NCBI RefSeq assembly: GCF_002001175.1
Contig: NZ_MUNT01000006.1
Location: 434,001 to 498,000 of the forward strand
Source of the DNA: Rhodanobacter sp. C03
Lineage (GTDB): Bacteria; Pseudomonadota; Gammaproteobacteria; Xanthomonadales; Rhodanobacteraceae
Length of the DNA: 64,000 nt
Direction of reading: 5' to 3'
A program made the translations under genes and the position numbers. Of the stretch, positions 1-64,000 are shown one piece after another. The notes beneath the pieces are model-generated. The model was given only the letters and a program-made list of their open reading frames with translations. It ran no database searches and was not told the origin of the DNA. Numbering within the stretch: position 1 is the first letter of the stretch; each line of letters opens with the position of its first letter.

Positions 1-25
1 CTAGGGGTCACGATGGGGGCGCTTA

Positions 26-1918
26 ATGAACGGCATAAAGTACCGTAACGGCTTCGGTCTCCCGCGCGAGCTAGTACCGCTTGACGGGTGGTTCCGATTT
101 GTATTCATGGTTGTGTGGTGGTTTCTGTTGGCGTTAAGTCTAATCGGGGCGATCTCGGGTGCCTGGAAGGATTTCCGCCCTGGCCACGCGACTACCTCGC
201 CAACGCAACTTGTCGGCATCATGGTCGGCGACGCGCAATGGCCAACGGTCCGCCTTATCCTTGGCGACGAGGCAATCCGTTCGGGACTGCACCCAGGCGA
301 CCGGCTGGTCGCGATCGATGGAAAGCCCGTCGGCGCAGACCGGCAAACAATCGATGCACAGTTGGCAGGACCTATAAGCGGCAGTGTCATGATCGACGCG
401 CGCTCACGTTTGGGCCAGCTATCACGCCACCGGCTGACAAGAGATCCCCTCCATAGGCAGCAGGCTCTGGAAGCTATGGGCCTGAACCAGACGCTCAACG
501 TCCTTCTGACTAGCGGTGTTGATTTCCTGCGCATCGCATTGACGATAACGTGTGCTGCGTGGCTCATGAGCCGACGATCGCGAGATCGCCTTGCTCCTTG
601 GGCTTCAATGATGATGTTGAGCATGGTGCTCGCTACCAGTGACACCAGTTCCTGGTATCAAAGCGCGCCAGGGTTTTGGACCGAAATTCATCTACAAGCC
701 AATGTCCCGGCTTTCGTACTGCTTGTCGGAGTGCTGGCCCTGTTTCCTGAAGGGTGCTTCAAGCCTCGTTGGACTTGGGCCGTTGTGATAGTCACTGCCA
801 TCGTAGTTCCCGCAATGAATTACTCGCACATTGGCCTATCTCCCGAAGTCGAAAATGTCATCATTCTGCTGCTTATGGCGTTGGCCGTCGTGCTGATAGT
901 CATCCGTCATCGTTCGATGCCTCCCGGCACCGGTCGACAGCAAATTCGTTGGGCTCTCCTTGGCTTCTTTTGGTCGCTGGTCTGTATCGTTGCGTTGGTA
1001 ATAGTCGAAATAGCTTCCGATAATGCCTCAACGTTTTCCGCGGCCATCTGGACTACCATTCTTCAGCACCTGGTCATCGCCTTGCTTAACGCGCTGCTGA
1101 TGATCGCGATCACGATCTCACTGCTGCGTTACAGGTTGTATGACGCAGACGAAACGATCAGCCGCTCCATCACCTTTGGCATAGTTACTCTCGCGCTGCT
1201 CTTGATATTCGCTGGCGCGGAAAAGGCCATTGAAATTCTGGGGGAAGAATATTTCGGAGAGCGCTTAGGCGCCATTGCCAGTGGCACGGGCGCGGCTATT
1301 GCGGCGGTGATGATCGGACCGCTGCATCATCGCGTGACGCTATGGGCTGAGCATCGCTTTCGTAGCCAACTCGGCCATCTCCGTCTCGGCCTGCCGTTGC
1401 TTGTCGCGGATATGCGCGAAACTGCGACACCCCGGGCGCTTGCGAATACCGCTCTCGCTCGCATCGAAAAGGGAGTGCACGCCGATCACGGCGCAGTAAT
1501 CATAGAGAATGATGTGTTGAGTGCCCACGGCATCGACGACAAAACTGTGCGCGCATGGCTAGCGAAGGATTTGGCACCGACCAGTAATTTCCGCCGTCTC
1601 TATTGTGACCGCACCGATCCGTTTTTCCCGATGCGCGTGCCGCTATACGCCGACGGCGTCGGTCTGCTCGGCTGGTTGCTGCTGGGCCCACGTCCAGATG
1701 GCAGCTTCTTCAGCAAGGAAGAACGCGAGGCGTTGCTTGCCATTGCAGATCCGATTGCGCGCGCGTTGGCTATCGCGTTCCAGCGAGAAAAAGCCGATGG
1801 CGAATGGATTAGGGAGGTTGGTGCACTGCGCGGCATGATCGATCGCCTAAACGACAGGCTGAACAGGCACTTTGGTCCCGATACGGATGAATTAACGCAC
1901 AATCGCAGCGTGACATGA
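26..1918 (+). CDS. PDZ-domain polytopic membrane sensor-like protein without kinase domain
   Basis: This 630-residue protein has one N-terminal membrane segment (about residues 25-45), then a periplasmic PDZ-like domain (about 60-125; the SGLHPGDRLVAIDGKPV stretch is typical of PDZ folds). A block of roughly seven further membrane helices follows (about 155-430), then a cytosolic GAF-like region (about 450-590) ending in a short coiled coil. The layout resembles the input half of ComP-like sensor kinases, but no HisKA or HATPase motif follows and the frame ends at 1918. The start at 26 is the first in-frame ATG in the window and lacks a strong ribosome site, so a more upstream start cannot be excluded. 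Function unknown; a sensory or scaffold role is inferred. Confidence 0.7.
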   Translation: MNGIKYRNGFGLPRELVPLDGWFRFVFMVVWWFLLALSLIGAISGAWKDFRPGHATTSPTQLVGIMVGDAQWPTVRLILGDEAIRSGLHPGDRLVAIDGKPVGADRQTIDAQLAGPISGSVMIDARSRLGQLSRHRLTRDPLHRQQALEAMGLNQTLNVLLTSGVDFLRIALTITCAAWLMSRRSRDRLAPWASMMMLSMVLATSDTSSWYQSAPGFWTEIHLQANVPAFVLLVGVLALFPEGCFKPRWTWAVVIVTAIVVPAMNYSHIGLSPEVENVIILLLMALAVVLIVIRHRSMPPGTGRQQIRWALLGFFWSLVCIVALVIVEIASDNASTFSAAIWTTILQHLVIALLNALLMIAITISLLRYRLYDADETISRSITFGIVTLALLLIFAGAEKAIEILGEEYFGERLGAIASGTGAAIAAVMIGPLHHRVTLWAEHRFRSQLGHLRLGLPLLVADMRETATPRALANTALARIEKGVHADHGAVIIENDVLSAHGIDDKTVRAWLAKDLAPTSNFRRLYCDRTDPFFPMRVPLYADGVGLLGWLLLGPRPDGSFFSKEEREALLAIADPIARALAIAFQREKADGEWIREVGALRGMIDRLNDRLNRHFGPDTDELTHNRSVT

Positions 1919-1924
1919 CCGCGG

Positions 1925-2188
1925 TTACCGAGCGGAGGGGTCTTTTAACTCGCTGAGCCGCAGATCGTCGTGCCGACGCCGATCAGGATTACCAGCTTGT
2001 CGTGCATACCCGGCCAGCGAACCCTGCGCGCCACCGACGCCGCCGGTCATACGATAGACCTCATCGCCCACCCGAAAGGCCGTGACACCCGGACCCACCG
2101 CCGTGACGACGCCGGCTAGATCGATGCCCAGGATGGCCGGAAGCGGATGACGCGCATGATCGACATCCTCGCAGTCATCATCAGGCAC
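1925..2188 (-). pseudogene. Fragment of a medium-chain dehydrogenase/quinone oxidoreductase
   Basis: The minus-strand frame contains PLPAILGIDLAGVV and GDEVYRMTGGVGGAQGSL, which match residues of about 55-108 of the intact oxidoreductase at 9924-10925 almost word for word. The N-terminal 50 residues and the entire NADPH-binding half are missing. The fragment starts inside the 3' end of the upstream transporter gene and after about 50 homologous residues runs into unrelated sequence. It is a decayed second copy of the dehydrogenase, probably left by duplication and deletion, and is unlikely to make a working protein. Confidence 0.75.
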
Positions 2189-3188
2189 TGAGGGTGCGCA
2201 ATTCGCCGCGCAGCAGACCCATCAGTGTGCGCACCAGCAACCCGGCGATGACTACCGTTGCCAGCGCCAGCAACGCAAGCGCGAGCGCATCGGCGATGGC
2301 TCCGGAGATAGCCTCGGCATAGTGCAAGGCCGCAATAGACGCTGACGCCAGTGGAAAGCTGACCGACCACCACGTGAACTTGAATGGGCAGCACCTCCCA
2401 AGATGCCGAAGCCTGCCCAACAGGACGGCGAGAACAAACAACGACAGCAGATAAAGCGCCTGGGCGAAAATATCGGTCGCTCCGGTCGTCACCGTATAGG
2501 TCGAAAACCCCACGGAGAAAGGCACCACCAGAATGAGCAGCGTAGCTTGCAAGGCATCGGGCAGCGGCGCCTCGAACAGCAAGCGGGAAAAGATCATCGT
2601 GAACAGCGGAATCGCGAAAAACAGTCCGACCGCCAGATCCAGCACCATCAACTGGTGCACGCTGGCATAGATGACGGTTGGCAAACCCAGCGAGGGGACG
2701 GCCAGAGGCACATCCAGCAGCCCGACCAAAGGGACGATCCAGGTAGGTGTGGCGTGCGCGGCTTGTTGCCGATCACTCATCCAGCGGCTGATCATGAGCC
2801 ACCCAAAAGCATTCATGGTGATGGCGCCAATGGCCCAGAGCACGCGTGCCAGGAAGACATTGACCGGGGCGATGATGATGGGCAACAGCAAGATGCTGAT
2901 CAGTAAGGTGCCGAACAGACTGCCTGCGATCGGGTGGTGAAATTCGTCACGCACGGCGTCCGGTGCTGTCGCCAGCTTCACGGCATAGCCGAGTGAAATG
3001 GCAACAAACGCCGCGATGGCCACGACGCCGATCCCATCGGCGATCCATGCCGGCACACCGAAATGTGCGTGTGCCAAACGCCACGCAATACTCAATCCGG
3101 TCAGTCCCATCACCGAGCCGAACAGGCCGATGGGAAGCTTGTCCAGCTGGCGCCAGCGCGCCGGCGACTCGATCACGACACTGTTCAT
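2181..3188 (-). CDS. SLAC1/TehA-family anion channel or exporter
   Basis: The 335-residue protein is almost entirely hydrophobic, with about ten membrane helices. It carries segments typical of the SLAC1/TehA (C4-dicarboxylate/tellurite resistance) family, such as LPIGLFGSVMGLTGLSIAWR at the N-terminus and FAIPLFTMIFSRLLF in the middle. Family members are inner-membrane anion channels or exporters; the substrate cannot be read from the sequence. It lies on the minus strand, upstream of the broken dehydrogenase fragment, and faces away from the CMD gene at 3669. The start at 3188 is the ATG that begins the first hydrophilic segment (MNSVVIESPARWRQ). Confidence 0.8.
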   Translation of the reverse strand: MNSVVIESPARWRQLDKLPIGLFGSVMGLTGLSIAWRLAHAHFGVPAWIADGIGVVAIAAFVAISLGYAVKLATAPDAVRDEFHHPIAGSLFGTLLISILLLPIIIAPVNVFLARVLWAIGAITMNAFGWLMISRWMSDRQQAAHATPTWIVPLVGLLDVPLAVPSLGLPTVIYASVHQLMVLDLAVGLFFAIPLFTMIFSRLLFEAPLPDALQATLLILVVPFSVGFSTYTVTTGATDIFAQALYLLSLFVLAVLLGRLRHLGRCCPFKFTWWSVSFPLASASIAALHYAEAISGAIADALALALLALATVVIAGLLVRTLMGLLRGELRTLSA

Positions 3189-3668
3189 GCGATGGCCCTC
3201 TGAAGAAGTTCTTGCGCCGGCTCCAGTCGGATCGCCAGCGATTCGGGCACGCCGGCTTGCTGAGCTATCCGTTTAATAGCCCGCGCAGTCGCACAAGAAA
3301 TCATTCCAAAGTAGTAGGCGTGCCGGGAGGTCAGGATATGTCGACGAGCGGCGGGGAGCGGTGGCCCTCCATGAGGCGTGGCGTTGATGGTCCATCAAGC
3401 TCGCCCGGCGGCGACAAGGGCATTTGCTTGTCGGCCTGACCATAGAGAAGCAAGTGCATACCCCTTGCTACCAGCGAAGTGGCGGAACTTTTTTCGCTTT
3501 CATCCAGGCTGCCCCCGGATGAGCGATGGCCTTGCCCATGGCATCAATGAGACGATCTCGCTAGTTTTGTAGACAATCAAGCATTAAACATCTCGTCACA
3601 CCGAGCGAGACTATGTCGACCGAAGGCGCCACATCGCCGCCTCCGCTTACTCATAGAGGATCACTTTC
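3189..3668. other. 480-bp intergenic region with remnant of an rclR-like gene start
   Basis: No convincing gene is present. Bases 3540-3563 match 22 of 24 bases of the rclR/CMD intergenic region at 8360-8383, including the first codons of rclR. Read on the minus strand, however, the ATG has become ATT and the frame stops after about 26 codons. The region separates the SLAC1-type gene from the CMD gene and probably carries the CMD promoter. Confidence 0.5.
3540..3563 (+). promoter_or_regulatory. Conserved 24-bp block with palindrome, candidate RclR-type operator
   Basis: The block contains GAGACGATCTC (3549-3559), a perfect inverted repeat GAGA-CGA-TCTC. It lies about 110 bp upstream of the CMD start at 3669. 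The same block, with two differences, lies upstream of the second CMD gene at 8490. Its position in front of two paralogous genes suggests a regulator site, but part of the similarity could be residual coding similarity to the start of rclR. Confidence 0.4.
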
Positions 3669-4010
3669 ATGTTGAACTGGTCTGAATACCGCCAAAAGTT
3701 GATGGGGCGCATTGGTGAGTTCGGCATGCTCAGCCCGGACACCCTGTCGGGTTACCAGACGCTTTCCAAAGCGGGTCACAAAACGGATCTGCTGGGCGCC
3801 AAAACGCGAGAGCTCATCGCGCTGGCAGTGTCTGTCACCACTCGTTGCGACGGTTGTATCACCGTACACACCGCCGAAGCGCTGAAGCATGGCGCAAGCA
3901 AGGAAGAGATTGCCGAGGCCCTGGGCGTGGCCGTTGCCCTCAATGCCGGCGCAGCCATGGTTTATTCCGCTCGTGCTCTCGATGCGCTAGATGCGCATGG
4001 CACGAAGTGA
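3669..4010 (+). CDS. Carboxymuconolactone decarboxylase family (AhpD-like) protein
   Basis: This 113-residue single-domain protein has the CMD/AhpD signature CDGCITVH (about residues 60-67): two redox cysteines in a CxxC motif followed by the conserved histidine, set after TRELIALAVSV. AhpD-like members act as alkylhydroperoxidase-type thiol reductases, so a role in peroxide or hypochlorite detoxification is likely. It is about 75% identical by eye to the CMD protein at 8490-8834, so the two are paralogs. It is followed after 40 bp by rclC and probably forms a two-gene operon. A GAGGATC segment lies just before the ATG. Confidence 0.88.
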   Translation: MLNWSEYRQKLMGRIGEFGMLSPDTLSGYQTLSKAGHKTDLLGAKTRELIALAVSVTTRCDGCITVHTAEALKHGASKEEIAEALGVAVALNAGAAMVYSARALDALDAHGTK

Positions 4011-4050
4011 TCATGACCGTCACCCAAAACGACTTGTCCCCGGAGGACAT

Positions 4051-4680
4051 GTGAAAAACAGATTTTCAAATGCGCTGGATGCCTTCTCACGCACCGATAG
4101 AGTGGGTGTCACGCTGATGCGGCTGGCGATTGCCATCGTTTTCTTTTGGATCGGCGCCCTGAAGTTTGTGCCTTATGAGGCGGACAGCATCACTCCCTTC
4201 GTGGCGAACAGCCCCGTCATGTCGTTCTTCTATGCACACCCTGATGAATATAAAGGGCACTTGACCCATGAGGGTCAGCTGATCCCGGCTCAGCGAACGT
4301 GGCAGGAAGCCAACCACACCTACACCTTCTCTCGGGGCCTGGGTGTCGTCGAATGGTTGATCGGGTTGCTCGTTCTCGCGTACCCCCTCTCGAAACGGCT
4401 GGGCCTGGCGGGTGCGTTTCTGTCGTTCATGACGACGTTGGTTACGCTTTCATTCTTGTTCACGACGCCAGAAGCGTGGGTCCCTGCACTAGGTGACGCA
4501 CAGCATGGATTTCCCTATCTCTCGGGTGCGGGAAGGCTGGTCATCAAGGACACGATGATGCTTGCTGGCGCGTGGATTATCGGCGTCGATGCAGCGAAGG
4601 GAATCCTTGCCGACATGCGCAACAAGGCCAAAAGCATGATTGCAACCATGCCGGCGTCAGGTGCCAGACAAGTTGCCTGA
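4051..4680 (+). CDS. rclC: RclC/YkgB (DUF417) inner-membrane protein, reactive chlorine resistance
   Basis: The 209-residue membrane protein matches E. coli YkgB/RclC over its whole length, including FWIGALKFVPYEADSITPFV, the mid-region LTHEG and the run TTPEAWVPALGDAQHGFPYL. In E. coli this DUF417 protein belongs to the RclR regulon that protects against reactive chlorine species. Four membrane segments are visible. I place the start at the GTG at 4051 because CGGAGG (4041-4046) lies just upstream; the open frame extends back to 3991 but would overlap the CMD gene. An rclR homolog lies at 7433-8368, supporting the same regulon. Confidence 0.88.
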   Translation: MKNRFSNALDAFSRTDRVGVTLMRLAIAIVFFWIGALKFVPYEADSITPFVANSPVMSFFYAHPDEYKGHLTHEGQLIPAQRTWQEANHTYTFSRGLGVVEWLIGLLVLAYPLSKRLGLAGAFLSFMTTLVTLSFLFTTPEAWVPALGDAQHGFPYLSGAGRLVIKDTMMLAGAWIIGVDAAKGILADMRNKAKSMIATMPASGARQVA

Positions 4681-4687
4681 CAGTGTT

Positions 4688-4722
4688 CAACCAGCGATGA
4701 CCTCGAAAGTCATCGCTGGTTG
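4688..4722. repeat. Perfect 14-bp inverted repeat after rclC
   Basis: CAACCAGCGATGAC (4688-4701) is exactly repeated in inverse at 4709-4722 around a 7-base loop (CTCGAAA). It lies 8 bp after the rclC stop, a place where a transcription terminator is expected. There is no T-run on either side, so it is not a textbook intrinsic terminator. It may act as an mRNA 3'-end stabiliser or a Rho-linked end. Confidence 0.6.
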
Positions 4723-4931
4723 GCAGTGAGTGGAACATGGCCTGTACGTGCTCGCCTCCAGCAACGTTACACGTCGGTGCTATCACAGCTGGATTCCCGG
4801 GGTGATTGCGAATTCGTCGCTGGTGTCCGTGTTGTGTAGACAGATACTTCGGGAATATCCCGACACGAGCAGTTGTTATCGCTCGCAAAAAACGCCGCAT
4901 CTTTCATACAACGGGCCCCATAGTGCGGAAC

Positions 4932-5876
4932 ATGAAGACTGGACTGTTACCAACCTTGCTTACTCAATTCGGTAGCGTGATTTTCATCAGCGCGATAGCG
5001 CTTGCGGTTCAGCTGTCAGGTTTCGGTCTGCTGATGTTTCCGGAACTTGGTGCGCTGTCAGACGACATCATCAAGCGCCCCTACGGGAAATGGGCAAGCG
5101 CACCATGCATGCTGGTACTGACGCCATTGCTTACCGCGATCGCTGGCGTATGGATGGCCAATCACATGGCTTTCGGCGTCTGTTCCGTGCTGTTGATCAT
5201 CTTTGTCTCGATGGGTGTGATCAAGCTTATTCGGTCATCTATTGCACCTGCAATTTCAGCAGGGCTACTGCCACTGGTGCTGGGCTTGCACAGTTGGTGG
5301 TATCCGGCGGCGATCACTGCCGGCACCGTCGCGTTGGCGATTGTCAGCATGGTCCACCAGCAGCTTCACCCTGCCCGTTCGCCACCATCGTTGCGTGACA
5401 TGATCGACAACACCATGGAGAAAGCACCCACGAACCTGCTGTGGTTGTTGCCTTTTCTGTTGTTCGTGATCGGCATCACGCTAGTGGCACAGCTACCCGG
5501 CTGGCGCTTGCTACTGTTTCCGCCGCTGGTCGTGATCGGCTTCGAAATGTTCGCCCATCCGTTGGTCTGTCCTTGGGCCATACGTCCCTGGCGCATGCCA
5601 TTGGCGTGCACGTTCTGTGCATTCATCGGCGTCAGCGTTGTCACCCTGCTTGGTCCAGGTGTCGGCGCCGCGAGCATCAGCATGATCGCTGGCATTCTCA
5701 TCATGCGCGTCATCGACCTGCACGCACCACCCGTGCTGGCGATCGGCTTGCTGCCGATGATCATGTTGAATCCCACCTATTCGTTTGTTCCACTCGTGTT
5801 GACCAGTACGGTGGCATTAACAGCGTCTTTCAGCTTATGGCAGGCTATTTTCCTGCACAGGATGCGCGCGCGTTGA
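4932..5876 (+). CDS. HPP-family integral membrane protein with duplicated domain
   Basis: The 314-residue protein has about ten membrane helices. It is built from two repeats of the HPP-type module: each half has a LL(M/L)FP segment, a loop with a cysteine or proline cluster (KRPYGKWASAP; HPLVCPWAIRP), a glycine-rich helix and a SAGLLPLVLG or AIGLLPMIML segment. The HPP family is named for a conserved His-Pro-Pro and includes nitrite transporters in plastids and cyanobacteria; here the motif is only partly kept, and the substrate is unknown. I chose the ATG at 4932, where the hydrophobic region begins. It follows rclC by 250 bp and is probably transcribed on its own. Confidence 0.75.
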   Translation: MKTGLLPTLLTQFGSVIFISAIALAVQLSGFGLLMFPELGALSDDIIKRPYGKWASAPCMLVLTPLLTAIAGVWMANHMAFGVCSVLLIIFVSMGVIKLIRSSIAPAISAGLLPLVLGLHSWWYPAAITAGTVALAIVSMVHQQLHPARSPPSLRDMIDNTMEKAPTNLLWLLPFLLFVIGITLVAQLPGWRLLLFPPLVVIGFEMFAHPLVCPWAIRPWRMPLACTFCAFIGVSVVTLLGPGVGAASISMIAGILIMRVIDLHAPPVLAIGLLPMIMLNPTYSFVPLVLTSTVALTASFSLWQAIFLHRMRAR

Positions 5877-6221
5877 CACTCTGCAGTGAAGCGCTTGCAG
5901 CCTCTTGGGGATTTGCCACCCTGACACGGCAGCTTGCTCGAAAGCTTACGCCGCACTTTGGACGGATTCTGTGGAGTCCGATAGCCATCGTTGTCATCCT
6001 GGACACAACGCCCCGTCCGATCTGTTTTTCTGGCAGGAAGCCCGGGAAGTCCAAGAGCTGCGAGATCGTTGCTCCCGGCCGGGACCGAAAAAATAAATCT
6101 CTCGATCCAGGGCGAACCGATCATGTGCGTCTACCTATTCGGGGGGATTCCATGACCGCGTCGTACGGATAGCGTTGTCCTGGACCCCTGCTCTCTCTCA
6201 GTGCCGTACCAGGACTCAGCC
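5877..6221. other. 345-bp intergenic region
   Basis: The region lies between the HPP protein gene and the YceI gene, both on the plus strand. I see no gene, hairpin terminator or clear promoter hexamers in it. Open frames crossing it are shadows of the HPP gene. Confidence 0.5.
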
Positions 6222-6866
6222 ATGACTTCACGCATTGCCCGGAACTCGATTTTCCCTGCTCTACTTGCAATTATGACGATCGGCGCAGCTGCTTCAACGA
6301 CTCCGCCCAAGCCTGAAGACACGGGCGCGGCAGCGCAGTATCGGCAACTCAACGCCACCGCGGATCCCGGCGCTGCCCCGGCCGGAACGTACAAGCTCGA
6401 CCCACACCACACCTCGGTGATTGCCAAGCTGGCCCATATGGACTTGTCGCGCTACACACTGCGTTTTGATGATGTCAGCGGAAGCTTTGATTTCAATCCT
6501 TCTGGTGCATCGGCCTCGAACGTGGAAATCACCATTGATCCGAAGTCGGTCGATACGGGCGACCAGGCTTTCGACAAGCGGATTGCGTCGAAATTCTTCG
6601 AGGCCGAAAAATATCCGACCATGAATTTCATCGCGGATTCGGTGAAAATCATGAACGGCCATGCGTCCGTCGCCGGCATCCTAAATTTTCACGGCGTCAA
6701 AAAGACAGTTGTGCTGCACACGACTTACCGTGGATTCGCTCAGTCGCGCATGGGTTTCTCAGGTGAGGCCACCTTCAAGCGATCCGACTTCGGGGTGAGC
6801 GAATGGGTGCCTCTGGAAGCGGACGACGTGACGATTCTTGTCGAGGCCGAATTTACAAGGCTATGA
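6222..6866 (+). CDS. YceI-family periplasmic lipid-binding protein
   Basis: The 214-residue protein has an N-terminal signal peptide (about 1-25, cleavage near GAAAS) and then the YceI beta-barrel domain. Typical segments include YKLDPHHTSVIAKLAHMDL, KSVDTGDQAFDKRIASKFF, YPTMNFIADSV, LNFHGVKKTVVL and FKRSDFGVSEWVPL. YceI proteins are small periplasmic lipocalin-like barrels that bind isoprenoid or other hydrophobic molecules; one member was found as a base-induced protein. The ATG at 6222 is chosen because the signal peptide begins there. The gene overlaps the next one by 4 bases (ATGA), implying a translationally coupled pair. Confidence 0.88.
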   Translation: MTSRIARNSIFPALLAIMTIGAAASTTPPKPEDTGAAAQYRQLNATADPGAAPAGTYKLDPHHTSVIAKLAHMDLSRYTLRFDDVSGSFDFNPSGASASNVEITIDPKSVDTGDQAFDKRIASKFFEAEKYPTMNFIADSVKIMNGHASVAGILNFHGVKKTVVLHTTYRGFAQSRMGFSGEATFKRSDFGVSEWVPLEADDVTILVEAEFTRL

Positions 6867-7291
6867 CCTGCTTCAAGCAGCGCGTGTCAAACGTAGCAAA
6901 GTGTCGTTTCGCGATGCTGTTTTCACTGCTGCCGATGCTTTCATACGCCCATTCCAATCCACCCATCCGTGCTGGCTTCTACTCTTCGGGAAGTTGCAAG
7001 TATCCAGCGAATGCCGTGCTGTTGCATTTCGACGGAAAGAAGCTGACCGGCGCTCACTCGGCTGCCTGCCACGACGAAATGGTGAAACTTGGTCTGCACG
7101 TTTTTCGCGTTTTAGAGACGTGTCCGGCAGAGCGTCTCGCCAATGCAGGACCGGTTAACGCCATCTCAATATCACAGAACTTGACCGTTCAATCTGTAAC
7201 GTCATTCGCTCTGGTGGATGCTGGCCGTCCCAATGCTCCAGTGCGCTACCGCTTCTGCGGAACAACGCTTGACAGGCATGGTTCGAATTGA
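6863..7291 (+). CDS. Secreted small protein of unknown function
   Basis: The 142-residue product begins with a likely signal peptide (hydrophobic AMLFSLLPMLSYA, cleavage near residue 30), followed by a mature domain with five cysteines that could form disulfides in the periplasm. The start ATG overlaps the stop of the YceI gene (ATGA at 6863-6866), so the two are probably co-translated. I do not recognise the family. The mature part contains a repeated mix of short beta-prone segments (AVLLHFDGKKLTG; TVQSVTSFALVDAG) ending in VRYRFCGT. Confidence 0.6.
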   Translation: MTCFKQRVSNVAKCRFAMLFSLLPMLSYAHSNPPIRAGFYSSGSCKYPANAVLLHFDGKKLTGAHSAACHDEMVKLGLHVFRVLETCPAERLANAGPVNAISISQNLTVQSVTSFALVDAGRPNAPVRYRFCGTTLDRHGSN

Positions 7292-7432
7292 AGTCTGGAT
7301 CATCGAGTCATCCGGCAGCTGTTGGGCAAGGCGCGGTTGGTCGCCTGCCACCTGCAGCCGCCGCGCCATTTCCGTCTGCTGCCGAGGTCGAGCAACGTGC
7401 GCGCTGACAGCCTGATTTTGAACCACTGTGTC

Positions 7433-8368
7433 TCACCGAGGCGCCACGGCAGTGCGGCTGGCGCGCCGGAAAGTGGCTGGGGGCATGCCTGTGTGCCTGG
7501 CGAAGACCTTGCCGAAAGCCGCCTCGGATTGATATCCCACCCGTTCGGCGATGTCGCCGATGGCGAGTTTTCCATTCGACAACAAGCCACTTGCCGTACG
7601 CATACGCAGCACGGTCAGCAACTCTCGGGGCGAGGTGTTGCCCTTCGCGGCGAAATGCCGGGCGAAGCTGGCCCGCGACATCGCCGCGCGCGCGGCCAGC
7701 GACTCGACCGTCCAGGGCTCCTCCGGGTGGCGCAGCATTGCCAGCACGGCATTGCTCAGTCGGCTGTCGGCCAGCAGCAAAAGCAAGGAAGGCGGTATGT
7801 CGGTGCGTACGAGATAAGCGCGCACGGCCAATACGAACAAGGCTTGGCTGAGCCCGGTGACTACCGCATGGACACCCGGCGCCATCGCCGCAATTTCGGT
7901 GCGCAACATGCCGACGACCCCGCGCAGTGCATCCGTATCGCGATGCTCCGCCAGCGATACATGCAGCACCTCGGGCAAAGCGGCCATGACGATGTCGGCA
8001 GAGCCCGTCGCATAGGTGAATCGCCCGCACAGCAGATCCAGCTCCGCGACACCGTCAGTATTCGTGCGAACCGGCAACGGCCCACTTGCGTTCACCTTCA
8101 TCGGCGAGGCTCGCCCGCTGCCGTTCTTGGCATCTCGCAACGCATGCGCACTGCCGTGTGGCAGCAGCAGCAGGTCGCCCTCTCGCAGCGTAACCACGGA
8201 ACCACCAGGTACCTGCACGCGGGCTTGTCCGCCAAGCACGAGGTGATAGGGCGCTTCGCCAGTCGCAGAAGGCTCATGACCGATCTCGAAGCGCCCGGCC
8301 AACAAGCAACGCAGGTCAAGCGCTCCCTGGACATCGGCCAGCTGCAGCACACGGCTCAGGGCATCCAT
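7433..8368 (-). CDS. rclR: RclR-like AraC-family redox regulator
   Basis: The 311-residue regulator has an N-terminal cupin domain (about 1-190) and a C-terminal AraC double helix-turn-helix domain (about 215-300; WTVESLAARAAMSRASFAR, then IGDIAERVGYQSEAAFGKVF). It begins MDALSRVLQLADVQG, closely like E. coli RclR, and keeps a cysteine at position 21 and another in LLCGRF. These match the two cysteines reported to sense hypochlorous acid in RclR. It is divergent from the CMD gene at 8490, the usual place for a regulator of a detoxification operon. Assignment as RclR is by remembered sequence similarity; the inducer in this organism is inferred. Confidence 0.82.
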   Translation of the reverse strand: MDALSRVLQLADVQGALDLRCLLAGRFEIGHEPSATGEAPYHLVLGGQARVQVPGGSVVTLREGDLLLLPHGSAHALRDAKNGSGRASPMKVNASGPLPVRTNTDGVAELDLLCGRFTYATGSADIVMAALPEVLHVSLAEHRDTDALRGVVGMLRTEIAAMAPGVHAVVTGLSQALFVLAVRAYLVRTDIPPSLLLLLADSRLSNAVLAMLRHPEEPWTVESLAARAAMSRASFARHFAAKGNTSPRELLTVLRMRTASGLLSNGKLAIGDIAERVGYQSEAAFGKVFARHTGMPPATFRRASRTAVAPR

Positions 8369-8383
8369 GAGACGAACTCGCTA
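8360..8383 (+). promoter_or_regulatory. Second copy of the 24-bp block between rclR and CMD
   Basis: The block overlaps the first codons of rclR (minus strand) and contains GAGACGAACTC (8369-8379), an imperfect inverted repeat GAG-ACGAA-CTC. It is 22/24 identical to bases 3540-3563. Placed at the divergent rclR/CMD promoter, it is a candidate autoregulatory operator. Confidence 0.4.
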
Positions 8384-8489
8384 AAAATTGAGATTCATAA
8401 GTATTCGCCGGATCAACCTTTGGCGCAACACTGCCTGCGTCGCGCTGGCGGGCGCTGGCCGAAGACAACCACGGAAAGAGGTATTTCCC

Positions 8490-8834
8490 ATGATGGATTG
8501 GCTGCAATACCGAAAAGAGCTGGTGGGCCGCATCGGCGAGCTCGGCAAGCTCAGCCCCGACACCATCAGCGGCTATCAGACGCTGTCCAAGGCCGGCTCC
8601 AGGACCAGCCAGCTCGATGCAAAGACACGCGAACTGATCGCACTGGCCGTGTCGGTGACCATGCGCTGCGATGGTTGTATCACCGTGCACACGGGTGAAG
8701 CTCTGAAGCACGGCGCCACACGCGAAGAAGTAGCCGAAACGCTCGGCGTGGCTGTGGCCCTGAACGCCGGTGCCGCCATGGTTTATTCGGCGCGCGTGAT
8801 GGATGCGATGAATCAGCACGCCGATGCGGCGTAA
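8490..8834 (+). CDS. Carboxymuconolactone decarboxylase family (AhpD-like) protein, second copy
   Basis: The 114-residue protein is a paralog of the CMD protein at 3669. It has the same CDGCITVH redox motif and the LGVAVALNAGAAMVYSAR C-terminal helix. It is probably an AhpD-like thiol peroxidase or reductase. The ATG at 8490 is favoured by an AAAGAGG segment about 9 bases upstream. It is divergent from rclR and leads a run of four plus-strand genes (CMD, hydrolase, oxidoreductase, tautomerase) with short gaps, which looks like an RclR-controlled operon. Confidence 0.88.
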   Translation: MMDWLQYRKELVGRIGELGKLSPDTISGYQTLSKAGSRTSQLDAKTRELIALAVSVTMRCDGCITVHTGEALKHGATREEVAETLGVAVALNAGAAMVYSARVMDAMNQHADAA

Positions 8835-8885
8835 ACCGACGACTGCGCCGGTATCGAAAACGCAGCCCTCCATCGAGGAACAGTC

Positions 8886-9902
8886 ATGAGCAATCTCACT
8901 ACAACAGGCACGCATGCAATGGACGTCACACGACGCAAAGTCATCGGAGCTTCCCTGTTGGCCACTGCTGCCGGCTTGGTCGCTCCGTTGGCACAGTCCA
9001 CCGGCAAGCAAGCGGCGACTTCAGAAAAACGGAGTGACACTGCTGACCAGGTGCGTTTTCACAAGGTCCGCGTCGACGATTTCGAAGTGTTTTATCGCGA
9101 GGCTGGGCCTGCCAACGCCCCGGTGCTGTTATTGCTGCATGGCTTTCCAACGGCAAGCCACATGTTCCGCGATCTGATGCCGCAGCTGGCTGACAAGTAC
9201 CGTGTGATTGCGCCGGACCTTCCCGGCTTCGGCCAGACCTTCATGCCGAAGGGCAAGTTCGACTACAGCTTCGACAACCTGGCCAAGTTGATCGACCACT
9301 TCACCGATGCGCTGAAGCTCGATCGCTACGCACTCTATATTTTCGACTACGGCGCACCGGTCGGACTTCGTTTGGCGCGCGCACATCCCGAGCGCGTCAC
9401 GGCGATCATCACGCAGAACGGCAATGCCTACATGGAAGGTTTCAGTGACGCTTGGGGCACCCTGCAGACCTATTGGGCCGATCCGACGCCCGCTCATCGC
9501 GAGGCTTGCCGCGATCTGATCAGCCGCAACACGATCGAGCAGTTCCAGTACTTCCACGGTGCGCCACGCGATCGCGTGTCGCCGGATGGTTACGAGCTGG
9601 ACATTGCCTATCTGGCAAGAACGGGCGCGGACGAAATCCAGCTTGACCTGATCTACGACTACCGCAACAACATCGCTGCCTACCCTTCATTCCACGAGTA
9701 TTTTCGTCAGCATCAGCCACCGCTGCTGGCGGTATGGGGCAAGAATGATCCGGCCTTCATCCCGCCTGGTGCGTTGGCTTACAAGAAAGACATTCCCAAT
9801 GCCGAAGTGCACCTGCTGGACGCCGGCCACTTCGCGCTAGAGACGCATAGCGTGGCGATCGCGGGTTACATCCGCGATTTCCTTGCACGTGCATTGACCT
9901 GA
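8886..9902 (+). CDS. Exported alpha/beta hydrolase with Asp nucleophile (epoxide hydrolase/dehalogenase type)
   Basis: The 338-residue protein starts with a likely Tat signal (TRRKVIGASLLATAAGLVAPLA, shown by the twin Arg near residue 16). An alpha/beta hydrolase fold follows: HGFPT oxyanion loop (about 85), nucleophile elbow FDYGAP with Asp at about 154, acid region GKNDPAF, and catalytic His in AGHFALE. An Asp nucleophile is the mark of epoxide hydrolases and haloalkane or haloacetate dehalogenases rather than serine esterases. In an RclR-type operon a role on chlorinated or epoxidised compounds would fit, but that is inference. The gene lies 51 bp after the CMD gene. Confidence 0.8.
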   Translation: MSNLTTTGTHAMDVTRRKVIGASLLATAAGLVAPLAQSTGKQAATSEKRSDTADQVRFHKVRVDDFEVFYREAGPANAPVLLLLHGFPTASHMFRDLMPQLADKYRVIAPDLPGFGQTFMPKGKFDYSFDNLAKLIDHFTDALKLDRYALYIFDYGAPVGLRLARAHPERVTAIITQNGNAYMEGFSDAWGTLQTYWADPTPAHREACRDLISRNTIEQFQYFHGAPRDRVSPDGYELDIAYLARTGADEIQLDLIYDYRNNIAAYPSFHEYFRQHQPPLLAVWGKNDPAFIPPGALAYKKDIPNAEVHLLDAGHFALETHSVAIAGYIRDFLARALT

Positions 9903-9923
9903 CCCACCTTGGAAGACAGCACC

Positions 9924-10925
9924 ATGAGCCATCAAGGCAACATGCAAGCCGTCGTCGTCGAAAACGTCGACGGTCCGTTTGTAGTGAAGGACATTCCCCG
10001 CCCCGTCGCCGGTCCTGGCCAGGTGCTGGTGGAGATCCATGCCAGCGGCGTCAATCCACTCGACCTGAAGATTCACGCCGGCAAAGCGGCGCACGCCAGG
10101 CAACCGCTGCCAGCGGTGCTCGGCATCGATCTGGCCGGCGTCGTGATCGCTATCGGAGCAGGTGTCACGGAATGGTCCATCGGTGACGAAGTCTTCGGCA
10201 TGACTGGCGGCGTCGGTGGTGTGCAGGGTTCACTCGCGCAGTACGCCGCAGTGGACGCGTCACTGCTCGCCCGAAAGCCGCCGCAACTGAGCATGCGCGA
10301 AGCGGCGTCGCTGCCGCTTGCCTTCATCACCGCCTGGGAAGGTCTGGTCGATCGCGCTCACGTATCCAGGGACATGCGCGTGCTCGTTCACGGTGGCGCT
10401 GGCGGCATTGGCTACATGGCCATCCAGATCGCTCGAGCATTCGGTGCGCAGGTGTTTTCCACCGTCTCTGCGTCTGACGCCGAACACGTGCTCGAACGCG
10501 GCACGGTTCCAATCGATCGCCACCTGCTTTCTGTCAATGACTACTTGCAGATGCACACCAGTGGCGATGGTTTCGACGTGGTCTTCGACACCGTGGGTGG
10601 TGAAGTGCTGGATGGTTCGTTCAAGTCAGTCGCACGCTTCGGCCACGTGGTGAGCGCTCTGGGTTGGGGCACGCACTCGCTGGCGCCATTGTCATTCAGC
10701 GCCGGCACGTACTCCGGTGTATTCACCTTGCTTCCGTTGCTTACGGGCGTCGGCAAAGCACATCACGGCGAGATCCTCCGCGAAGCAGCCAAGCTCGTCG
10801 AAAATGGCCACTTGCTTGCGCGTGTGGACCCGGATCATTTCGATCTTTCCAGCGTCGAGCAAGCCCACGCGCGCGTTGCCTCATCGCAAGGCGCAGGCAA
10901 AGTCGTCGTTGAACTTCGCCGCTGA
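9924..10925 (+). CDS. NADPH-dependent quinone oxidoreductase (zinc-free MDR family)
   Basis: The 333-residue protein has the GroES-like N-terminal domain (VLVEIHASGVNPLDLKI, GIDLAGVV, SIGDEVFGMTGG) and a Rossmann domain with the nucleotide-binding loop VHGGAGGIGYMAIQIARAFG (about residues 155-175). The structural zinc cysteines of alcohol dehydrogenases are absent, so it belongs to the quinone oxidoreductase branch that reduces quinones or enones with NADPH. The ATG at 9924 has GGAAG 9 bases upstream; a TTG at 9909 is less likely. It is third in the operon behind CMD. A fragment of a close paralog lies at 1925-2188. Confidence 0.85.
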   Translation: MSHQGNMQAVVVENVDGPFVVKDIPRPVAGPGQVLVEIHASGVNPLDLKIHAGKAAHARQPLPAVLGIDLAGVVIAIGAGVTEWSIGDEVFGMTGGVGGVQGSLAQYAAVDASLLARKPPQLSMREAASLPLAFITAWEGLVDRAHVSRDMRVLVHGGAGGIGYMAIQIARAFGAQVFSTVSASDAEHVLERGTVPIDRHLLSVNDYLQMHTSGDGFDVVFDTVGGEVLDGSFKSVARFGHVVSALGWGTHSLAPLSFSAGTYSGVFTLLPLLTGVGKAHHGEILREAAKLVENGHLLARVDPDHFDLSSVEQAHARVASSQGAGKVVVELRR

Positions 10926-10952
10926 GCGCTGAGCAAACCATCGAGAAAAATC

Positions 10953-11159
10953 ATGCCTTTCATCCATGTCGAAATGCTTGCCGGTCGCACCGCTGAACAG
11001 AAGTCCACCTTCATGAAAGAAGTAGCCGCTATCGCCCAGCGCACGCTACGCGTTCCAGAGCACGCCGTGACCATCATCATCAATGAAGTCGAATGCGACC
11101 ACTGGAGCGTCGGGTTGCGCACGATGAAGGAGATTCGATCGACTCAGCTGAGTGACTAG
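10953..11159 (+). CDS. 4-oxalocrotonate tautomerase-like protein
   Basis: This 68-residue protein begins Met-Pro, exposing the catalytic N-terminal proline after Met removal, and continues FIHVEMLAGRTAEQK, typical of the 4-oxalocrotonate tautomerase superfamily. The family catalyses keto-enol tautomerisation and, in some members, dehalogenation of small unsaturated acids. It closes the CMD-hydrolase-oxidoreductase operon 27 bp downstream of the oxidoreductase. It converges on the response regulator gene at 11211. Confidence 0.85.
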   Translation: MPFIHVEMLAGRTAEQKSTFMKEVAAIAQRTLRVPEHAVTIIINEVECDHWSVGLRTMKEIRSTQLSD

Positions 11160-11210
11160 CAATGCGTAGTGCGCCGCTTGCCATCATCGAGCGGAAGCAA
11201 AACCTCAGTG

Positions 11211-11837
11211 TCAGATGATGCCGCGTCGATGCGCGATCTGCACCGCATGCGTGCGCGAGTCCGCGCTCAGTTTCCCAAGGATGCTTTTCATGTGGACTTT
11301 GACGGTGGCCTCACTGATGCACAGGCTATCGGCGACCGTCTTGTTCGAATGCCCCTGGGCCACATCGCGCAACACGGAGATCTCCCGCAAGGTCAGGCGC
11401 TCATCAATCGCATGCGTTGCAATCTCGGCCGCGATCTCGCGCGGAATGCTCTTCTTGCCCTGATGAAGAGTGCGAATGGTGTCGATGAGTTCGCGACGCA
11501 TGGAGCCTTTCAGCAGGTAGCCGCGCGCGCCTGCCTTGAGTGCGCGCAATGCCTGTGCATCGCCCTTGAACGTTGTGAGTACCAGGATGACGGCAGCGGG
11601 AAATTCATCATGAATGGCGCGAATGGCCTCTTCACCGGACATGCCCGGCATTTCCAGATCCATCAGGGTGACATCCGGTTGATGCCGTCGATACTGATGA
11701 ATGGCTTCTTCGCCGCAACTTGCGACAGCGACCATCTGCATGTCCGTCTCGGCATCGATGACCGCACCCAGCCCTTCGAGCATGATCGGATGATCATCGA
11801 CTGCCAAGACTCGAATGACCGTTGCTGGCGTATCCAT
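11211..11837 (-). CDS. NarL/FixJ-type response regulator
   Basis: The 208-residue protein has a receiver domain (about 8-125) with acidic pocket VDDHP, phosphoacceptor in VTLMDLEMPGMSG (Asp about 58), switch Thr in LVLTTFK and conserved Lys in YLLKGS. A LuxR-type helix-turn-helix follows (about 145-205; LTLREISVLRDVAQGHSNKTVAD). It is the natural partner of a HisKA_3 kinase; the intact kinase at 13592 and the broken one at 11856 are both nearby. The ATG at 11837 is preferred over a GTG six bases upstream. The gene lies 18 bp behind the sensor remnant and is probably co-transcribed with it. Confidence 0.9.
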   Translation of the reverse strand: MDTPATVIRVLAVDDHPIMLEGLGAVIDAETDMQMVAVASCGEEAIHQYRRHQPDVTLMDLEMPGMSGEEAIRAIHDEFPAAVILVLTTFKGDAQALRALKAGARGYLLKGSMRRELIDTIRTLHQGKKSIPREIAAEIATHAIDERLTLREISVLRDVAQGHSNKTVADSLCISEATVKVHMKSILGKLSADSRTHAVQIAHRRGII

Positions 11838-11855
11838 GGGCACCCTGCTTATTGA

Positions 11856-12233
11856 TCACGAACGGTGGCGGTTGCCGGGATCCTTTGGCGGCGTCGTTCC
11901 ATCGCGCAAATGTTGCGCCTTGTCGAGACCTTTTTCCAGAATGAGCTCGGCCCGGTCCAGCGCTTCGACCAGATCCCGCCGTGTCGGGTGATCTGGCGGA
12001 AGGCGCTTGGCGATCGCTTCGAAACGCAGAAGCAGTCCCTGGCCGGATTGCAGCATCGATTCCTGCAGCGCGGTGACCGCCGAATCCCGCGCATCGTCAT
12101 CGGCTCGGGATCGCGCCAAACGCTTCGCCTGGGCACGACGCCACCCAAGCAGGACGACAAGCATCACCGAAATTCCCACGGCGCAAGCGATCAATAGCCC
12201 GCTGGACGGACAATTCCAGGAAAAAATTTGCAC
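11856..12233 (-). CDS. Membrane-anchored degenerate HisKA_3 dimerisation protein (kinase remnant)
   Basis: The 125-residue product has one N-terminal membrane helix (about 12-32) and then a segment that follows the HisKA_3 dimerisation helices closely: ALQESMLQSGQGLLLRFEAI, then ALDRAELILEKGLDKAQHLRD. In active kinases the first motif reads ELHDTLLQS; here His is replaced by Gln and Asp by Glu. The HATPase domain is absent, because the frame stops soon after the second helix. It cannot autophosphorylate, but it could still dimerise with the intact kinase at 13592 or bind the response regulator. The start is a GTG at 12233 with an upstream AGGAG. Confidence 0.7.
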   Translation of the reverse strand: MQIFSWNCPSSGLLIACAVGISVMLVVLLGWRRAQAKRLARSRADDDARDSAVTALQESMLQSGQGLLLRFEAIAKRLPPDHPTRRDLVEALDRAELILEKGLDKAQHLRDGTTPPKDPGNRHRS

Positions 12234-12286
12234 CCTTCCGCTACTCCTATTCTGCTCCCTTGATACCGCTGAGCACTGCCAGGCGG

Positions 12287-12304
12287 ATCACCCAAAAGTG
12301 GTAT
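12287..12304 (+). promoter_or_regulatory. Candidate operator, site 1 (CAAAAGTGGTA)
   Basis: CAAAAGTGGTA within this stretch matches 10 of 11 bases of the CCAAAGTGGTA motif at 13367 and, inverted, at 16611. It lies 54 bp upstream of the sensor-remnant/response-regulator operon. NarL-type regulators often bind TACC/GGTA half sites, which fits the GGTA end here. Confidence 0.45.
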
Positions 12305-12321
12305 CGGCTTGCGCCCGCAGC

Positions 12322-13203
12322 TCAAGCCTGAGATGACACCGACGGCAACGTTTCTCTGGAGGGTAGCGACCGCCTGATGAAGAGAACCGCAGCGATCAGC
12401 GCGACTGCGACCAAAGCTGAAAGCACCGAACCATCCGGGCCAACGACGCCGCCAGTCAACCAGGCGGCATGATCAGTCGATGGCGTCACGATCAGATAGC
12501 CGTCTTTATCACCGACACCGAAAAGCGACCACTCCGTGAAGTCGTAAGCGATGTGCGCGCCTATCGGCAGCCACAGGCTACCGCTGACCATGTAAAGAAT
12601 GCCAAGTAGCAGACCGCCATTGATGACGAGCAGCACCAGCGCGACCGGTGGTGCATGGCTTGCATGCGCGAGTGCAAACAGCAATGCCGAAATCAGAAGA
12701 CCCGGCAACGGACCAAACATTCTCCCAAATATTCTCAGCAGGATCCCGCGAAACCCGAGCTCTTCGACGACGCCGGAGATGTAAGCATTGAAGACCAGAT
12801 AGCGAAACCCGTGTTGCCAATGCCCGCGGGCCACGTCGTTGAGGCCGAAGGTCCAGAGGACAAGCAGAGACAGCACCATGAAGGCGAATCCCACAGCTCC
12901 GCCGATAAGCAGATAGCGCGGCGCGCTCCACAGATTCATTTCGCCGGGACTACGGTGCTCGCACAGCTTTACGGCCAGCCCGTAAATAGCCAGGCCCACG
13001 AGCGGAAGGATGATCCCGATCCAATATTCGGATCCATCAGGAAGCGATACCCAGTCCCGCAACTGCAACGAAGCGACAAAGACGAATGCAGCGAAAACGA
13101 AAAGAACGGCGGCCCACGCAATGGCGCGTGACCAGAACCATTTTCCCGAAGCAAGAATTCCCGCGTTGCCATATTGAATCCGCGATAGCTCGGACAAGTT
13201 CAC
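12322..13203 (-). CDS. CPBP-family intramembrane metalloprotease
   Basis: The 293-residue protein has about eight membrane helices and the conserved CPBP (CAAX protease / bacteriocin-processing) motifs: the Glu-Glu-Arg motif EELGFRG, then ALAHASH and HIAYDF, which supply the metal-binding and catalytic residues in the membrane. Prokaryotic members process peptides or protect against bacteriocins. The GTG at 13203 is chosen because AGGAG lies 7 bases upstream. The gene is divergent from the large histidine kinase and shares its promoter region, so regulation by that system is plausible. Confidence 0.82.
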   Translation of the reverse strand: MNLSELSRIQYGNAGILASGKWFWSRAIAWAAVLFVFAAFVFVASLQLRDWVSLPDGSEYWIGIILPLVGLAIYGLAVKLCEHRSPGEMNLWSAPRYLLIGGAVGFAFMVLSLLVLWTFGLNDVARGHWQHGFRYLVFNAYISGVVEELGFRGILLRIFGRMFGPLPGLLISALLFALAHASHAPPVALVLLVINGGLLLGILYMVSGSLWLPIGAHIAYDFTEWSLFGVGDKDGYLIVTPSTDHAAWLTGGVVGPDGSVLSALVAVALIAAVLFIRRSLPSRETLPSVSSQA

Positions 13204-13591
13204 GGTGATCTCCTGCGCGCGCCAATGAAAGACGATCAAAGACAGGTCCAGGCATCGGCGCCGACCCGCGACGCGATGCCTGTTTCCGACCCATGGACCT
13301 GCCGACGTCAAATTAGGACGTCACTCTCCCGACGTCATCGCCCGCAAGGCTGGAGAACTGATACCGCCAAAGTGGTAGTTCGATTTGACCGAGTCCATCG
13401 AATCGGATGACACTTGGACGAGACGCGGCCGAAGATGGCCCAGACAGCCTGACTGGTTGTCAGTCAAGACTTTCGCGCATACGGTCCTGGTCCGGCCTGG
13501 GGATACCTATTTCATGAGCAGCAGACATCGCGTGCCCGATGTTTTTGCCTCGTGAGTTTCGGCAATGACGCGTTGAGGACTTCTTGGCCGC
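13204..13591. other. 388-bp divergent promoter region
   Basis: The region lies between the CPBP protease (minus) and the sensor kinase (plus). It contains the TACCGCCAAAGTGGTA dyad at 13362-13377 and no convincing gene. Short open frames in it lack ribosome sites. Confidence 0.55.
13362..13378 (+). promoter_or_regulatory. Candidate operator, site 2 (TACC-N8-GGTA dyad)
   Basis: TACCGCCAAAGTGGTA is a near-palindrome with TACC and GGTA arms around an 8-base centre. The core CCAAAGTGGTAG (13367-13378) is repeated exactly, as its reverse complement, upstream of the DUF302 operon (core bases 16611-16621), and nearly so upstream of the response regulator operon. The arms fit the half sites of NarL/LuxR-type regulators. 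Confidence 0.5.
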
Positions 13592-16525
13592 ATGAAAAGC
13601 CTTGTTCAAGCCCGCACTTATTTTCTCGCTTATCACGCTGCGTGTTGGTGCCTGCTGATTTGCGCGTTCAGTCTTGCAAACGCACACGCCGCGACGCCAT
13701 CGTTGAACTCTGCCGAGAACACCGTGAAGCCCGCCTCCCAGCCGCTGTTGCAGCAGAAGCGCACCCTCTTCACCGTCAAGGATGGTCTGCCGTCCACGAT
13801 CTATGCCATCACCGAAGACAAGGAAGGCTATCTGTGGCTTGGTGGTCCTACCGGGCTGTTTCGCTTCGATGGGCTGAACTTCGAACCCATGTTCAAGGAA
13901 CAGTTACCCACCGAAATCATCACGTCGTTATATGGCGACAGAGACGGGAATCTGTGGATCGGCGGCCTGCACGGAAACGTGACCCGCGTGCACGAAGGCG
14001 TCACCGAGCAGGTGGACCGAGGGTTGAGCAAGGGCACCATCATGTCGTTCAAGCAGATGACCGACGGCACCCTCTGGGTCGTCACATCGAGTGGAGTCTA
14101 TCGATTCGTCGATGGCGCCTGGCACCGTGCGGATCATTCCGACGGTATCGACGTGAAGTTCGTGTGGGTCACCGGCACAGGTGTTGACGGGTCGTACTGG
14201 ATCTTCTCTCCCGATGGCGCGTATCGCCTCCGCCCCGGCGCCAAGCGTTTCGAGCTCACCAGCGCGAACAAGGGCATCGTGGCCATGGCCAACCTGCCAG
14301 CCACTGCCGCATACCCCAGCGGCGGCGTAACCGCCGACCTGATCGTGGACCGGCAAGGAGCGTTGTGGATACCCACCAACGGCAAGCTGACTCGCCTGCA
14401 CACGGACGATGCGTCCGGCCACGCACAACTGGTCACGGAAAATGTCAGCGGCGTCGACAATCACTCCGATATTCAGGTGACGGCGGATTTCAGCGACAGC
14501 CAAGGCAATGTGTGGGTTGCCACTCCTGACGGACTCGAGCAATTCAGGACGACCCGTTTCGTTCCACTCGTACTTCCTCTGCCTGTTTTCTGGCCGGCCA
14601 TCACTGAAGACAACACGCAGGCGCTATGGGTCGCCAGCGCTTCAGCCACACCACCCATGCGCGTGGGCACCAACGTCTCGGTGCACCCCGATCTAAGCGG
14701 CTCGTCGCCCTGTATCGCAAATGGTCCGGATGGAAGCGTCTGGTTCAATGGCGACAAAGGCATCCAGCACTACATCCACGATCAGGTGACCACGGTCCCC
14801 GCTCTACCGGCGGCCGGTCGGCTGGCGTCGCTGGCGAACCCCAAGCAGGATTGCATGGATATGCAGCTGGCGCCTGACGGGTCGCTGTGGATCTCGATGC
14901 GATTCACCGGTGTCACGCGATGGGATGGACACGTCTGGAGCACGATCAGCCCTGAAGTGGCCACGAGCATTCAGTTCGAGGGGTCCCGCGCATGGCTGGC
15001 ATTCCTTTCAGGTAACTTGACTTCGATCGACCAAGGCAAGTCATTAACCTACTCATCGCGGAGCGGACCTGATCTCGGTTCGCTGAGAAAGCTCCGGCTG
15101 GGCAAGTCCGGCCTCTGGATCGCTGGCGATGACGGCATCGCAATCCGGACTGCCGACCGTTTCATCCACCTCACCGGCATGAATGGCGAACGCTTTCAAA
15201 ATGCGTTCGATCTCCTTCAACTGCCCAACGGCGATCTCTGGATATCGTCGGCTCGTGGCGTCTATCGCGCGTCCGCAGCGGACGTTCAGTCCGCGCTGTC
15301 CGCGCCCAGCCACAGCGTCAGATTCACCCTGTTCGATCGGGACGATGGCGTGGAGGATGCCAAGAATCTCGTGGTATCCGACGGTGGTCGCTTGTGGGTG
15401 TCAATGCGGCAAGGTGTTGCCTGGATCGACGCGCTGCAGATGCCGCCGGCTCCCCAGGCGGCCCATGTGTCGATCGAATCGATCAATGATCACGACGTGC
15501 GTTTCTCCGGCGCGTCTGTGCCAGCGCTGGAAAAAGGCACCCGCAGTGTCACCATCACCTATGCGGCGGCCACACTCTCGGATCCCGCAAAGTCACGCTT
15601 TCGTTTTCTCCTCATGGGTGTCGACGAGGACTGGCAGTTGGCCAGCGATCGACGAGCGGCTCATTACGCCAACCTTGGGCCCGGCCAATACACGTTCGAG
15701 GTCGAAGCATCCAATGCCGATGGCGCCTGGGCAGCGCAGCCGACGCGCTTTGCCTTTCAGATCCTGCCCGAGTTCTACCAGGCATGGTGGTTCAAGGTCC
15801 TCTGCGCTGCAGTCGTTCTCGCGGGATTGTGGCTGCTCTATCTGATGCGCATACGACACATCCATGCGCAGCTCGATGCCCGAACGCGCGAGCGCGAGAG
15901 CATGGCGCGTGATTTTCACGACACCATCCTGCAGAACTTTCAAAGTCTGCTCCTGCATGTGCAGGTTGCCGTCCAGAGCATCCCGGAAGGCGCTGCAAGA
16001 CAGAAGCTCGACAAGGCGCTGTCGGTCACCGAGAACGCGCTCAACGAAGGTCGCGACAAGATCGGCGAGCTGCGATCGCTGGCCGAGCCAATGGAAGACC
16101 TCTCCATCGATATCAGCCATTTGGCAAATCGCCTGAACGAGATGTACCCGACGGAATTTTCAATGAATGTGGAAGGTGAACCGCGACCACTGAACGCATC
16201 AGCTGCCAGCGACGTCCATGCGATAGTTGGCGAACTGATCACCAACGCATTCCGTCACTCGCAAGCAAGCGCCGTGCATGTTGAACTGCATTACGACCGA
16301 AGCGAGTTGAACATCACGGTCATCGATGATGGTCGCGGCGCGGATCTTTCGGCCCTGCCCTCCGGAAAATCCGGACACTGGGGTCTGCAAGGCATACGTG
16401 AAAGAACCCGCCGAGTCGGCGGTCGCTTCACCATCGGCGTGGCGCCGTCCGGAAAGGGAACACGCGCCAACCTGAGGATTCCCGCACGTTTTGTCTATGC
16501 AGGTAGGCGCTTGTTCCACCGGTAA
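13592..16525 (+). CDS. Two-component sensor histidine kinase with periplasmic beta-propeller (Reg_prop/Y_Y_Y)
   Basis: The 977-residue protein has a signal or first membrane segment (about 8-35). A large periplasmic part follows (about 45-640), made of repeats such as GYLWLGGPTGLFRFDGL and GNLWIGGLHGNVTRV, typical Reg_prop propeller blades. Then come a Y_Y_Y domain (about 650-715), one membrane helix (about 730-748), HisKA_3 with MARDFHDTILQNFQS (phospho-His about 774), and an HATPase with an N box (ELITNAFRHS) and DDGRGADLS. It is an orphan by position but lies near the NarL-type regulator at 11211, its likely partner. The ligand is unknown; propeller sensors of this kind often sense extracellular sugars or other small molecules. 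No receiver domain is present. Confidence 0.9.
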   Translation: MKSLVQARTYFLAYHAACWCLLICAFSLANAHAATPSLNSAENTVKPASQPLLQQKRTLFTVKDGLPSTIYAITEDKEGYLWLGGPTGLFRFDGLNFEPMFKEQLPTEIITSLYGDRDGNLWIGGLHGNVTRVHEGVTEQVDRGLSKGTIMSFKQMTDGTLWVVTSSGVYRFVDGAWHRADHSDGIDVKFVWVTGTGVDGSYWIFSPDGAYRLRPGAKRFELTSANKGIVAMANLPATAAYPSGGVTADLIVDRQGALWIPTNGKLTRLHTDDASGHAQLVTENVSGVDNHSDIQVTADFSDSQGNVWVATPDGLEQFRTTRFVPLVLPLPVFWPAITEDNTQALWVASASATPPMRVGTNVSVHPDLSGSSPCIANGPDGSVWFNGDKGIQHYIHDQVTTVPALPAAGRLASLANPKQDCMDMQLAPDGSLWISMRFTGVTRWDGHVWSTISPEVATSIQFEGSRAWLAFLSGNLTSIDQGKSLTYSSRSGPDLGSLRKLRLGKSGLWIAGDDGIAIRTADRFIHLTGMNGERFQNAFDLLQLPNGDLWISSARGVYRASAADVQSALSAPSHSVRFTLFDRDDGVEDAKNLVVSDGGRLWVSMRQGVAWIDALQMPPAPQAAHVSIESINDHDVRFSGASVPALEKGTRSVTITYAAATLSDPAKSRFRFLLMGVDEDWQLASDRRAAHYANLGPGQYTFEVEASNADGAWAAQPTRFAFQILPEFYQAWWFKVLCAAVVLAGLWLLYLMRIRHIHAQLDARTRERESMARDFHDTILQNFQSLLLHVQVAVQSIPEGAARQKLDKALSVTENALNEGRDKIGELRSLAEPMEDLSIDISHLANRLNEMYPTEFSMNVEGEPRPLNASAASDVHAIVGELITNAFRHSQASAVHVELHYDRSELNITVIDDGRGADLSALPSGKSGHWGLQGIRERTRRVGGRFTIGVAPSGKGTRANLRIPARFVYAGRRLFHR

Positions 16526-16610
16526 ATCGCCTGCTTTAACGACAGTTTCGTTTGCATTGCTGATGCCATTCAATCACTCACATTTCGCGATTTGTGAAGT
16601 GATGCAGGCC

Positions 16611-16621
16611 TACCACTTTGG
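16611..16621 (-). promoter_or_regulatory. Candidate operator, site 3 (TACCACTTTGG)
   Basis: TACCACTTTGG is the exact reverse complement of the CCAAAGTGGTA core at 13367-13377. It lies 108 bp upstream of the DUF302 gene at 16730 and 86 bp after the kinase stop, where the promoter of the DUF302-DUF305-YVTN operon is expected. Confidence 0.45.
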
Positions 16622-16729
16622 AAGGAAGCGGCGATGGTCACCTTCTCCTAATCTTCCATTGCGGTAAGGCCTTCGGGATTGAAAGCCTCTGCCCAGCCAG
16701 ACACATCGAGTCTGCCGAGAGAGACGCAC

Positions 16730-17128
16730 ATGACCCACTCAGATCGCAGGTCGGTGATCGAATTGAACAGCCCCTTCACTTTCGAGAAAACGGTGAATCG
16801 ACTGTCAGTAGCGATTTCGAACGCGGGTATGAAGCTGTTCGCCCTCATCGATCATGCCGCGAACGCGCGCGATGTGGGACTCAGCATGCCCGCCACGGTC
16901 ATTCTTATCTATGGAAAAGCTGAAGGTGGAACGCCCGTCATGCTCGCCTCTCCGCAGAGCGCATTGGATTTGCCTCTGCACGTTCTTGTACGAGAAGACA
17001 TCGGCGGTCGAACCATCGTTTCTTTCCGAGACATCGTGCCGACGCTGGAAGCATCGGGCGTACCTGCTGCGCTTGCCAGTCGTCTGGGGCCAGCGCAGAA
17101 CCTTCTCTTGAAGGCGATCGAGCCATGA
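16730..17128 (+). CDS. DUF302-family protein
   Basis: The 132-residue protein carries the DUF302 pattern: FTFEKTVNRLSVAISNAGMKLFALIDHA near the start, TVILIYGKAEGGTPVM in the middle and a C-terminal PLHVLVRED region. DUF302 proteins are small alpha/beta folds found in many bacteria, sometimes fused to or beside sulfur or metal stress genes; their biochemistry is not settled. The ATG at 16730 is preceded by a GAGAGAG purine run. Its stop overlaps the start of the DUF305 gene (ATGA), so the two are coupled. Confidence 0.82.
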   Translation: MTHSDRRSVIELNSPFTFEKTVNRLSVAISNAGMKLFALIDHAANARDVGLSMPATVILIYGKAEGGTPVMLASPQSALDLPLHVLVREDIGGRTIVSFRDIVPTLEASGVPAALASRLGPAQNLLLKAIEP

Positions 17129-17550
17129 GTCCCAATTCATCGAGCAAGAAATTCCTGGTTGTATTGATGCTGGCCTTTCCGCTGGCGAGCGCTAACGCAT
17201 CTCATCCAGTCAATCAGACGTCGACGTTCCTGGCCGAAACATCAAAGGCGATGACGACCATGGATGCAGGCATGATGACCAAGCCCACCGGTGATGTAGA
17301 CAGGGACTTTGTGGCGATGATGGTGCCGCATCATCAAGGTGCGATCGACATGGCAGTGGCTGAATTGCGATTCGGGCACAACGAACAACTCAAGCGGATT
17401 GCGCAAGAGATCATCGTTGATCAGCTGCAGGAGATCGCGGCGATGCATATCGCTCTGGGCCAGCAATTGCCACCATCAATTCCTTCGCCCACCCAACCCG
17501 ATAGCCCCATGTCCGATCATTCCGGCATGCATGCCGAACAGGAGCGCTGA
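17125..17550 (+). CDS. DUF305-family exported protein
   Basis: The 141-residue protein has a signal peptide (about 1-26, ending near ANA) and the DUF305 core DRDFVAMMVPHHQGAIDMA, with the conserved His pair that likely binds metal. The second family region (IAQEIIVDQLQEIAAMH) follows. The C-terminus is Met, His and Ser rich (MSDHSGMHAE), as in copper-associated DUF305 proteins. It overlaps the DUF302 gene by four bases and precedes the YVTN propeller gene by one base, making a three-gene operon. Confidence 0.85.
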   Translation: MSPNSSSKKFLVVLMLAFPLASANASHPVNQTSTFLAETSKAMTTMDAGMMTKPTGDVDRDFVAMMVPHHQGAIDMAVAELRFGHNEQLKRIAQEIIVDQLQEIAAMHIALGQQLPPSIPSPTQPDSPMSDHSGMHAEQER

Positions 17551-17551
17551 T

Positions 17552-18997
17552 ATGCACCGCAACTTTTGCCATGCCGCGATACTGGCCTGCTGTATTTCAT
17601 CAAGCGCATGGGCTGGTCTGGCGCCAAGCGCATCGGCATCACCGGACATCGCTATTAGCCACCGCGACCGCGTCTACGCCGCCGAACAATTTTCCAACAC
17701 GGTGTCGGTCACCGATCCGGCGGACAACAAACTACTCGGGGTGATCCGACTGGGTGATCCGCAGCCTGGCAATTTCAGTCCGCTCTACAGAGGACAGGTG
17801 CTTGTGCACGGCATGGGTTTCTCGCCTGACCACAAAACACTTGTGGTCGTTTCGATTGGCTCGAACTCAATCACCTTCATCGATACCGCGACGAACGCGG
17901 TAAAGCACACGACGTACATTGGTCGATCGCCGCACGAAGCATTTTTCACTCCCGACGGAAAGGAGGTCTGGGCGACCGTCCGCGGCGAGGATTATGTCTC
18001 GGTGATCGATCCAGTGACCTATCGGGAAACCGCGAGGATCAAAACTCCCGGTGGCCCTGGCATGACGATCTTTTCGCCGGATGGGCGCTACGGCTACATC
18101 TGCTCTTCGTTCAACCCTACGACAGTCGTCGTCACCGTTGACGACCACAAGATCGTTGGTAGGATCGCTCAGCCCAGCCCTTTCTGCCCCAACATTGCTG
18201 CGTCGCCAGATGGCAAGCAGGTTTGGTTTACCCTTAAGGACGTAGGCAAGGTCGTCGCCTTCTCAGCCAAACCACCTTTCACTGTCCTCAAGATCCTCGA
18301 TACAGGTCCGATCACCAACCACGTCAACTTTGTCCACAACGCTCGCGGCCAGTTCGCCTACGTGACCGTCGGCGGACTGAATGAAGTACAGGTCTTCAGA
18401 ACAAGCGATTTCGCAAAGGTCGCCACTATTCCGGTGGGCAAGCTTCCCCACGGCATCTGGCCATCGGGCGACGGAACCCGGATCTATGTCGGCCTTGAAA
18501 ATGACGACAAACTGACGGCCATAGATACCATCACCAATGCAGTCGTCGCGACAATACCCATCGGTCAAGCGCCACAGGCTCTAGTCTATGTACCGGGCGC
18601 TGTATCGTCAGGCGACGGAACGCAGGGACTTCAACCACTCGGGCTAAGCGGCGAGGCTGCGCATTTGGTCCTGTCATCGCCTGCCAGTCCGCATGGCCCG
18701 ACGACCAGCGTCAGCCTATTCGACCAAGGTTTAGTTCAAGTTTTGCAGGCATCCGTCGCGGGCCTAATGCCAAAGCAACCATACATCCTTGCTTTATCCT
18801 CAAAACCCAATGGTGGAGGCAGTCTGCAGCCGATAGCGGCTTTCATCACTAACCCGGCCGGATCCGCGATTGTCGACACCGTCGGCCCTATCCGGCGGGT
18901 CATCGAAGGAACTGATGCCTCCGCAACTAAATACCTAACTATTGCGGAGGGAACACCGGCGAAACCGGGAGCAATTGCGCAGACCCAACGACCATAA
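17552..18997 (+). CDS. Exported YVTN beta-propeller repeat protein
   Basis: The 481-residue protein starts with a signal peptide (about 1-22, ending SSAWA) and consists mainly of YVTN/cytochrome-d1-type propeller repeats, for example NSITFIDTATNAVKHTTYIG, YVSVIDPVTYRETARI and KLTAIDTITNAVVATIPIG. The C-terminal 130 residues form a separate beta-rich region. Such proteins sit outside the inner membrane and act as binding scaffolds. The ATG at 17552 has GGAG 8 bases upstream. As third gene after DUF302 and DUF305 it probably works with them; its partner is unknown. Confidence 0.82.
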   Translation: MHRNFCHAAILACCISSSAWAGLAPSASASPDIAISHRDRVYAAEQFSNTVSVTDPADNKLLGVIRLGDPQPGNFSPLYRGQVLVHGMGFSPDHKTLVVVSIGSNSITFIDTATNAVKHTTYIGRSPHEAFFTPDGKEVWATVRGEDYVSVIDPVTYRETARIKTPGGPGMTIFSPDGRYGYICSSFNPTTVVVTVDDHKIVGRIAQPSPFCPNIAASPDGKQVWFTLKDVGKVVAFSAKPPFTVLKILDTGPITNHVNFVHNARGQFAYVTVGGLNEVQVFRTSDFAKVATIPVGKLPHGIWPSGDGTRIYVGLENDDKLTAIDTITNAVVATIPIGQAPQALVYVPGAVSSGDGTQGLQPLGLSGEAAHLVLSSPASPHGPTTSVSLFDQGLVQVLQASVAGLMPKQPYILALSSKPNGGGSLQPIAAFITNPAGSAIVDTVGPIRRVIEGTDASATKYLTIAEGTPAKPGAIAQTQRP

Positions 18998-19675
18998 CTT
19001 GGAATCCCAAGAGGGCTCAGCGTGAAAATTCATGTACCAACGAGTGTGACTGACGATTAGTCACTGGGATTGCCATGCAGCCCGTGGCGTGATTGCGCGT
19101 GCGAGGCGTTGCAAGAAACACCTCGCAGTTACGACAACAATGCCCCTTCAAGTAGCCGCTGTCGCTACCCTACCTTCGATAACGCGCCCTTATCGCCTCG
19201 CCACAGTACAAATGGGGCCGTCAGGCCTCGGTCTGCGAACGCTGATCATGTCGTCCATTCGCTAGCCGAAGAGTCTGCGTAATCAGACACGTGTCTTGCC
19301 ATAATGTCTGGATTTGAGGGCCTCAAGCGATCGCAGTGGCGCAGCGCGCAATCGCGTTAATTGAACTTGACCAAATCCTGGAAGATCAGCTGAGCCCAAT
19401 TGGATCCGCGCGCCTGAACGAGCAAACCGCCCTCGGTGAGTTTGACGGGCGCAAAGCCGAGTTGTTCAACCAGCGTGTAGAAGTCCCTGTGTGAAACGAG
19501 ATGAATCAATAGCTTAAAGAAAGGGCAATTTCAGGTCGCTGATCACCTTTCACAGCAGCTGCTATCTCACTCAGCGCGCCCTCTCGTCACCGAGTAACCT
19601 CACGCAGCGTGGCAGCGAAGTAAGGCGGGATAGGATCGATTTGGTCTGTTCGTCATGTTAGGCGGGGTACTCATC
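18998..19675. other. Roughly 680-bp intergenic region with a decayed gene
   Basis: Apart from the minus-strand gene remnant at 19357-19605 I see no gene. A short inverted repeat TTGAG-GGC-CTCAA lies near 19313. The right end should hold the promoter of the cytochrome b gene. Confidence 0.4.
19357..19605 (-). pseudogene. Decayed gene remnant, family not recognised
   Basis: On the minus strand the last 45 or so codons read as convincing protein (HRDFYTLVEQLGFAPVKL, then GSNWAQLIFQDLVKFN and a TAA). Upstream, protein-like segments continue in other frames (ISDLKLPF; SEIAAAVKGDQRPEIALSL), separated by stops. This pattern suggests a gene broken by frameshifts. There is no start codon with a ribosome site. 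I could not identify the family. Confidence 0.35.
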
Positions 19676-20596
19676 GTGAATACGGAAAGTGTTGCTGTTG
19701 CGGAGATGGGCACGCCAGCACCTGGGTTGCTGGAGTCATCCCGGCGGCTGGTCTATCGGCATACGTTGCCGATCCGGATCATGCACTGGATCAATGTCAT
19801 CGCACTGTCGCTGATGCTGTTCAGCGGTTTGCAGATCTTCAATGCGCATCCAAGCCTTTACTGGGGCAACCGATCCGATAAAGGCAAGGAACTCCTGATC
19901 CTGGGCGCCCATCAGGATTCGGCAGGAAACCTTGTCGGCACCACCCGGATTGGCAGCCACGAATTCACCACCACTGGCGTGCTGGGCGTATCCAAGGGCA
20001 GCGATGGCACGCCCGAAGTACGCGGCTTTCCATCCTGGCTCACCGTACCGGGCCCTGGCTGGTTGGCGATGGGAAGGCGCTGGCACTTCTTTTTCGCCTG
20101 GGTGTTCGTACTAAACGGGCTTTGCTACGTCGGCTATTCCCTCGCCCGACGGCACCTGCAGCGCGACCTGTGGCCCACGCGTAGAGACTGGCGCGGCATC
20201 GGCCATTCGATCCTCGACCATATCCGCTTCAAGCATCCGCATGGCGAAGAGGCGCTGCGCTACAACATTCTGCAGCGACTTGCTTACCTGACGGTGATCT
20301 TCGTGTTCGGTGTCGGCATCGTGCTGATGGGCCTGGCGATGTCGCCGCGCATGGATGCGGTGCTCTCGCCCTTGGTCGAGGCCGTTGGCGGTCGTCAGTC
20401 CGCGCGGACCATCCATTTCGTCATCGCCTGGGCCTTCGTGGCCTTCGTATTGATCCATGTGTTCGAGGTGCTTATCAGCGGCGTATTCAATCAGCTGCGC
20501 GGCATGATCACCGGTTACTACAAGGTTGATACAGGCAAGGTCGATACCGTCAAACCCGACGAGACGATCTCTGCCGAGGAGCGTTCCCATGACTGA
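19676..20596 (+). CDS. Cytochrome b/b6-type membrane subunit of a molybdoenzyme
   Basis: The 306-residue protein has four membrane helices with histidines placed for two b hemes (TLPIRIMHWINVIALSLMLFSG; RWHFFFAWVFVL; TIHFVIAWAFVAFVLIHVFEV), in the style of Ni-Fe hydrogenase or formate dehydrogenase cytochrome b subunits. It would pass electrons between the quinone pool and the periplasmic molybdoenzyme encoded next, whose start overlaps its stop by 8 bases. The GTG at 19676 is favoured by GGCGGGG upstream; an ATG at 19655 without a ribosome site is the alternative. Confidence 0.82.
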   Translation: MNTESVAVAEMGTPAPGLLESSRRLVYRHTLPIRIMHWINVIALSLMLFSGLQIFNAHPSLYWGNRSDKGKELLILGAHQDSAGNLVGTTRIGSHEFTTTGVLGVSKGSDGTPEVRGFPSWLTVPGPGWLAMGRRWHFFFAWVFVLNGLCYVGYSLARRHLQRDLWPTRRDWRGIGHSILDHIRFKHPHGEEALRYNILQRLAYLTVIFVFGVGIVLMGLAMSPRMDAVLSPLVEAVGGRQSARTIHFVIAWAFVAFVLIHVFEVLISGVFNQLRGMITGYYKVDTGKVDTVKPDETISAEERSHD

Positions 20597-21344
20597 CCGC
20601 CGATCGTTCCTGCGCATCGCCATCATGGGCACAGCCAGCCTGATCGTCGCCGGCTGCGACCGCATTTCGCAAAGCAGCTGGGGTCCGAAGGTGCTGGACA
20701 AGGCCGAGGGGCTGAACCGCCGCGTGCAGGCGTTGCTCTCACCTTCAAGCGCCATGGCGAAGGAATACACCGAGGCCGATATCTCCTCCGTGTTTCATCC
20801 GAACGGCACCACGATGCCCAACACGCCGGCCTATCAGGCACTGATGGCGAACCAGTTCCGCGACTACAAGCTGCGGGTGGACGGCATGGTCAGCCGGCCA
20901 GCCATGCTGTCGATCGACGACCTGAAGAAAATCGATACACGCACGCAGATCACCCGGCATGATTGCGTAGAGGGCTGGAGCGCCATCGGCAAGTGGCAAG
21001 GCACCCTGCTCTCCGCCGTACTCGACCACGTCGGGGCTGATCCGCAGGCGCGCTTCGTTGTTTTCCACTGCTTCGATGACATGGACGTGAACACGCCTTA
21101 TTACGAGAGCGTGGATATCGGCGAGGCGAGGCATCCGCAAACGTTGCTGGCATTCGCTCTGAATGACAAACCGCTGCCCGTGCCGAACGGCGCGCCCTTG
21201 CGCCTGCGCGTGGGTCGGCAACTTGGCTACAAGCAGGCGAAATACGTGAGCCGCATCGAGGTAGTCAAATCCTTTGACGCGATCGGCGGCGGCAAGGGTG
21301 GCTACTGGGAAGACCAGGGTTACGAGTGGTACGCGGGCATCTGA
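20589..21344 (+). CDS. Exported sulfite-oxidase-fold molybdopterin oxidoreductase (YedY/MsrP-like)
   Basis: The 251-residue protein has a twin-arginine motif (DRRSFLRIAIMG) followed by the lipobox-like VAGC, so it is likely Tat-exported and perhaps lipid-anchored. The oxidoreductase molybdopterin-binding domain (about 95-240) contains RHDCVEGWS, whose Cys is the expected molybdenum ligand, and the GAPLRLRVGRQLGYKQAKYV segment typical of the fold. It overlaps the cytochrome b gene and they form a two-subunit oxidoreductase, comparable in layout to MsrPQ but with a different cytochrome. The substrate is unknown. Confidence 0.85.
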   Translation: MTDRRSFLRIAIMGTASLIVAGCDRISQSSWGPKVLDKAEGLNRRVQALLSPSSAMAKEYTEADISSVFHPNGTTMPNTPAYQALMANQFRDYKLRVDGMVSRPAMLSIDDLKKIDTRTQITRHDCVEGWSAIGKWQGTLLSAVLDHVGADPQARFVVFHCFDDMDVNTPYYESVDIGEARHPQTLLAFALNDKPLPVPNGAPLRLRVGRQLGYKQAKYVSRIEVVKSFDAIGGGKGGYWEDQGYEWYAGI

Positions 21345-21390
21345 TCGGGCATGCGCAACACGGCAGCGTGTGTCCCATGTCCATGCGTGC

Positions 21391-21960
21391 TTATTTGCCG
21401 CGACTGGCGTCGCCATGCGATGACGAACGATCTGGCGTAGAGCCATCGACCACGTCGATGGTCTCCACTTCACGCACCCAACGGGCCGGCCGCTTGTCCC
21501 CTGTTACAACAAGCCGCAAGGGGCCGTCCTTGCCGGGTAGCGGATGGCCGTCCTGCCTGTCGACCACGAGCACGTTGCGATCCCCGAAGGCCGCATCCAG
21601 CTCGGTCAGACTGAAGACCACCTGGTAGCCATCGGCGGCGGTGACGCGAACGAACTTGGTCATCTCGCGTCCACGCAATTGCTTGTCCAGCGGTGCGCCC
21701 GCGCGCCGCAGTAGCTCGACCAGTGCCACGCCTTCCCAAAGGCTTTGCTTCTCGTCATGCGCACCAGCCGTGATGCTGCTGCGTGGCAGACTCGCCAGAT
21801 CACTTTCGTTGAACGTGCGGGCCTCCTTGCCAGCTACCCGAACCTGGACAGATCCCGCGCTCGATGGACCTGCGGGCAGTTGCGCTCCCCGCACGGGAAG
21901 CAAGAGCGTTGACGCCAGACACAGAGCGATACCGAACTTCATCAAGGAGGTCTTCAGCAT
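21391..21960 (-). CDS. Exported sulfite-oxidase-fold protein lacking the Mo-ligand cysteine
   Basis: The 189-residue protein has a signal peptide (about 1-26, ending VRGA) and then a domain resembling the molybdopterin-binding sulfite-oxidase fold. Recognisable parts are LWEGVALVELLRRAGAPL, VTAADGYQVVFSLTELD and GPLRLVVTGDKRPARWVREVETI. The mature protein has no cysteine, so the usual Mo thiolate ligand is missing. It may bind the cofactor weakly, or have become a carrier or structural protein. It converges on the molybdoenzyme at 20589. The ATG at 21960 is taken because the signal peptide starts there. Confidence 0.7.
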   Translation of the reverse strand: MLKTSLMKFGIALCLASTLLLPVRGAQLPAGPSSAGSVQVRVAGKEARTFNESDLASLPRSSITAGAHDEKQSLWEGVALVELLRRAGAPLDKQLRGREMTKFVRVTAADGYQVVFSLTELDAAFGDRNVLVVDRQDGHPLPGKDGPLRLVVTGDKRPARWVREVETIDVVDGSTPDRSSSHGDASRGK

Positions 21961-22137
21961 GGGATTCGCTCGAGTTTGGTCATTGGGCGTTGATGTGGGT
22001 CGCACTGTGCATGCCGACTATATATCGCTCATGACCATCTAGAGGAGTCGATACAGAAGACATTCGAGCACTCCGCCTCTGCCCGCAGCAAGCTGGCAAG
22101 GACGGATCGCGTGGGCTGCCTCAAACTCCGCTGCACA

Positions 22138-22842
22138 TCACATGGGAGGCACGGTGCCATCGAGGCCGACAGCCACGATCCTGGCGTTCACCGGATTGCC
22201 AGGCAGGCCCGCTACGAAGACGTGCGCGCCCTTGACGATCGCGCTCTTGTCAGCGGGTTTGAAGGTCACCACAGGCACGTTGGCCGGCACATCGATGGTC
22301 TTCTCGCCCTTTCCATAATCCACCACCAGCGAGCGATCACTGTTGCCGGACGCGCTCTTCACGGTACCGTTGGTCATCGCCGATGCCATCGGCATCGCGT
22401 GATTCATCTTCTTGACGGTGCCGTTCGTCATGGCTGAAGACATCATGCTGCCGTTGGTCATTGCCGAAGCGTTGCCGCCTTTGGCCGGGAGATCCCAGGC
22501 ATAGTCGCCCAAGCCTGAGCCTTTCATCGCCGGTGGAAATACCACCACTTCAAGCGCACGCGAGCTACTGCCATCGGGCACGTTGGCCGAACCGATAAAC
22601 GAGCCTGGCGTGATCTGGTCGAGGCTGCTCGGCACCACGCCGGTAATACGCGTGTCGGCTGCGATGACGATGGTTCTGGAGCCGGCATCGGTCTGCATCG
22701 TAAAGCCGGTAGCCGTCACGTCGGTGACAGTACCGCGCACATGCACGGGTTGATCAGCGGCTATCGCAGACATGGCCATTGCCGAGATCGCAACAGTCAT
22801 GGCGGCGAGCAGCCCTTTTCGATGGAGATAGCGGATTTTCAT
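22138..22842 (-). CDS. Exported DUF5666-like protein with SAMTNG repeats
   Basis: The 234-residue protein has a signal peptide (about 1-26, ending SAIAA), a beta-barrel domain of DUF5666 style (VRGTVTDVTATGFTMQT, then GSFIGSANVPDGSS) and a second half of the same style (ALEVVVFPPAMKG; KSAIVKGAHVFVAGL). Between them lies a low-complexity linker in which SAMTNG occurs three times within about 40 residues. The start at 22842 places AAAGG 8 bases upstream; another ATG is two codons earlier. The function is unknown. It is transcribed in the same direction as the cytochrome c operon and lies 175 bp behind it. Confidence 0.7.
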   Translation of the reverse strand: MKIRYLHRKGLLAAMTVAISAMAMSAIAADQPVHVRGTVTDVTATGFTMQTDAGSRTIVIAADTRITGVVPSSLDQITPGSFIGSANVPDGSSSRALEVVVFPPAMKGSGLGDYAWDLPAKGGNASAMTNGSMMSSAMTNGTVKKMNHAMPMASAMTNGTVKSASGNSDRSLVVDYGKGEKTIDVPANVPVVTFKPADKSAIVKGAHVFVAGLPGNPVNARIVAVGLDGTVPPM

Positions 22843-23017
22843 GAGCATGACCTTTCTTGGGTTGGGGAGCGAATAAGCCGATGATCCTGACCTTTCGCTG
22901 TGACATGCCCCATCGTTACTCCCCCCACGTTCGATCTGCATGAATCGAAACAACGCGCACCCTCTGATGCCTCGTGCCATCTCCTGTTTGTATCGACGCC
23001 ATGTCGGCATGTGCGAT

Positions 23018-24322
23018 CTAGAGCTTTCGGCTTTGCGCAACAGCGTCTGGCGTGAGCGTCCCTTGCTTGCTCCCGAAGTGTGCGATGACATAGTTTGCCA
23101 GTGCCGCTACCTCAGTGTCCGAGTAAGCACGTCCGAAGGCTGGCATGAAGACATCGTGTCCATCGAGGCGCATCTTGGAGCCGTGCAAGATGACCTGGGT
23201 GACATTGGCACCGTTGATGTCATTCACGCCACGCGTAGCCAGCAACGAAGCGTACGGTGTCTCCTGTCCTTTGCCGTTCCATTGATGACAGCTTGCGCAG
23301 GCGCTCTCGAAGAGTTTGAGCCCCGCGCTGTTTGAATCGGCGCTATCTCCGCCGGGAGCTGTGTCGCTGGAGGCCAGCGCGGGAGCCGCTTTCGCATCGA
23401 TCGTGATCGGGTTCTTCCCTTCCCGTGCGGGAACGCTGCGCAGATAGGTCACCAGGGCAGTCGTGTCTTCGGGCTTCAGGTACTGAAGGCTGTTATCAAC
23501 AGCCTCGCCCATCGGTCCGGAGGCGGAGCCACGGCCATCCGCGTGCCCGGTGGATAGATAGCTGGCGATCTCGCCATCACTCCATGCACCTATGCCGTGC
23601 GCCGTATCCGATGTGATGTTGTAGGCGCGCCAGCCCTGCAATACCTCACCAGCCAGTTCGTTACCGTGCTCCAGGCCGAAGCCCACATTGCGCGGGGTGT
23701 GGCATTCTGCGCAATGCCCCAGAGCGCCAGCCAGATAGGCGCCGCTGTTCCATTGCGGTGATTTCGATGCATCGGCGGCGAAGCGCTGGCTCTTGAAGAA
23801 CGCCGCATTCCAGAAGCCCATCGCCCATCGCTGGTTGAAAGGAAAACCGAGATCATTGGGTTTGTCCGACTGCGAAATCTTCGGCAGGCTGAAGAGATAG
23901 GCCTTGATCGCGAGGACATCGCTGCGGCTCAGCTGCGTGTACGAGGTATAGGGAAACGCTGGGTAAAGTCGCTTGCCATCCTTGCGGATACCTTCGCGTA
24001 CCGCATGAACGAAATCATCATCGCTCCAGCTGCCGATGCCGGTTTGCGCATCGGCCGTGATGTTCGACGAATAAATCGTGCCGAACGGCAGACGGAACGG
24101 GACACCACCAGCAAACGGCTTACCTGAGCCAGGCACGGTATGACAGGCGGTGCAGTCGGCAGCCTTGGAGAGATATTCGCCGCGCGCGAGCACATCAGCG
24201 GTGGCGGGAGCACCGGCAATAGCCGGTGCTGTGCCGTCGGAGTTGTCGGTGCGATTCAGCGCGAAATACGCCACGGTGCCGAGAACCAGCACGAAGACCA
24301 CGATGATGAGGAAGCGTTTCAT
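23018..24322 (-). CDS. Membrane-anchored triheme cytochrome c subunit
   Basis: The 434-residue protein has an N-terminal membrane anchor (about 3-22) and three c-type heme motifs: CTACH (57-61), CAECH (204-208) and CASCH (342-346). Three cytochrome c domains in one chain is the usual electron-accepting subunit of periplasmic aldehyde or alcohol dehydrogenases. Its start overlaps the stop of the molybdopterin subunit gene, so it takes electrons from that enzyme and passes them to the respiratory chain. Confidence 0.9.
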   Translation of the reverse strand: MKRFLIIVVFVLVLGTVAYFALNRTDNSDGTAPAIAGAPATADVLARGEYLSKAADCTACHTVPGSGKPFAGGVPFRLPFGTIYSSNITADAQTGIGSWSDDDFVHAVREGIRKDGKRLYPAFPYTSYTQLSRSDVLAIKAYLFSLPKISQSDKPNDLGFPFNQRWAMGFWNAAFFKSQRFAADASKSPQWNSGAYLAGALGHCAECHTPRNVGFGLEHGNELAGEVLQGWRAYNITSDTAHGIGAWSDGEIASYLSTGHADGRGSASGPMGEAVDNSLQYLKPEDTTALVTYLRSVPAREGKNPITIDAKAAPALASSDTAPGGDSADSNSAGLKLFESACASCHQWNGKGQETPYASLLATRGVNDINGANVTQVILHGSKMRLDGHDVFMPAFGRAYSDTEVAALANYVIAHFGSKQGTLTPDAVAQSRKL

Positions 24323-26595
24323 GCGTCATTCCTCCCCGGGCTGGCGGCTGTTGCAGATACCACGCTCTTGAGTGCGTTGGCATCCTGCACGAGAAGGTTC
24401 CGATCCACCGGAAGCTTGTAGAGGCGCACGCCCGTTGCCGCAAAGATCGCGTTGGCCAAGGCAGGGGCCGCGATCGCGGTACCGACTTCACCCAAGCCAC
24501 CGGGTGCTTCGCTGTTTTCGATCCGATGGACTTCGATCAGCGGGGTTTCGTTGATGCGCAGGTTTCGGTAGTCGTGGAAATTACTCTGTTCGATCGCACC
24601 GTCCTTGATCGTGATCTCGCTGTAGAGCGCCGCACTGAGCCCAAACAGAAGTCCCCCCTGGATCTGTGCCTCGATCGAGCTGGGATTGACCGCAATGCCG
24701 CAATCCAGGGTCACGACGGCACGGCGCAGCCGGATTTCTCCCTGCGGGGTGACTTCGGTTTCGACGATGGCGCAGACCCGGCTGCCAAAAGGTTCGCCCA
24801 GCGCGATGCCCCGCCCTACTCGCGCGGGCAACGGCTGACCGCCCCATCCGATTTTCTCTGCAGCCAGATTGAGCAAGGCCAGCGAGCGCGGGTTCTTCTG
24901 CAGCAACGCACGTCGGTATTCCAGCGGATCCTTGCCGGCGTGATGGGCGAGTTCATCCATGAAGCTTTCGACGACGAACAGGTTGTGCGTCGATCCCACG
25001 CCGCGCCACCAGCCGACGATGAGCCCGGGAGGCATGTCGTGACGAATCCATTCGACCTTGAGGTTCGGGATTTCGTAAGGTACTTCCACGACGCATTCCA
25101 CGGCATCGCTGTCGAGGCCGTCCTTGCCCATGGCCATCGGCGCCCAGCGCCCCAGCACGGTGCCGCCGCTGGTGCGATAGCCATACCAAGTCGGTCGACC
25201 GTTCGCATCGAGTACGGCTGAAATGCGATCGTGGTACATCGGCCGCACACGATCGTGACGAATGTCTTCCTCACGCGTCCAGATGACCTTGAGCGGATAC
25301 GACACCTGCTTGGCCAGTGCCAGCGCCTGCTCGACCGAGTCCGTTTCCAGGCGTCGCCCGAAGCCACCGCCGAGATACTGGTTGTGCACGATGATCTTGT
25401 CTTTGGACAGGCCAGTGATTTTTGCCGCAACGTCGAGAACGCGCGCAGGCACCTGGGTGCCCAGCCAGATTTCGCACTTGTCTGAAGTCACGAAGACGGT
25501 GGCGTTGAGCGGCTCCATGGTGGCGTGGGCGAGCATGGGCAGTTGATAGACCGACTCGACCGCTTTGCCATCGGCCGGCCGGCTGCCGGCCTCGCGCGCA
25601 ACGATCGACTTGCCATTGAGCGCACTCTCGGCGAGTGCGTCGCGAAGCTGCTGGGTGGTGAGGTTGGCGTTCTCGCCGCGTTCCCACGTGATCCCCAGTG
25701 CCTCGAGTCCCTGCTTCGCGGCCCAGAAATGTTCGCCGACCACGGCGACCGCATCGCCGATGCGGATCACGTCGACGACGCCCGGCATCGCGCGGGTGGC
25801 CTTGTCGTCGACCGAAGCGAGCTTGCCGCCGATGGTGGGGCATGCCTTGACGACAGCGATCTTCATGCCGGGCACACGCACGTCCAGGCCGAACTGGGTG
25901 GCGCCCTTGACCTTGTCGGCGGAATCCACGCGCCGCAGCGGTTTGCCGATCAGCTGGAAATCCTTCGGGTCCTTCAGCTGCACCTTGTCCGGCATCGGCA
26001 ACTGGCCAGCCGCCGAGGCCACCGCGCCGAAGCCAACGCTGCGGCCCGATGGGGTGTGGTGAACCATGCCCCGATCCACCGTGCAGGTCGACGGGTCAAC
26101 ATGCCACTGCGCTGCCGCGGCAGCCACCAGCAGTGTCCGCGCCACGGCACCGGCATCGCGCAGCACCTGCCAGGTGCCGCGCGTGCTGGTGGAACCGCCG
26201 GTAATCTGACCGCCCAGGAGCGGCATGCCGTACAGGTCATCGCTGGGCGGCGAATGCTCGACGGTGATCTGATCCATGCCGACGCCCAGCTCCTCGGCGA
26301 GCAACATGCTTGAACCGGTATAGATCGCCTGCCCCATTTCCACCATCGGCATGACCAGCCGTACGGTGCCGTCGGTACCAATGCGGATGAAGGCATTCGG
26401 CGCGAAGGCCGGGTTGCCGTCCGCCAGCGCGGCGGCGGCATCGCCCGGTTGCCTACGCGCATTGATCGCGGCGGATGCTATGCCGCTTCCGCCCAGCCAT
26501 AGAAAGGCGATCGCCAGACCGCCCGACTGGATGGCATGCCGGCGATTCAGGTCGATCTGGTCAGCTGTCTGAGGCTTGCCTGTTTTCAGCTTCAT
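24319..26595 (-). CDS. Xanthine dehydrogenase-family molybdopterin subunit (IorB-like)
   Basis: The 758-residue protein has a Tat-like N-terminus ([20 protein letters not shown]) and the two halves of the aldehyde oxidase/xanthine dehydrogenase large subunit. Recognisable motifs include [11 protein letters not shown], which binds the cofactor, and GGLGEVGTA, which holds the catalytic Glu. The arrangement with a small 2Fe-2S subunit and a cytochrome c matches isoquinoline 1-oxidoreductase-like and periplasmic aldehyde oxidases, with molybdopterin cytosine dinucleotide as cofactor. It overlaps both neighbours by four bases. The substrate, an aldehyde or N-heterocycle, cannot be read from the sequence. 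Confidence 0.9.
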
Positions 26596-27095
26596 GACGC
26601 GGCTCCTTCAGGCGAGGTGACGATCGTCTGCAGGATCTCAAGCTTGCCCGTCGCCGCCTGCTTGATGGCCGCACGGATGCGCACGTAAGTACCGCATCGG
26701 CAGATATTTCCCGACATGGCTGCGTCGATGTCCGCGTCGCTGGGATTCGGCGAGCGCTTGAGCAAGGCCGCCGCTGACATGATTTGTCCGGACTGGCAGT
26801 AGCCGCACTGCACGACGTCCACATCAAGCCAAGCCTGCTGAATCTTCTGCCCACTGGGCGTATCGCCGATGGCTTCGATGGTGGTGATGGCCTTGCTGCC
26901 AATCGACCCCACGGGAAGCACACATGAACGAACCGGCTGACCGTCCAGATGCACCGTGCATGCCCCACATTGCGCGATGCCGCAGCCGAATTTGGTACCC
27001 GTCAGGCCAATGACATCCCGCAAGACCCAGAGCAGCGGCATGTCCGCAGGAACATCGACCGAATGCGACTCGCCGTTGACGGACAAGGACAGCAT
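26592..27095 (-). CDS. Two [2Fe-2S] cluster small subunit of the molybdo-hydroxylase (IorA-like)
   Basis: The 167-residue protein has the plant-type ferredoxin cluster motif ([14 protein letters not shown], then VRSC) and the second, all-helical cluster motif (QCGYCQSGQ, then NICRCGTY) of the xanthine dehydrogenase family. It carries electrons from the molybdenum site to the cytochrome c. The ATG at 27095 has GGAGG about 6 bases upstream. It is the first gene of the three-gene operon and is divergent from xdhC. There is no signal peptide, so it is probably exported as a partner of the Tat-tagged large subunit. Confidence 0.92.
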
Positions 27096-27335
27096 AGGTA
27101 CCTCCGCACTGCGTAGGGAATCCGGGAAATGAACCACTCCGGCACGGCGTGTGGGGTTCGTGCCAGACAGGCGCTCAAGAGCGACATTTCAGCAACACAT
27201 CCGTGAGAATCCCGTATACCAGAAGACCCCTGCACGCGATAGCGCGCCAGCCGCCTTCATGGGCGAATGTCGCGTTAGACTGAAAATCTTGACCCGAAGA
27301 TCTCGCTGCCCCATCCCTAGCTGGTGACATGATCG

Positions 27336-28430
27336 ATGAATTCGGCGCACGAGCTGAGCACCCTGATCGATGCACTACGCAGGTTGCGCCGCGATACGTC
27401 GCCAAAGGCGGCACTGGCGACACTGACCCGCACCCGCGGCTCCACCTTTCGCCGTCCCGGCACTCGCATGCTTGTGTTGGGCGACGGCAGCGTGGTCTGT
27501 GAACTGTCCGGCGGCTGCCCGCAACGCGACATCGTGGCGCGCGCCCAGGAGGTCATTGCCAGCCATCTTCCCCGCCTGATTCACTACAACGCGGATTCGG
27601 GCCTCGATGTATTGCTGGAGATGGGTTGCGGCGGTGAACTCGAGGTACTGATCGAGCCGCTGGCTACAGCACATGCGCTCGGTTTTATCGATGCCCTGGC
27701 GCAATGCCTGGACGAGCGACGCTGCGCCCGACTCGCCACTTTGTTCGCTGTCGACGGGATGGTGGTGATGCCGCAGCGGATGTTGTGGTGCGAGCGCGAT
27801 GTGCTGCATGACGATATCGCCGATCCGGCACTGACCCATTCGATCATCGATACCGTTACGCCGGTGGCCGTTAAACGCACCACCACGCTGCGCCTGCCAT
27901 CAGCACGAGGCACGGTCGATGTACTGGTGGAACCGATACAACCACCGCACGCGCTGGTCGTCATCGGCAGCAGTGCTGCCGCACGCGCGCTGTTGCCGCT
28001 GGCCAGGGCCTTGGGTTGGCAGACTACCCTGGTCGATCACGATCCGGCACGCTTGCAGGCAACACATCTGCCGGCTGGCTTGCATGCCGTTTGCGCATCG
28101 CCAGCCAGCTTGCGCCGTGCCTTGCCGCTCGACGCGCAAAGCTCGGTAGTGGTGATGACACACAACCTCGAGCAGGACATCGCCTACCTGGCCGCGTTAC
28201 AGGGCGTGCCGGTGTCCTATCTCGGTGCACTCGGATCGCGTGAACGCGTGGGACGCATGCGCGACCATCCCGCGCTTGCCGGGCTGCACGTGCATGCGCC
28301 CGCGGGACTGGACATCGGCTCGGAAACACCGGAGGAAATCGCCTTGGCGATCGCCGCCGAAATCATGGCGGTGATCAACCAGCGCGATGGTGGCCGGCTG
28401 CGCGACAACGAAGGCACGATTCACGGATGA
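27336..28430 (+). CDS. xdhC: XdhC-family molybdenum cofactor insertion chaperone
   Basis: The 364-residue protein has the N-terminal XdhC/CoxI domain (ALATLTRTRGSTFRRPGTRML; ELSGGCPQRDIV, with the cofactor-binding Cys) and a C-terminal Rossmann domain (HALVVIGSSAAARALLPLARALGW; VSYLGALGSRERVGRM). XdhC proteins sulfurate or hold the molybdenum cofactor and insert it into xanthine dehydrogenase-type enzymes. It is divergent from the xanthine dehydrogenase-family operon, its obvious client, and overlaps the MocA gene by four bases. Confidence 0.9.
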   Translation: MNSAHELSTLIDALRRLRRDTSPKAALATLTRTRGSTFRRPGTRMLVLGDGSVVCELSGGCPQRDIVARAQEVIASHLPRLIHYNADSGLDVLLEMGCGGELEVLIEPLATAHALGFIDALAQCLDERRCARLATLFAVDGMVVMPQRMLWCERDVLHDDIADPALTHSIIDTVTPVAVKRTTTLRLPSARGTVDVLVEPIQPPHALVVIGSSAAARALLPLARALGWQTTLVDHDPARLQATHLPAGLHAVCASPASLRRALPLDAQSSVVVMTHNLEQDIAYLAALQGVPVSYLGALGSRERVGRMRDHPALAGLHVHAPAGLDIGSETPEEIALAIAAEIMAVINQRDGGRLRDNEGTIHG

Positions 28431-29053
28431 GCCATTCCGTCGAAAGCCCGGCATCGCCTGTCATCCTGCTGCTGGCAGCAGGCGAAAGCCTGCGTTTTGG
28501 CGGCATCAAGCAACTGGTCGAGATTCAGGGTGAGCCGATGGTGCGCCGTGCCGCGCGTAGCGCGCTGGAGCAAGACACCCCCGTCGTGGTGGTGACGGGT
28601 GCCTATGCTGAACAAGTCGAGGCCGTACTCGACGATTTGCCGCTGCGGTTGATCCGATTCGACGGCTGGCATGAGGGCATGGGCAGTTCGCTCGCCGCTG
28701 GCGTTCGTTACCTGGATGTCGAATATCCGCAGGCTTCTGCGCTACTCCTGTGTCTGGCCGATCAACCGCTGCTGGATGCGGCCTTGTTAAGGGGCATACT
28801 CCAGCGACATGCGCTGGTACCGGAGCGCCTGCTCGTTAGCGAGCACAACGGCATACCGGGTCCGCCGGTGCTGTTTCCACGGGATTGCTTTGCGGCACTG
28901 ATGGCATGCTCCGGCCCGCGTGGCGCACATGACTTGATCGAGCGGGAAGCCGTGCGCGTCGAGCGATTCGCCTCGCCTGGCGGCATCGACGTCGATACTC
29001 CGCTGGACCTTCAACATGTGCGCGACCAGTTGGCTAGCGACGAATCCCATTGA
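28427..29053 (+). CDS. mocA: MocA-like molybdenum cofactor cytidylyltransferase
   Basis: The 208-residue nucleotidyltransferase has the family signature LLAAGESLRFGGIKQL (residues about 15-30), followed by SSLAAGV and the LADQPLLD metal-binding motif. The G-G-x-K-Q-L form suits a CTP-using MocA rather than a GTP-using MobA. MocA makes molybdopterin cytosine dinucleotide, the cofactor form of xanthine dehydrogenase-family enzymes such as the one at 24319. It overlaps xdhC by four bases, so the two maturation steps are coupled. Confidence 0.88.
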   Translation: MSHSVESPASPVILLLAAGESLRFGGIKQLVEIQGEPMVRRAARSALEQDTPVVVVTGAYAEQVEAVLDDLPLRLIRFDGWHEGMGSSLAAGVRYLDVEYPQASALLLCLADQPLLDAALLRGILQRHALVPERLLVSEHNGIPGPPVLFPRDCFAALMACSGPRGAHDLIEREAVRVERFASPGGIDVDTPLDLQHVRDQLASDESH

Positions 29054-29127
29054 CGTCGGCGACAGTCACTTCAGCTGCATCGTCGGCGTAATATTCCCGA
29101 TCAGGTTGAGCAACGCGGTGCACGAAC

Positions 29128-31425
29128 ATGAGCGACAAGAAAGTACCCGGAGTCAGCGACTATGAGGCGCCCGCCGGCGGCTGGGGTGCATTGGGTGCGG
29201 TAGCGCGCGCCGTACGAGAGCAGATGGCGCCGGTGCGCGAAACCCGCGCGCTGCATCGGGTGAACCAGCCCACCGGCTTTGATTGCCCCGGCTGTGCGTG
29301 GCCCGATCCGAAACACACCTCCTCGTTCGAGTTCTGCGAGAACGGCGCCAAGGCGGTGACCTGGGAAGCCACCTCCAAGCGCACCACCCCCGAATTCTTC
29401 GCGCAGCACACGGTCAGCGAGCTCTGGACCTGGCACGACCATGCGCTGGAAGACGAAGGGCGGCTCACCCACCCCATGGCCTATGACCAGGCCACCGATA
29501 CCTTTGTCGAGCTGAGCTGGGACGAAGCCATGCAACGCATCGGCATCGCCCTGCGCGCGCAATCCGACCCGAACATGGTGGAGTTCTACACTTCGGGCCG
29601 CGCCTCGAACGAGGCTGCTTTCCTGTACCAGTTGTTTGCACGGGAATACGGCACCAACAACTTTCCCGACTGCTCGAACATGTGCCACGAAGCGACCAGC
29701 GTGGGCCTTCCCGAATCCATCGGCGTCGGCAAGGGTACGGTAACGCTGGAGGATTTCGATCACTGCGATGCGCTGTTCTCGTTTGGCCACAACCCTGGCA
29801 CCAATCACCCTCGCATGCTTTCCACCTTGCGCGAGGTATCGCTGCGCGGCGTGCCGATCATTGTGTTCAATCCCATGCCCGAGCGTGGTCTGGAACGTTT
29901 TACCGCGCCGCAAAGTCCCGTCGAAATGCTCACCGGCAAGTCCACACCGATTGCTTCGACGTATTACAAGGTGAAAGTCGGTGGCGACGTGGCCGTACTC
30001 AAGGGCATGATGAAGTACCTGCTCGATACCGACGAGGCTGAGCGTGCCGCCGGCCGTGCCGGGACGATCGACCACGATTTCATTGCGGCCAACACCACCG
30101 GCTTCGACGCCCTGGTGGCGGATCTGCGTCGCACCCGGTGGGATGCGATCGAACGCAAGGCCGGCCTTACCCGCGCCGATATCGAGGCTGCCGCAGCGGT
30201 GTACGCGAAAGCCGAACGCGTGATCATCGCCTATGGCATGGGCATTACCCAGCACAGCCACGGCACCGAGAACGTTCAGCAGATCGCCAACCTGCTGCTG
30301 CTGCGCGGCAATATCGGCCGTGAAGGCGCCGGCATCTGCCCGGTGCGCGGCCATTCCAACGTGCAGGGTGACCGTACCGTCGGCATCACCGAAAAACCGA
30401 ACAAGGCGCTGAACGACGGCATCCGCCAACGCTTCGGCTTCGAGCCGCCGACCGCGCATGGGCACGATGCCGTGGAAGCGGTGAAGGCGATCCGCGATGG
30501 ACGCTCGCACGTGCTGCTCTGTCTCGGCGGCAACCTGGCAGTGGCGATGTCCGATCCGGCGGCCACGTTTGCCGCCATGGCCAAGCTCGACCTGGCCGTG
30601 CATATCGCGACCAAGCTCAATCGCTCGCACCTGATCCTGGCGCGTGAATCGATCCTGCTGCCCTGCCTTGGCCGCACCGAGCTGGATGTGCAGGCCGGTG
30701 GCCCGCAGTCGGTCACGGTGGAGGACTCCATGTCGATGGTGCACGCTTCCGCAGGCCGCCTGAAACCCGCGGGTCCGTTGCTGAAGTCCGAGCCGGCCAT
30801 TGTTGCCGCCATGGCCAGGGCTGCCCTGCCCGACTCCAAGGTGGAATGGGAAGCCTTCATCGAGGACTACGACCGCATCCGTGATGCGATCGAAGCGGTG
30901 TTCCCGATCTTCGAGCGCTTCAACGAGCGCGTGCGTATACCGGGCGGTTTCCGGTTGCCCGTCGCCGCATCCGATGGTGTGTGGGACACACCCGACAAAC
31001 GCGCACATTTCCTGCTCGCGCGAGGGCTGGACGAAGACAGAAGTGGGCCCGAGGGTACGCTGACACTGACCACCCTGCGCTCGCACGACCAGTACAACAC
31101 CACCATTTACGGCATGGATGATCGTTACCGTGGCATCACCGGCCGGCGCGACGTGATCTTCATCCATGCCAGCGATCTGGCCGCGCGTGGGCTGCAGCAC
31201 GGCGACCTGATCGACGTTGAAGCCATCGGCAAACCGGGGACTGCGCCACTTGCCGTTCGCGGCTACACCGCCGTGGCCTATCCCATCGCCGAAGGCTCGG
31301 TCGCGATGTACTACCCGGAGGGCAATGCGCTGGTTGCGCTGGAGAACTACGACGCCCGTTCGGGGACACCGTCCTACAAGTCGGTGCCGGTGCGGATTCT
31401 GGCGGCGCAGCCGGCAACGCCTTGA
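29128..31425 (+). CDS. FdhF/YdeP-family molybdopterin oxidoreductase
   Basis: The 765-residue protein belongs to the formate dehydrogenase alpha/YdeP group of DMSO reductase-type enzymes: CPGCAWPDPKHTSSFEFCENGAK region near residue 53, YTSGRASNEAAFLYQLFAR, NPGTNHPRM, GITQHSHGTENVQQI, and the C-terminal cofactor-binding domain (TLRSHDQYNTTIYG; YRGITGRRDVIF). There is no selenocysteine TGA, and the usual N-terminal 4Fe-4S ligand set is reduced to two cysteines. E. coli YdeP takes part in acid resistance by an unknown reaction. The gene lies 74 bp after mocA, and fdhD, its likely sulfur-insertion partner, lies at 40979. Confidence 0.88.
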   Translation: MSDKKVPGVSDYEAPAGGWGALGAVARAVREQMAPVRETRALHRVNQPTGFDCPGCAWPDPKHTSSFEFCENGAKAVTWEATSKRTTPEFFAQHTVSELWTWHDHALEDEGRLTHPMAYDQATDTFVELSWDEAMQRIGIALRAQSDPNMVEFYTSGRASNEAAFLYQLFAREYGTNNFPDCSNMCHEATSVGLPESIGVGKGTVTLEDFDHCDALFSFGHNPGTNHPRMLSTLREVSLRGVPIIVFNPMPERGLERFTAPQSPVEMLTGKSTPIASTYYKVKVGGDVAVLKGMMKYLLDTDEAERAAGRAGTIDHDFIAANTTGFDALVADLRRTRWDAIERKAGLTRADIEAAAAVYAKAERVIIAYGMGITQHSHGTENVQQIANLLLLRGNIGREGAGICPVRGHSNVQGDRTVGITEKPNKALNDGIRQRFGFEPPTAHGHDAVEAVKAIRDGRSHVLLCLGGNLAVAMSDPAATFAAMAKLDLAVHIATKLNRSHLILARESILLPCLGRTELDVQAGGPQSVTVEDSMSMVHASAGRLKPAGPLLKSEPAIVAAMARAALPDSKVEWEAFIEDYDRIRDAIEAVFPIFERFNERVRIPGGFRLPVAASDGVWDTPDKRAHFLLARGLDEDRSGPEGTLTLTTLRSHDQYNTTIYGMDDRYRGITGRRDVIFIHASDLAARGLQHGDLIDVEAIGKPGTAPLAVRGYTAVAYPIAEGSVAMYYPEGNALVALENYDARSGTPSYKSVPVRILAAQPATP

Positions 31426-31450
31426 TGCGCCTGGCGGGTAGAGCGACCCG

Positions 31451-31801
31451 TCAGTGCTTCGACTCGTACCGTCGGCGCACGCTGTCGCGGACATCCACAT
31501 CGAACAGCAATTCCAGCGCGTCGACGCCCTGCTCGCATGGCAGTAGGTAGCGCAGCCCTTCGCGCGTTGGCAGGCGCGCCGCATGTTCGCGAACCGCGGC
31601 TTCGGGTAGTCCGATCTGCCAGGCATCGGTGTAACCGGTGAGTACCGGTTCGGCCTCGTGCTGCAGTCGCAGCGTGAAGTGCATCATGAAGGCTTTGGCG
31701 AATTGCGTATGCCCGGCAATGACGTTGCCGGCCAGCAGCCGTGCCAGCTCGTCTTCATCGATACGGATCCGCACGTGCTGGGCTTCGATCTGCAGTTTCA
31801 T
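31451..31801 (-). CDS. Hypothetical protein at the end of the Mo-cofactor operon
   Basis: The 116-residue protein starts MKLQIEAQHVRIRIDEDELARLL and ends in a charged tail. It is predicted soluble, with mixed alpha/beta content and no cofactor motif. I do not recognise the family. The ATG at 31801 has GGAG 10 bases upstream. It lies 23 bp after moeA2 on the same strand, so it may be an accessory of cofactor synthesis, but position is the only evidence. Confidence 0.6.
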   Translation of the reverse strand: MKLQIEAQHVRIRIDEDELARLLAGNVIAGHTQFAKAFMMHFTLRLQHEAEPVLTGYTDAWQIGLPEAAVREHAARLPTREGLRYLLPCEQGVDALELLFDVDVRDSVRRRYESKH

Positions 31802-31824
31802 GGGCAAACGCTCCGTAGTCCTGA

Positions 31825-33084
31825 TCAGGATGGCGCGCGATCGATGCGTGGTGACTGGCCATGCACCAGGCTTACGACCTCCACAATCGAGCCTTCATCG
31901 CAGACCCCGGCATTTTCAGGCAGCACCACCCAGGCGCCGCTTTCCGTGTAGGGATAGATGCGAAACGGCTGCTGGTGCGGCAGCGCACGGGCGTGAAGCC
32001 GGCCATCTTCAGCCAGATGCAGGGTGGCGCGCAGAAAATGGCGCAGACCGGGTTTGGGCTGGTGTGGTGTATCCAGCACGGCATGCAGTACTGGCTCCGT
32101 GCCCTGCCCCATCATCGTGCGCAACACCGGTGCCACGAAGAAGCGCATGGCTGCCGCAACCGCCATCGGCGTACCGGGCAAGGCCAGCAACAGGGGACCT
32201 TGCGTGAGCCGCGCGCCCAACAGCGGCTTGCCGGGACGAACCGCCACGCCGTGGAACAACAGCTCAGCTCCGAGCCCACGGAGTACTTCAGGTACGAAGT
32301 CATAGCGCCCCATCGATACGGCGCCAGTGCTGAGTAGCATATCCACGCCGGCATCGAGTGCTTGCGCGAGGGCGTCGGCATAGGTGACCGCCGTATCGTC
32401 CACAGTCACGCACGAGTGCACTTGCGCCCCAGCCTCAGCCAGCGCTACTGCAAGGTATGGGCCGTTGGAATTGTGGATGCGATCGGCGACTAGTGGCTGT
32501 GAACGGTCAGCCTGCAGTTCCTTGCCGGTACAGATGATCGCAACACGCGGGCGGCGCACGACATCGATCGACGCGAGCCCCAGCGCCGCCAACAGCATCA
32601 CATGCGCGGCATCGATGCGTATGCCGGGGCCGAGGACCTCGCTTCCCATCGCCACATCCGAGCCGGCATGGCGGACGTTTTGCCCGGCATCCAGTGTCTG
32701 CAGCAGGCGGATGCGCGCTGGCGTACCGTCGGAGTGCGTGGACAGGAGCTGCGTGTTTTCCAAAGCGACCACGCTGTTAAGGCCCTCGGGCAATCGTGCG
32801 CCGGTCATGATTTCGCAGGTATCGCCGATGGTGGTACTGGCACGATCACCGGCAGCTTGCGAGCCATGCACCGCATGTTCAGAACCAGGGGCCAGCGGCT
32901 CTTGCACCTGCAAGGCATATCCGTCCATGGCGGCATGGTCGAACGTCGGCAACGCCAACGGGCTGTGGATTGCAGCAGCGCTGACACGCCCCATTGCCTG
33001 ATCCAGTGGACAGCTTTCGGGAGGCAGCCGTACAGCTTGTGCGAGCAAGCGTTGCAGCGCGTCTGTGTACTTGATCATGGGCAT
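31825..33084 (-). CDS. moeA: Molybdopterin molybdenumtransferase MoeA (second copy)
   Basis: The 419-residue protein has the MoeA signatures FDHAAMDGYALQ, TGARLPEGLNSVV, ICTGKELQ, STGAVSMGRYDFV, VRPGKPLLGA and LLLALPGTPMAVA. MoeA inserts molybdate into adenylated molybdopterin. A more divergent MoeA lies at 37036-38238 in the same operon; this copy keeps the canonical MDGYA motif. The start at 33084 is followed by another ATG six bases later. It sits 8 bp after the MoaE-MoeB-rhodanese fusion. Confidence 0.9.
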   Translation of the reverse strand: MPMIKYTDALQRLLAQAVRLPPESCPLDQAMGRVSAAAIHSPLALPTFDHAAMDGYALQVQEPLAPGSEHAVHGSQAAGDRASTTIGDTCEIMTGARLPEGLNSVVALENTQLLSTHSDGTPARIRLLQTLDAGQNVRHAGSDVAMGSEVLGPGIRIDAAHVMLLAALGLASIDVVRRPRVAIICTGKELQADRSQPLVADRIHNSNGPYLAVALAEAGAQVHSCVTVDDTAVTYADALAQALDAGVDMLLSTGAVSMGRYDFVPEVLRGLGAELLFHGVAVRPGKPLLGARLTQGPLLLALPGTPMAVAAAMRFFVAPVLRTMMGQGTEPVLHAVLDTPHQPKPGLRHFLRATLHLAEDGRLHARALPHQQPFRIYPYTESGAWVVLPENAGVCDEGSIVEVVSLVHGQSPRIDRAPS

Positions 33085-33092
33085 GCCGAGGG

Positions 33093-34655
33093 TCAGCCTG
33101 CAATGCGATCGCGCTGCGGTACCAGGGTCGCGACACCACCCGCCAGCGAATGGATATTGAGCATGCCCTGCCCACGCAACATGCGTGCAGCCACGCCACT
33201 GCGGCGGCCGGATGCACAGACCAGCAACACCGGTCCCGCAGGCAGCTCGGTGGCATGTTCGCCGATCAACGTGGAAGGTATCCACTGCGATACTGCGTGC
33301 AAGGGTTGCGCCGCGATCTCCACCGCTTCGCGCACATCGACCAGCGTGTAACCGGCGGCGATGGCGGCATCGAGATTGCCAAACACGATATCCACATCAC
33401 GCGCAGCCTGCGCCATGGTCAATCCACGGCGCGCTGCCTCGGCACAGCCACCATGCATGGCGCAACCTCGAGCGGCATCGATCGGCAAGCGCTGACTGGT
33501 GCCATCGAGCAGGTTGATCAGCAGCAACGCATGGTCGGTCGGCCGTGGCAGATCGAGCAACAGTTTCAGTGCCTCGATCGCCTGCATGCTACCAAGCACG
33601 CCGGGCACCGGACCAAGCACGCCGGACTCGATGCAACTGCCGGCTACACCGGCTGCCGGTTCCTGCGGCCACAGGCAACGCAGGCATGGATCCCCCGGCT
33701 TTGCCGTAACCACCTGCAACTGGCCTTCATACTGATAGACGCTGGCCAGGATCAGCGGGATGCCGGTAAGGATCGCCGCATCATTGCTGAGATAGCGGCT
33801 ACCCAGATCATCCGTACATTCCACCACCAGGTCGTAGTGTCCGAATACGTCGACGATGTTTCCGGCGTGCAGCGGTTCGGCATCGGTTTGCACGGTGACG
33901 GCCGGATTCAATGCAGCGATACGTCGCGCGGCCAGATCCACCTTGCGTTCGCCGATGTCACGCGCGTCGTAAAGCGTCTGGCGATGCAGGTTGCTCGCAT
34001 CGAGGCGATCGCCGTCGACGATACCCAGCGTTCCAACACCCGCCCCGGCAAGGTAGGTCAGCACGGGGCAGCCGAGACCGCCGGCACCGATCACCAGTAC
34101 GCGTGCCGCGGCCAACTTCGCCTGCCCGGCTTCGCCGACTTCGCGCAGGCGCGTCTGGCGCGAGTAGTCCGGCACGAATGGCGCGGCCAGTTCGTGCACA
34201 TGATCATGGTGATGTTCGTGCTCATGCTCGCGATACGTGTGCGCGCAGGCAACCCAGGCGGTATCGCCCTCGACGTAATGCTCCTTCTTCCAGATCGGAA
34301 GGCGGTGCTTGATCTCGTCGATGATGTAGCGACAGGCGCGGAAGGCCTCGTCGCGATGCGCGGACGACACGCCGATCCACACCGCCAGGTCGCCAATCGC
34401 CAGATTTCCGGTGCGATGCATGCAATGCGCGGCGTTGACACCGTAACGCGCGATGGCTTCCTCGACGATGCGTTCGCCTTCGGCCAGGGCCAGCTCGGCA
34501 TACACCTCGTACTCAAGGCCTTGGACCGCACGCCCTTCGTTGCTGTTGCGCACCCAGCCCTCGAACGCACAGAAGCCCCCGCTGCCCGGATGTTGCAGCG
34601 ATGCGTGCAACCGGGCGAGATCGATGGCGTCGCTGGCAAGACTGAAGTGCTTCAT
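33093..34655 (-). CDS. MoaE-MoeB-rhodanese fusion protein for molybdopterin synthesis
   Basis: The 520-residue chain joins three enzymes. Residues 1-142 are MoaE, the large subunit of molybdopterin synthase (EGWVRNSNEGRAVQGLEYEV, IWKKEHYVEG with active-site lysines). A His-rich linker HEHEHHHDHVH spans 144-154. Residues about 160-410 are a MoeB/ThiF-type adenylyltransferase (GAGGLGCPVLTYLAGAGVG, zinc ligands CLRC at 324-327 and CAMHGGC at 398-404). Residues about 420-520 are a rhodanese domain with active-site CASGRRSG (Cys 480). MoeB activates the MoaD C-terminal Gly-Gly, the rhodanese could deliver sulfur, and MoaE uses the MoaD thiocarboxylate. moaD is the adjacent gene, overlapping by four bases. 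Confidence 0.92.
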   Translation of the reverse strand: MKHFSLASDAIDLARLHASLQHPGSGGFCAFEGWVRNSNEGRAVQGLEYEVYAELALAEGERIVEEAIARYGVNAAHCMHRTGNLAIGDLAVWIGVSSAHRDEAFRACRYIIDEIKHRLPIWKKEHYVEGDTAWVACAHTYREHEHEHHHDHVHELAAPFVPDYSRQTRLREVGEAGQAKLAAARVLVIGAGGLGCPVLTYLAGAGVGTLGIVDGDRLDASNLHRQTLYDARDIGERKVDLAARRIAALNPAVTVQTDAEPLHAGNIVDVFGHYDLVVECTDDLGSRYLSNDAAILTGIPLILASVYQYEGQLQVVTAKPGDPCLRCLWPQEPAAGVAGSCIESGVLGPVPGVLGSMQAIEALKLLLDLPRPTDHALLLINLLDGTSQRLPIDAARGCAMHGGCAEAARRGLTMAQAARDVDIVFGNLDAAIAAGYTLVDVREAVEIAAQPLHAVSQWIPSTLIGEHATELPAGPVLLVCASGRRSGVAARMLRGQGMLNIHSLAGGVATLVPQRDRIAG

Positions 34656-34894
34656 CCGCCGGCTACCGGTGGAATGAAGACGATCGTGTCACCATCGCGC
34701 AGCGCCCGGCTCCAGTCACTGAACTGGGCATTCACGGCCACCTTGAGCGCATCGGACGACAAGCTGAAACCGTGCCTGGCGCGCAGCTCTTCATACAAAT
34801 CATGCAGCGAGGTTGCCGACGTGCTGACCTGTTCACCGCTGGTGCGCGCCTGCTCGCGCAATTGTGCGTAGTACTGCAAGGTGACGGTCATCAT
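34652..34894 (-). CDS. moaD: Molybdopterin synthase small subunit MoaD
   Basis: The 80-residue ubiquitin-like protein starts with two Met codons, continues TVTLQYYAQLREQA and ends DTIVFIPPVAGG. The C-terminal Gly-Gly is the site that is adenylated and thiocarboxylated by MoeB-type enzymes. Its start overlaps the mobA stop (ATGATGA) and its end overlaps the fusion gene start, so translation of the three is coupled. Confidence 0.93.
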   Translation of the reverse strand: MMTVTLQYYAQLREQARTSGEQVSTSATSLHDLYEELRARHGFSLSSDALKVAVNAQFSDWSRALRDGDTIVFIPPVAGG

Positions 34895-35493
34895 GACGCT
34901 GTCTCGATCTGGCGTTGCATCAGTTCGAATTCTTCCGGGGTATTGATGTTGTCCAGGGCGTCGCCTGGTGCCGGCAACAATGTCGTACGCGACAGGATCA
35001 GTGTTTTGCGCGGGCAATAGCTGCCGTTATCGACACGTTGCTTTAGCAACGCATGACTAGAAGGCTCCCACAGTGCGCAAAGCGGCTCGGGCAAGCCATC
35101 GAAGCGACTGGTGAAGGCGGTGGCGTCGCCACTCGCATCGCGGGCCTCGATCAGGGTCCGCAGCGTAGCCTCATCCAGCAAGGGCAAATCGCAGGCAATG
35201 ACCAGCCACGCGACGTCCAAATGTGTCTCCTGCGCGGAGAGGATGCCGGCGGCAGGACCGATGGCGTCGTAGCGGTCGACGATCTGCGGCAAACCGGCAC
35301 GCAGCGGGTCGTCGCGCTGCTCGGCACGTACCGAAACAAAGGCACGTTCCGTCACAGCTTCCAGCAGTTGCCACGCGCGCATCAGTTGCGGCTGGCCGCC
35401 ATAGGCGAGTTGCGCCTTGTCGCGCTGCATGCGCCGGCTGGCACCTCCGGAAAGCAGCAGCCCGTAGATCGCAGGCGCAACGCGGGCACTCAT
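34891..35493 (-). CDS. mobA: Molybdenum cofactor guanylyltransferase MobA
   Basis: The 200-residue protein has the MobA signature GLLLSGGASRRMQRDKAQL (residues about 11-29) and the ACDLPLL metal motif. MobA attaches GMP to make molybdopterin guanine dinucleotide, the cofactor form of DMSO reductase-type enzymes such as the YdeP-like protein at 29128. MocA at 28427 makes the cytosine form, so both dinucleotides are served. It overlaps moaC by four bases and moaD by four. Confidence 0.92.
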   Translation of the reverse strand: MSARVAPAIYGLLLSGGASRRMQRDKAQLAYGGQPQLMRAWQLLEAVTERAFVSVRAEQRDDPLRAGLPQIVDRYDAIGPAAGILSAQETHLDVAWLVIACDLPLLDEATLRTLIEARDASGDATAFTSRFDGLPEPLCALWEPSSHALLKQRVDNGSYCPRKTLILSRTTLLPAPGDALDNINTPEEFELMQRQIETAS

Positions 35494-35975
35494 GCCGCAC
35501 CTGCAGCAATCGAATGATCGACGTCCCGCTTGCCGCCACTCTTCAGGATCAAGCGGATATCGCTGATGACGATGTCGTGCGACATCGCCTTGCACATGTC
35601 GTAGATCGTCAATGCGGCAATGCTCGCGCCGGTCAGTGCTTCCATCTCCACGCCGGTGCGACCCAGACAGGACACGGTGCAGTCGATCAAGGCGTCGTTG
35701 CCGTCCATGCGGATCGCGATATCGCACTTGTCCAGGCGCAACGGATGACATAGCGGAATCAATTGCGGCGTGGCCTTCGCACCCATCACGCCAGCGATAT
35801 GCGCCACCGTCAGCACGGCCCCCTTGGGCGTTACGTAGCCAGCGGCATGCAAAGCCGTGGCCACATCGGCGGGAAACGTCACGCGTGCCCGCGCCTGCGC
35901 CAGGCGCTGCGTAGCCTGCTTGGCGCCGACATCCACCATGCGCGGCTGCTGCGCGTCATCAACGTGCGAGAGCAT
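35490..35975 (-). CDS. moaC: Cyclic pyranopterin monophosphate synthase MoaC
   Basis: The 161-residue protein carries the MoaC signatures MVDVGAKQATQRLAQARA, KATPQLIPLCHPLRL, GRTGVEMEALTGAS and the C-terminal IYDMCKAM. It converts the MoaA product 3',8-cyclo-dihydro-GTP into cyclic pyranopterin monophosphate. It starts 4 bp after the moaA stop in the same operon. Confidence 0.95.
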   Translation of the reverse strand: MLSHVDDAQQPRMVDVGAKQATQRLAQARARVTFPADVATALHAAGYVTPKGAVLTVAHIAGVMGAKATPQLIPLCHPLRLDKCDIAIRMDGNDALIDCTVSCLGRTGVEMEALTGASIAALTIYDMCKAMSHDIVISDIRLILKSGGKRDVDHSIAAGAA

Positions 35976-35978
35976 GTC

Positions 35979-37034
35979 CTAACCTCCGATGTAATGCATT
36001 TCGATTTTACGCCGCGCGTGCTGGCGTTGCTCGGCGCGCTCCTCACTGTAACGATCGGTGCGGTGCAGCCAGGTGTTGCGCAACGTCTCGCGCAGCATGT
36101 CGTCACTGGCACCTTCGCGCAGCAGTCCGCGCAAGTCCGTGCCCTGGGTGGCGAACAGGCACGTATAGAGCGTGCCTTCCGAGGACAGGCGCGCCCGGGT
36201 GCAGCCACCACAGAACGGTGCGCTGACCGAGGAAATCACCCCGATCTCGCCGGCACCGTCGCGAAAGCGGAAACGCGTGGCCACCTCACCCGCGTATTGC
36301 GCCGGCAGGGCTTCCAGTGGCCAGCGCGCGTCGATGCGCTCGATCAACTCGCGCGAAGGTACCACTGCCTCGGCGCTCCAGTGGTTGCGGTTGCCGACAT
36401 CCATGTATTCGATAAAACGCAGCACGATGCCGCTACCCCGAAATCGCTCAACCAGTTCGGTCACAGTGTGTTCGTTGACCCCACGCTGTACTACGGTGTT
36501 GAGCTTGATGCCGTGCGGGAAATTCGCTTGCTGCGCCGCCTCGATGCCATCGAGCACCTCGTGCAATGCACCGCGATTGCCGCTCATGCGATGGAACAGC
36601 GCGGGATCGAGCGTATCCAGGCTGATCGTGATGCGGTCAAGGCCGGCGTCACGCAGCTCGGTGGCGTGACGGGCCAGCAGCACACCGTTGGTCGTCATCG
36701 CCAGGTCATCGATGCCGTCGATCCGGCGCAGCCGCGCGACCAGCTCGACAAGGTGCGGGCGCAACAGGGGTTCGCCGCCGGTCAGGCGTAGCTTGCTGAC
36801 GCCCAGTTCCGCCGCCAGGCGGCACAGGCGCTCGATCTCGTCGAAACCGAGCCGCTCATCATTGCGCAGGAAGCTGAAGTGCTCGCCGTAGGTTGCCTCC
36901 GGCATGCAGTACGGGCAGCGGAAATTGCAGCGGTCCATGACCGATATGCGCAGGTCATGCAGGGCGCGACCGCGCTGATCCCGTGGGTGTGCCTGTGCGG
37001 TTGGCAAATCAGCAATGGCTTGGAAGACGGTCAT
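35979..37034 (-). CDS. moaA: GTP 3',8-cyclase MoaA
   Basis: The 351-residue radical SAM enzyme has the first cluster motif DRCNFRCPYC (CxxxCxxC), LRLTGGEPLLRP, and the second, C-terminal cluster (CGGCTRARLSSEGTLYTCLFA). It ends in Gly-Gly, as MoaA proteins do. It makes 3',8-cyclo-dihydro-GTP from GTP, the first step of molybdopterin synthesis. The ATG at 37034 is chosen because the upstream extension reads through the moeA stop and shows no MoaA similarity; the ribosome site is weak, implying coupling to moeA, which ends next to it. Confidence 0.94.
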   Translation of the reverse strand: MTVFQAIADLPTAQAHPRDQRGRALHDLRISVMDRCNFRCPYCMPEATYGEHFSFLRNDERLGFDEIERLCRLAAELGVSKLRLTGGEPLLRPHLVELVARLRRIDGIDDLAMTTNGVLLARHATELRDAGLDRITISLDTLDPALFHRMSGNRGALHEVLDGIEAAQQANFPHGIKLNTVVQRGVNEHTVTELVERFRGSGIVLRFIEYMDVGNRNHWSAEAVVPSRELIERIDARWPLEALPAQYAGEVATRFRFRDGAGEIGVISSVSAPFCGGCTRARLSSEGTLYTCLFATQGTDLRGLLREGASDDMLRETLRNTWLHRTDRYSEERAEQRQHARRKIEMHYIGG

Positions 37035-37035
37035 G

Positions 37036-38238
37036 TCACCAACGATAAAAGGTGGCAACCGTACCGGCTGGTACGACTGCAAGTCCGGGCGGCAATTCCA
37101 CGAAGCCATGCGTGCGAGGCAGCGAGGAGAAGTCGCCCGAGGTGCCCGGCGGCAAGGGAGTAGCCATCGCCCGTCCGCTAGCGTCATGGTGGACGTGAAC
37201 CGGTACAAAAAACGTCAAGGCAGGGTTGGTGTCCACCGCGCTTTCCAGGCACACCGGCATCGGTGGTTCGGCAGCCAGCCCGGTGGCCGACTGCAGCGCC
37301 GGCAACAGATAGCGCGCGGCGCACACCAGCGCCGACACCGGATTGCCCGGCAGTGCAAACACCACCTGCCCTTGCGGCCCGATGCCGAACCACATCGGCT
37401 TGCCGGGGCGCTGGGCAATCCGATGCAGCACCTGGCGCACACCCAGGGTGCGCAGCGCCTCGGGCACGTAATCACGTTGCCCCACCGAAACGCCGCCGGA
37501 CAGCACCAGTACCTGGCGCGTATACAGCAGTTCGGCCAGGGTGGCGGTGGTCGCAGCCAGGTCATCCGCGACCCGTGCCAGCTGTACATCATCGAACCCG
37601 CAGGCACGCAATGCGGCGGCCAGCGCGCGATCGTTGGAGCCGCGAATCTGCCCTTCCAGCAAGGGCTGGTCGACGCCAGCCAGTTCGTCGCCGGTGGCGA
37701 TAATCGTCACTGACGGTATCGCGGCCACTTCGACCTCGGCCACGCCATTGCCGGCAAGCACGGCGACCTCGGGACCACCCAGGCACATACCCGGTTCAAG
37801 CAGTACGTCGCCCGTGCGGCAATCGGCACCACGCGGATGCACGAACTGCCCAATGGTCGGCGCGTAGTCATCGGCAAGCAGGTAATACTCGCCGTCACGT
37901 TTTGTCTGCTCGACCGGAATGACGGTGTCGCAACCACGCGGCAGCATCGCGCCCGTGGTGACCTCGATGCACGTATCCGGATCGCTGAGCGTCTGTTGCA
38001 CCATGCCGGCAAGTTGCAGCCCGCTCAGCATAAAGCGGCGCCTGCTACTACTGCTCATCGCGATGGCGATGCCATCCATCATCACCCGGTCGAACGGCGG
38101 CTGCTCCCGCTCGGCACGCACGATCTGGCGAAGCACGCGCCCCGCGGCCGCATCCAGCGCCACGCGTTCACTGCCAAACACGGGCATCGCCTGCCGAATC
38201 AGCTGTTCGGCATCAGCGACACTGAGAAGCTCGCTCAT
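37036..38238 (-). CDS. moeA: Molybdopterin molybdenumtransferase MoeA (divergent first copy)
   Basis: The 400-residue protein has MoeA domains in order: FDRVMMDGIAIA (about 49-60, replacing the canonical MDGYA), TGAMLPRGCDTVIPVE, IIATGDELAG, SGGVSVGQRDYVPEAL, RPGKPMWFG and FALPGNPVSALV. It should insert molybdate into adenylated molybdopterin, but it differs from the copy at 31825 near the active site and may have a specialised role. It lies at the head of the moeA-moaA-moaC run, 93 bp behind modC. Confidence 0.9.
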   Translation of the reverse strand: MSELLSVADAEQLIRQAMPVFGSERVALDAAAGRVLRQIVRAEREQPPFDRVMMDGIAIAMSSSSRRRFMLSGLQLAGMVQQTLSDPDTCIEVTTGAMLPRGCDTVIPVEQTKRDGEYYLLADDYAPTIGQFVHPRGADCRTGDVLLEPGMCLGGPEVAVLAGNGVAEVEVAAIPSVTIIATGDELAGVDQPLLEGQIRGSNDRALAAALRACGFDDVQLARVADDLAATTATLAELLYTRQVLVLSGGVSVGQRDYVPEALRTLGVRQVLHRIAQRPGKPMWFGIGPQGQVVFALPGNPVSALVCAARYLLPALQSATGLAAEPPMPVCLESAVDTNPALTFFVPVHVHHDASGRAMATPLPPGTSGDFSSLPRTHGFVELPPGLAVVPAGTVATFYRW

Positions 38239-38330
38239 AAGTATGGAGGCCTGTTATGCGCGGCGAACACCTGCGGCGCCAATGCAGAAATCATGGCGGT
38301 GACCGGTCCCTTTGACAACCGCGCACCCAT

Positions 38331-39414
<1,084 letters not shown>

Positions 39415-39422
<8 letters not shown>

Positions 39423-40101
39423 GGGCAATGAGGCGACGCGGACGCAACAGATGCATGGCGAGCAAGGCCGCGAACGAAAAGGCCAGCAAGTACAGCGAGA
39501 GTGCATGCGCTTGCAGGTATTCGCCGGCCTCGACGTGATCGTAGATGCGCATCGACAACACGCGGGTCTGGCCGGGGATATTGCCGCCGATCATCAACAC
39601 CACGCCGAATTCGCCCACGGTGTGAGCGAAACCGAGCACCACGGCGGTCAGAAAACCGGGCCAGGCCAGCGGCAGCGCCACCGAAAAGAACCGGTCGAGC
39701 GGCCCTGCCCCAAGGCTTGCCGCCACATCGAACGGGCGCTGACCGATCGCCTCGAACGCGTTCTGCAATGGCTGCACCACGAACGGCAGCGAGTAGAGCA
39801 TCGAAGCCACCACCAGACCGGCAAACGTGAAAGGCAGCGTACCCAGACCCAGCACCGTCGTGAGTCGCCCGACGGCACCCTGCGGGCCAAGCAATAACAG
39901 CAGGTAGAAGCCCAGCACCGTGGGCGGCAGTACCAGCGGCAGAGTGACCAGAGCCGAAACCGGACGCCGCCACGCGGTACGGCTACGTGCCAGCCACCAG
40001 GCGAGCGGCGTGCCGAGCAACAGCAGCAGAACGGTCACCGTCGCTGCCAGACGCATGGTCAAGACAAATGCGGCCCAGTCTTCGACAGATAGACCAGCCA
40101 T
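39415..40101 (-). CDS. modB: Molybdate ABC transporter permease ModB
   Basis: The 228-residue inner-membrane permease has about five to six helices and the cytosolic EAA-type loop ([23 protein letters not shown]) that contacts the ModC ATPase. [13 protein letters not shown] and [13 protein letters not shown] are typical of ModB. The gene follows modA by 8 bp and overlaps modC. Confidence 0.94.
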
Positions 40102-40109
40102 GGAGGTTC

Positions 40110-40901
40110 TCAGTGCTCCACTGCGGGGCTGGGCAGACTGAAGCCGTAACGACTGAGCACGCTGCGCGCCTCGGCACCTTGCATGTACCGCGCGAAGTCG
40201 TGTGCGAGCGTGTTGTCAGCGCCACGCCGGGTCACCACGAAGCTCTGCAGCAACGGTTGATAAAGCGTTGCCGGAATGAGCGCATAGCTGCCTTTTTTCG
40301 CCATCTGAGGATCCAGCGCAAGCGACTGCGCGATGATGCCGACCTTGGCATTGCCGCTGGCAATGAACTGCGCAGTCTGCGCAATATTGTCGCCATAGAC
40401 CAACCGCGATTGCACCGCATCCCATACGCCGGCCGCGCGCAATGCCTGTTCGGCACGCTTGCCGTACGGCGCATGTTCGGGGTTGGCAATCGCTATATGG
40501 TCAAATGACGGCTTGGCCAGATCAGCCACCGTCAGTTTGCTGGCATCGACGCTGGCACTCCAGATCACAATGTGTCCCAAGGCATAAGGCACCGGATCAC
40601 CGCTGGCGGCACCGGCTGCCACCAGTTGCTTCGGGTATTCGCTGTCCGCCGAAAAGAACAGCTCGAACGGCGCGCCCTGCTCGATCTGCGCAAGCAATTT
40701 GCCGGAGGAGCCATAGGAGACCTCGATGGCGTCCTGCGGATGCGCCTGGTGATAAGCGGCGATCACAGCATCCAGCGCATAGTGCAAGTCGGCGGCGGCG
40801 GCGATTGTCATATGCCGTGGCTGACTGGCATGTGCGGTGTGCATGGATAACGTCAGCGCCAGGGCAAGCAGGCCACCGAGCAAAGCACGCATCTTGATCA
40901 T
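40110..40901 (-). CDS. modA: Periplasmic molybdate-binding protein ModA
   Basis: The 263-residue protein has a signal peptide (about 1-24, ending AHA) and the ModA fold: [16 protein letters not shown] near the N-terminus, [43 protein letters not shown] and [12 protein letters not shown]. It delivers molybdate to ModBC. The ATG at 40901 has GGAG about 10 bases upstream. It is the first gene of the uptake and synthesis run and is divergent from fdhD. Confidence 0.94.
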
Positions 40902-40978
40902 CAGTTCGGGACTCCGGTCAGGGATTGTGCGAGCAGGTAGCCTGCCACAGGGGCGCCGTAAAAGGAGGCAGCCGATGC

Positions 40979-41854
40979 GTGTATGGCTATGATGCCTGCA
41001 TGACTCCATCAGCTCCATCCGAATCGGATAAGCTCGCGCCCGGCCACGTTCCGCGCAGCATTGAACGCTGGCGCGATGGCCGTATCGAACGGCTTGACGA
41101 CCGAGTCGCCGAAGAAATGCCTGTGGCGATGTTCTACAACGGCGTGTCTTTCGCGGTGATGATGGCTACGCCGCATGACCTGGAGGACTTCGCGCTGGGC
41201 TTCTCCCTCAGCGAAGGCTTGATCGGGGACGCCAGCGATCTGCTGGCGATCGAGCAGCGTCATTTGCTGGAAGGCATCGAGCTGACGATGACGGTGGCCG
41301 AAAGTGCACCCGCCACCCAGCTCGATAGCCAACGCGAACGGCTGCTACCAGGCCGCGGCGGTTGCGGTATCTGCGGCACGCGACTGCTGGAAGATGCTGT
41401 GCAGCAGCCTCGCCTTGTCGAAACCGGTGGACACATCAGCCGTGTTGCGCTGGAACGGGCTCTGGCCGGTTTGCATGCGCATCAGCCAATGAATGCTGCC
41501 ACCGGTGCGGTACATGCGGCGGCCTGGTCGGATGCGGACGGCACCATCGTGCTGGTGCGCGAAGACGTTGGTCGGCATAACGCGCTGGACAAGCTGATCG
41601 GTGCCATGCACCACGCCAACATCGCACCTGAAACCGGCATGCTGCTGCTGACCAGCCGCGCCAGCTACGAGATGGTGACCAAGGCAGCGAGTGCCGGCAT
41701 CAGCATCATGGCTGCCATCTCGGCGCCGACTGCACTGGCGATCGAACTGGCGCGCACTGCCGGCATGACCCTGGTCGGCTTTGCCCGGCCAGGCAGTCAC
41801 AACGTCTATACCCACCCCGGGCGGTTGCGATCTGATGACGGACCAGGCGTCTAG
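40979..41854 (+). CDS. fdhD: Formate dehydrogenase sulfurtransferase FdhD
   Basis: The roughly 291-residue protein has the FdhD signatures: PVAMFYNGVSFAVMMATP, DLEDFALGFSLSEGL, the GRGGCGICGTRLL loop with the two sulfur-carrying cysteines, REDVGRHNALDKLIG and LTSRASYEMVTKAA. FdhD moves sulfur from IscS to the molybdenum cofactor of formate dehydrogenases, so the FdhF/YdeP-type protein at 29128 is the likely client. I prefer the GTG at 40979 because AGGAGG (40963-40968) lies about 10 bases upstream; the ATG at 41000 is possible. A 5-codon open frame starting at 40975 overlaps this start. Confidence 0.9.
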   Translation: MYGYDACMTPSAPSESDKLAPGHVPRSIERWRDGRIERLDDRVAEEMPVAMFYNGVSFAVMMATPHDLEDFALGFSLSEGLIGDASDLLAIEQRHLLEGIELTMTVAESAPATQLDSQRERLLPGRGGCGICGTRLLEDAVQQPRLVETGGHISRVALERALAGLHAHQPMNAATGAVHAAAWSDADGTIVLVREDVGRHNALDKLIGAMHHANIAPETGMLLLTSRASYEMVTKAASAGISIMAAISAPTALAIELARTAGMTLVGFARPGSHNVYTHPGRLRSDDGPGV

Positions 41855-41881
41855 TCAGATCGGCTGCCTCCGCGTGGGGCA

Positions 41882-42895
41882 TCAACGACCGAAGATGATT
41901 TCCTTGCCTTCGTGGTCACGGTCCCAGCCGCGCAGCTGGTCACGGATATGCGCGATACGTTGGCGGCCGAGCGCGTTGCGTTCCTCATCGAGGACGTGGC
42001 CGTCCAGCAGTTCGGCCAGACGCTGCGCGGTGGGCAGCATCGCATCCCATGCATCAAGCGCCGGCAACGGACCCGGCAGGGTCATGAAGAAGCTCACGCC
42101 GGGTGTGCGCAAGGTGTCCAGTTTGCCCAGATCGAAATTGCCCGGTTTGAGCATGTTGGCCACGCTGAAGATCGGGCCAAGTTCGCGCTTGCCATCAAGC
42201 AGGCGGTGATAGATACCCATGTCGCCGAACTCGAGGCCGGCCTTTTCGGCAGCCACCACCAGATCCGGGCCATTGAAGTGCCCTCCTTCGCGCGCCACCA
42301 CGAACAGCGTGACGATGCGCTCCACCGGAAGCTGAGCCGGCCGACGTCCGAGATCCGAGCGTGGTGGCACCTTGGCAGCAACGGACGCAGCGGGAGCCTC
42401 CTGTGCAGCAACGGGCGGCGTTGTGGCGGTAGCTACCGAAGGCAGCGGTTCCGCAGAACTGGGCGCGCGCAGTGCATCCACGATCGAGGCAGCATGGCCG
42501 GCCAGTGTGGCGTGTCCCGGCGCAACCGGCTTCGGCGCGGTTGCACCGGCACGCTCACCCGAGAGCGTGGCCCCGAGTCGTTCGAGTTCCTCGCGCAGAC
42601 CGACTTCCAGCTCGCCCTGCTGCGGTTGTGCGATATCCGGGTGATGGCTGCCGTGCCCCGGCCGATCGAGGTCGAGGGTGCTGAAGACAGGGTCGTCGGC
42701 CAGGCTGGATTCGCCCAACGTCGGCTCGCGGCGTTCGCCGGCGTGCTCGCTTGGAGCAGGACGGCGCGTACCCTGCTCCTTCTTCGGCTGACCGAACAGC
42801 CAGATCAGTGCCAGCACGATCAGGCCGACGATCAACAGCGGAAAGCCGACGGCGGGGTTCCAGGCGAAAGCGAGCACGGGTTGCAGCGTCATCAT
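41882..42895 (-). CDS. zipA: Cell division protein ZipA
   Basis: The 337-residue protein has an N-terminal membrane anchor (about 15-34), a long Pro, Ala and charged linker (about 36-195) and the C-terminal FtsZ-binding domain (about 200-330; RIVTLFVVAREGGHFNGPDL, IFSVANMLKPGNFDL, GVSFFMTLPGPL). ZipA tethers the FtsZ ring to the inner membrane. The gene lies 7 bp after smc on the same strand, as in related gammaproteobacteria. The start is the first of two adjacent ATGs at 42895 with GAGG upstream. Confidence 0.93.
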   Translation of the reverse strand: MMTLQPVLAFAWNPAVGFPLLIVGLIVLALIWLFGQPKKEQGTRRPAPSEHAGERREPTLGESSLADDPVFSTLDLDRPGHGSHHPDIAQPQQGELEVGLREELERLGATLSGERAGATAPKPVAPGHATLAGHAASIVDALRAPSSAEPLPSVATATTPPVAAQEAPAASVAAKVPPRSDLGRRPAQLPVERIVTLFVVAREGGHFNGPDLVVAAEKAGLEFGDMGIYHRLLDGKRELGPIFSVANMLKPGNFDLGKLDTLRTPGVSFFMTLPGPLPALDAWDAMLPTAQRLAELLDGHVLDEERNALGRQRIAHIRDQLRGWDRDHEGKEIIFGR

Positions 42896-42902
42896 GGGTT
42901 CC

Positions 42903-45900
42903 TCAGGCAGCGCCTGCGAGTTTAGCCGCTTCTGCCAGATCCACCTGCACCAGTCGCGACACACCCGGCTCGCGCATGGTCACGCCGCACAGCTGGGTAG
43001 CTGCTTCCATGGTGGCCTTGTTGTGGCTGATGAAGATGAATTGCACTTTTTCGCTCATCTCGCGCACCAGGCTGGAGAAGCGTCCGACGTTGGCCTCGTC
43101 CAGCGGTGCGTCCACCTCATCCAGCAGACAGAACGGTGCAGGATTGAGACCGAAGATCGCGAACACCAAGGCCACGGCAGTCAGCGCCTTCTCGCCGCCG
43201 GACAGCAAGGTGATATTGGAGACCCGCTTGCCCGGTGGTCGCGCCATGATCGACACGCCGGTGTTGAGAAGGTCGTCGCCGGTCAGTTCGAGATAGGCAT
43301 GGCCACCGCCGAACAAGCGCGGGAACAGCTCCTGCACGCCGGCGTTGACCTTGTCGAAGGTTTCCTTGAAACGCTGGCGGGTTTCGCGATCGATCTTCTT
43401 GATCGCGCCCTCCAGCGTTTCCATCGCACTGACCAGATCGGCCAGCTGGTTGTCGAGGTAGGTCTTGCGCTCGCTTTGCTCGGCGTGTTCCTGGATCGCG
43501 GCGAGGTTGACCGGCTCCAGCCGCACGATCTTCTGACCGAGGTCGACGAGCTGCTGACGCCACTGGCTGGCGTCGATGTCTTCGGCCAGTTCGGCCAGCA
43601 GGGTTTCCAGTTCGAGGCCAGAGGCGCTGATCGCCTGGGCCAGCTGTTCGGCGCGCAGATGGAGTGCCTGCGCGGCTAGGCGCTTTTCGGAGAGGCTTTC
43701 GCGCAGGGTGGACAGGCCCTGCTCCGCCAGATGGCGTTGCTGTTCCAGTTTGCGGAAGGTGATGTCGCAGTCTTCCAGCGCGCGACGTGCTTCCACCAGC
43801 TGCTTGTCGACCAGCAAGCGTTGATCAAGATAGGTCTGGCGCTCGGATTCCAGTTCCGCGATCGGATCGGAGCCGGCAGCAAGTTGTTCAGTGATCTCGT
43901 TGCGGCGGGCCTCGATCTGGCGCAACTGGGCATCCATGCGACCCAGCGCCTGCTCCAGTGACGCCAGCGAGGAGCGTTTGGATTCCAGCGCCAGGGCCAG
44001 CGAGTGCGACTGGTCGGCGGCTTCGCGCGCATTCATGCGCGCTTCCTCGCGCGCTTCGAGCAAGGCACGGCGCTCGTTTTCCAGTTCGCGACGCTGGTCT
44101 TCCAGGTCGCCCATCAGGCCAACCGATTCATCCAGTCGTGCGCGCGCCTCGCGAGTCTGACCCTGCAACTCATCGATCTGGGTGGTCAGGTCGCCCAATT
44201 CACCAGTGACTTTCTCGGCGCGGGCACGGGCCGTTTCCAGCTTGCCACGGTGACTCTGCAGTTGCCCGGCCAGTTCCGATTGGCGACGGTGCGCGTTGTA
44301 CAGCTCACGCTGCGCATCATCGCGGGCACGCTCGGCCTCGAACTTGCTGGCGCGCAAGGTATCCAGTCGTTCACCTGACTCCTCCAGCTGGGCTTCCAGC
44401 GTAGCGATCTGCTCGGCCAGCAGGCGGATCTCGCGCTCACGCGCCAGCACGCCGACCTGACTGCCCTGCGCCCGGCGCACGCGCGCCCAGCCCGGGCCCA
44501 GCCACTCGCCGCTGCGCGTGATCACCGACTGATACGGCGCCAGCGCGGACAACGAAGCCACGCGTTGATGCGCATCATCGATCGATTCGGCGGTCAGCAC
44601 GTGGCCGAGGATCGCCAACGCCGAGGCAGGCCCACGCACATGTGCTGCCAGCGTGCCGGCGGTGTTGGCACCACCATCGGCGGCATCGAGCAGTGCGACA
44701 TCGGCGTTCTCGAGTGCATGGAATTCGGCGGCGAGTGCATGCGATCCCTCGACCAGCACGCTGTCGATGAAGCCGCTCAGAGCCGTTTCCACCGCGGTTT
44801 CCCAGCCGGCCTCGACCTGCAGCGACTCGCCGAGGCGACGCGACTTGTCCAGCCCGAGCCGGGCCAGCCAGCCACTGGCGGCGCTTTCTTCCTGACCGAG
44901 CGCGGCATGCTGCAGCGCCTCCAGCGAGGCCTGCCGACCGCGCGCGGCCTGCAACTGCTGGCGCGCCTCGTTCAGCGCCGACTGCACCTGGCGTTCTTCG
45001 TCCTGCACTTTCTCGTGGCTGGACTTGTGCTGGTCGAGCAGGCTGCCGAGCGTTTCGACGCGCTCGCGCTGGGTATCGTGCTCGCCGTGCAGCTGTTCGC
45101 CGGCAGCGTCCAGTGCGGCCACGTCAGTGGCTTTCTGTTCGGTCTCCAGCGCCTCGCGGCGCCTGGACAGATCGATGCCCTGACGATCCAGATAGTTGAG
45201 CTTGGTACGTTCCACCTCGGCCGCGCGGTTGGATTCGCCGGCGTTGCGGGTGTGGCTGTCCCAGCGTTGTTGCCAGTCGGCCAGTTTCGTCTCGGTGCTG
45301 CGTTGCGCCTCGGCGGTGTCATCCTGCATCTGCTGCAGGGCTTCGAGCTTGGGCTCACCCTCGGCCAGCGCCATGCGCAGGGTTTCGATTTGCTCGCGAT
45401 CGGTGGCGATGTGCGCAGCCAGCTCGCCGTGCTCGCGCTCGGCGTCGCCATGGGCACGCTGCAGCCGATCGGCATTCTCGCGGTTGTGCCGCACCTGCTG
45501 CTCGACGCGGGCGATCTCGGCGCCGACCTTGTAGACGTCGGCCTGCACGACATTCAGATGTTCGCTGGCATCGGTGTGGCGCTCGCGCACGCTTTCCAGC
45601 TGTGCCTCGATCTCGCGCTGGCCAGCCAGTTGTTTCTCGATCTCGATCTCGGCGGCGGACAGACCCGCGCCTTCGCCGTCGTGCTGGCTTTTCAGGCCAC
45701 GGTATTCGAGTGCACGCAGCTCGGCTTCCTTGCGCGTCTGCTCATCCTTCAGTGCCTTCCAGCGCTCGGCGGCACGCGCCTGACGGTTGAGGTGTTCGAG
45801 CTGCTTGTCGACCTCGTCGCGCACGTCGCGCACGCGATCGAGGTTTTCGCGGGTGGCCTTGATGCGGCTCTCGGTTTCCTTGCGGCGCTCCTTGTACTTG

Positions 45901-46412
45901 GAGATGCCGGCGGCCTCCTCCAGATGCATGCGCAGTTCTTCCGGATGCGCGTCGATGATCTGGCTGATCATGCCCTGCTCGATGATCGAGTAGCTGCGCG
46001 GGCCCAGGCCGGTGCCGAGAAACAGATCGGTGATGTCGCGCCGGCGACAACGCGCGCCATTGAGGTAATACGCGGACTGGCCGTCACGGGTGACCTGGCG
46101 CTTCACCGAAATCTCGGCGTACTGGCCGTACTCGCCCTGGATGGAACCGTCGGCATTGTCGAAGATCAGCTCGACCGTGGCCTGCCCCACCGGCTTGCGC
46201 GAGTTGGAACCTGAAAAGATCACGTCGGTCAGCGAATCGCCGCGCAGGCGGCTGGCCGCGCTCTCGCCCATCACCCAGCGGATCGCGTCGATGATGTTGG
46301 ATTTGCCGCAGCCATTCGGGCCGACCACGCCGATCATGTTGCTCGGCAGATGCAGGGTGGTCGGGTCCACGAAGGACTTGAAACCGGCGAGTTTGATCGT
46401 GCTCAGGCGCAT
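42903..46412 (-). CDS. smc: Chromosome segregation ATPase SMC
   Basis: The 1169-residue protein has the N-terminal Walker A GPNGCGKSNIIDAI and the region around QGMISQIIDAHP. Long coiled coils (about 170-500 and 670-1000) flank a hinge (about 510-660). The C-terminal head carries the LLSGGEKALTA signature and Walker B FCLLDEVDAPLD. SMC condenses and organises the chromosome with ScpA/ScpB, which are not in this window. It starts after an AT-rich segment that probably carries its promoter and is followed directly by zipA. Confidence 0.96.
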   Translation of the reverse strand: MRLSTIKLAGFKSFVDPTTLHLPSNMIGVVGPNGCGKSNIIDAIRWVMGESAASRLRGDSLTDVIFSGSNSRKPVGQATVELIFDNADGSIQGEYGQYAEISVKRQVTRDGQSAYYLNGARCRRRDITDLFLGTGLGPRSYSIIEQGMISQIIDAHPEELRMHLEEAAGISKYKERRKETESRIKATRENLDRVRDVRDEVDKQLEHLNRQARAAERWKALKDEQTRKEAELRALEYRGLKSQHDGEGAGLSAAEIEIEKQLAGQREIEAQLESVRERHTDASEHLNVVQADVYKVGAEIARVEQQVRHNRENADRLQRAHGDAEREHGELAAHIATDREQIETLRMALAEGEPKLEALQQMQDDTAEAQRSTETKLADWQQRWDSHTRNAGESNRAAEVERTKLNYLDRQGIDLSRRREALETEQKATDVAALDAAGEQLHGEHDTQRERVETLGSLLDQHKSSHEKVQDEERQVQSALNEARQQLQAARGRQASLEALQHAALGQEESAASGWLARLGLDKSRRLGESLQVEAGWETAVETALSGFIDSVLVEGSHALAAEFHALENADVALLDAADGGANTAGTLAAHVRGPASALAILGHVLTAESIDDAHQRVASLSALAPYQSVITRSGEWLGPGWARVRRAQGSQVGVLAREREIRLLAEQIATLEAQLEESGERLDTLRASKFEAERARDDAQRELYNAHRRQSELAGQLQSHRGKLETARARAEKVTGELGDLTTQIDELQGQTREARARLDESVGLMGDLEDQRRELENERRALLEAREEARMNAREAADQSHSLALALESKRSSLASLEQALGRMDAQLRQIEARRNEITEQLAAGSDPIAELESERQTYLDQRLLVDKQLVEARRALEDCDITFRKLEQQRHLAEQGLSTLRESLSEKRLAAQALHLRAEQLAQAISASGLELETLLAELAEDIDASQWRQQLVDLGQKIVRLEPVNLAAIQEHAEQSERKTYLDNQLADLVSAMETLEGAIKKIDRETRQRFKETFDKVNAGVQELFPRLFGGGHAYLELTGDDLLNTGVSIMARPPGKRVSNITLLSGGEKALTAVALVFAIFGLNPAPFCLLDEVDAPLDEANVGRFSSLVREMSEKVQFIFISHNKATMEAATQLCGVTMREPGVSRLVQVDLAEAAKLAGAA

Positions 46413-46550
46413 GCGGTCATCAGTAGGTCAGTCAGGTAACGCCCACTGCTCGGGCGACAGGGCACTGTGCCAAACGCGGGGCGGCGCTGCAATGCGGTTT
46501 CATGTAATGTTTCACTTCAATAGTTAACCATAACTATATGTTAAATATTG
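46413..46550. other. AT-rich intergenic segment upstream of smc
   Basis: Bases 46505-46560 are strongly AT-rich compared with the surrounding genome and contain the quasi-palindrome GTTAACCATAAC followed by TATATGTTAAAT. On the minus strand TATAGT within it could serve as a -10 element for smc. No clear -35 partner was found. Confidence 0.4.
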
Positions 46551-46817
46551 TTATTTATCTTTAATGGCATCGATCGACAGCGCATGGATGCCGTTATTCA
46601 TCAACCCCTCGAGCGCCGCATAGACCATCCGGTGGCGCTTGATCGGCAGCTGACCGGCAAACGCGGCACTGACGATCCGTACATGGAAATGACCCTTGCC
46701 CTCGCCCGCATGGCCAGCGTGCTTGTGGCCTTCGTCCAGCACGTCCAGCTCGCTCGGCGCGAAGGCCGCCTGCAGGCGTTCGCGGATCTGCTCAATGACG
46801 GGCTGGCCGGCAGTCAT
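46551..46817 (-). CDS. bolA: BolA-family protein
   Basis: The 88-residue protein has the BolA fold: [17 protein letters not shown], then a His-rich loop ([16 protein letters not shown]) and [17 protein letters not shown]. BolA proteins work with monothiol glutaredoxins in iron-sulfur cluster handling and stress morphology control. The start overlaps the stop of yciI by four bases (46814-46817), giving a yciI-bolA pair. Confidence 0.9.
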
Positions 46818-47119
46818 GCCGCCGGCAGCACTTTGCGGAACGGCTTGACCGCGGTCTCGCGATACACGCCGGCGGCGATATAGGGGTCCGCCGCAGCCCA
46901 GCTTTCCGCTTCGGCCAGCGAAGCGAACTCGGCCACGATCAGGCTGCCAGTGAAACCGGCCGGACCCGGATCTTCCGCGTCGATCGCCGGAAACGGGCCG
47001 GCCAGCAGCATGCGGCCTTCGTCCTGCAGCGCTTGCAGGCGTGCCAGATGGGCCGGCCGTGCAGCCTTGCGTGCTTCCAGCGAATTCGCGTTGTCGGTGC
47101 CGATGATCGCGTACCACAT
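46814..47119 (-). CDS. yciI: YciI-family protein
   Basis: The 101-residue protein starts [20 protein letters not shown] and contains [23 protein letters not shown], the hallmark of the YciI family, with the conserved His and a ferredoxin-like dimer fold. The family is related to muconolactone isomerases, but the E. coli reaction is unknown. It lies 3 bp downstream of lysS and overlaps bolA. Confidence 0.9.
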
Positions 47120-47122
47120 GGT

Positions 47123-48640
47123 TCAAGCCTCCGGGCGCATATAGGGGAACAGCAACACGTCGCGGATCGACGCCGAGTCGGTCAGCAGCATCACCAGCCG
47201 ATCGATGCCGATGCCGAGGCCGCCGGTGGGCGGCAGGCCCACTTCCAGTGCGCGGATGTAGTCGGCATCGAAGTGCATCGCCTCGTCGTCGCCGGCGTCC
47301 TTTGCATCGACCTGGGCCTGGAAACGCGCGGCCTGGTCTTCCGGGTCGTTCAACTCGGAGAAGCCATTGGCGATCTCCTTGCCGTTGACGAACAGCTCGA
47401 AACGATCGGTGATGCCCTTGTCGGTATCGCTCTCGCGCGCCAGCGGCGACACCTCGACAGGATGCTGGGTGATGAAGGTCGGCTGGACCAGGGTGTGCTC
47501 CACCGTCTTCTCGAAGATTTCCAGCAGCAGCTTGCCCCAACCGTAACCCGGCTTGACCTGCGCGCCGAGTCGCTTGGCGTGGGCCGCCATCGCCTCGCGG
47601 TCGCGCAATTCTTCGCGGCGGATCTCCGGATTCAGTTCCAGCACCGCGTCTTCCATGCTCCAGCGCCGGAACGCTGGGCCGACATCGATATCGGCGCCGT
47701 CCCAACGCAGCTGGGTGCTGCCGATCACCGCCTTCGCCGTATCGCGGATCACGCCCTCGGTGAGATCCATGATCTCGGTGTAGGTGGCGTAAGCCTGGTA
47801 CAGCTCCAGCATGGTGAATTCGGGGTTGTGCCGGGTCGACACGCCCTCGTTGCGGAAATTGCGGTTGATCTCGTAGACGCGGTCGAAGCCACCGACGACG
47901 AGGCGCTTGAGGTAAAGCTCCGGCGCCACGCGCAGGTACAGGTCCATATCCAGCGCATTGTGGTGGGTCACGAACGGTCGCGCGGTGGCGCCGCCGGGGA
48001 TGATGTGCATCATCGGCGTTTCCACTTCCATGAAGCGACGGCTCGGCGCTTCCAGCCACTGGCGCATGAAGCCGATGATCTTCGAGCGCTGCATGAAGGT
48101 GCGGCGTGCTTCCTCGGTGACGATCAGGTCAACATAGCGCTGGCGATAACGCTGCTCCACATCGGCCAGACCATGGAACTTGTCCGGCAGCGGACGCAGG
48201 CTCTTGGTCAGCAGGCGCAGGCCATCGACGCGCACCGACAACTCGCCGGTCTTGGTGCGCATCAGCACGCCTTCGGCGCCCACGATGTCGCCTACATCCC
48301 AGCTCTTGAACGCCTCGTAGATTTCGCCCAGCGTGCCCTGATGGATGAACAGCTGGATGCGCCCGCTGAAATCCTGCAACTGCACGAAGCTGACCTTGCC
48401 CTGCACGCGCTTGAGCACGATGCGGCCGGCCATCTTCACGCGACGTGTTGCCGCATCGATTGCCTCGGCCGTCTGCATGTCCTTGTCCGCGAACTCGGTC
48501 TGCAGGTCGCCGGCGAAGCTGTCGACCTTGAAGTCGTTCGGGAACGCGATGCCCTGCCCGCGCAGCGCCGTCAGTTTCTCGCGACGCTCGGCGATCAGCT
48601 TGTTCTCGTCGATGGGTAGGGTGTCGGTCGATTCACTCAT
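47123..48640 (-). CDS. lysS: Lysyl-tRNA synthetase (class II)
   Basis: The 505-residue enzyme has the N-terminal OB-fold anticodon-binding domain (about 60-165; [21 protein letters not shown]) and class II motifs: [44 protein letters not shown] (motif 2), and [20 protein letters not shown] (motif 3). It charges tRNA-Lys. The ATG at 48640 starts the hydrophilic leader [15 protein letters not shown]; the ribosome site is weak. It is followed closely by yciI and bolA. Confidence 0.95.
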
Positions 48641-48733
48641 GGGGATTCCGTTACTGCCGGCGCTCGCGCCGAGCGGCTTTAGGGTTGGGTTGCAAACAAC
48701 ATGGAAAGGTTTTCTTCGGAGCGGCACCGCCCG

Positions 48734-49060
48734 TCAATCGTCCTTGTGAAACACGTGTTTGACCGCGTGTCGGGTCGCGTTCCAGCCATCGCGCGCGCCA
48801 TGGCCGACGGCGATACCAGCCTTCTTCGCGCCGTGCCCGATGCCGACGCCGGCCTCCTTCGCGCCATGCCCGACCTTGACGGCGACGTGCCTGGTTGCGT
48901 GGCCGACATCGCGAGCGCCGTTGCCGACGCCGTGGCCGACGGCCTTGGCATCCTGCTTGACGCCCTGGCCAGATGAGCTCTGCTGCGCGCCAGCCGTGGC
49001 GTTGAACGCCGCAAGTACAGCGAATGCGACAAGCATTCCGCAGACCTTCTTGTTGTTCAT
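48734..49060 (-). CDS. Small secreted Gly/His-rich repeat protein
   Basis: The 108-residue protein has a signal peptide (about 1-24, ending TAGA). The mature part is built of imperfect units around GHG(A/V): AVGHGVGNGARDVGHA, VGHGAKEAGVGIGHGAKKAG, VGHGARDGWNATRHA. It is rich in Gly, Ala, His and Lys and likely disordered or helical in the periplasm. I do not recognise the family. The ATG at 49060 has GAGGAG 9 bases upstream. It lies between prfB and lysS. Confidence 0.65.
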   Translation of the reverse strand: MNNKKVCGMLVAFAVLAAFNATAGAQQSSSGQGVKQDAKAVGHGVGNGARDVGHATRHVAVKVGHGAKEAGVGIGHGAKKAGIAVGHGARDGWNATRHAVKHVFHKDD

Positions 49061-49106
49061 GCCGGGACTCCTCGTCGGTGATCGAGCCGATTCAGCGTAT
49101 CCGTGC

Positions 49107-50232
49107 TCACGCATCGACGCGCTTGGCGCCCGCTTCCAGGCCGGATTTCAGGCTGGCTTCGATGAACTCGTCCAGATCGCCATCCAGCACCTTCTGCGTG
49201 TCGGTGCGTTCGATACCGGTGCGCAGATCCTTGATGCGGCTCTGGTCAAGCACGTAGTTGCGGATCTGGCTGCCCCAGCCGATGTCGGACTTGGTCGCCT
49301 CCAGCGCATCGCGCTCGACGTTGCGCTTCTGCACTTCCAGCTCGTACAGCTTCGCGGCCAGCATCTTCATCGCCGTATCGCGGTTCTGATGCTGGCTGCG
49401 ACCGGTCTGGCAGGCCACCACGGTATTGGTCGGGATATGCGTGATGCGCACCGCCGACTCGGTCTTGTTGACGTGCTGGCCACCGGCACCGGAGGAACGG
49501 TACACATCGGTACGCAGGTCGGCCGGGTTGATCTCGATATCGATGTCGTCATCGACTTCCGGCGACACGAACACCGAGGTGAAGCTGGTGTGCCGGCGGT
49601 TGTCCGAATCGAACGGACTCTTGCGCACCAGCCGGTGCACACCGATCTCGGTCTTCAGCCAGCCGTAGGCGTAGTCGCCCTCAACCCGGAACGTGGCGGA
49701 CTTGATGCCGGCCACGTCCCCACCGCTGACTTCCATCAGCTCGGTCTTCCAGCCGCGCGACTCGCACCAGCGCAGGTACATGCGCAGCAGCATCTCGGCC
49801 CAGTCCTGCGCTTCGGTGCCGCCGGCGCCAGCCTGGATATCGACGAACGCATTGGTGGCGTCCATCTTGCCGGAGAACATGCGCTGGAATTCCAGCTTGC
49901 CCACTTGTGCTTCGAGCTTGGCAAGATCGGCGACGACCGAGTTGGCGGTGTCCTCGTCGCCATCGGCGACGGCCATTTCCAGCAAGTCACCTGCGTCAGT
50001 CAGACCCGCGGTCAGCGTGTCGATGCCATTGACGATGGTGTGCAGACGGGCGCGCTCACGGCCCAGCTCCTGCGCGCGCGCCGGATCGTCCCAGACGTTC
50101 GGGCTCTCCAGTTCGCGGCTTACTTCTTCCAGACGTTCGCTTTTTGTAGCGTAGTCAAAGATACCCCCGAAGCGACTCGACCCGGCCACGGAGGTCGGCA
50201 ATCTGCGCAAGGATGGGATTGGTCTCGATCAT
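49107..50232 (-). CDS. prfB: Peptide chain release factor 2 with programmed +1 frameshift
   Basis: The coding sequence is in two frames. From ATG at 50232 a 25-codon frame runs to CTT TGA (50155-50160), and the rest is in the +1 frame from GAC (50156), giving about 374 residues. The slippery site CTT-TGA-C is preceded by CGGGGGTAT, the internal Shine-Dalgarno-like stimulator, as in E. coli. The protein has [13 protein letters not shown] with the SPF stop-codon-reading tripeptide and [11 protein letters not shown] with the catalytic GGQ. It releases chains at UAA and UGA, and the frameshift makes its own synthesis depend on RF2 level. Confidence 0.96.
50155..50168 (-). promoter_or_regulatory. 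Programmed +1 frameshift site of prfB
   Basis: On the minus strand CGGGGGTATCTTTGAC contains the SD-like GGGGG, the slippery Leu codon CTT, the in-frame stop TGA and the following C. This is the conserved autoregulatory frameshift signal of bacterial RF2. Confidence 0.95.
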
Positions 50233-50550
50233 GTCGGTTGAATCAGGGAGAAAATGACCGCTTATGTTAGCAGAGCACCTGCGGGCGCAGTGGATGTCGA
50301 AGTGACCCATGCGATGGCTTGCAGGCAACCGCTTGGCAGACGCACTACGAGCGGGCTGCGGGTCCGGCCGTTACGAACAGCCCGCAAACGCTTTGTGGAG
50401 TGAGATGGAAGCCAACGAAACGATGGCTTTGCAGCAGTTTCGGTCACTTGTCCGAATACCCGTGGCAGGCGTAGTGTCGATCGTTGGGGACCCCATATGA
50501 AACCCTCTTTTCACGTATCTAGGGCCTCCGCAGCCAGAAGGAGATAGACC
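50233..50550. other. 318-bp divergent intergenic region
   Basis: The region between prfB (minus) and the secreted protein gene at 50551 (plus) contains no gene I can support. It must carry both promoters. The right end holds AAGGAGAT (about 50537-50544), the ribosome site of the plus-strand gene. Confidence 0.5.
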
Positions 50551-51336
50551 GTGAAAAAGCTATTTTTCGCTGGGTTGGTGGCGGCCTTGCTCATGCCCGC
50601 CGTGGCAATGGCGCAAAGTGCGTTCGACGGAACGTGGAAAACCGATATCAGCAAGGTGCATACGGACCGGAAGCCGGTCGTCGTCACGCTGAAGGATGGC
50701 ATGTACCACTGCACCTGCAGCGTTCCGCCATTCACCGTCAAGGCGGATGGCACGGACCAGGCGGTCAGCGGGCATCCTGGTTTTGACACGGTCGCCATCA
50801 AGGTCATCGACGATCACACCATCCAGGAAACGGAAAAGAAGGATGGCAAGGTCGTCGGAAGCTATACCGTGACGGTTGCAGCCGATGACAAGACCGCCAC
50901 CAATGAGTTCACCGACTCCAGTGGCACGACACCGGTGACCGGCAAGGTGGTGCTCGCCCGGGTGACCAAGGGCGCGGCCGGAGCGAACGCTGTGAACGGC
51001 TCGTGGCAACTCAAGAACTACGACAACCTGTCCGACAATGGGCTGACGTTTACTTACAAGGTCGACGGCGACAGCGTGAGCATGAGCGATCCGACCGGTC
51101 GCTCCTACACCGCGAAGACGGACGGGGCCTATGTGCCGCTGCAAGGCGAACCGGGGGCAACCAGCGTGTCGGTGAAAAAACTGGGCAAGGACAGCCTGCA
51201 GGAAACCTACAAGCGCGACGGCAAAGTGATGAGTGTCGACACCATGACGGTTTCGGCCGATGGCAAGACGATGAAAACCGTAAACCACAACAAGCTCACT
51301 GGAGCTACCTCTACGGAAGTGGCCGACAGGCAGTAA
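50551..51336 (+). CDS. Secreted protein with two lipocalin-like repeats
   Basis: The 261-residue protein has a signal peptide (about 1-22, ending AMA). The mature part shows an internal duplication: FDGTWKTDISKV ... TIQETEKKDGKVVGSYTVTV in the first half matches VNGSWQLKNYDNL ... SLQETYKRDGKVMSVDTMTV in the second. Each half is a short beta-sheet-rich module resembling calycin or lipocalin-like folds. The GTG start at 50551 has GGAGAT at a good distance. A terminator follows at 51379. The function is unknown. Confidence 0.7.
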   Translation: MKKLFFAGLVAALLMPAVAMAQSAFDGTWKTDISKVHTDRKPVVVTLKDGMYHCTCSVPPFTVKADGTDQAVSGHPGFDTVAIKVIDDHTIQETEKKDGKVVGSYTVTVAADDKTATNEFTDSSGTTPVTGKVVLARVTKGAAGANAVNGSWQLKNYDNLSDNGLTFTYKVDGDSVSMSDPTGRSYTAKTDGAYVPLQGEPGATSVSVKKLGKDSLQETYKRDGKVMSVDTMTVSADGKTMKTVNHNKLTGATSTEVADRQ

Positions 51337-51378
51337 ACCCGCGAGGAAACGCACTTTGCAATCCGCAAGGTGATCAAA

Positions 51379-51409
51379 GAAAGGCCCGGCGAAAGTCGGG
51401 CCTTTCTGC
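51379..51409 (+). terminator. Intrinsic terminator after the secreted repeat protein
   Basis: GAAAGGCCCG (51379-51388) pairs with CGGGCCTTTC (51397-51406) in a 10-bp stem around the 8-base loop GCGAAAGT. The T-run is short and partly inside the stem. It separates this gene from the converging asnB gene and may serve both strands. Confidence 0.75.
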
Positions 51410-51450
51410 ATGGTGCTACCGCGCAGCGCGCGACGGCGGAACTCGAGGAA

Positions 51451-53133
51451 TCATGCCAATGCGTGTTCGTGCACTCCTTGAACAGCACGCCCCGACGGAT
51501 CGGCAGCATTCGCAAATGCCGGATCCCACGCCAGCGCCGCCGGTGACGAACAGGCGATCGACTTGCCGCCCGGCACCGTGGCCGCGCAGGCTTCGCTGGG
51601 AAAGTGCTGTTCGAAGATGCGCCGGTAGAAATAGGCCTCCTTGGTGGCCGGCGTGTTGAACGGATAGCGTGCCGCGGCCGCGGCGAATTCGCGGTCGCTG
51701 ATCGCCTGCTCGGCGTGCGCCTTCAGGCCGTCGATCCAGCCGTAACCGACGCCGTCGCTGAACTGCTCCTTCTGCCGCCACAGGATCGAGTCAGGTAGTG
51801 CACCCTCGAACGCCTCGCGCAGCACGGCCTTCTCGATGCGTCCCTGCCCCGCCATCTTGTGCTTCGCGTCCAAGCCCATCGCCACGTCGATGAAGGCCAG
51901 GTCGAGGAACGGCACGCGGGCCTCCACGCCCCAGGCCATCATCGCCTTGTTCGCACGCAGGCAGTCGTAGCTGTGCAACGCATCGAGCTTGCGCACAGTC
52001 TCCTCATGGAAAGCCTCGGCCGATGGCGCCTTGTGAAAGTACAGGTAGCCACCGAACAGCTCATCGGAACCTTCGCCGGACAGCACCATCTTCACGCCCA
52101 TCGCCTTGATCCGCCGCGCCAGCAGATACATCGGCGTGGCGGCGCGAATCGTGGTGATGTCATAGGTCTCGATATGCCTGATCACCTCCGGCAGCGCATC
52201 CAGGCCTTCCCAGAACGTGTAGACGAAGCCGTGATGCACGGTGCCCAGCGCGTCGGCGGCGATCTGGGCGGCTGCCAGATCCGGCGAACCATCCAGCCCG
52301 ATCGCGAACGAGTGCAGGCGCGGCCACCACGCTTCGGTCCGATCGCCTTCTTCGATGCGGTGACGGGCGAACTGCGCAGCGCATGCGGCCACCAGCGATG
52401 AATCCAGTCCACCGGAAAGCAGCACGCCGTAAGGGACGTCCGTCATCAACTGACGATGCACGGCTTGCTCGAACGCCTGACGCAAGGCCGGCGCCGCGAC
52501 GTCGTGACCCTGCGTGTGCGCGTAGTCGCGCCACGGCTTGTGATAGTAGCGGCGCAATTCGCCATCGGCGCTGTCGTACACATGGCCGGGCGGAAACGGG
52601 GACACGTCCATGCATACGCCAACCAGCGCCTTCATTTCCGAGGCCACGCACAAACGGCCCTGCGCATCGTGTCCCCAGTACAACGGGCAGACCCCGATCG
52701 GATCGCGGGCGATCACGTAGCGCTGAGCTGCACCATCCCACAAGGCAAACGCGAAGATACCGTTGAGCTTGTTGACGAGATCAACCAGGGAACCCTCCGC
52801 GCCCAATTCGCGATACAGCGCGTTGATCACCTCGCAGTCCGAACCGGTGGTGAAGTCATAGATGCTGGCTGCACGAAGCTCCTGGTGGTTGTAGATCTCA
52901 CCGTTCACCGCCAGCGCCAGTGCACCGTCGCGCGAACGCAGCGGCTGCGCGCCGCTGGCCGGGTCGACGATGGCCAGCCGCTCGTGCACCAGAATCACCC
53001 CGGCATCGACAAATACGCCGCTCCAGTCCGGCCCGCGATGGCGCTGGCGCTGCGACAGTTCCAGCGCCTGCCGGCGCAACGCGGCCAGATCGTCGCCCGG
53101 CTGCAGGTCGAACATTCCGAAGATCGCACACAT
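51451..53133 (-). CDS. asnB: Asparagine synthetase B (glutamine-hydrolysing)
   Basis: The 560-residue enzyme starts MCAIFGMFDL: after Met removal Cys1 is the glutaminase nucleophile of the class II amidotransferase domain (about 1-200; NGEIYNHQELR). The C-terminal synthetase domain has the ATP pyrophosphatase loop LLSGGLDSSLVAA and VLSGEGSDELFGGYLYFHKAP. It makes Asn from Asp, glutamine and ATP. The ATG at 53133 is certain because the Cys must follow it. An Asn-rich leader peptide and a terminator hairpin lie upstream (53228-53353), so attenuation by asparagine supply is expected. Confidence 0.95.
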   Translation of the reverse strand: MCAIFGMFDLQPGDDLAALRRQALELSQRQRHRGPDWSGVFVDAGVILVHERLAIVDPASGAQPLRSRDGALALAVNGEIYNHQELRAASIYDFTTGSDCEVINALYRELGAEGSLVDLVNKLNGIFAFALWDGAAQRYVIARDPIGVCPLYWGHDAQGRLCVASEMKALVGVCMDVSPFPPGHVYDSADGELRRYYHKPWRDYAHTQGHDVAAPALRQAFEQAVHRQLMTDVPYGVLLSGGLDSSLVAACAAQFARHRIEEGDRTEAWWPRLHSFAIGLDGSPDLAAAQIAADALGTVHHGFVYTFWEGLDALPEVIRHIETYDITTIRAATPMYLLARRIKAMGVKMVLSGEGSDELFGGYLYFHKAPSAEAFHEETVRKLDALHSYDCLRANKAMMAWGVEARVPFLDLAFIDVAMGLDAKHKMAGQGRIEKAVLREAFEGALPDSILWRQKEQFSDGVGYGWIDGLKAHAEQAISDREFAAAAARYPFNTPATKEAYFYRRIFEQHFPSEACAATVPGGKSIACSSPAALAWDPAFANAADPSGRAVQGVHEHALA

Positions 53134-53227
53134 GGTTGTTGTCCCGTTGGATTGGATATTTCTTTGGCTGAAAGGTCTGGCCATGAATGGCCGCACTTTG
53201 TTTTTCTCGAACGGATTTGCGTGAAAC

Positions 53228-53259
53228 AAAAAGCAGAAGGCCCGCACTGGGCGGGCCTT
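53228..53259 (-). terminator. Attenuator terminator upstream of asnB
   Basis: On the minus strand AAGGCCCGC and GCGGGCCTT (53251-53259 and 53237-53245) form a 9-bp stem with a 5-base loop, followed by CTGC and a run of five T (53228-53232). It lies between the leader peptide stop (53288) and the asnB start (53133), so transcripts ending here would not include asnB. Confidence 0.8.
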
Positions 53260-53287
53260 CTTCGCGTATGTTTCTGGAAACCTGAAG

Positions 53288-53353
53288 CTACGCGAGAACC
53301 CGCCAATAGTTGGCGTTATTGTTCGCGCGATTATTGTTGTTGGCGGCCAGCAC
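53288..53353 (-). CDS. Asparagine-rich leader peptide of asnB attenuator
   Basis: A 21-codon frame starting at GTG 53353, with CGGAG 4 bases upstream, contains NNNNRANNNAN: eight Asn codons in eleven, followed by Tyr, Trp and a TAG stop. The frame is open further upstream to ATGs at 53401 and 53410, which lack ribosome sites. Leader peptides rich in the end-product amino acid, placed before a terminator and the biosynthetic gene, are the mark of transcription attenuation (his, thr, leu, trp, phe operons). Here the amino acid is Asn and the gene is asnB. Confidence 0.8.
   Translation of the reverse strand: MLAANNNNRANNNANYWRVLA
53297..53315 (-). promoter_or_regulatory. Alternative hairpin and antiterminator segment of asnB leader
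   Basis: CGCCAA and TTGGCG (53301-53306 and 53310-53315) form a 6-bp hairpin around the last Asn codons. The adjoining GGCGGGTT (minus strand, 53297-53304) is complementary, with six GC and two GU pairs, to GGCCCGCC (53250-53257) in the 5' arm of the terminator. A ribosome stalled on the Asn codons would cover the first arm, free GGCGGGTT and block the terminator. Confidence 0.65.
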
Positions 53354-53416
53354 AAGGCTCCGCGGGAAAGGCGCGGTGGCGGTGTGGAGGCTGGAAATCA
53401 TCGAATGCATGGGTCG

Positions 53417-53445
53417 ACTAGAACAGATTGGACGGCCATGCGCAA
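53417..53445 (-). promoter_or_regulatory. Possible asnB promoter
   Basis: On the minus strand TTGCGC (53440-53445), 17 bases and TCTAGT (53417-53422) match the sigma70 consensus at four of six positions each. Transcription would start near 53410, about 55 bases before the leader GTG. The match is modest. Confidence 0.4.
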
Positions 53446-53466
53446 GCATGCCGAATGGATGATCCA

Positions 53467-53838
53467 TCAAGCCGATGCCTCGGTGATCCATTGCGTCGCT
53501 TCGTCCAGTTCGGTCAGATGAAACAGGCGGATCACGGCCGGAATCATGAAACTCATCGCCGCCGTGGTCGTGCGCAGCCACGGCACATCGCTTACCAGCG
53601 CCACGCGATCCCAGCCGCTGAAGTGGCGCATGCCCAGTTTGGCATCGTCCCACATCGCACCGGGATCGAAACCGGTGAAATCCTCGGCGGTGACATACAG
53701 CACGCGCAGCTTGCGGTTGAGCGCAAACGCCGCCTCGACATCCGGCACGATGATGTTCTCGTAATCAGCGGCGGTGACCTGGCCGTGGGCGCGAAAACCC
53801 AGCGTGCCGGCGGGCAGTCCCTCGATCTGTGCGATCAC
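53467..53838 (-). CDS. SpoIIAA-like (STAS-fold) protein
   Basis: The 123-residue protein starts MIAQIEGLPAGTLGFRAHGQVTAADYENIIVPDV and contains FDPGAMWDDAKLGMRHFSGWDRVALVSD, typical of the SpoIIAA-like/DUF3478 family, which has a STAS-type fold. These small proteins are often lipid- or nucleotide-responsive, but no reaction is assigned. It lies between recJ and asnB on the same strand, before the asnB leader, with no clear terminator between it and the leader. Confidence 0.82.
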   Translation of the reverse strand: MIAQIEGLPAGTLGFRAHGQVTAADYENIIVPDVEAAFALNRKLRVLYVTAEDFTGFDPGAMWDDAKLGMRHFSGWDRVALVSDVPWLRTTTAAMSFMIPAVIRLFHLTELDEATQWITEASA

Positions 53839-53905
53839 CAGCGTTCTCCATCGATTGGGTGACCATCAGCTTGATCTGGACCACGTTAAAAGGGCGCGAG
53901 CAGAA

Positions 53906-55663
53906 TCAGGCCGGTTCGATGTGCCGCAGCAGCAGACGCGGTGTTTCGCGGCCCTGCCAGTCGTTGATGGTCAACTCGTAGGCAGCGCGTAGTTGCGGTG
54001 GTGGCGGCTGGCCATGATACGCGTTGAACATCACCGCATCATGCACGCTGCCGTCGCGCGGGTCGCGCAACTGCAGGCGCAGGTGCCGTTCGCCCATCAC
54101 TTTCCAGCTGGCGCATTCGAACAGGTTGTCGAACAGCGGCTCGGGGAACGCCTGTCCCCACGGACCGGCATGACGCAGTTGCCGGGCCAGCGCCAATGAA
54201 GCGGCACCCGGCGGCAATTGGCCGTCGGTATACAGCACAGCCTGCAGCCGCTCGGCGTCGATCAGTTCGCGCGCGATCGCGTCGAACGCCGCCGCAAAGC
54301 GTGGATAGTCGCAGGTCTTGAGACTCAGCCCGGCCGCCATCGCGTGGCCGCCGAAGCGTTCAATCAGGCCGGGAAGGCGCGCGTCGATCGCAGCCAGCGC
54401 ATCACGGATATGGAAGCCGGCAATCGAGCGCGCCGAGCCGCGCAGGTTGTCGGTGTCGTCCTCGCTGGCCGGAGCGAACGCGATCACCGGGCGATGCAGG
54501 CGATCCTTCAGCTTGGAAGCGACCAGGCCGACGATTCCGGCATGCCAGGACGGCTCATACAGCGCCACACCGATCGCGTCGATGTCGGTCATGCCGACCA
54601 CCATCAGCTCGGCCTCGGCCACCATCGACGCCTGCAGGTCGCGACGCTCCAGGTTGATCGCGCCGAGCTGTTCGGCGTAACGGCGAGCCTGTGTCACGTC
54701 GTCAGTGAGCAGGCATTCGACACCAAGGCGCATGTCTTCCAGTCGGCCCGCCGCATTCAGACGCGGCCCGACGGTGAAGCCTAGATCACTGGAGCACAGC
54801 GCCGCCATGCTGCGCTTGCCGGACTCAACCAGCGCCGCGATGCCAGCGCAGGCGCGACCGCTGCGGATGCGTTGCAGCCCGGCCTCGACCAGCACGCGGT
54901 TGTTGAAATCCAGCGGCACCAGATCGGCCACCGTGCCCAGTGCGACCAGGTCGAGCAAGCCGGAAAGATCGGGACGAACGCTCTTTTGAGTAGTGCGGTC
55001 TTGGATGGCCGCTTCTTGACTCTCGCGATCAGGAAGATCGCTGGGATACATCCGCGCACGCAGAGCCAACAACAGGTAGAACATCACGCCCACGCCGGCC
55101 AGCATCTTGCTCGGGAATGGATCGCCAAGCAGGTTCGGATTGACCATCGCATCGCAGGCCGGCAACTGTTCGCCGGGCAGATGATGGTCGGTGATGATCA
55201 CCCGGATACCGCGCGCCTTGGCGGCCGCCACGCCGGCCACACTGGCCACGCCGTTGTCGACGGTGATGATCAGCTGCGGCGTCGGCTGCAGCGATGCGAC
55301 CAGCGCCGGGCTCAACCCATAACCGTGGACGAAACGATTGGGGATGGCATAGCTCACCCGCTTCGCGCCGAGCAGTCGCAAGCCACGCACAGCCACTGCG
55401 GTGCCGGTGGCGCCATCGCAATCGTAGTCGCCGGCGATCAGGATGCTCCAGTCGTCGCGGACGGCTTCAACCAGCAGATCGACGGCCTGCACCATGCCGC
55501 CCAGCAACTGCGGCGACAGCAGCCGGGCCAGTCGGTGTTCAACCTCCGCTGGAGTCAGCACACCGCGGGCGGCGTAAACCTGTTGCAATACCGGATGCAC
55601 CGAGTCGGGCCAGCCACTGGGCACGCCCTTGCTCTCGCGTCGGCGCAGCTGCAACGTGCTCAA
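53906..55663 (-). CDS. recJ: Single-stranded-DNA exonuclease RecJ
   Basis: The 585-residue protein has the DHH phosphoesterase motifs: IAGDYDCDGATGTAVAVRGLR, ITVDNGVAS and ITDHHLPGEQLPACDAMVNPN, then the DHHA1 domain with GFTVGPRLNAAGRL and ERFGGHAMAAGLS. RecJ degrades single-stranded DNA 5' to 3' in recombination and repair. I place the start at TTG 55663: QLRRRES matches the RecJ N-terminus, GGAG lies 7 bases upstream, and TTGA overlaps the stop of the upstream gene, implying translational coupling. Confidence 0.93.
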   Translation of the reverse strand: MSTLQLRRRESKGVPSGWPDSVHPVLQQVYAARGVLTPAEVEHRLARLLSPQLLGGMVQAVDLLVEAVRDDWSILIAGDYDCDGATGTAVAVRGLRLLGAKRVSYAIPNRFVHGYGLSPALVASLQPTPQLIITVDNGVASVAGVAAAKARGIRVIITDHHLPGEQLPACDAMVNPNLLGDPFPSKMLAGVGVMFYLLLALRARMYPSDLPDRESQEAAIQDRTTQKSVRPDLSGLLDLVALGTVADLVPLDFNNRVLVEAGLQRIRSGRACAGIAALVESGKRSMAALCSSDLGFTVGPRLNAAGRLEDMRLGVECLLTDDVTQARRYAEQLGAINLERRDLQASMVAEAELMVVGMTDIDAIGVALYEPSWHAGIVGLVASKLKDRLHRPVIAFAPASEDDTDNLRGSARSIAGFHIRDALAAIDARLPGLIERFGGHAMAAGLSLKTCDYPRFAAAFDAIARELIDAERLQAVLYTDGQLPPGAASLALARQLRHAGPWGQAFPEPLFDNLFECASWKVMGERHLRLQLRDPRDGSVHDAVMFNAYHGQPPPPQLRAAYELTINDWQGRETPRLLLRHIEPA

Positions 55664-56589
55664 CGCCCAGCTCCGCGCCAGATCCGCCAGCGATGCCACG
55701 GCTTGCGCAGCCAGCGTTCGGCACTGGCGAAATGCAGCACACACGACTGACGACCGAGCAACGACTGCAGCGTCGGCCACCAGTGCAATGCGATCTCGCT
55801 CGCCGGCAGATCTTGCAGGTCGATCAGCCAGCCAGCACTGGCGGCAGCCACGCTTTCCGCCGTGCGTGCTTGTTGCACCATATTGGCGCGCCTGGCCAGC
55901 GCGCACAGCAGCAGGTCGTCGCTGATCACACCATGCAGAGAGCTTTTAAGCGGATTCGGCAGGCTGCCGCCGCCCCACAGCCACAGGCTGTTGACCGGTG
56001 CCAGACCGCGGGCACGCCGTTGCGCATTCAATGGATGCTGATGCAGCAGCACCTGGATCTCGTTGAGCAGCACGCGCCAACGCCGCCCTTCCACGCCTTG
56101 CGGCAAATGCTGCGAAAGGTCTTCGCCCAAGGCCTGTTCCGGTGCCGCGAAGCTGGGTAGCGAGGTGTTGGCGGCCAGTTTCAGATGCCAGCGATCCGGC
56201 GTGGAAATTTCCAGCTGGATGCCTGCCTCGGCGAACACCGGTCGCAACGGCGCAGCGAATGCCTGCGCCTCGTCCATGCCTAACTGCAACTGACCGCAGG
56301 CCAACAGCCGCACGCCATTCATGTCGGGCTGCACCCAGGCCGGATCAGCCGACAACCAGCTGGCGCCGGCCGCATCGCCGGCGAGGAACTCGCGCGTGAT
56401 GGCGGCCGCAGGCACGTTGGCATCGATACCCTGGAAATAATCGCCGAGGCCAGCAAGATAACCAGCGCGGCCATCGCTGAGGCGATCGGCACGCGTCAGC
56501 CATTCACGCAGTGGGTGAGCGGGCTCGAAATGCGCCAGCGCAGGCAGCCACAGTTGCAATGATTGCTCCGGCTTCGCGCTCACCGCCAT
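55660..56589 (-). CDS. Phosphoglycerate-mutase-like protein of xanthomonad recJ operon
   Basis: The 309-residue protein resembles the conserved protein found beside recJ in xanthomonads and often labelled phosphoglycerate mutase (2,3-BPG-independent type, regulatory). VNSLWLWGGGSLP near residue 200 is its most distinctive motif. Obvious catalytic metal-binding motifs of the mutase are not apparent, so the activity is doubtful. Its stop overlaps the TTG start of recJ, so it is coupled to it. The start is the ATG at 56589. Confidence 0.7.
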   Translation of the reverse strand: MAVSAKPEQSLQLWLPALAHFEPAHPLREWLTRADRLSDGRAGYLAGLGDYFQGIDANVPAAAITREFLAGDAAGASWLSADPAWVQPDMNGVRLLACGQLQLGMDEAQAFAAPLRPVFAEAGIQLEISTPDRWHLKLAANTSLPSFAAPEQALGEDLSQHLPQGVEGRRWRVLLNEIQVLLHQHPLNAQRRARGLAPVNSLWLWGGGSLPNPLKSSLHGVISDDLLLCALARRANMVQQARTAESVAAASAGWLIDLQDLPASEIALHWWPTLQSLLGRQSCVLHFASAERWLRKPWHRWRIWRGAGR

Positions 56590-56592
56590 CCC

Positions 56593-58515
56593 CTACGCTT
56601 CCAGTTGCTCGTACAGTTCCAGCCACTCCGCTTCCAGCGCTTCCTTCTCGCGGCGCAATTCGGTCTGGCGCTGTCCCAGCCGCATCATTTCCTGGGTCGG
56701 GCCGTTATAGGTAGCCGGATCGGCCAGCAGGACCTCCAGCGCCGCCAGTTCGGTGTCGATCGTGGCGTTGCGGGTTTCGATCCGCTTCACCCGCTGGCGC
56801 GAGGTCTTCTCGTTCTCGCGCTGGGTGGCTGCGTTGCGGCGGCGTTCTTCCGGCGTTTCCTCCGGCACGATCTTGATGGCCACCGGTTTGGCTGCAGCAC
56901 CAGCCTTCGCGGCCTTCTTGTTGGCCGTGCCGCGGGTGCGCAGCCATTTGGCGTAATCGTCGAGATCGCCGTCGAAGCTTTCCACCACGCCGTCGGCAAC
57001 CCGCCAGAAACTGTCGCAGACCATGCCGAGCAGATGGCGGTCATGCGAGACCAGCACCAAGGCACCGTCGAAGTCGGCGAGCGCGTCGGCCAGGGCCTCG
57101 CGCATGTCCAGATCGAGATGATTGGTCGGCTCATCCAGCAGCAGCAGGTTCGGCTTGTCCCATGCGATCAGCGCCAGTGCCAGGCGCGCGCGTTCGCCGC
57201 CGGAGAAACCGTCGACCGATTCGAATGCGCGATCGCCAGCGAAATTCCAGGTGCCGAGGAAGTCGCGCATGACCTGGGTGGCCACGCCGGGCGCCTTGTC
57301 CATCAGGTGATCGAGCGGACTGGCGCCTTCGCGCAGGCTCTCCACTGTGTGCTGGGCGAAGTAGCCGATCTTCAGATCCTTGTGCACCTTGCGCTCGCCG
57401 CTGAACGGATCGAGCTCGCCGACCAGGGTTTTCACCAGGGTGGATTTGCCGGCGCCGTTGGGGCCAAGCAGACCGATCCGCTCGCCGGCTTCCAGACTGA
57501 AGCCGACGTCGCGCAGGACGATGTTGACGCCATCGCCGTCCCGGTTCGGATAGCCGGCCGTGATGTCTTCCAGCTGCAGCATCGAGTCGGGCAACCGTCC
57601 CGGCACCGGAAACTGGAAACTGAAGGGCCGCTCGGCGCGCACGGCCTCGGTGCCGGCCAGCTTCTCCAGCCGCTTCATGCGCGACTGCGCCTGCTTGGCC
57701 TTGCTCGCCTTGGCCTTGAAGCGGTCGACGAAGGACTGCAGATGCGCCCGTTCGGCCTGCTCGCGCTCATGCGAGATCTGCTGCTGGCGCAGCTGTTCGG
57801 CACGCAGGCGCTCGAATGCGCTGTAGTTGCCGGTGTACAGCTTCGCCTTGCCATCGTTGAGGTGCAGCGTGTGGGTGATCACGCCATCAAGGAACTCGCG
57901 GTCATGCGAGATGATCAGCAAGGTGCCCTGGTAGCGGCGCAGCCACTCTTCCAGCCACAGCACGGCGTCGAGATCGAGATGGTTGGTCGGTTCGTCGAGC
58001 AGCAACAGGTCGGACGGACACATCAGCGCGCGAGCCAGGTTCAGGCGCCCGCGCCAGCCGCCGGAGAATTCCTTGACGGCGCGCTCGTGCGTTTCCGGCG
58101 GGAAACCCAGGCCGTGCAGCAGGCGACCGGCACGCGCGCGACCGTCGTAACCGTTCAGCTCCTCGATACGGTGATGTGCTTTCGCCATCGCCTCCATGTC
58201 GCCGCGCTCGCCGGCATCGGCCTCGTCGCGCATCGCGGCGGCCAGTTCCTCGTCACCGCCCAGCACGTAGTCGATTGCAGCGTCCGGCAGCGCCGGGGTT
58301 TCCTGCGCCACCGAGGCCAGCCGCAACTTGCCTGGCATGTCCAGCTCGCCGGCATCGCTCTCCAGCTTGCCCTGCAGGGCAGCAAACAGGCTGGATTTGC
58401 CGCAGCCGTTGCGGCCGATCACGCCCAGTCGCCAGCCACTCTGGATGACCAGGTCGATATCGGAAAGCAGCAGTCGCGTGCCGCGGCGCAGGGCAAAGTG
58501 TCGAAAGGAAATCAT
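56593..58515 (-). CDS. yheS: ABC-F family ATPase (YheS-like)
   Basis: The 640-residue soluble protein has two ABC domains (Walker A GRNGCGKSSLF and GPNGAGKSTLV; signatures FSGGWRGRLNLARALM and FSGGERARLALAL; LLLLDEPTNHLDLD twice) joined by a Lys-rich linker (RFKAKASKAKQAQSRMKRLEKL). A C-terminal coiled coil (about 570-640) follows. Length and sequence match E. coli YheS. ABC-F proteins act on ribosomes at the E site rather than as transporters; YheS has been linked to ribosome stalling relief. It ends 4 bp before the mutase-like gene starts. Confidence 0.92.
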   Translation of the reverse strand: MISFRHFALRRGTRLLLSDIDLVIQSGWRLGVIGRNGCGKSSLFAALQGKLESDAGELDMPGKLRLASVAQETPALPDAAIDYVLGGDEELAAAMRDEADAGERGDMEAMAKAHHRIEELNGYDGRARAGRLLHGLGFPPETHERAVKEFSGGWRGRLNLARALMCPSDLLLLDEPTNHLDLDAVLWLEEWLRRYQGTLLIISHDREFLDGVITHTLHLNDGKAKLYTGNYSAFERLRAEQLRQQQISHEREQAERAHLQSFVDRFKAKASKAKQAQSRMKRLEKLAGTEAVRAERPFSFQFPVPGRLPDSMLQLEDITAGYPNRDGDGVNIVLRDVGFSLEAGERIGLLGPNGAGKSTLVKTLVGELDPFSGERKVHKDLKIGYFAQHTVESLREGASPLDHLMDKAPGVATQVMRDFLGTWNFAGDRAFESVDGFSGGERARLALALIAWDKPNLLLLDEPTNHLDLDMREALADALADFDGALVLVSHDRHLLGMVCDSFWRVADGVVESFDGDLDDYAKWLRTRGTANKKAAKAGAAAKPVAIKIVPEETPEERRRNAATQRENEKTSRQRVKRIETRNATIDTELAALEVLLADPATYNGPTQEMMRLGQRQTELRREKEALEAEWLELYEQLEA

Positions 58516-58718
58516 GAAAAACAGGTGTCCAGGGCGGGATGCGGTTGCCCGCAGCCGCCCATGATAGCGGTGAAGGCGCTATTCTCGGCGTGTTAGCTGC
58601 GTTAGCCCGTGCAATGCCGAATGCCTATCCCATCGCAATCGGCACCCATCGGCATGGCGCCACCCAAGTAGTTCTGCTACAACGACGCCGCATACAGCCT
58701 TGTCTGGAGAGGGGAGCC

Positions 58719-59072
58719 ATGGTCAAGTTCACGTACAGTTTGCCGATCGTCGCCATGCTGGTCGCTGGCGCCGCCTTTGCCACGCCACAGACAGCCATCG
58801 CGGCTGGTGGCGACAGCCTGCTGATCCATCGCGTGCAGGAAGAAAAGGGCATGAACCTGCCCAGCCGTGGCATGAGCATGGCCCAGGTCGAACGGACCTG
58901 GGGCGCCCCGCAGCGCAAGCTGTCGCCGCGTGGTGGCGACACCCAGAAGCACCCGCAGATCAATCGCTGGGAATACTCGAATTTCATCGTGTATTTCGAA
59001 CATGAGCATGTGATTCACGCAGTGCTCAACACGCCGGCCGGCAACAACACCAACCCGACCGCCGCCAACTGA
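58719..59072 (+). CDS. Small exported protein of unknown function
   Basis: The 117-residue protein has a signal peptide (about 1-22, ending AFA) and a conserved-looking mature part (MNLPSRGMSMAQVERTWGAPQ; HPQINRWEYSNFIVYFEHEHVIHAVL). This pattern of a G-M-S-x-x-x-V-x-x-x-x-G-x-P helix followed by a beta strand resembles small outer-membrane assembly (SmpA/BamE-like) folds, but I am not certain. GAGGGGAG lies just before the ATG at 58719. A strong terminator follows at 59088. Confidence 0.7.
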   Translation: MVKFTYSLPIVAMLVAGAAFATPQTAIAAGGDSLLIHRVQEEKGMNLPSRGMSMAQVERTWGAPQRKLSPRGGDTQKHPQINRWEYSNFIVYFEHEHVIHAVLNTPAGNNTNPTAAN

Positions 59073-59087
59073 TCCCGTTTTCGACGA

Positions 59088-59118
59088 CGCGGCCGGTGGC
59101 GACACCGGCCGCGTTTTT
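59088..59118 (+). terminator. Intrinsic terminator after the small exported protein
   Basis: CGCGGCCGGTG (59088-59098) pairs with CACCGGCCGCG (59103-59113), an 11-bp stem with a GCGA tetraloop, followed by five T. This is a strong Rho-independent terminator between the small exported gene and aguA. Confidence 0.92.
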
Positions 59119-59200
59119 GTGTGTGCGACGATCACCTCGTCGTACAATTCGCAGTCCGGTGCCTTTCCTGGCTCCTCCCCGACTGCACGAGACATCCCGC

Positions 59201-60250
59201 ATGACCGACCCTTCCTTGCGCCTGCCGGCGGAATGGGAACCGCAGGCCGCGGTACTTATTGCCTGGCCGCATGCCGACACCGACTGGGCCGAGCGCCTTG
59301 CCGCGGTGGAAACCACCTATGTGGCGCTGGCGGCGGCAGTAACGCGCTTCCAGCCGCTGATCATCGTGGTGGCTGACGCAGCGCTGCAGGCCCACGTCGA
59401 GGCCCAACTGCTAAGTGCCAAGGTCGACCTCGCCCGCATCCGCTTCGTCGTACTGCCGTACGACGACACCTGGCTGCGCGACTCCGGCCCGATCACCCTG
59501 AAAGTTGGCGATGCTGGCTTCCAGCTCACCGACTTCCGCTTCACCGGCTGGGGCGGCAAGTTCGGCGCCGAGCAGGACGACGCGCTGATCGCCGGGCTGG
59601 TCGACGCCGGCGTATTCGGCCACGCCGCGCACAAGCGCATCGACTGGGCGCTGGAAGGCGGTGGCATCGAAAGCGATGGTGCAGGCACCGTACTCACCAC
59701 CTGGCGCTGCCTGGTGCAGCGTCATCCCGAACAGTCGCGCGAGGAGATGAGTGCGATCCTGCGTGACAGCCTGCACGCCGCGCGCGTGCTGTGGCTGGAT
59801 TACGGCTACCTCGAAGGCGACGATACCGACGCACATATCGACACCCTGGCGCGCTTCGCGCCGGGCGAGCGCATCGTGTTCCAGGCCTGCAACGACAGCA
59901 GCGACCCGCATCACGACGAGCTGCAGCGGATGGGCGCCGAACTGGCCGCCTTGCGCACCGTCGACGGCCGCCCATACGAGCTATACCCGTTGCCGTGGGC
60001 GAAACCGATCCTTGATAAAGACGGCCTCGACGAAGGCCGCCGGCTTGCAGCTTCCTACGCGAACTACCTGATCGTCAACGGCGCCGTGCTGGTGCCAGCC
60101 TATGGCGACCCGGCCGATGACGAGGCCGCACGCATCATCGGAACGGCCCATCCGGGCCGCGAGATCGTGCAGGTGCCCTGCCGTCCGCTGATCTGGCAGA
60201 ACGGCAGCCTGCACTGCATCACCATGCAGTTGCCGGCCGGTCTGGCCTGA
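59201..60250 (+). CDS. aguA: Agmatine deiminase
   Basis: The 349-residue enzyme has the agmatine/peptidyl-arginine deiminase fold: AAVLIAWPHADTDW, DDTWLRDSGPI with active-site acid residues, FRFTGWGGKFG, EGGGIESDGAGTVLTT, and the catalytic Cys in NGSLHCITMQLP at the C-terminus. It converts agmatine to N-carbamoylputrescine and ammonia. AguB, the next gene, hydrolyses that product to putrescine. The start is the ATG at 59201. Confidence 0.93.
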   Translation: MTDPSLRLPAEWEPQAAVLIAWPHADTDWAERLAAVETTYVALAAAVTRFQPLIIVVADAALQAHVEAQLLSAKVDLARIRFVVLPYDDTWLRDSGPITLKVGDAGFQLTDFRFTGWGGKFGAEQDDALIAGLVDAGVFGHAAHKRIDWALEGGGIESDGAGTVLTTWRCLVQRHPEQSREEMSAILRDSLHAARVLWLDYGYLEGDDTDAHIDTLARFAPGERIVFQACNDSSDPHHDELQRMGAELAALRTVDGRPYELYPLPWAKPILDKDGLDEGRRLAASYANYLIVNGAVLVPAYGDPADDEAARIIGTAHPGREIVQVPCRPLIWQNGSLHCITMQLPAGLA

Positions 60251-60316
60251 GTTTTATCGGCATCCGCTAAACTCCGCGGGTTGCCCGTACGAACCGTCAA
60301 GTCAGGATCGAAACCG

Positions 60317-61207
60317 ATGACCCGCAAGACCCTCAAGGTCGCCCTGCTGCAGGAAACCGACCGCGGCAGCCGCGACGCCAACCTCGATGCGATCGAGGCC
60401 GGCCTGCGTGAAGCGGCTGCAGCCGGCGTCGAGCTGGTGCTGTTGCAGGAGCTGCACAACGGTCCGTATTTCTGCCAGCACGAATCGGTCGAGGTTTTCG
60501 ATCAGGCCGAGACGATCCCCGGCCCCGGCACCGCGCGTATCGGCAAGCTGGCCGAAGAACTGAAGCTGGTGGTGGTCGCTTCGCTGTTCGAGAAGCGCGC
60601 CACCGGGCTGTATCACAACACCGCTGTGGTGTTTGATCGCTCGGCCGCGATCGCCGGCAAGTACCGCAAGATGCACATCCCGGACGATCCGGCGTTCTAC
60701 GAGAAGTTCTACTTCACGCCGGGCGATCTCGGTTTCGAACCGATCGATACCTCGGTCGGTCGGCTCGGCGTGCTGGTGTGCTGGGACCAGTGGTATCCGG
60801 AGGCCGCGCGCCTGATGGCGCTGGCCGGCGCCGAACTGCTGCTCTACCCCACCGCGATCGGCTGGGACCCGAACGATGTGCAGGCCGAGAAGGATCGCCA
60901 GCGCGATGCGTGGATCACCGTGCAACGTGGTCACGCAGTAGCCAACGGCCTGCCCTTGCTGTCGTGCAACCGTACCGGCTACGAGGCTGATCCCTCCGGT
61001 GTGGGTGCCGGCATCCAGTTCTGGGGTTCCAGCTTCGTCGCCGGTCCGCAGGGCGAGTTCCTCGCGCAGGCTGGTACTGATGGCCGTGAACTGCTGCTGG
61101 CCGAGGTCGATCTGGCGCGCAGCGAGCACGTGCGGCGGATCTGGCCGTTCCTGCGCGACCGCCGCATCGACGCCTATGCCGACCTGCTCCGGCGTTTTCG
61201 TGACTGA
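60317..61207 (+). CDS. aguB: N-carbamoylputrescine amidase
   Basis: The 296-residue protein is a nitrilase/CN-hydrolase with the catalytic triad in place: Glu in ELVLLQELHNGPYF, Lys in AGKYRKMHIPDD and Cys in LVCWDQWYPEAARLM. It hydrolyses N-carbamoylputrescine to putrescine, CO2 and ammonia, completing the arginine-decarboxylase route of polyamine synthesis with AguA, 66 bp upstream. I chose the ATG at 60317, with an AGGA-like segment upstream. Confidence 0.93.
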   Translation: MTRKTLKVALLQETDRGSRDANLDAIEAGLREAAAAGVELVLLQELHNGPYFCQHESVEVFDQAETIPGPGTARIGKLAEELKLVVVASLFEKRATGLYHNTAVVFDRSAAIAGKYRKMHIPDDPAFYEKFYFTPGDLGFEPIDTSVGRLGVLVCWDQWYPEAARLMALAGAELLLYPTAIGWDPNDVQAEKDRQRDAWITVQRGHAVANGLPLLSCNRTGYEADPSGVGAGIQFWGSSFVAGPQGEFLAQAGTDGRELLLAEVDLARSEHVRRIWPFLRDRRIDAYADLLRRFRD

Positions 61208-61296
61208 CGCCACGCTGGCGCACCACCGCACCGCTTGTTCCGCATGGCCGGCGTCCCCATGCTTGGATTTCCCCTTGAGCCTGGCCTGCTGATCGC

Positions 61297-62529
61297 ATGA
61301 GTGTTCCCGAAACCGACCTTGACCTGTTGCCTGCCTTGCAGGGCCAGCCGATCGAGCGCGTGCAGCGTGACGACGTGGAATATGTGGTGCTGGGCACCGC
61401 GCATGTCTCGCGCAGCAGCGTGGACGCCGTCGAGGCACTGCTGGCACACGAGCATTTCGATGCAGTGGCAATCGAGTTGTGCGACAGCCGCGCGCAGAGC
61501 ATGCGCGATCCCGAAGCTTTCAAGCAGATGGATCTGTTCAAAGTGATCCGCCAGGGCAAGGCCGGCATGGTCGCCGCCAGCCTGGTGCTGTCGACGTTCC
61601 AGAAGCGCCTAGCCGATCAGTCCGGCATCCAGCCCGGCGCCGAGATGAAGGCGGCGATGGATGGCGCTGAACAGCGTGGCCTGCCGGTCTGGCTGATCGA
61701 CCGCGAGGTCGGCACCACACTCAAGCGCGCCTGGCATAGCGTCGGCTTCTGGCAGCGCTTCGGCCTGCTTGGTGGCCTGCTCGCCAGCGTGTTCGAGCGC
61801 GAGCACATCGAACAGGGCGAGATTGAGAAACTGAAACAAGGCGACTTGCTGGAAAGCGCGTTCAGCGAATTCGCCAGCGAATCGCAGCCGTTGTATCAAA
61901 GCCTGATCAGCGAGCGTGACGCGTTCATGGCCGCGCGCCTGCGCGAGGACGCGACACGCTCGGCGACCAGCGAATCGCGACGCGTGCTGGTGGTAATCGG
62001 TGCCGGCCACCTCAAAGGCTTGTGCGAACTGCTACGCACACAGCAGGATGATCCGGCCGCCAAGGTAGCCGAATTGGGTGCCACGCCGCCCAAGGCACGC
62101 TGGCCGAAATGGCTGGCAGTGGGCCTCGTGCTGCTGGTGTTCGGCGCGATCGCCTGGGCGTTCCATCGCAATGCCGCGCTAGGCACCCAGGCACTCATTT
62201 CATGGGTGCTGTTCACCGGTGGCTTCGCCGCACTTGGCGCGGTGGCCGCCGGCGGTCATCCGCTCAGTATCCTCGCGGCATTCATCGCCGCTCCGATCAA
62301 GCCGTTCCGCCCTGGCATCCCCGCCGGCGGTATCAGTGCGATGGCCGAAGCCTGGGTGCGTCGCCCGCGCGTGGGCGACTTCGATACCTTGCGCGACGAC
62401 ATCGTGCACTGGAGCGGCTGGTGGAAAAACCGCGTCGCACGCACACTACTGAACTTCTTCCTGGTCAGCGTAGGCACGATCATCGGCGAGTACAGCGCCG
62501 GCATCCACATCTTCAAGAGCCTGATGTAG
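61297..62529 (+). CDS. TraB/GumN-family (PrgY-like) membrane protein
   Basis: The 410-residue protein has the TraB/GumN domain (about 20-255): VLGTAHVSRSSVDAVEALL, FDAVAIELCDSRAQSM and VVIGAGHLKGLCELL, which supply the conserved Gly-x-x-His and Glu motifs of this family. About four membrane helices follow in the last 140 residues. PrgY and TraB inactivate sex pheromone peptides in Gram-positive bacteria, and eukaryotic TIKI proteins are metalloproteases of this fold; peptide hydrolysis is therefore the best guess. Confidence 0.85.
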   Translation: MSVPETDLDLLPALQGQPIERVQRDDVEYVVLGTAHVSRSSVDAVEALLAHEHFDAVAIELCDSRAQSMRDPEAFKQMDLFKVIRQGKAGMVAASLVLSTFQKRLADQSGIQPGAEMKAAMDGAEQRGLPVWLIDREVGTTLKRAWHSVGFWQRFGLLGGLLASVFEREHIEQGEIEKLKQGDLLESAFSEFASESQPLYQSLISERDAFMAARLREDATRSATSESRRVLVVIGAGHLKGLCELLRTQQDDPAAKVAELGATPPKARWPKWLAVGLVLLVFGAIAWAFHRNAALGTQALISWVLFTGGFAALGAVAAGGHPLSILAAFIAAPIKPFRPGIPAGGISAMAEAWVRRPRVGDFDTLRDDIVHWSGWWKNRVARTLLNFFLVSVGTIIGEYSAGIHIFKSLM

Positions 62530-62615
62530 CACGCGCAGCACGCCGAGCTGAGATTGGCGCGCATGTTACGATTCGCACCGCTTGCAGACCCGCTTGCAAC
62601 GCACTTCAACACCTG

Positions 62616-62702
62616 GCCCGGGTGGCGAAACTGGTATACGCAAGGGACTTAAAATCCCTCGGCCGCAAGGCTATGCGGGTTCGACCCCCGCCCCGGGCAC
62701 CA
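62616..62702 (+). tRNA. tRNA-Leu (anticodon UAA)
   Basis: The 87-base sequence folds as a class II tRNA: acceptor GCCCGGG pairs with CCCGGGC, the anticodon stem AGGGA/TCCCT holds the loop CTTAAAA (anticodon TAA), a long variable arm follows, then the T arm with GTTCGAC. The CCA end is encoded (62700-62702). It reads Leu UUA codons, which are rare in this GC-rich genome. Confidence 0.95.
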
Positions 62703-62819
62703 ACACCTTCGGTACACCCTGCCTCGAATCGACAGGCAAGCAAGCCCATATCCCGATTTACCATAAGATAACGATCGTTTCAGCATGCTCTCCACCTTCC
62801 AACCAACGTGGAGGTCGTC

Positions 62820-63035
62820 ATGGGAATTCTGGATACCTTGGGTGAAGTTGTGGGTGCCGTGGCTGCAGTCGAAGGCGCAGAAAAGCTCGATCCGAACGCT
62901 GGCCTGCTGACCAAGGGCATTGCCGCCGTTGCCGGTTTCAAGGGCGCGGGTGCGCTCGAGTCGCTCGTCGGCAAGAAGGAAGGCGAGACGGAATCGACCG
63001 AAGCCGATGCGCAGGCTCCCGACGCGCAAGCCTGA
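62820..63035 (+). CDS. Small Gly/Ala-rich protein
   Basis: The 71-residue protein starts MGILDTLGEVVGAVAAVEGAEKLD and continues LLTKGIAAVAGFKGAGALESLVG before an acidic, disordered tail. GTGGAGGTC lies just before the ATG at 62820, so translation is likely. No family is recognised. The two amphipathic Gly/Ala-rich segments could associate with membranes. A terminator follows at 63056. Confidence 0.7.
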   Translation: MGILDTLGEVVGAVAAVEGAEKLDPNAGLLTKGIAAVAGFKGAGALESLVGKKEGETESTEADAQAPDAQA

Positions 63036-63055
63036 TACTACGTATCGATTGTCTC

Positions 63056-63092
63056 AGGGCCAGGCGCCTGCCAGCGGCTGGCCCTTTGTTTT
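63056..63092 (+). terminator. Intrinsic terminator after the small Gly/Ala-rich gene
   Basis: AGGGCCAG (63056-63063) pairs with CTGGCCCT (63078-63085), an 8-bp stem around a 14-base loop, followed by TTGTTTT. It ends the 62820 gene. Confidence 0.7.
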
Positions 63093-63182
63093 CTGGCGCA
63101 ACCGATAAGGCGCTGGGGCATGCGTAGCAAGCGAGTTGCCGCACATCAGGACAGTTTCGGTAATTCGGCGTGACTTCGTGCC

Positions 63183-64000
63183 TTATCGGTGCGAACTCCG
63201 CGTGTCACCAGGAAACCGGGCAATCGCTTGTTGCGCAGCCTCTTCGAATGAGTTCGCTACAAGATTGACCTCGGAAGTAACCACTACAGGCTCTTGCATT
63301 GCCAGCAGTTCCGGCAGAAGCACCGCAACGATGCACGCCTCGGGGAACCGGCGGCGCATCTGGATGGCCACCGAGTCTCCGTGTTCGCGCTCCATGCTCG
63401 GCGTGGCACTGACGATGTAGAGCATGGAAACCCCGCCTGGCGTCGCATCCGGTGGTGGCTCGGCCTCGAAGGCCTCGATGTCCTCGATCGAAAGATGGCG
63501 CCCGTCGATACTCAGGTCACGCAGGACGCGGGCCAGGATTTCGGTGGCCAGATCGTCGCTGCTGGATCCCAGCCCCACGCAAAGCACCACGGATCCCGGA
63601 GCTACCGCCAGCGGGCCTTGCCAGCGACCGCTGACGGCCTCGCGCTGTTGACGCAGGAGGCGGCCAAGATTGGTGTCGTCGAGTACGGAGGTATGTCGGT
63701 GCCAGCGGGATCGCTGGTGTGTTTCGCCGCCGAATGCTTCGAGGACTCGCACGATCGCGCCACGCGCCTTGACTTGCTGCTCCGGGCTGATGGCACCCTG
63801 CGCCAGATCGATGCGCGCGAGCTGCAACGCCGGCAACAGAACCGCGTCGCAGTAAGCGGCAAAGGATTTACGCTTCAGGAAAACGCGCGCACCCGCGATG
63901 ATCTCGTCGGCATCGCCGGAGAGAGCACGCTGGTAGAGCCGTTGCGGCATGGTCAGTGCCGGCGTGTCGCCCAGTAGGACGTCGAGCAGGTTCAGTGCCT
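63183..64000 (-). CDS. AI-2E-family (PerM-like) transporter, C-terminal part
   Basis: The gene enters from the right edge and ends at 63183; the frame is open to base 64000, so the N-terminal membrane part is outside the window. The visible 270 or so residues are soluble: a helical stretch (LLDVLLGDTPALT; YQRALSGDADEIIAGARVFL) followed by a Rossmann-like domain (SVVLCVGLGSSSDDLATEILARVL). This layout resembles the cytosolic C-terminal extension found on many AI-2E/PerM permeases in proteobacteria. The identification rests on remembered similarity and may be wrong in detail. Confidence 0.55.
   Translation of the reverse strand, partial: ALNLLDVLLGDTPALTMPQRLYQRALSGDADEIIAGARVFLKRKSFAAYCDAVLLPALQLARIDLAQGAISPEQQVKARGAIVRVLEAFGGETHQRSRWHRHTSVLDDTNLGRLLRQQREAVSGRWQGPLAVAPGSVVLCVGLGSSSDDLATEILARVLRDLSIDGRHLSIEDIEAFEAEPPPDATPGGVSMLYIVSATPSMEREHGDSVAIQMRRRFPEACIVAVLLPELLAMQEPVVVTSEVNLVANSFEEAAQQAIARFPGDTRSSHR

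Follow-up and report, generated by a model that had tools for sequence, protein, structure and literature searches.

The window analysed here, a 64 kb stretch of the Rhodanobacter sp. C03 genome, carries a short frame rich in asparagine codons between an upstream frame (53838-53467) and asnB, all on the minus strand, and raises the question of whether this frame controls the gene that follows it. The frame reads VLAANNNNRANNNANYWRVLA up to its stop codon at 53288, and AANNNNRANNNANYWRVLA is the C-terminal end of the full 40-codon frame. A density of at least five asparagine codons in 11 is reached nowhere else in the six frames of the 64 kb, where it occurs in eight overlapping segments, all of them at the leader. 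Judging from the sequence, it is very likely that the asnB leader is a ribosome-mediated transcription attenuator that senses charged Asn-tRNA.

The original prediction had described a frame with eight asparagine codons in eleven that ends at 53288, a hairpin (53315-53310 with 53306-53301), an antiterminator segment GGCGGGTT (53304-53297) with its complement GGCCCGCC (53257-53250), a terminator, and asnB starting at 53133. The frame, the hairpin, both complementary segments and the asnB start were all found in the minus-strand sequence as described (Table 1). The T-run of the terminator is also present, and the stem, which had been put at 9 bp, is actually 11 bp long (53261-53251 with 53245-53235). 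The gene product is asparagine synthase B by its match to NF006949 (852.7 bits, cut-off 499). A palindrome, GGCCATGAATGGCC, lies at 53179-53192 between the terminator and asnB. It has one exact match in the window, where 0.37 matches with at most one mismatch are expected, and GGCCATGGATGGCC or GGCCATCCATGGCC is found at a similar place in six loci (L043, L044, L055, L060, L262 and L276).

Table 1. Parts of the asnB leader region and their positions in the window.
Feature	Position	Strand	Basis or remark
-35 element TTGCGC, putative leader promoter	53440..53445	-	17-nt spacer to -10; inferred
-10 element TCTAGT, putative, 6 nt 5' of ATG	53417..53422	-	inferred
Leader peptide frame, 40 codons, MHSMISSLHTATAPFPRSLVLAANNNNRANNNANYWRVLA and stop	53288..53410 (ATG 53410, TAG 53288)	-	predicted mRNA 5' end is A of ATG
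Control codons NNNNRANNNAN	53309..53341	-	Asn codon counts
Outer 1:2 helix, 5' arm, overlapping the Arg-Ala spacer between both Asn runs	53323..53328	-	fold and covariation
Outer 1:2 helix, 3' arm, just 5' of and into the stop codon	53290..53295	-	fold and covariation
Inner 1:2 hairpin, 5' arm	53310..53315	-	fold
Inner 1:2 hairpin, 3' arm, overlapping strand 2	53301..53306	-	fold
Strand 2, antiterminator core GGCGGGTT	53297..53304	-	GGGCC:GGCCC pairing
Strand 2 extension CGCGTA, including part of the stop codon	53289..53294	-	fold and permutation test
Strand 3 extension TACGCG, partner of the strand 2 extension	53263..53268	-	permutation test
Strand 3, terminator 5' arm, GAAGGCCCGCC	53250..53260	-	pairing in alignment A1
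Strand 4, terminator 3' arm	53235..53245	-	pairing in alignment A1
Terminator T-run	53228..53232	-	sequence
asnB, asparagine synthase B (glutamine-hydrolysing), regulated gene	51451..53133 (ATG 53133)	-	NF006949

We found the same arrangement in relatives of the strain. AsnB matches were obtained in 136 of the 147 genomes of its own family, some of them merely partial at 36-50% identity. An asparagine-rich frame followed by a terminator stands 5' of asnB in all 97 close orthologs of the own family (at least 79% identity), in all 50 of a second family, assumed to be the Xanthomonadaceae (at least 75% identity), and at all three loci of a third family. Conservation of the asparagine codons in related genomes, proposed as a check of the original prediction, is thus borne out in 150 of 150 close orthologs from three families, with 3-8 asparagine codons per 10-12 codons. 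Alignment A1 holds 95 of the 97 own-family leaders and leaves out L062, which has another terminator spacing, and L091, in which the frame scan chose another frame; the L091 leader, with NNN, and the L062 terminator were read by eye. At one locus (L117, genome G028) the leader is normal, and the asnB match is split between two adjacent open frames, which may stem from a frameshift or from a faulty assembly. Among the best 80 of 468 titled records, the closest asnB copies come from Rhodanobacter and further ones from Dyella, Frateuria, Fulvimonas and Dokdonella. The leader is present at all 77 of these loci that have at least 250 nt upstream, from genomes partly shared with the 97-locus set; the remaining three of the 80 are too short upstream to be counted.

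The first two families contain two kinds of asnB, orthologs of 75-97% identity, which have the leader, and copies that have diverged to 61-66% and lack it (L101-L116, L341 and L348), which suggests that gene and leader have been replaced together. The asparagine frame and terminator are missing before all 18 of these diverged copies. At the 16 own-family loci of this kind the best stretches hold only 1-3 asparagine codons in 12, and in the second family, where 50 of 52 loci have the leader, the two without it are diverged copies of 64-65%. Six further loci from other families (one each in f10, f6, f150 and f56, two in f8) gave one weaker candidate and five without any. The candidate, L347 in f8, has a diverged asnB (66%), and the last 230 nt before it hold a possible small leader with four asparagine codons in 10, MFAIYNTINTTNNRLLRSAGSF, and a terminator; it may reflect an older origin or be an independent case.

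Within a class sample of 143 genomes, asnB at 60% identity or more was found, besides the own genome, only in G147 and G513 (the latter outside the order, 62%), and G513 has three asparagine codons in 10 before asnB and no terminator. A covariance model, R1, was used to seek the element elsewhere. At an E-value of 0.001 it matched 243 of 299 genomes of the order and 122 of 274 of the class, tallies that are not leader counts, because many of the weak matches listed are confined to the terminator part (roughly position 76 onwards). R1 also misses second-family leaders, as in G147 and G158, which have leaders and no full-length match among the matches listed; that R1 gave no other strong match in the class (best 39.3 bits) is for this reason no evidence of confinement to the order. 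In the 320 nt around each of 17 weak R1 places, the best asparagine density was five in 10 codons, on the opposite strand (L234), and on the matched strand four in 10 (L230 and L249). None of these three lies before any asnB found, and the L230 stretch is inside the end of a longer frame. The original prediction had spoken of an attenuator in this group; the element is indeed there, and its range is wider, reaching across three families of the order or more.

The start of the leader had been placed at a GTG codon behind CGGAG and four further bases. That sequence is present in the window, but only three of the 150 leaders (L001, which is the window itself, L002 and L004) keep both the GTG and the preceding GGAG, and we rejected this start. 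An in-frame start codon within the leader, preceded by a Shine-Dalgarno core of any kind, was found in five of 93 own-family leaders, in none of 50 from the second family and in none of three from the third. Based on conservation, translation very probably starts at ATG 53410, which is conserved in frame behind a conserved promoter-like sequence. A -35 TTG lies within -39 to -31 of the chosen leader ATG at 92/93 own-family, 50/50 second-family and 3/3 third-family loci. Together with a -10-like hexamer (at least three of six bases matching, a final T, and an end 5-8 nt 5' of the ATG), it is found at 144 of 146 loci vs 36 of the 2192 ATGs of the window, a result favoured by the fact that the leader ATG was picked by promoter score among usually one to three candidates. 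The base at -1 of the chosen ATG is C at 139 of the 146 loci, this base having also been used in picking the ATG in the second and third families. These counts cover 146 of 149 scored leaders from the three families, L082, L083 and L088 having no chosen ATG. A consensus promoter scan of the window did not call the leader promoter.

A Shine-Dalgarno core stands 5' of the leader ATG in one of 93 own-family loci and in 12 of 53 others, where we read it as the AGGA of the -10-like element; for comparison, the same core stands 5' of asnB in 75 of 93 and 53 of 53 loci, respectively. In their promoter spacing, which would place +1 at the start codon, and in the general lack of a Shine-Dalgarno sequence of their own, the leaders match leaderless messages, and the leader mRNA is probably leaderless, with its 5' end on or close to the A of ATG 53410. 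Sinorhizobium meliloti trpL offers a precedent for a leaderless attenuator RNA, as far as the parts of that report covered here go (PMC7298713). In addition to attenuation, and not as an alternative to it, the peptide or the released RNA, which would be about 180 nt long and begin with AUG, might act in trans, as in S. meliloti: the build is that of the leaderless trpL RNA ending at the attenuator, as given in the same parts of the report (PMC7298713). However, the N-terminal half of the leader peptide is poorly conserved, and we regard such an added role as improbable.

The asparagine codons themselves carry a mark of selection. Over the final 24 codons, 149 leaders from the three families contain 460 AAC, 446 AAT and 8 AAA or AAG codons, that is 906 AAY vs 8 AAR, and the choice of leader frames by asparagine density favours AAY but not an even mix of AAC and AAT. 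Translated asparagine predicts such a mix and a fixed RNA element would not, so this even alternation between C and T in third position indicates selection for asparagine, and the leader frame appears, from this pattern, to be translated. In the own family the asparagine codons cluster at positions -17 to -9, and also at -7, from the stop. The number per 10 codons runs from three to eight and is only three in five of 96 own-family and three of 50 second-family leaders, plus L091. A cluster of codons for asparagine, which is the product of the AsnB reaction, is present in every one of the 150 leaders.

A conserved frame with similar end residues within each family could also belong to an arrest peptide, in which the nascent leader peptide would stall the ribosome on free asparagine or another small molecule and not through lack of Asn-tRNA. 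However, outside the asparagine codons the peptides are strongly divergent from family to family, and the asparagine residues vary in number and spacing (3 to 8 per 10-12 codons). Even the alike C-terminal residues fall, in our reading, on the RNA pairing segment, read in different frames across genera. An arrest peptide is therefore a very improbable explanation of the frame.

The attenuator reading also concerns the RNA beyond the control codons. An intrinsic terminator lies between the leader frame and asnB, and in alignment A1 97.9% of its cells are paired and five of its 11 pairs have changed on both sides. In these and the following pairing, permutation and shuffle tests, which take the sequences as independent and ignore relatedness, the percentage paired, the number of double-change cells and the covariation score of the terminator were each reached by none of 500 shuffles; two weak measures, the number of double-change pairs and the number of pair types, were reached by 9/500 and 424/500. 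None of 5000 permutations of the terminator arms reached the cognate pairing. The antiterminator is formed by strand 2 and strand 3, in the own family by GGCGGGCC with the terminator segment GGCCCGCC, and in the second family by GATGCGGGT with ACCCGCATC or by CGCGGGC with GCCCGCG. It excludes the terminator, and its 5' strand lies where a ribosome at the stop codon would cover it. Over 95 leaders, 99.6% of the cells of the core GGGCC:GGCCC are paired; this core is nearly invariant (49/500 shuffles as good), and taken alone it is not clearly better than permuted arms in the own family (414/5000).

Across 131 distinct pairs of strands 2 and 3, cognate arms reach -17.4 kcal/mol vs -15.97 for permuted arms (sd 0.17), which none of 10000 permutations matches. 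Within the own family this difference is gone (cognate -17.85 vs permuted -17.91 kcal/mol). For the extension (CGCGTA/TACGCG), the cognate pairing beats all 5000 permutations over 82 distinct pairs. Antiterminator and terminator have changed together between the families and not within the own family, and second-family strand 2 still pairs well with first-family strand 3 (-16.2). That the hairpin is just the end of the upstream gene, which does lie on the same strand, or a constitutive attenuator, with the asparagine frame a coincidence or a small protein with another role, is hardly credible, since a conserved promoter-like sequence separates the upstream frame from the leader, the asparagine frame accompanies the close asnB orthologs and is not found with the diverged copies, and the hairpin has a conserved antiterminator partner.

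In the protector region of the proposed attenuator (1:2), the cognate outer helix beats all 5000 permutations. The bases at the Arg-Ala or Asn-Ala break in the asparagine run pair in this helix with those before the stop codon, which offers a possible reason for the break. The inner hairpin alone is not distinct from non-cognate arms (196/5000 permutations). Chimeras of the whole 1:2 region are weaker than the cognate in the own family (0/5000, 80 distinct) and not in the second (565/5000, 41 distinct). Pairs in this region were not counted from A1 because, as we read it, the Rhodanobacter-type 1:2 arms are shifted there by three columns. Of the covariation that the original prediction called for in three helices, the terminator, the 2:3 extension and the outer 1:2 helix gave support, the inner hairpin alone did not, and the 1:2 region did so in the own family only. 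The equilibrium model described below gave no protection of strand 2 by the 1:2 region, the antiterminator staying at 0.90 or above with the whole region free. To judge by its sequence, the asnB leader has the features of a leader-peptide attenuator that were tested, the protector hairpin aside.

In the proposed scheme, transcription would start at the A of ATG 53410 or 1-2 bases from it, leaving no 5' UTR, and the ribosome would begin at the very 5' end of the leader mRNA. When Asn-tRNA is sufficient, the ribosome would pass the asparagine codons to the stop and cover strand 2 (53304-53289), strands 3 and 4 would form the terminator, and asnB would stay untranscribed. When Asn-tRNA is low, the ribosome would wait on the asparagine codons and strand 2 would remain free to pair with strand 3 before strand 4 has been transcribed, and this 2:3 pairing would let RNA polymerase go on into the gene. 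The bases around the Arg-Ala spacer could, in the own family, form the outer helix with those before the stop codon.

We followed this scheme with an equilibrium model in which the ribosome was set codon by codon along 95 own-family leaders. When the modelled RNA stops short of strand 4, the antiterminator forms with a probability of 0.90-1.0 as long as the A-site is on one of codons -20 to -8; the value falls to 0.34 at codon -7 and to at most 0.08 from -5 onwards. Most asparagine codons lie ahead of this drop, and in the leader of the window the last of the eight (-7) lies past it. With strand 4 included, equilibrium favours the terminator wherever the ribosome stands (mean probability at least 0.88 in the own family and at least 0.68 in the second), so antitermination must be kinetic, a matter of timing. 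As modelled, equilibrium pairing does not explain what stops antitermination in the absence of a moving ribosome.

The supply of asparagine in these bacteria gives such a switch a possible physiological meaning. In 11 genomes of the order, asnS was above the cut-off in all 11, and gatB and asnA were each found in none of the 11. With AsnRS present and the other two absent, Asn-tRNA should come only from free asparagine through AsnRS. A protein search of the own genome gave one asnB, and asnB is likely to be its only asparagine synthetase. Two further short PF00733 matches, of 30.5 and 23.9 bits (cut-off 21), were recorded in the same genome (G000), at C17:236475-236648 and C14:393697-393885. 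In the tested genomes asnB would then be the main or only apparent source of asparagine for Asn-tRNA, and the switch would gauge asparagine supply directly.

Databases of known elements were also compared with the leader. No Rfam family reached its gathering threshold in a scan at this place: Thr_leader scored 25.3 bits (55 needed), Trp_leader 21.6 bits (41 needed), and Phe_leader was likewise below its threshold. The sub-threshold Thr_leader and Trp_leader matches fit the general build of an attenuator. A Thr_leader search of the whole own genome led to nothing but an inverted repeat that lies between other genes and looks like a terminator; it was rejected. Neither at the gathering threshold nor at E-values up to 5 did Rfam match a T-box at the leader. 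Three leader peptides (that of the window and two from the second family) had no Pfam match and no NCBIfam match above the cut-off, and a single NCBIfam match of 11.8 of the required 45 bits is taken as chance.

Leader-peptide attenuators of amino-acid genes are known in proteobacteria for trp, his, thr, ilv, leu and phe, and Vitreschak et al. are said to have surveyed the proteobacterial amino-acid attenuators in 2004. No asparagine leader-peptide attenuator was found among the literature matches listed, and an earlier description may exist, for instance in that 2004 survey. In the parts covered of a 2010 survey of premature terminators, a term search did not find asparagine (PMC2965389), and in those covered of a paper on Xanthomonas sRNAs, asnB2 is named in a table only (PMC3771888).

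Overall, we see even chances that this is the first asparagine leader-peptide attenuator, an old one shared by at least three families that gives dedicated control of the only asparagine synthetase, and in which the leaderless start is a conserved working part that lets a ribosome enter once the 5' end of the RNA has emerged and times the race between ribosome and polymerase from nucleotide 1. Asparagine would then join the amino acids sensed by leader-peptide attenuation, and a regulator of asnB would be known from several families within one order. The conserved leaderless start would be a natural model for leaderless initiation combined with attenuation, and the families supply ready compensated sequence variants for tests of RNA structure.

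T-box leaders of asparagine genes in Firmicutes sense Asn-tRNA and act by termination. The asnB leader would resemble them in sensing Asn-tRNA and in controlling an asparagine gene by termination; the T-box, which was compared by means of the Rfam scan, binds the tRNA directly, whereas the asnB leader would use a ribosome and a leader frame. With the proteobacterial attenuators it shares the order of a short control-codon frame, a putative protector hairpin, an antiterminator, a terminator and a biosynthetic gene, and it differs from those of trp, his, thr, ilv, leu and phe in having asparagine as the control amino acid and asnB as the gene. The Corynebacterium ilvBNC attenuator likewise has a frame rich in the regulated amino acids, and the parts of that report covered here cite leader peptide formation without a ribosome binding site, which by the cited title is not needed; it concerns branched-chain amino acids and belongs to the Actinobacteria (PMC10272879). 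S. meliloti trpL, according to the parts covered of its report, responds to tryptophan in another bacterial class and has a reported 5' end, whereas that of the asnB leader is placed by conservation; its attenuated RNA starts directly at the leader peptide's ATG, as that of asnB is predicted to do (PMC7298713).
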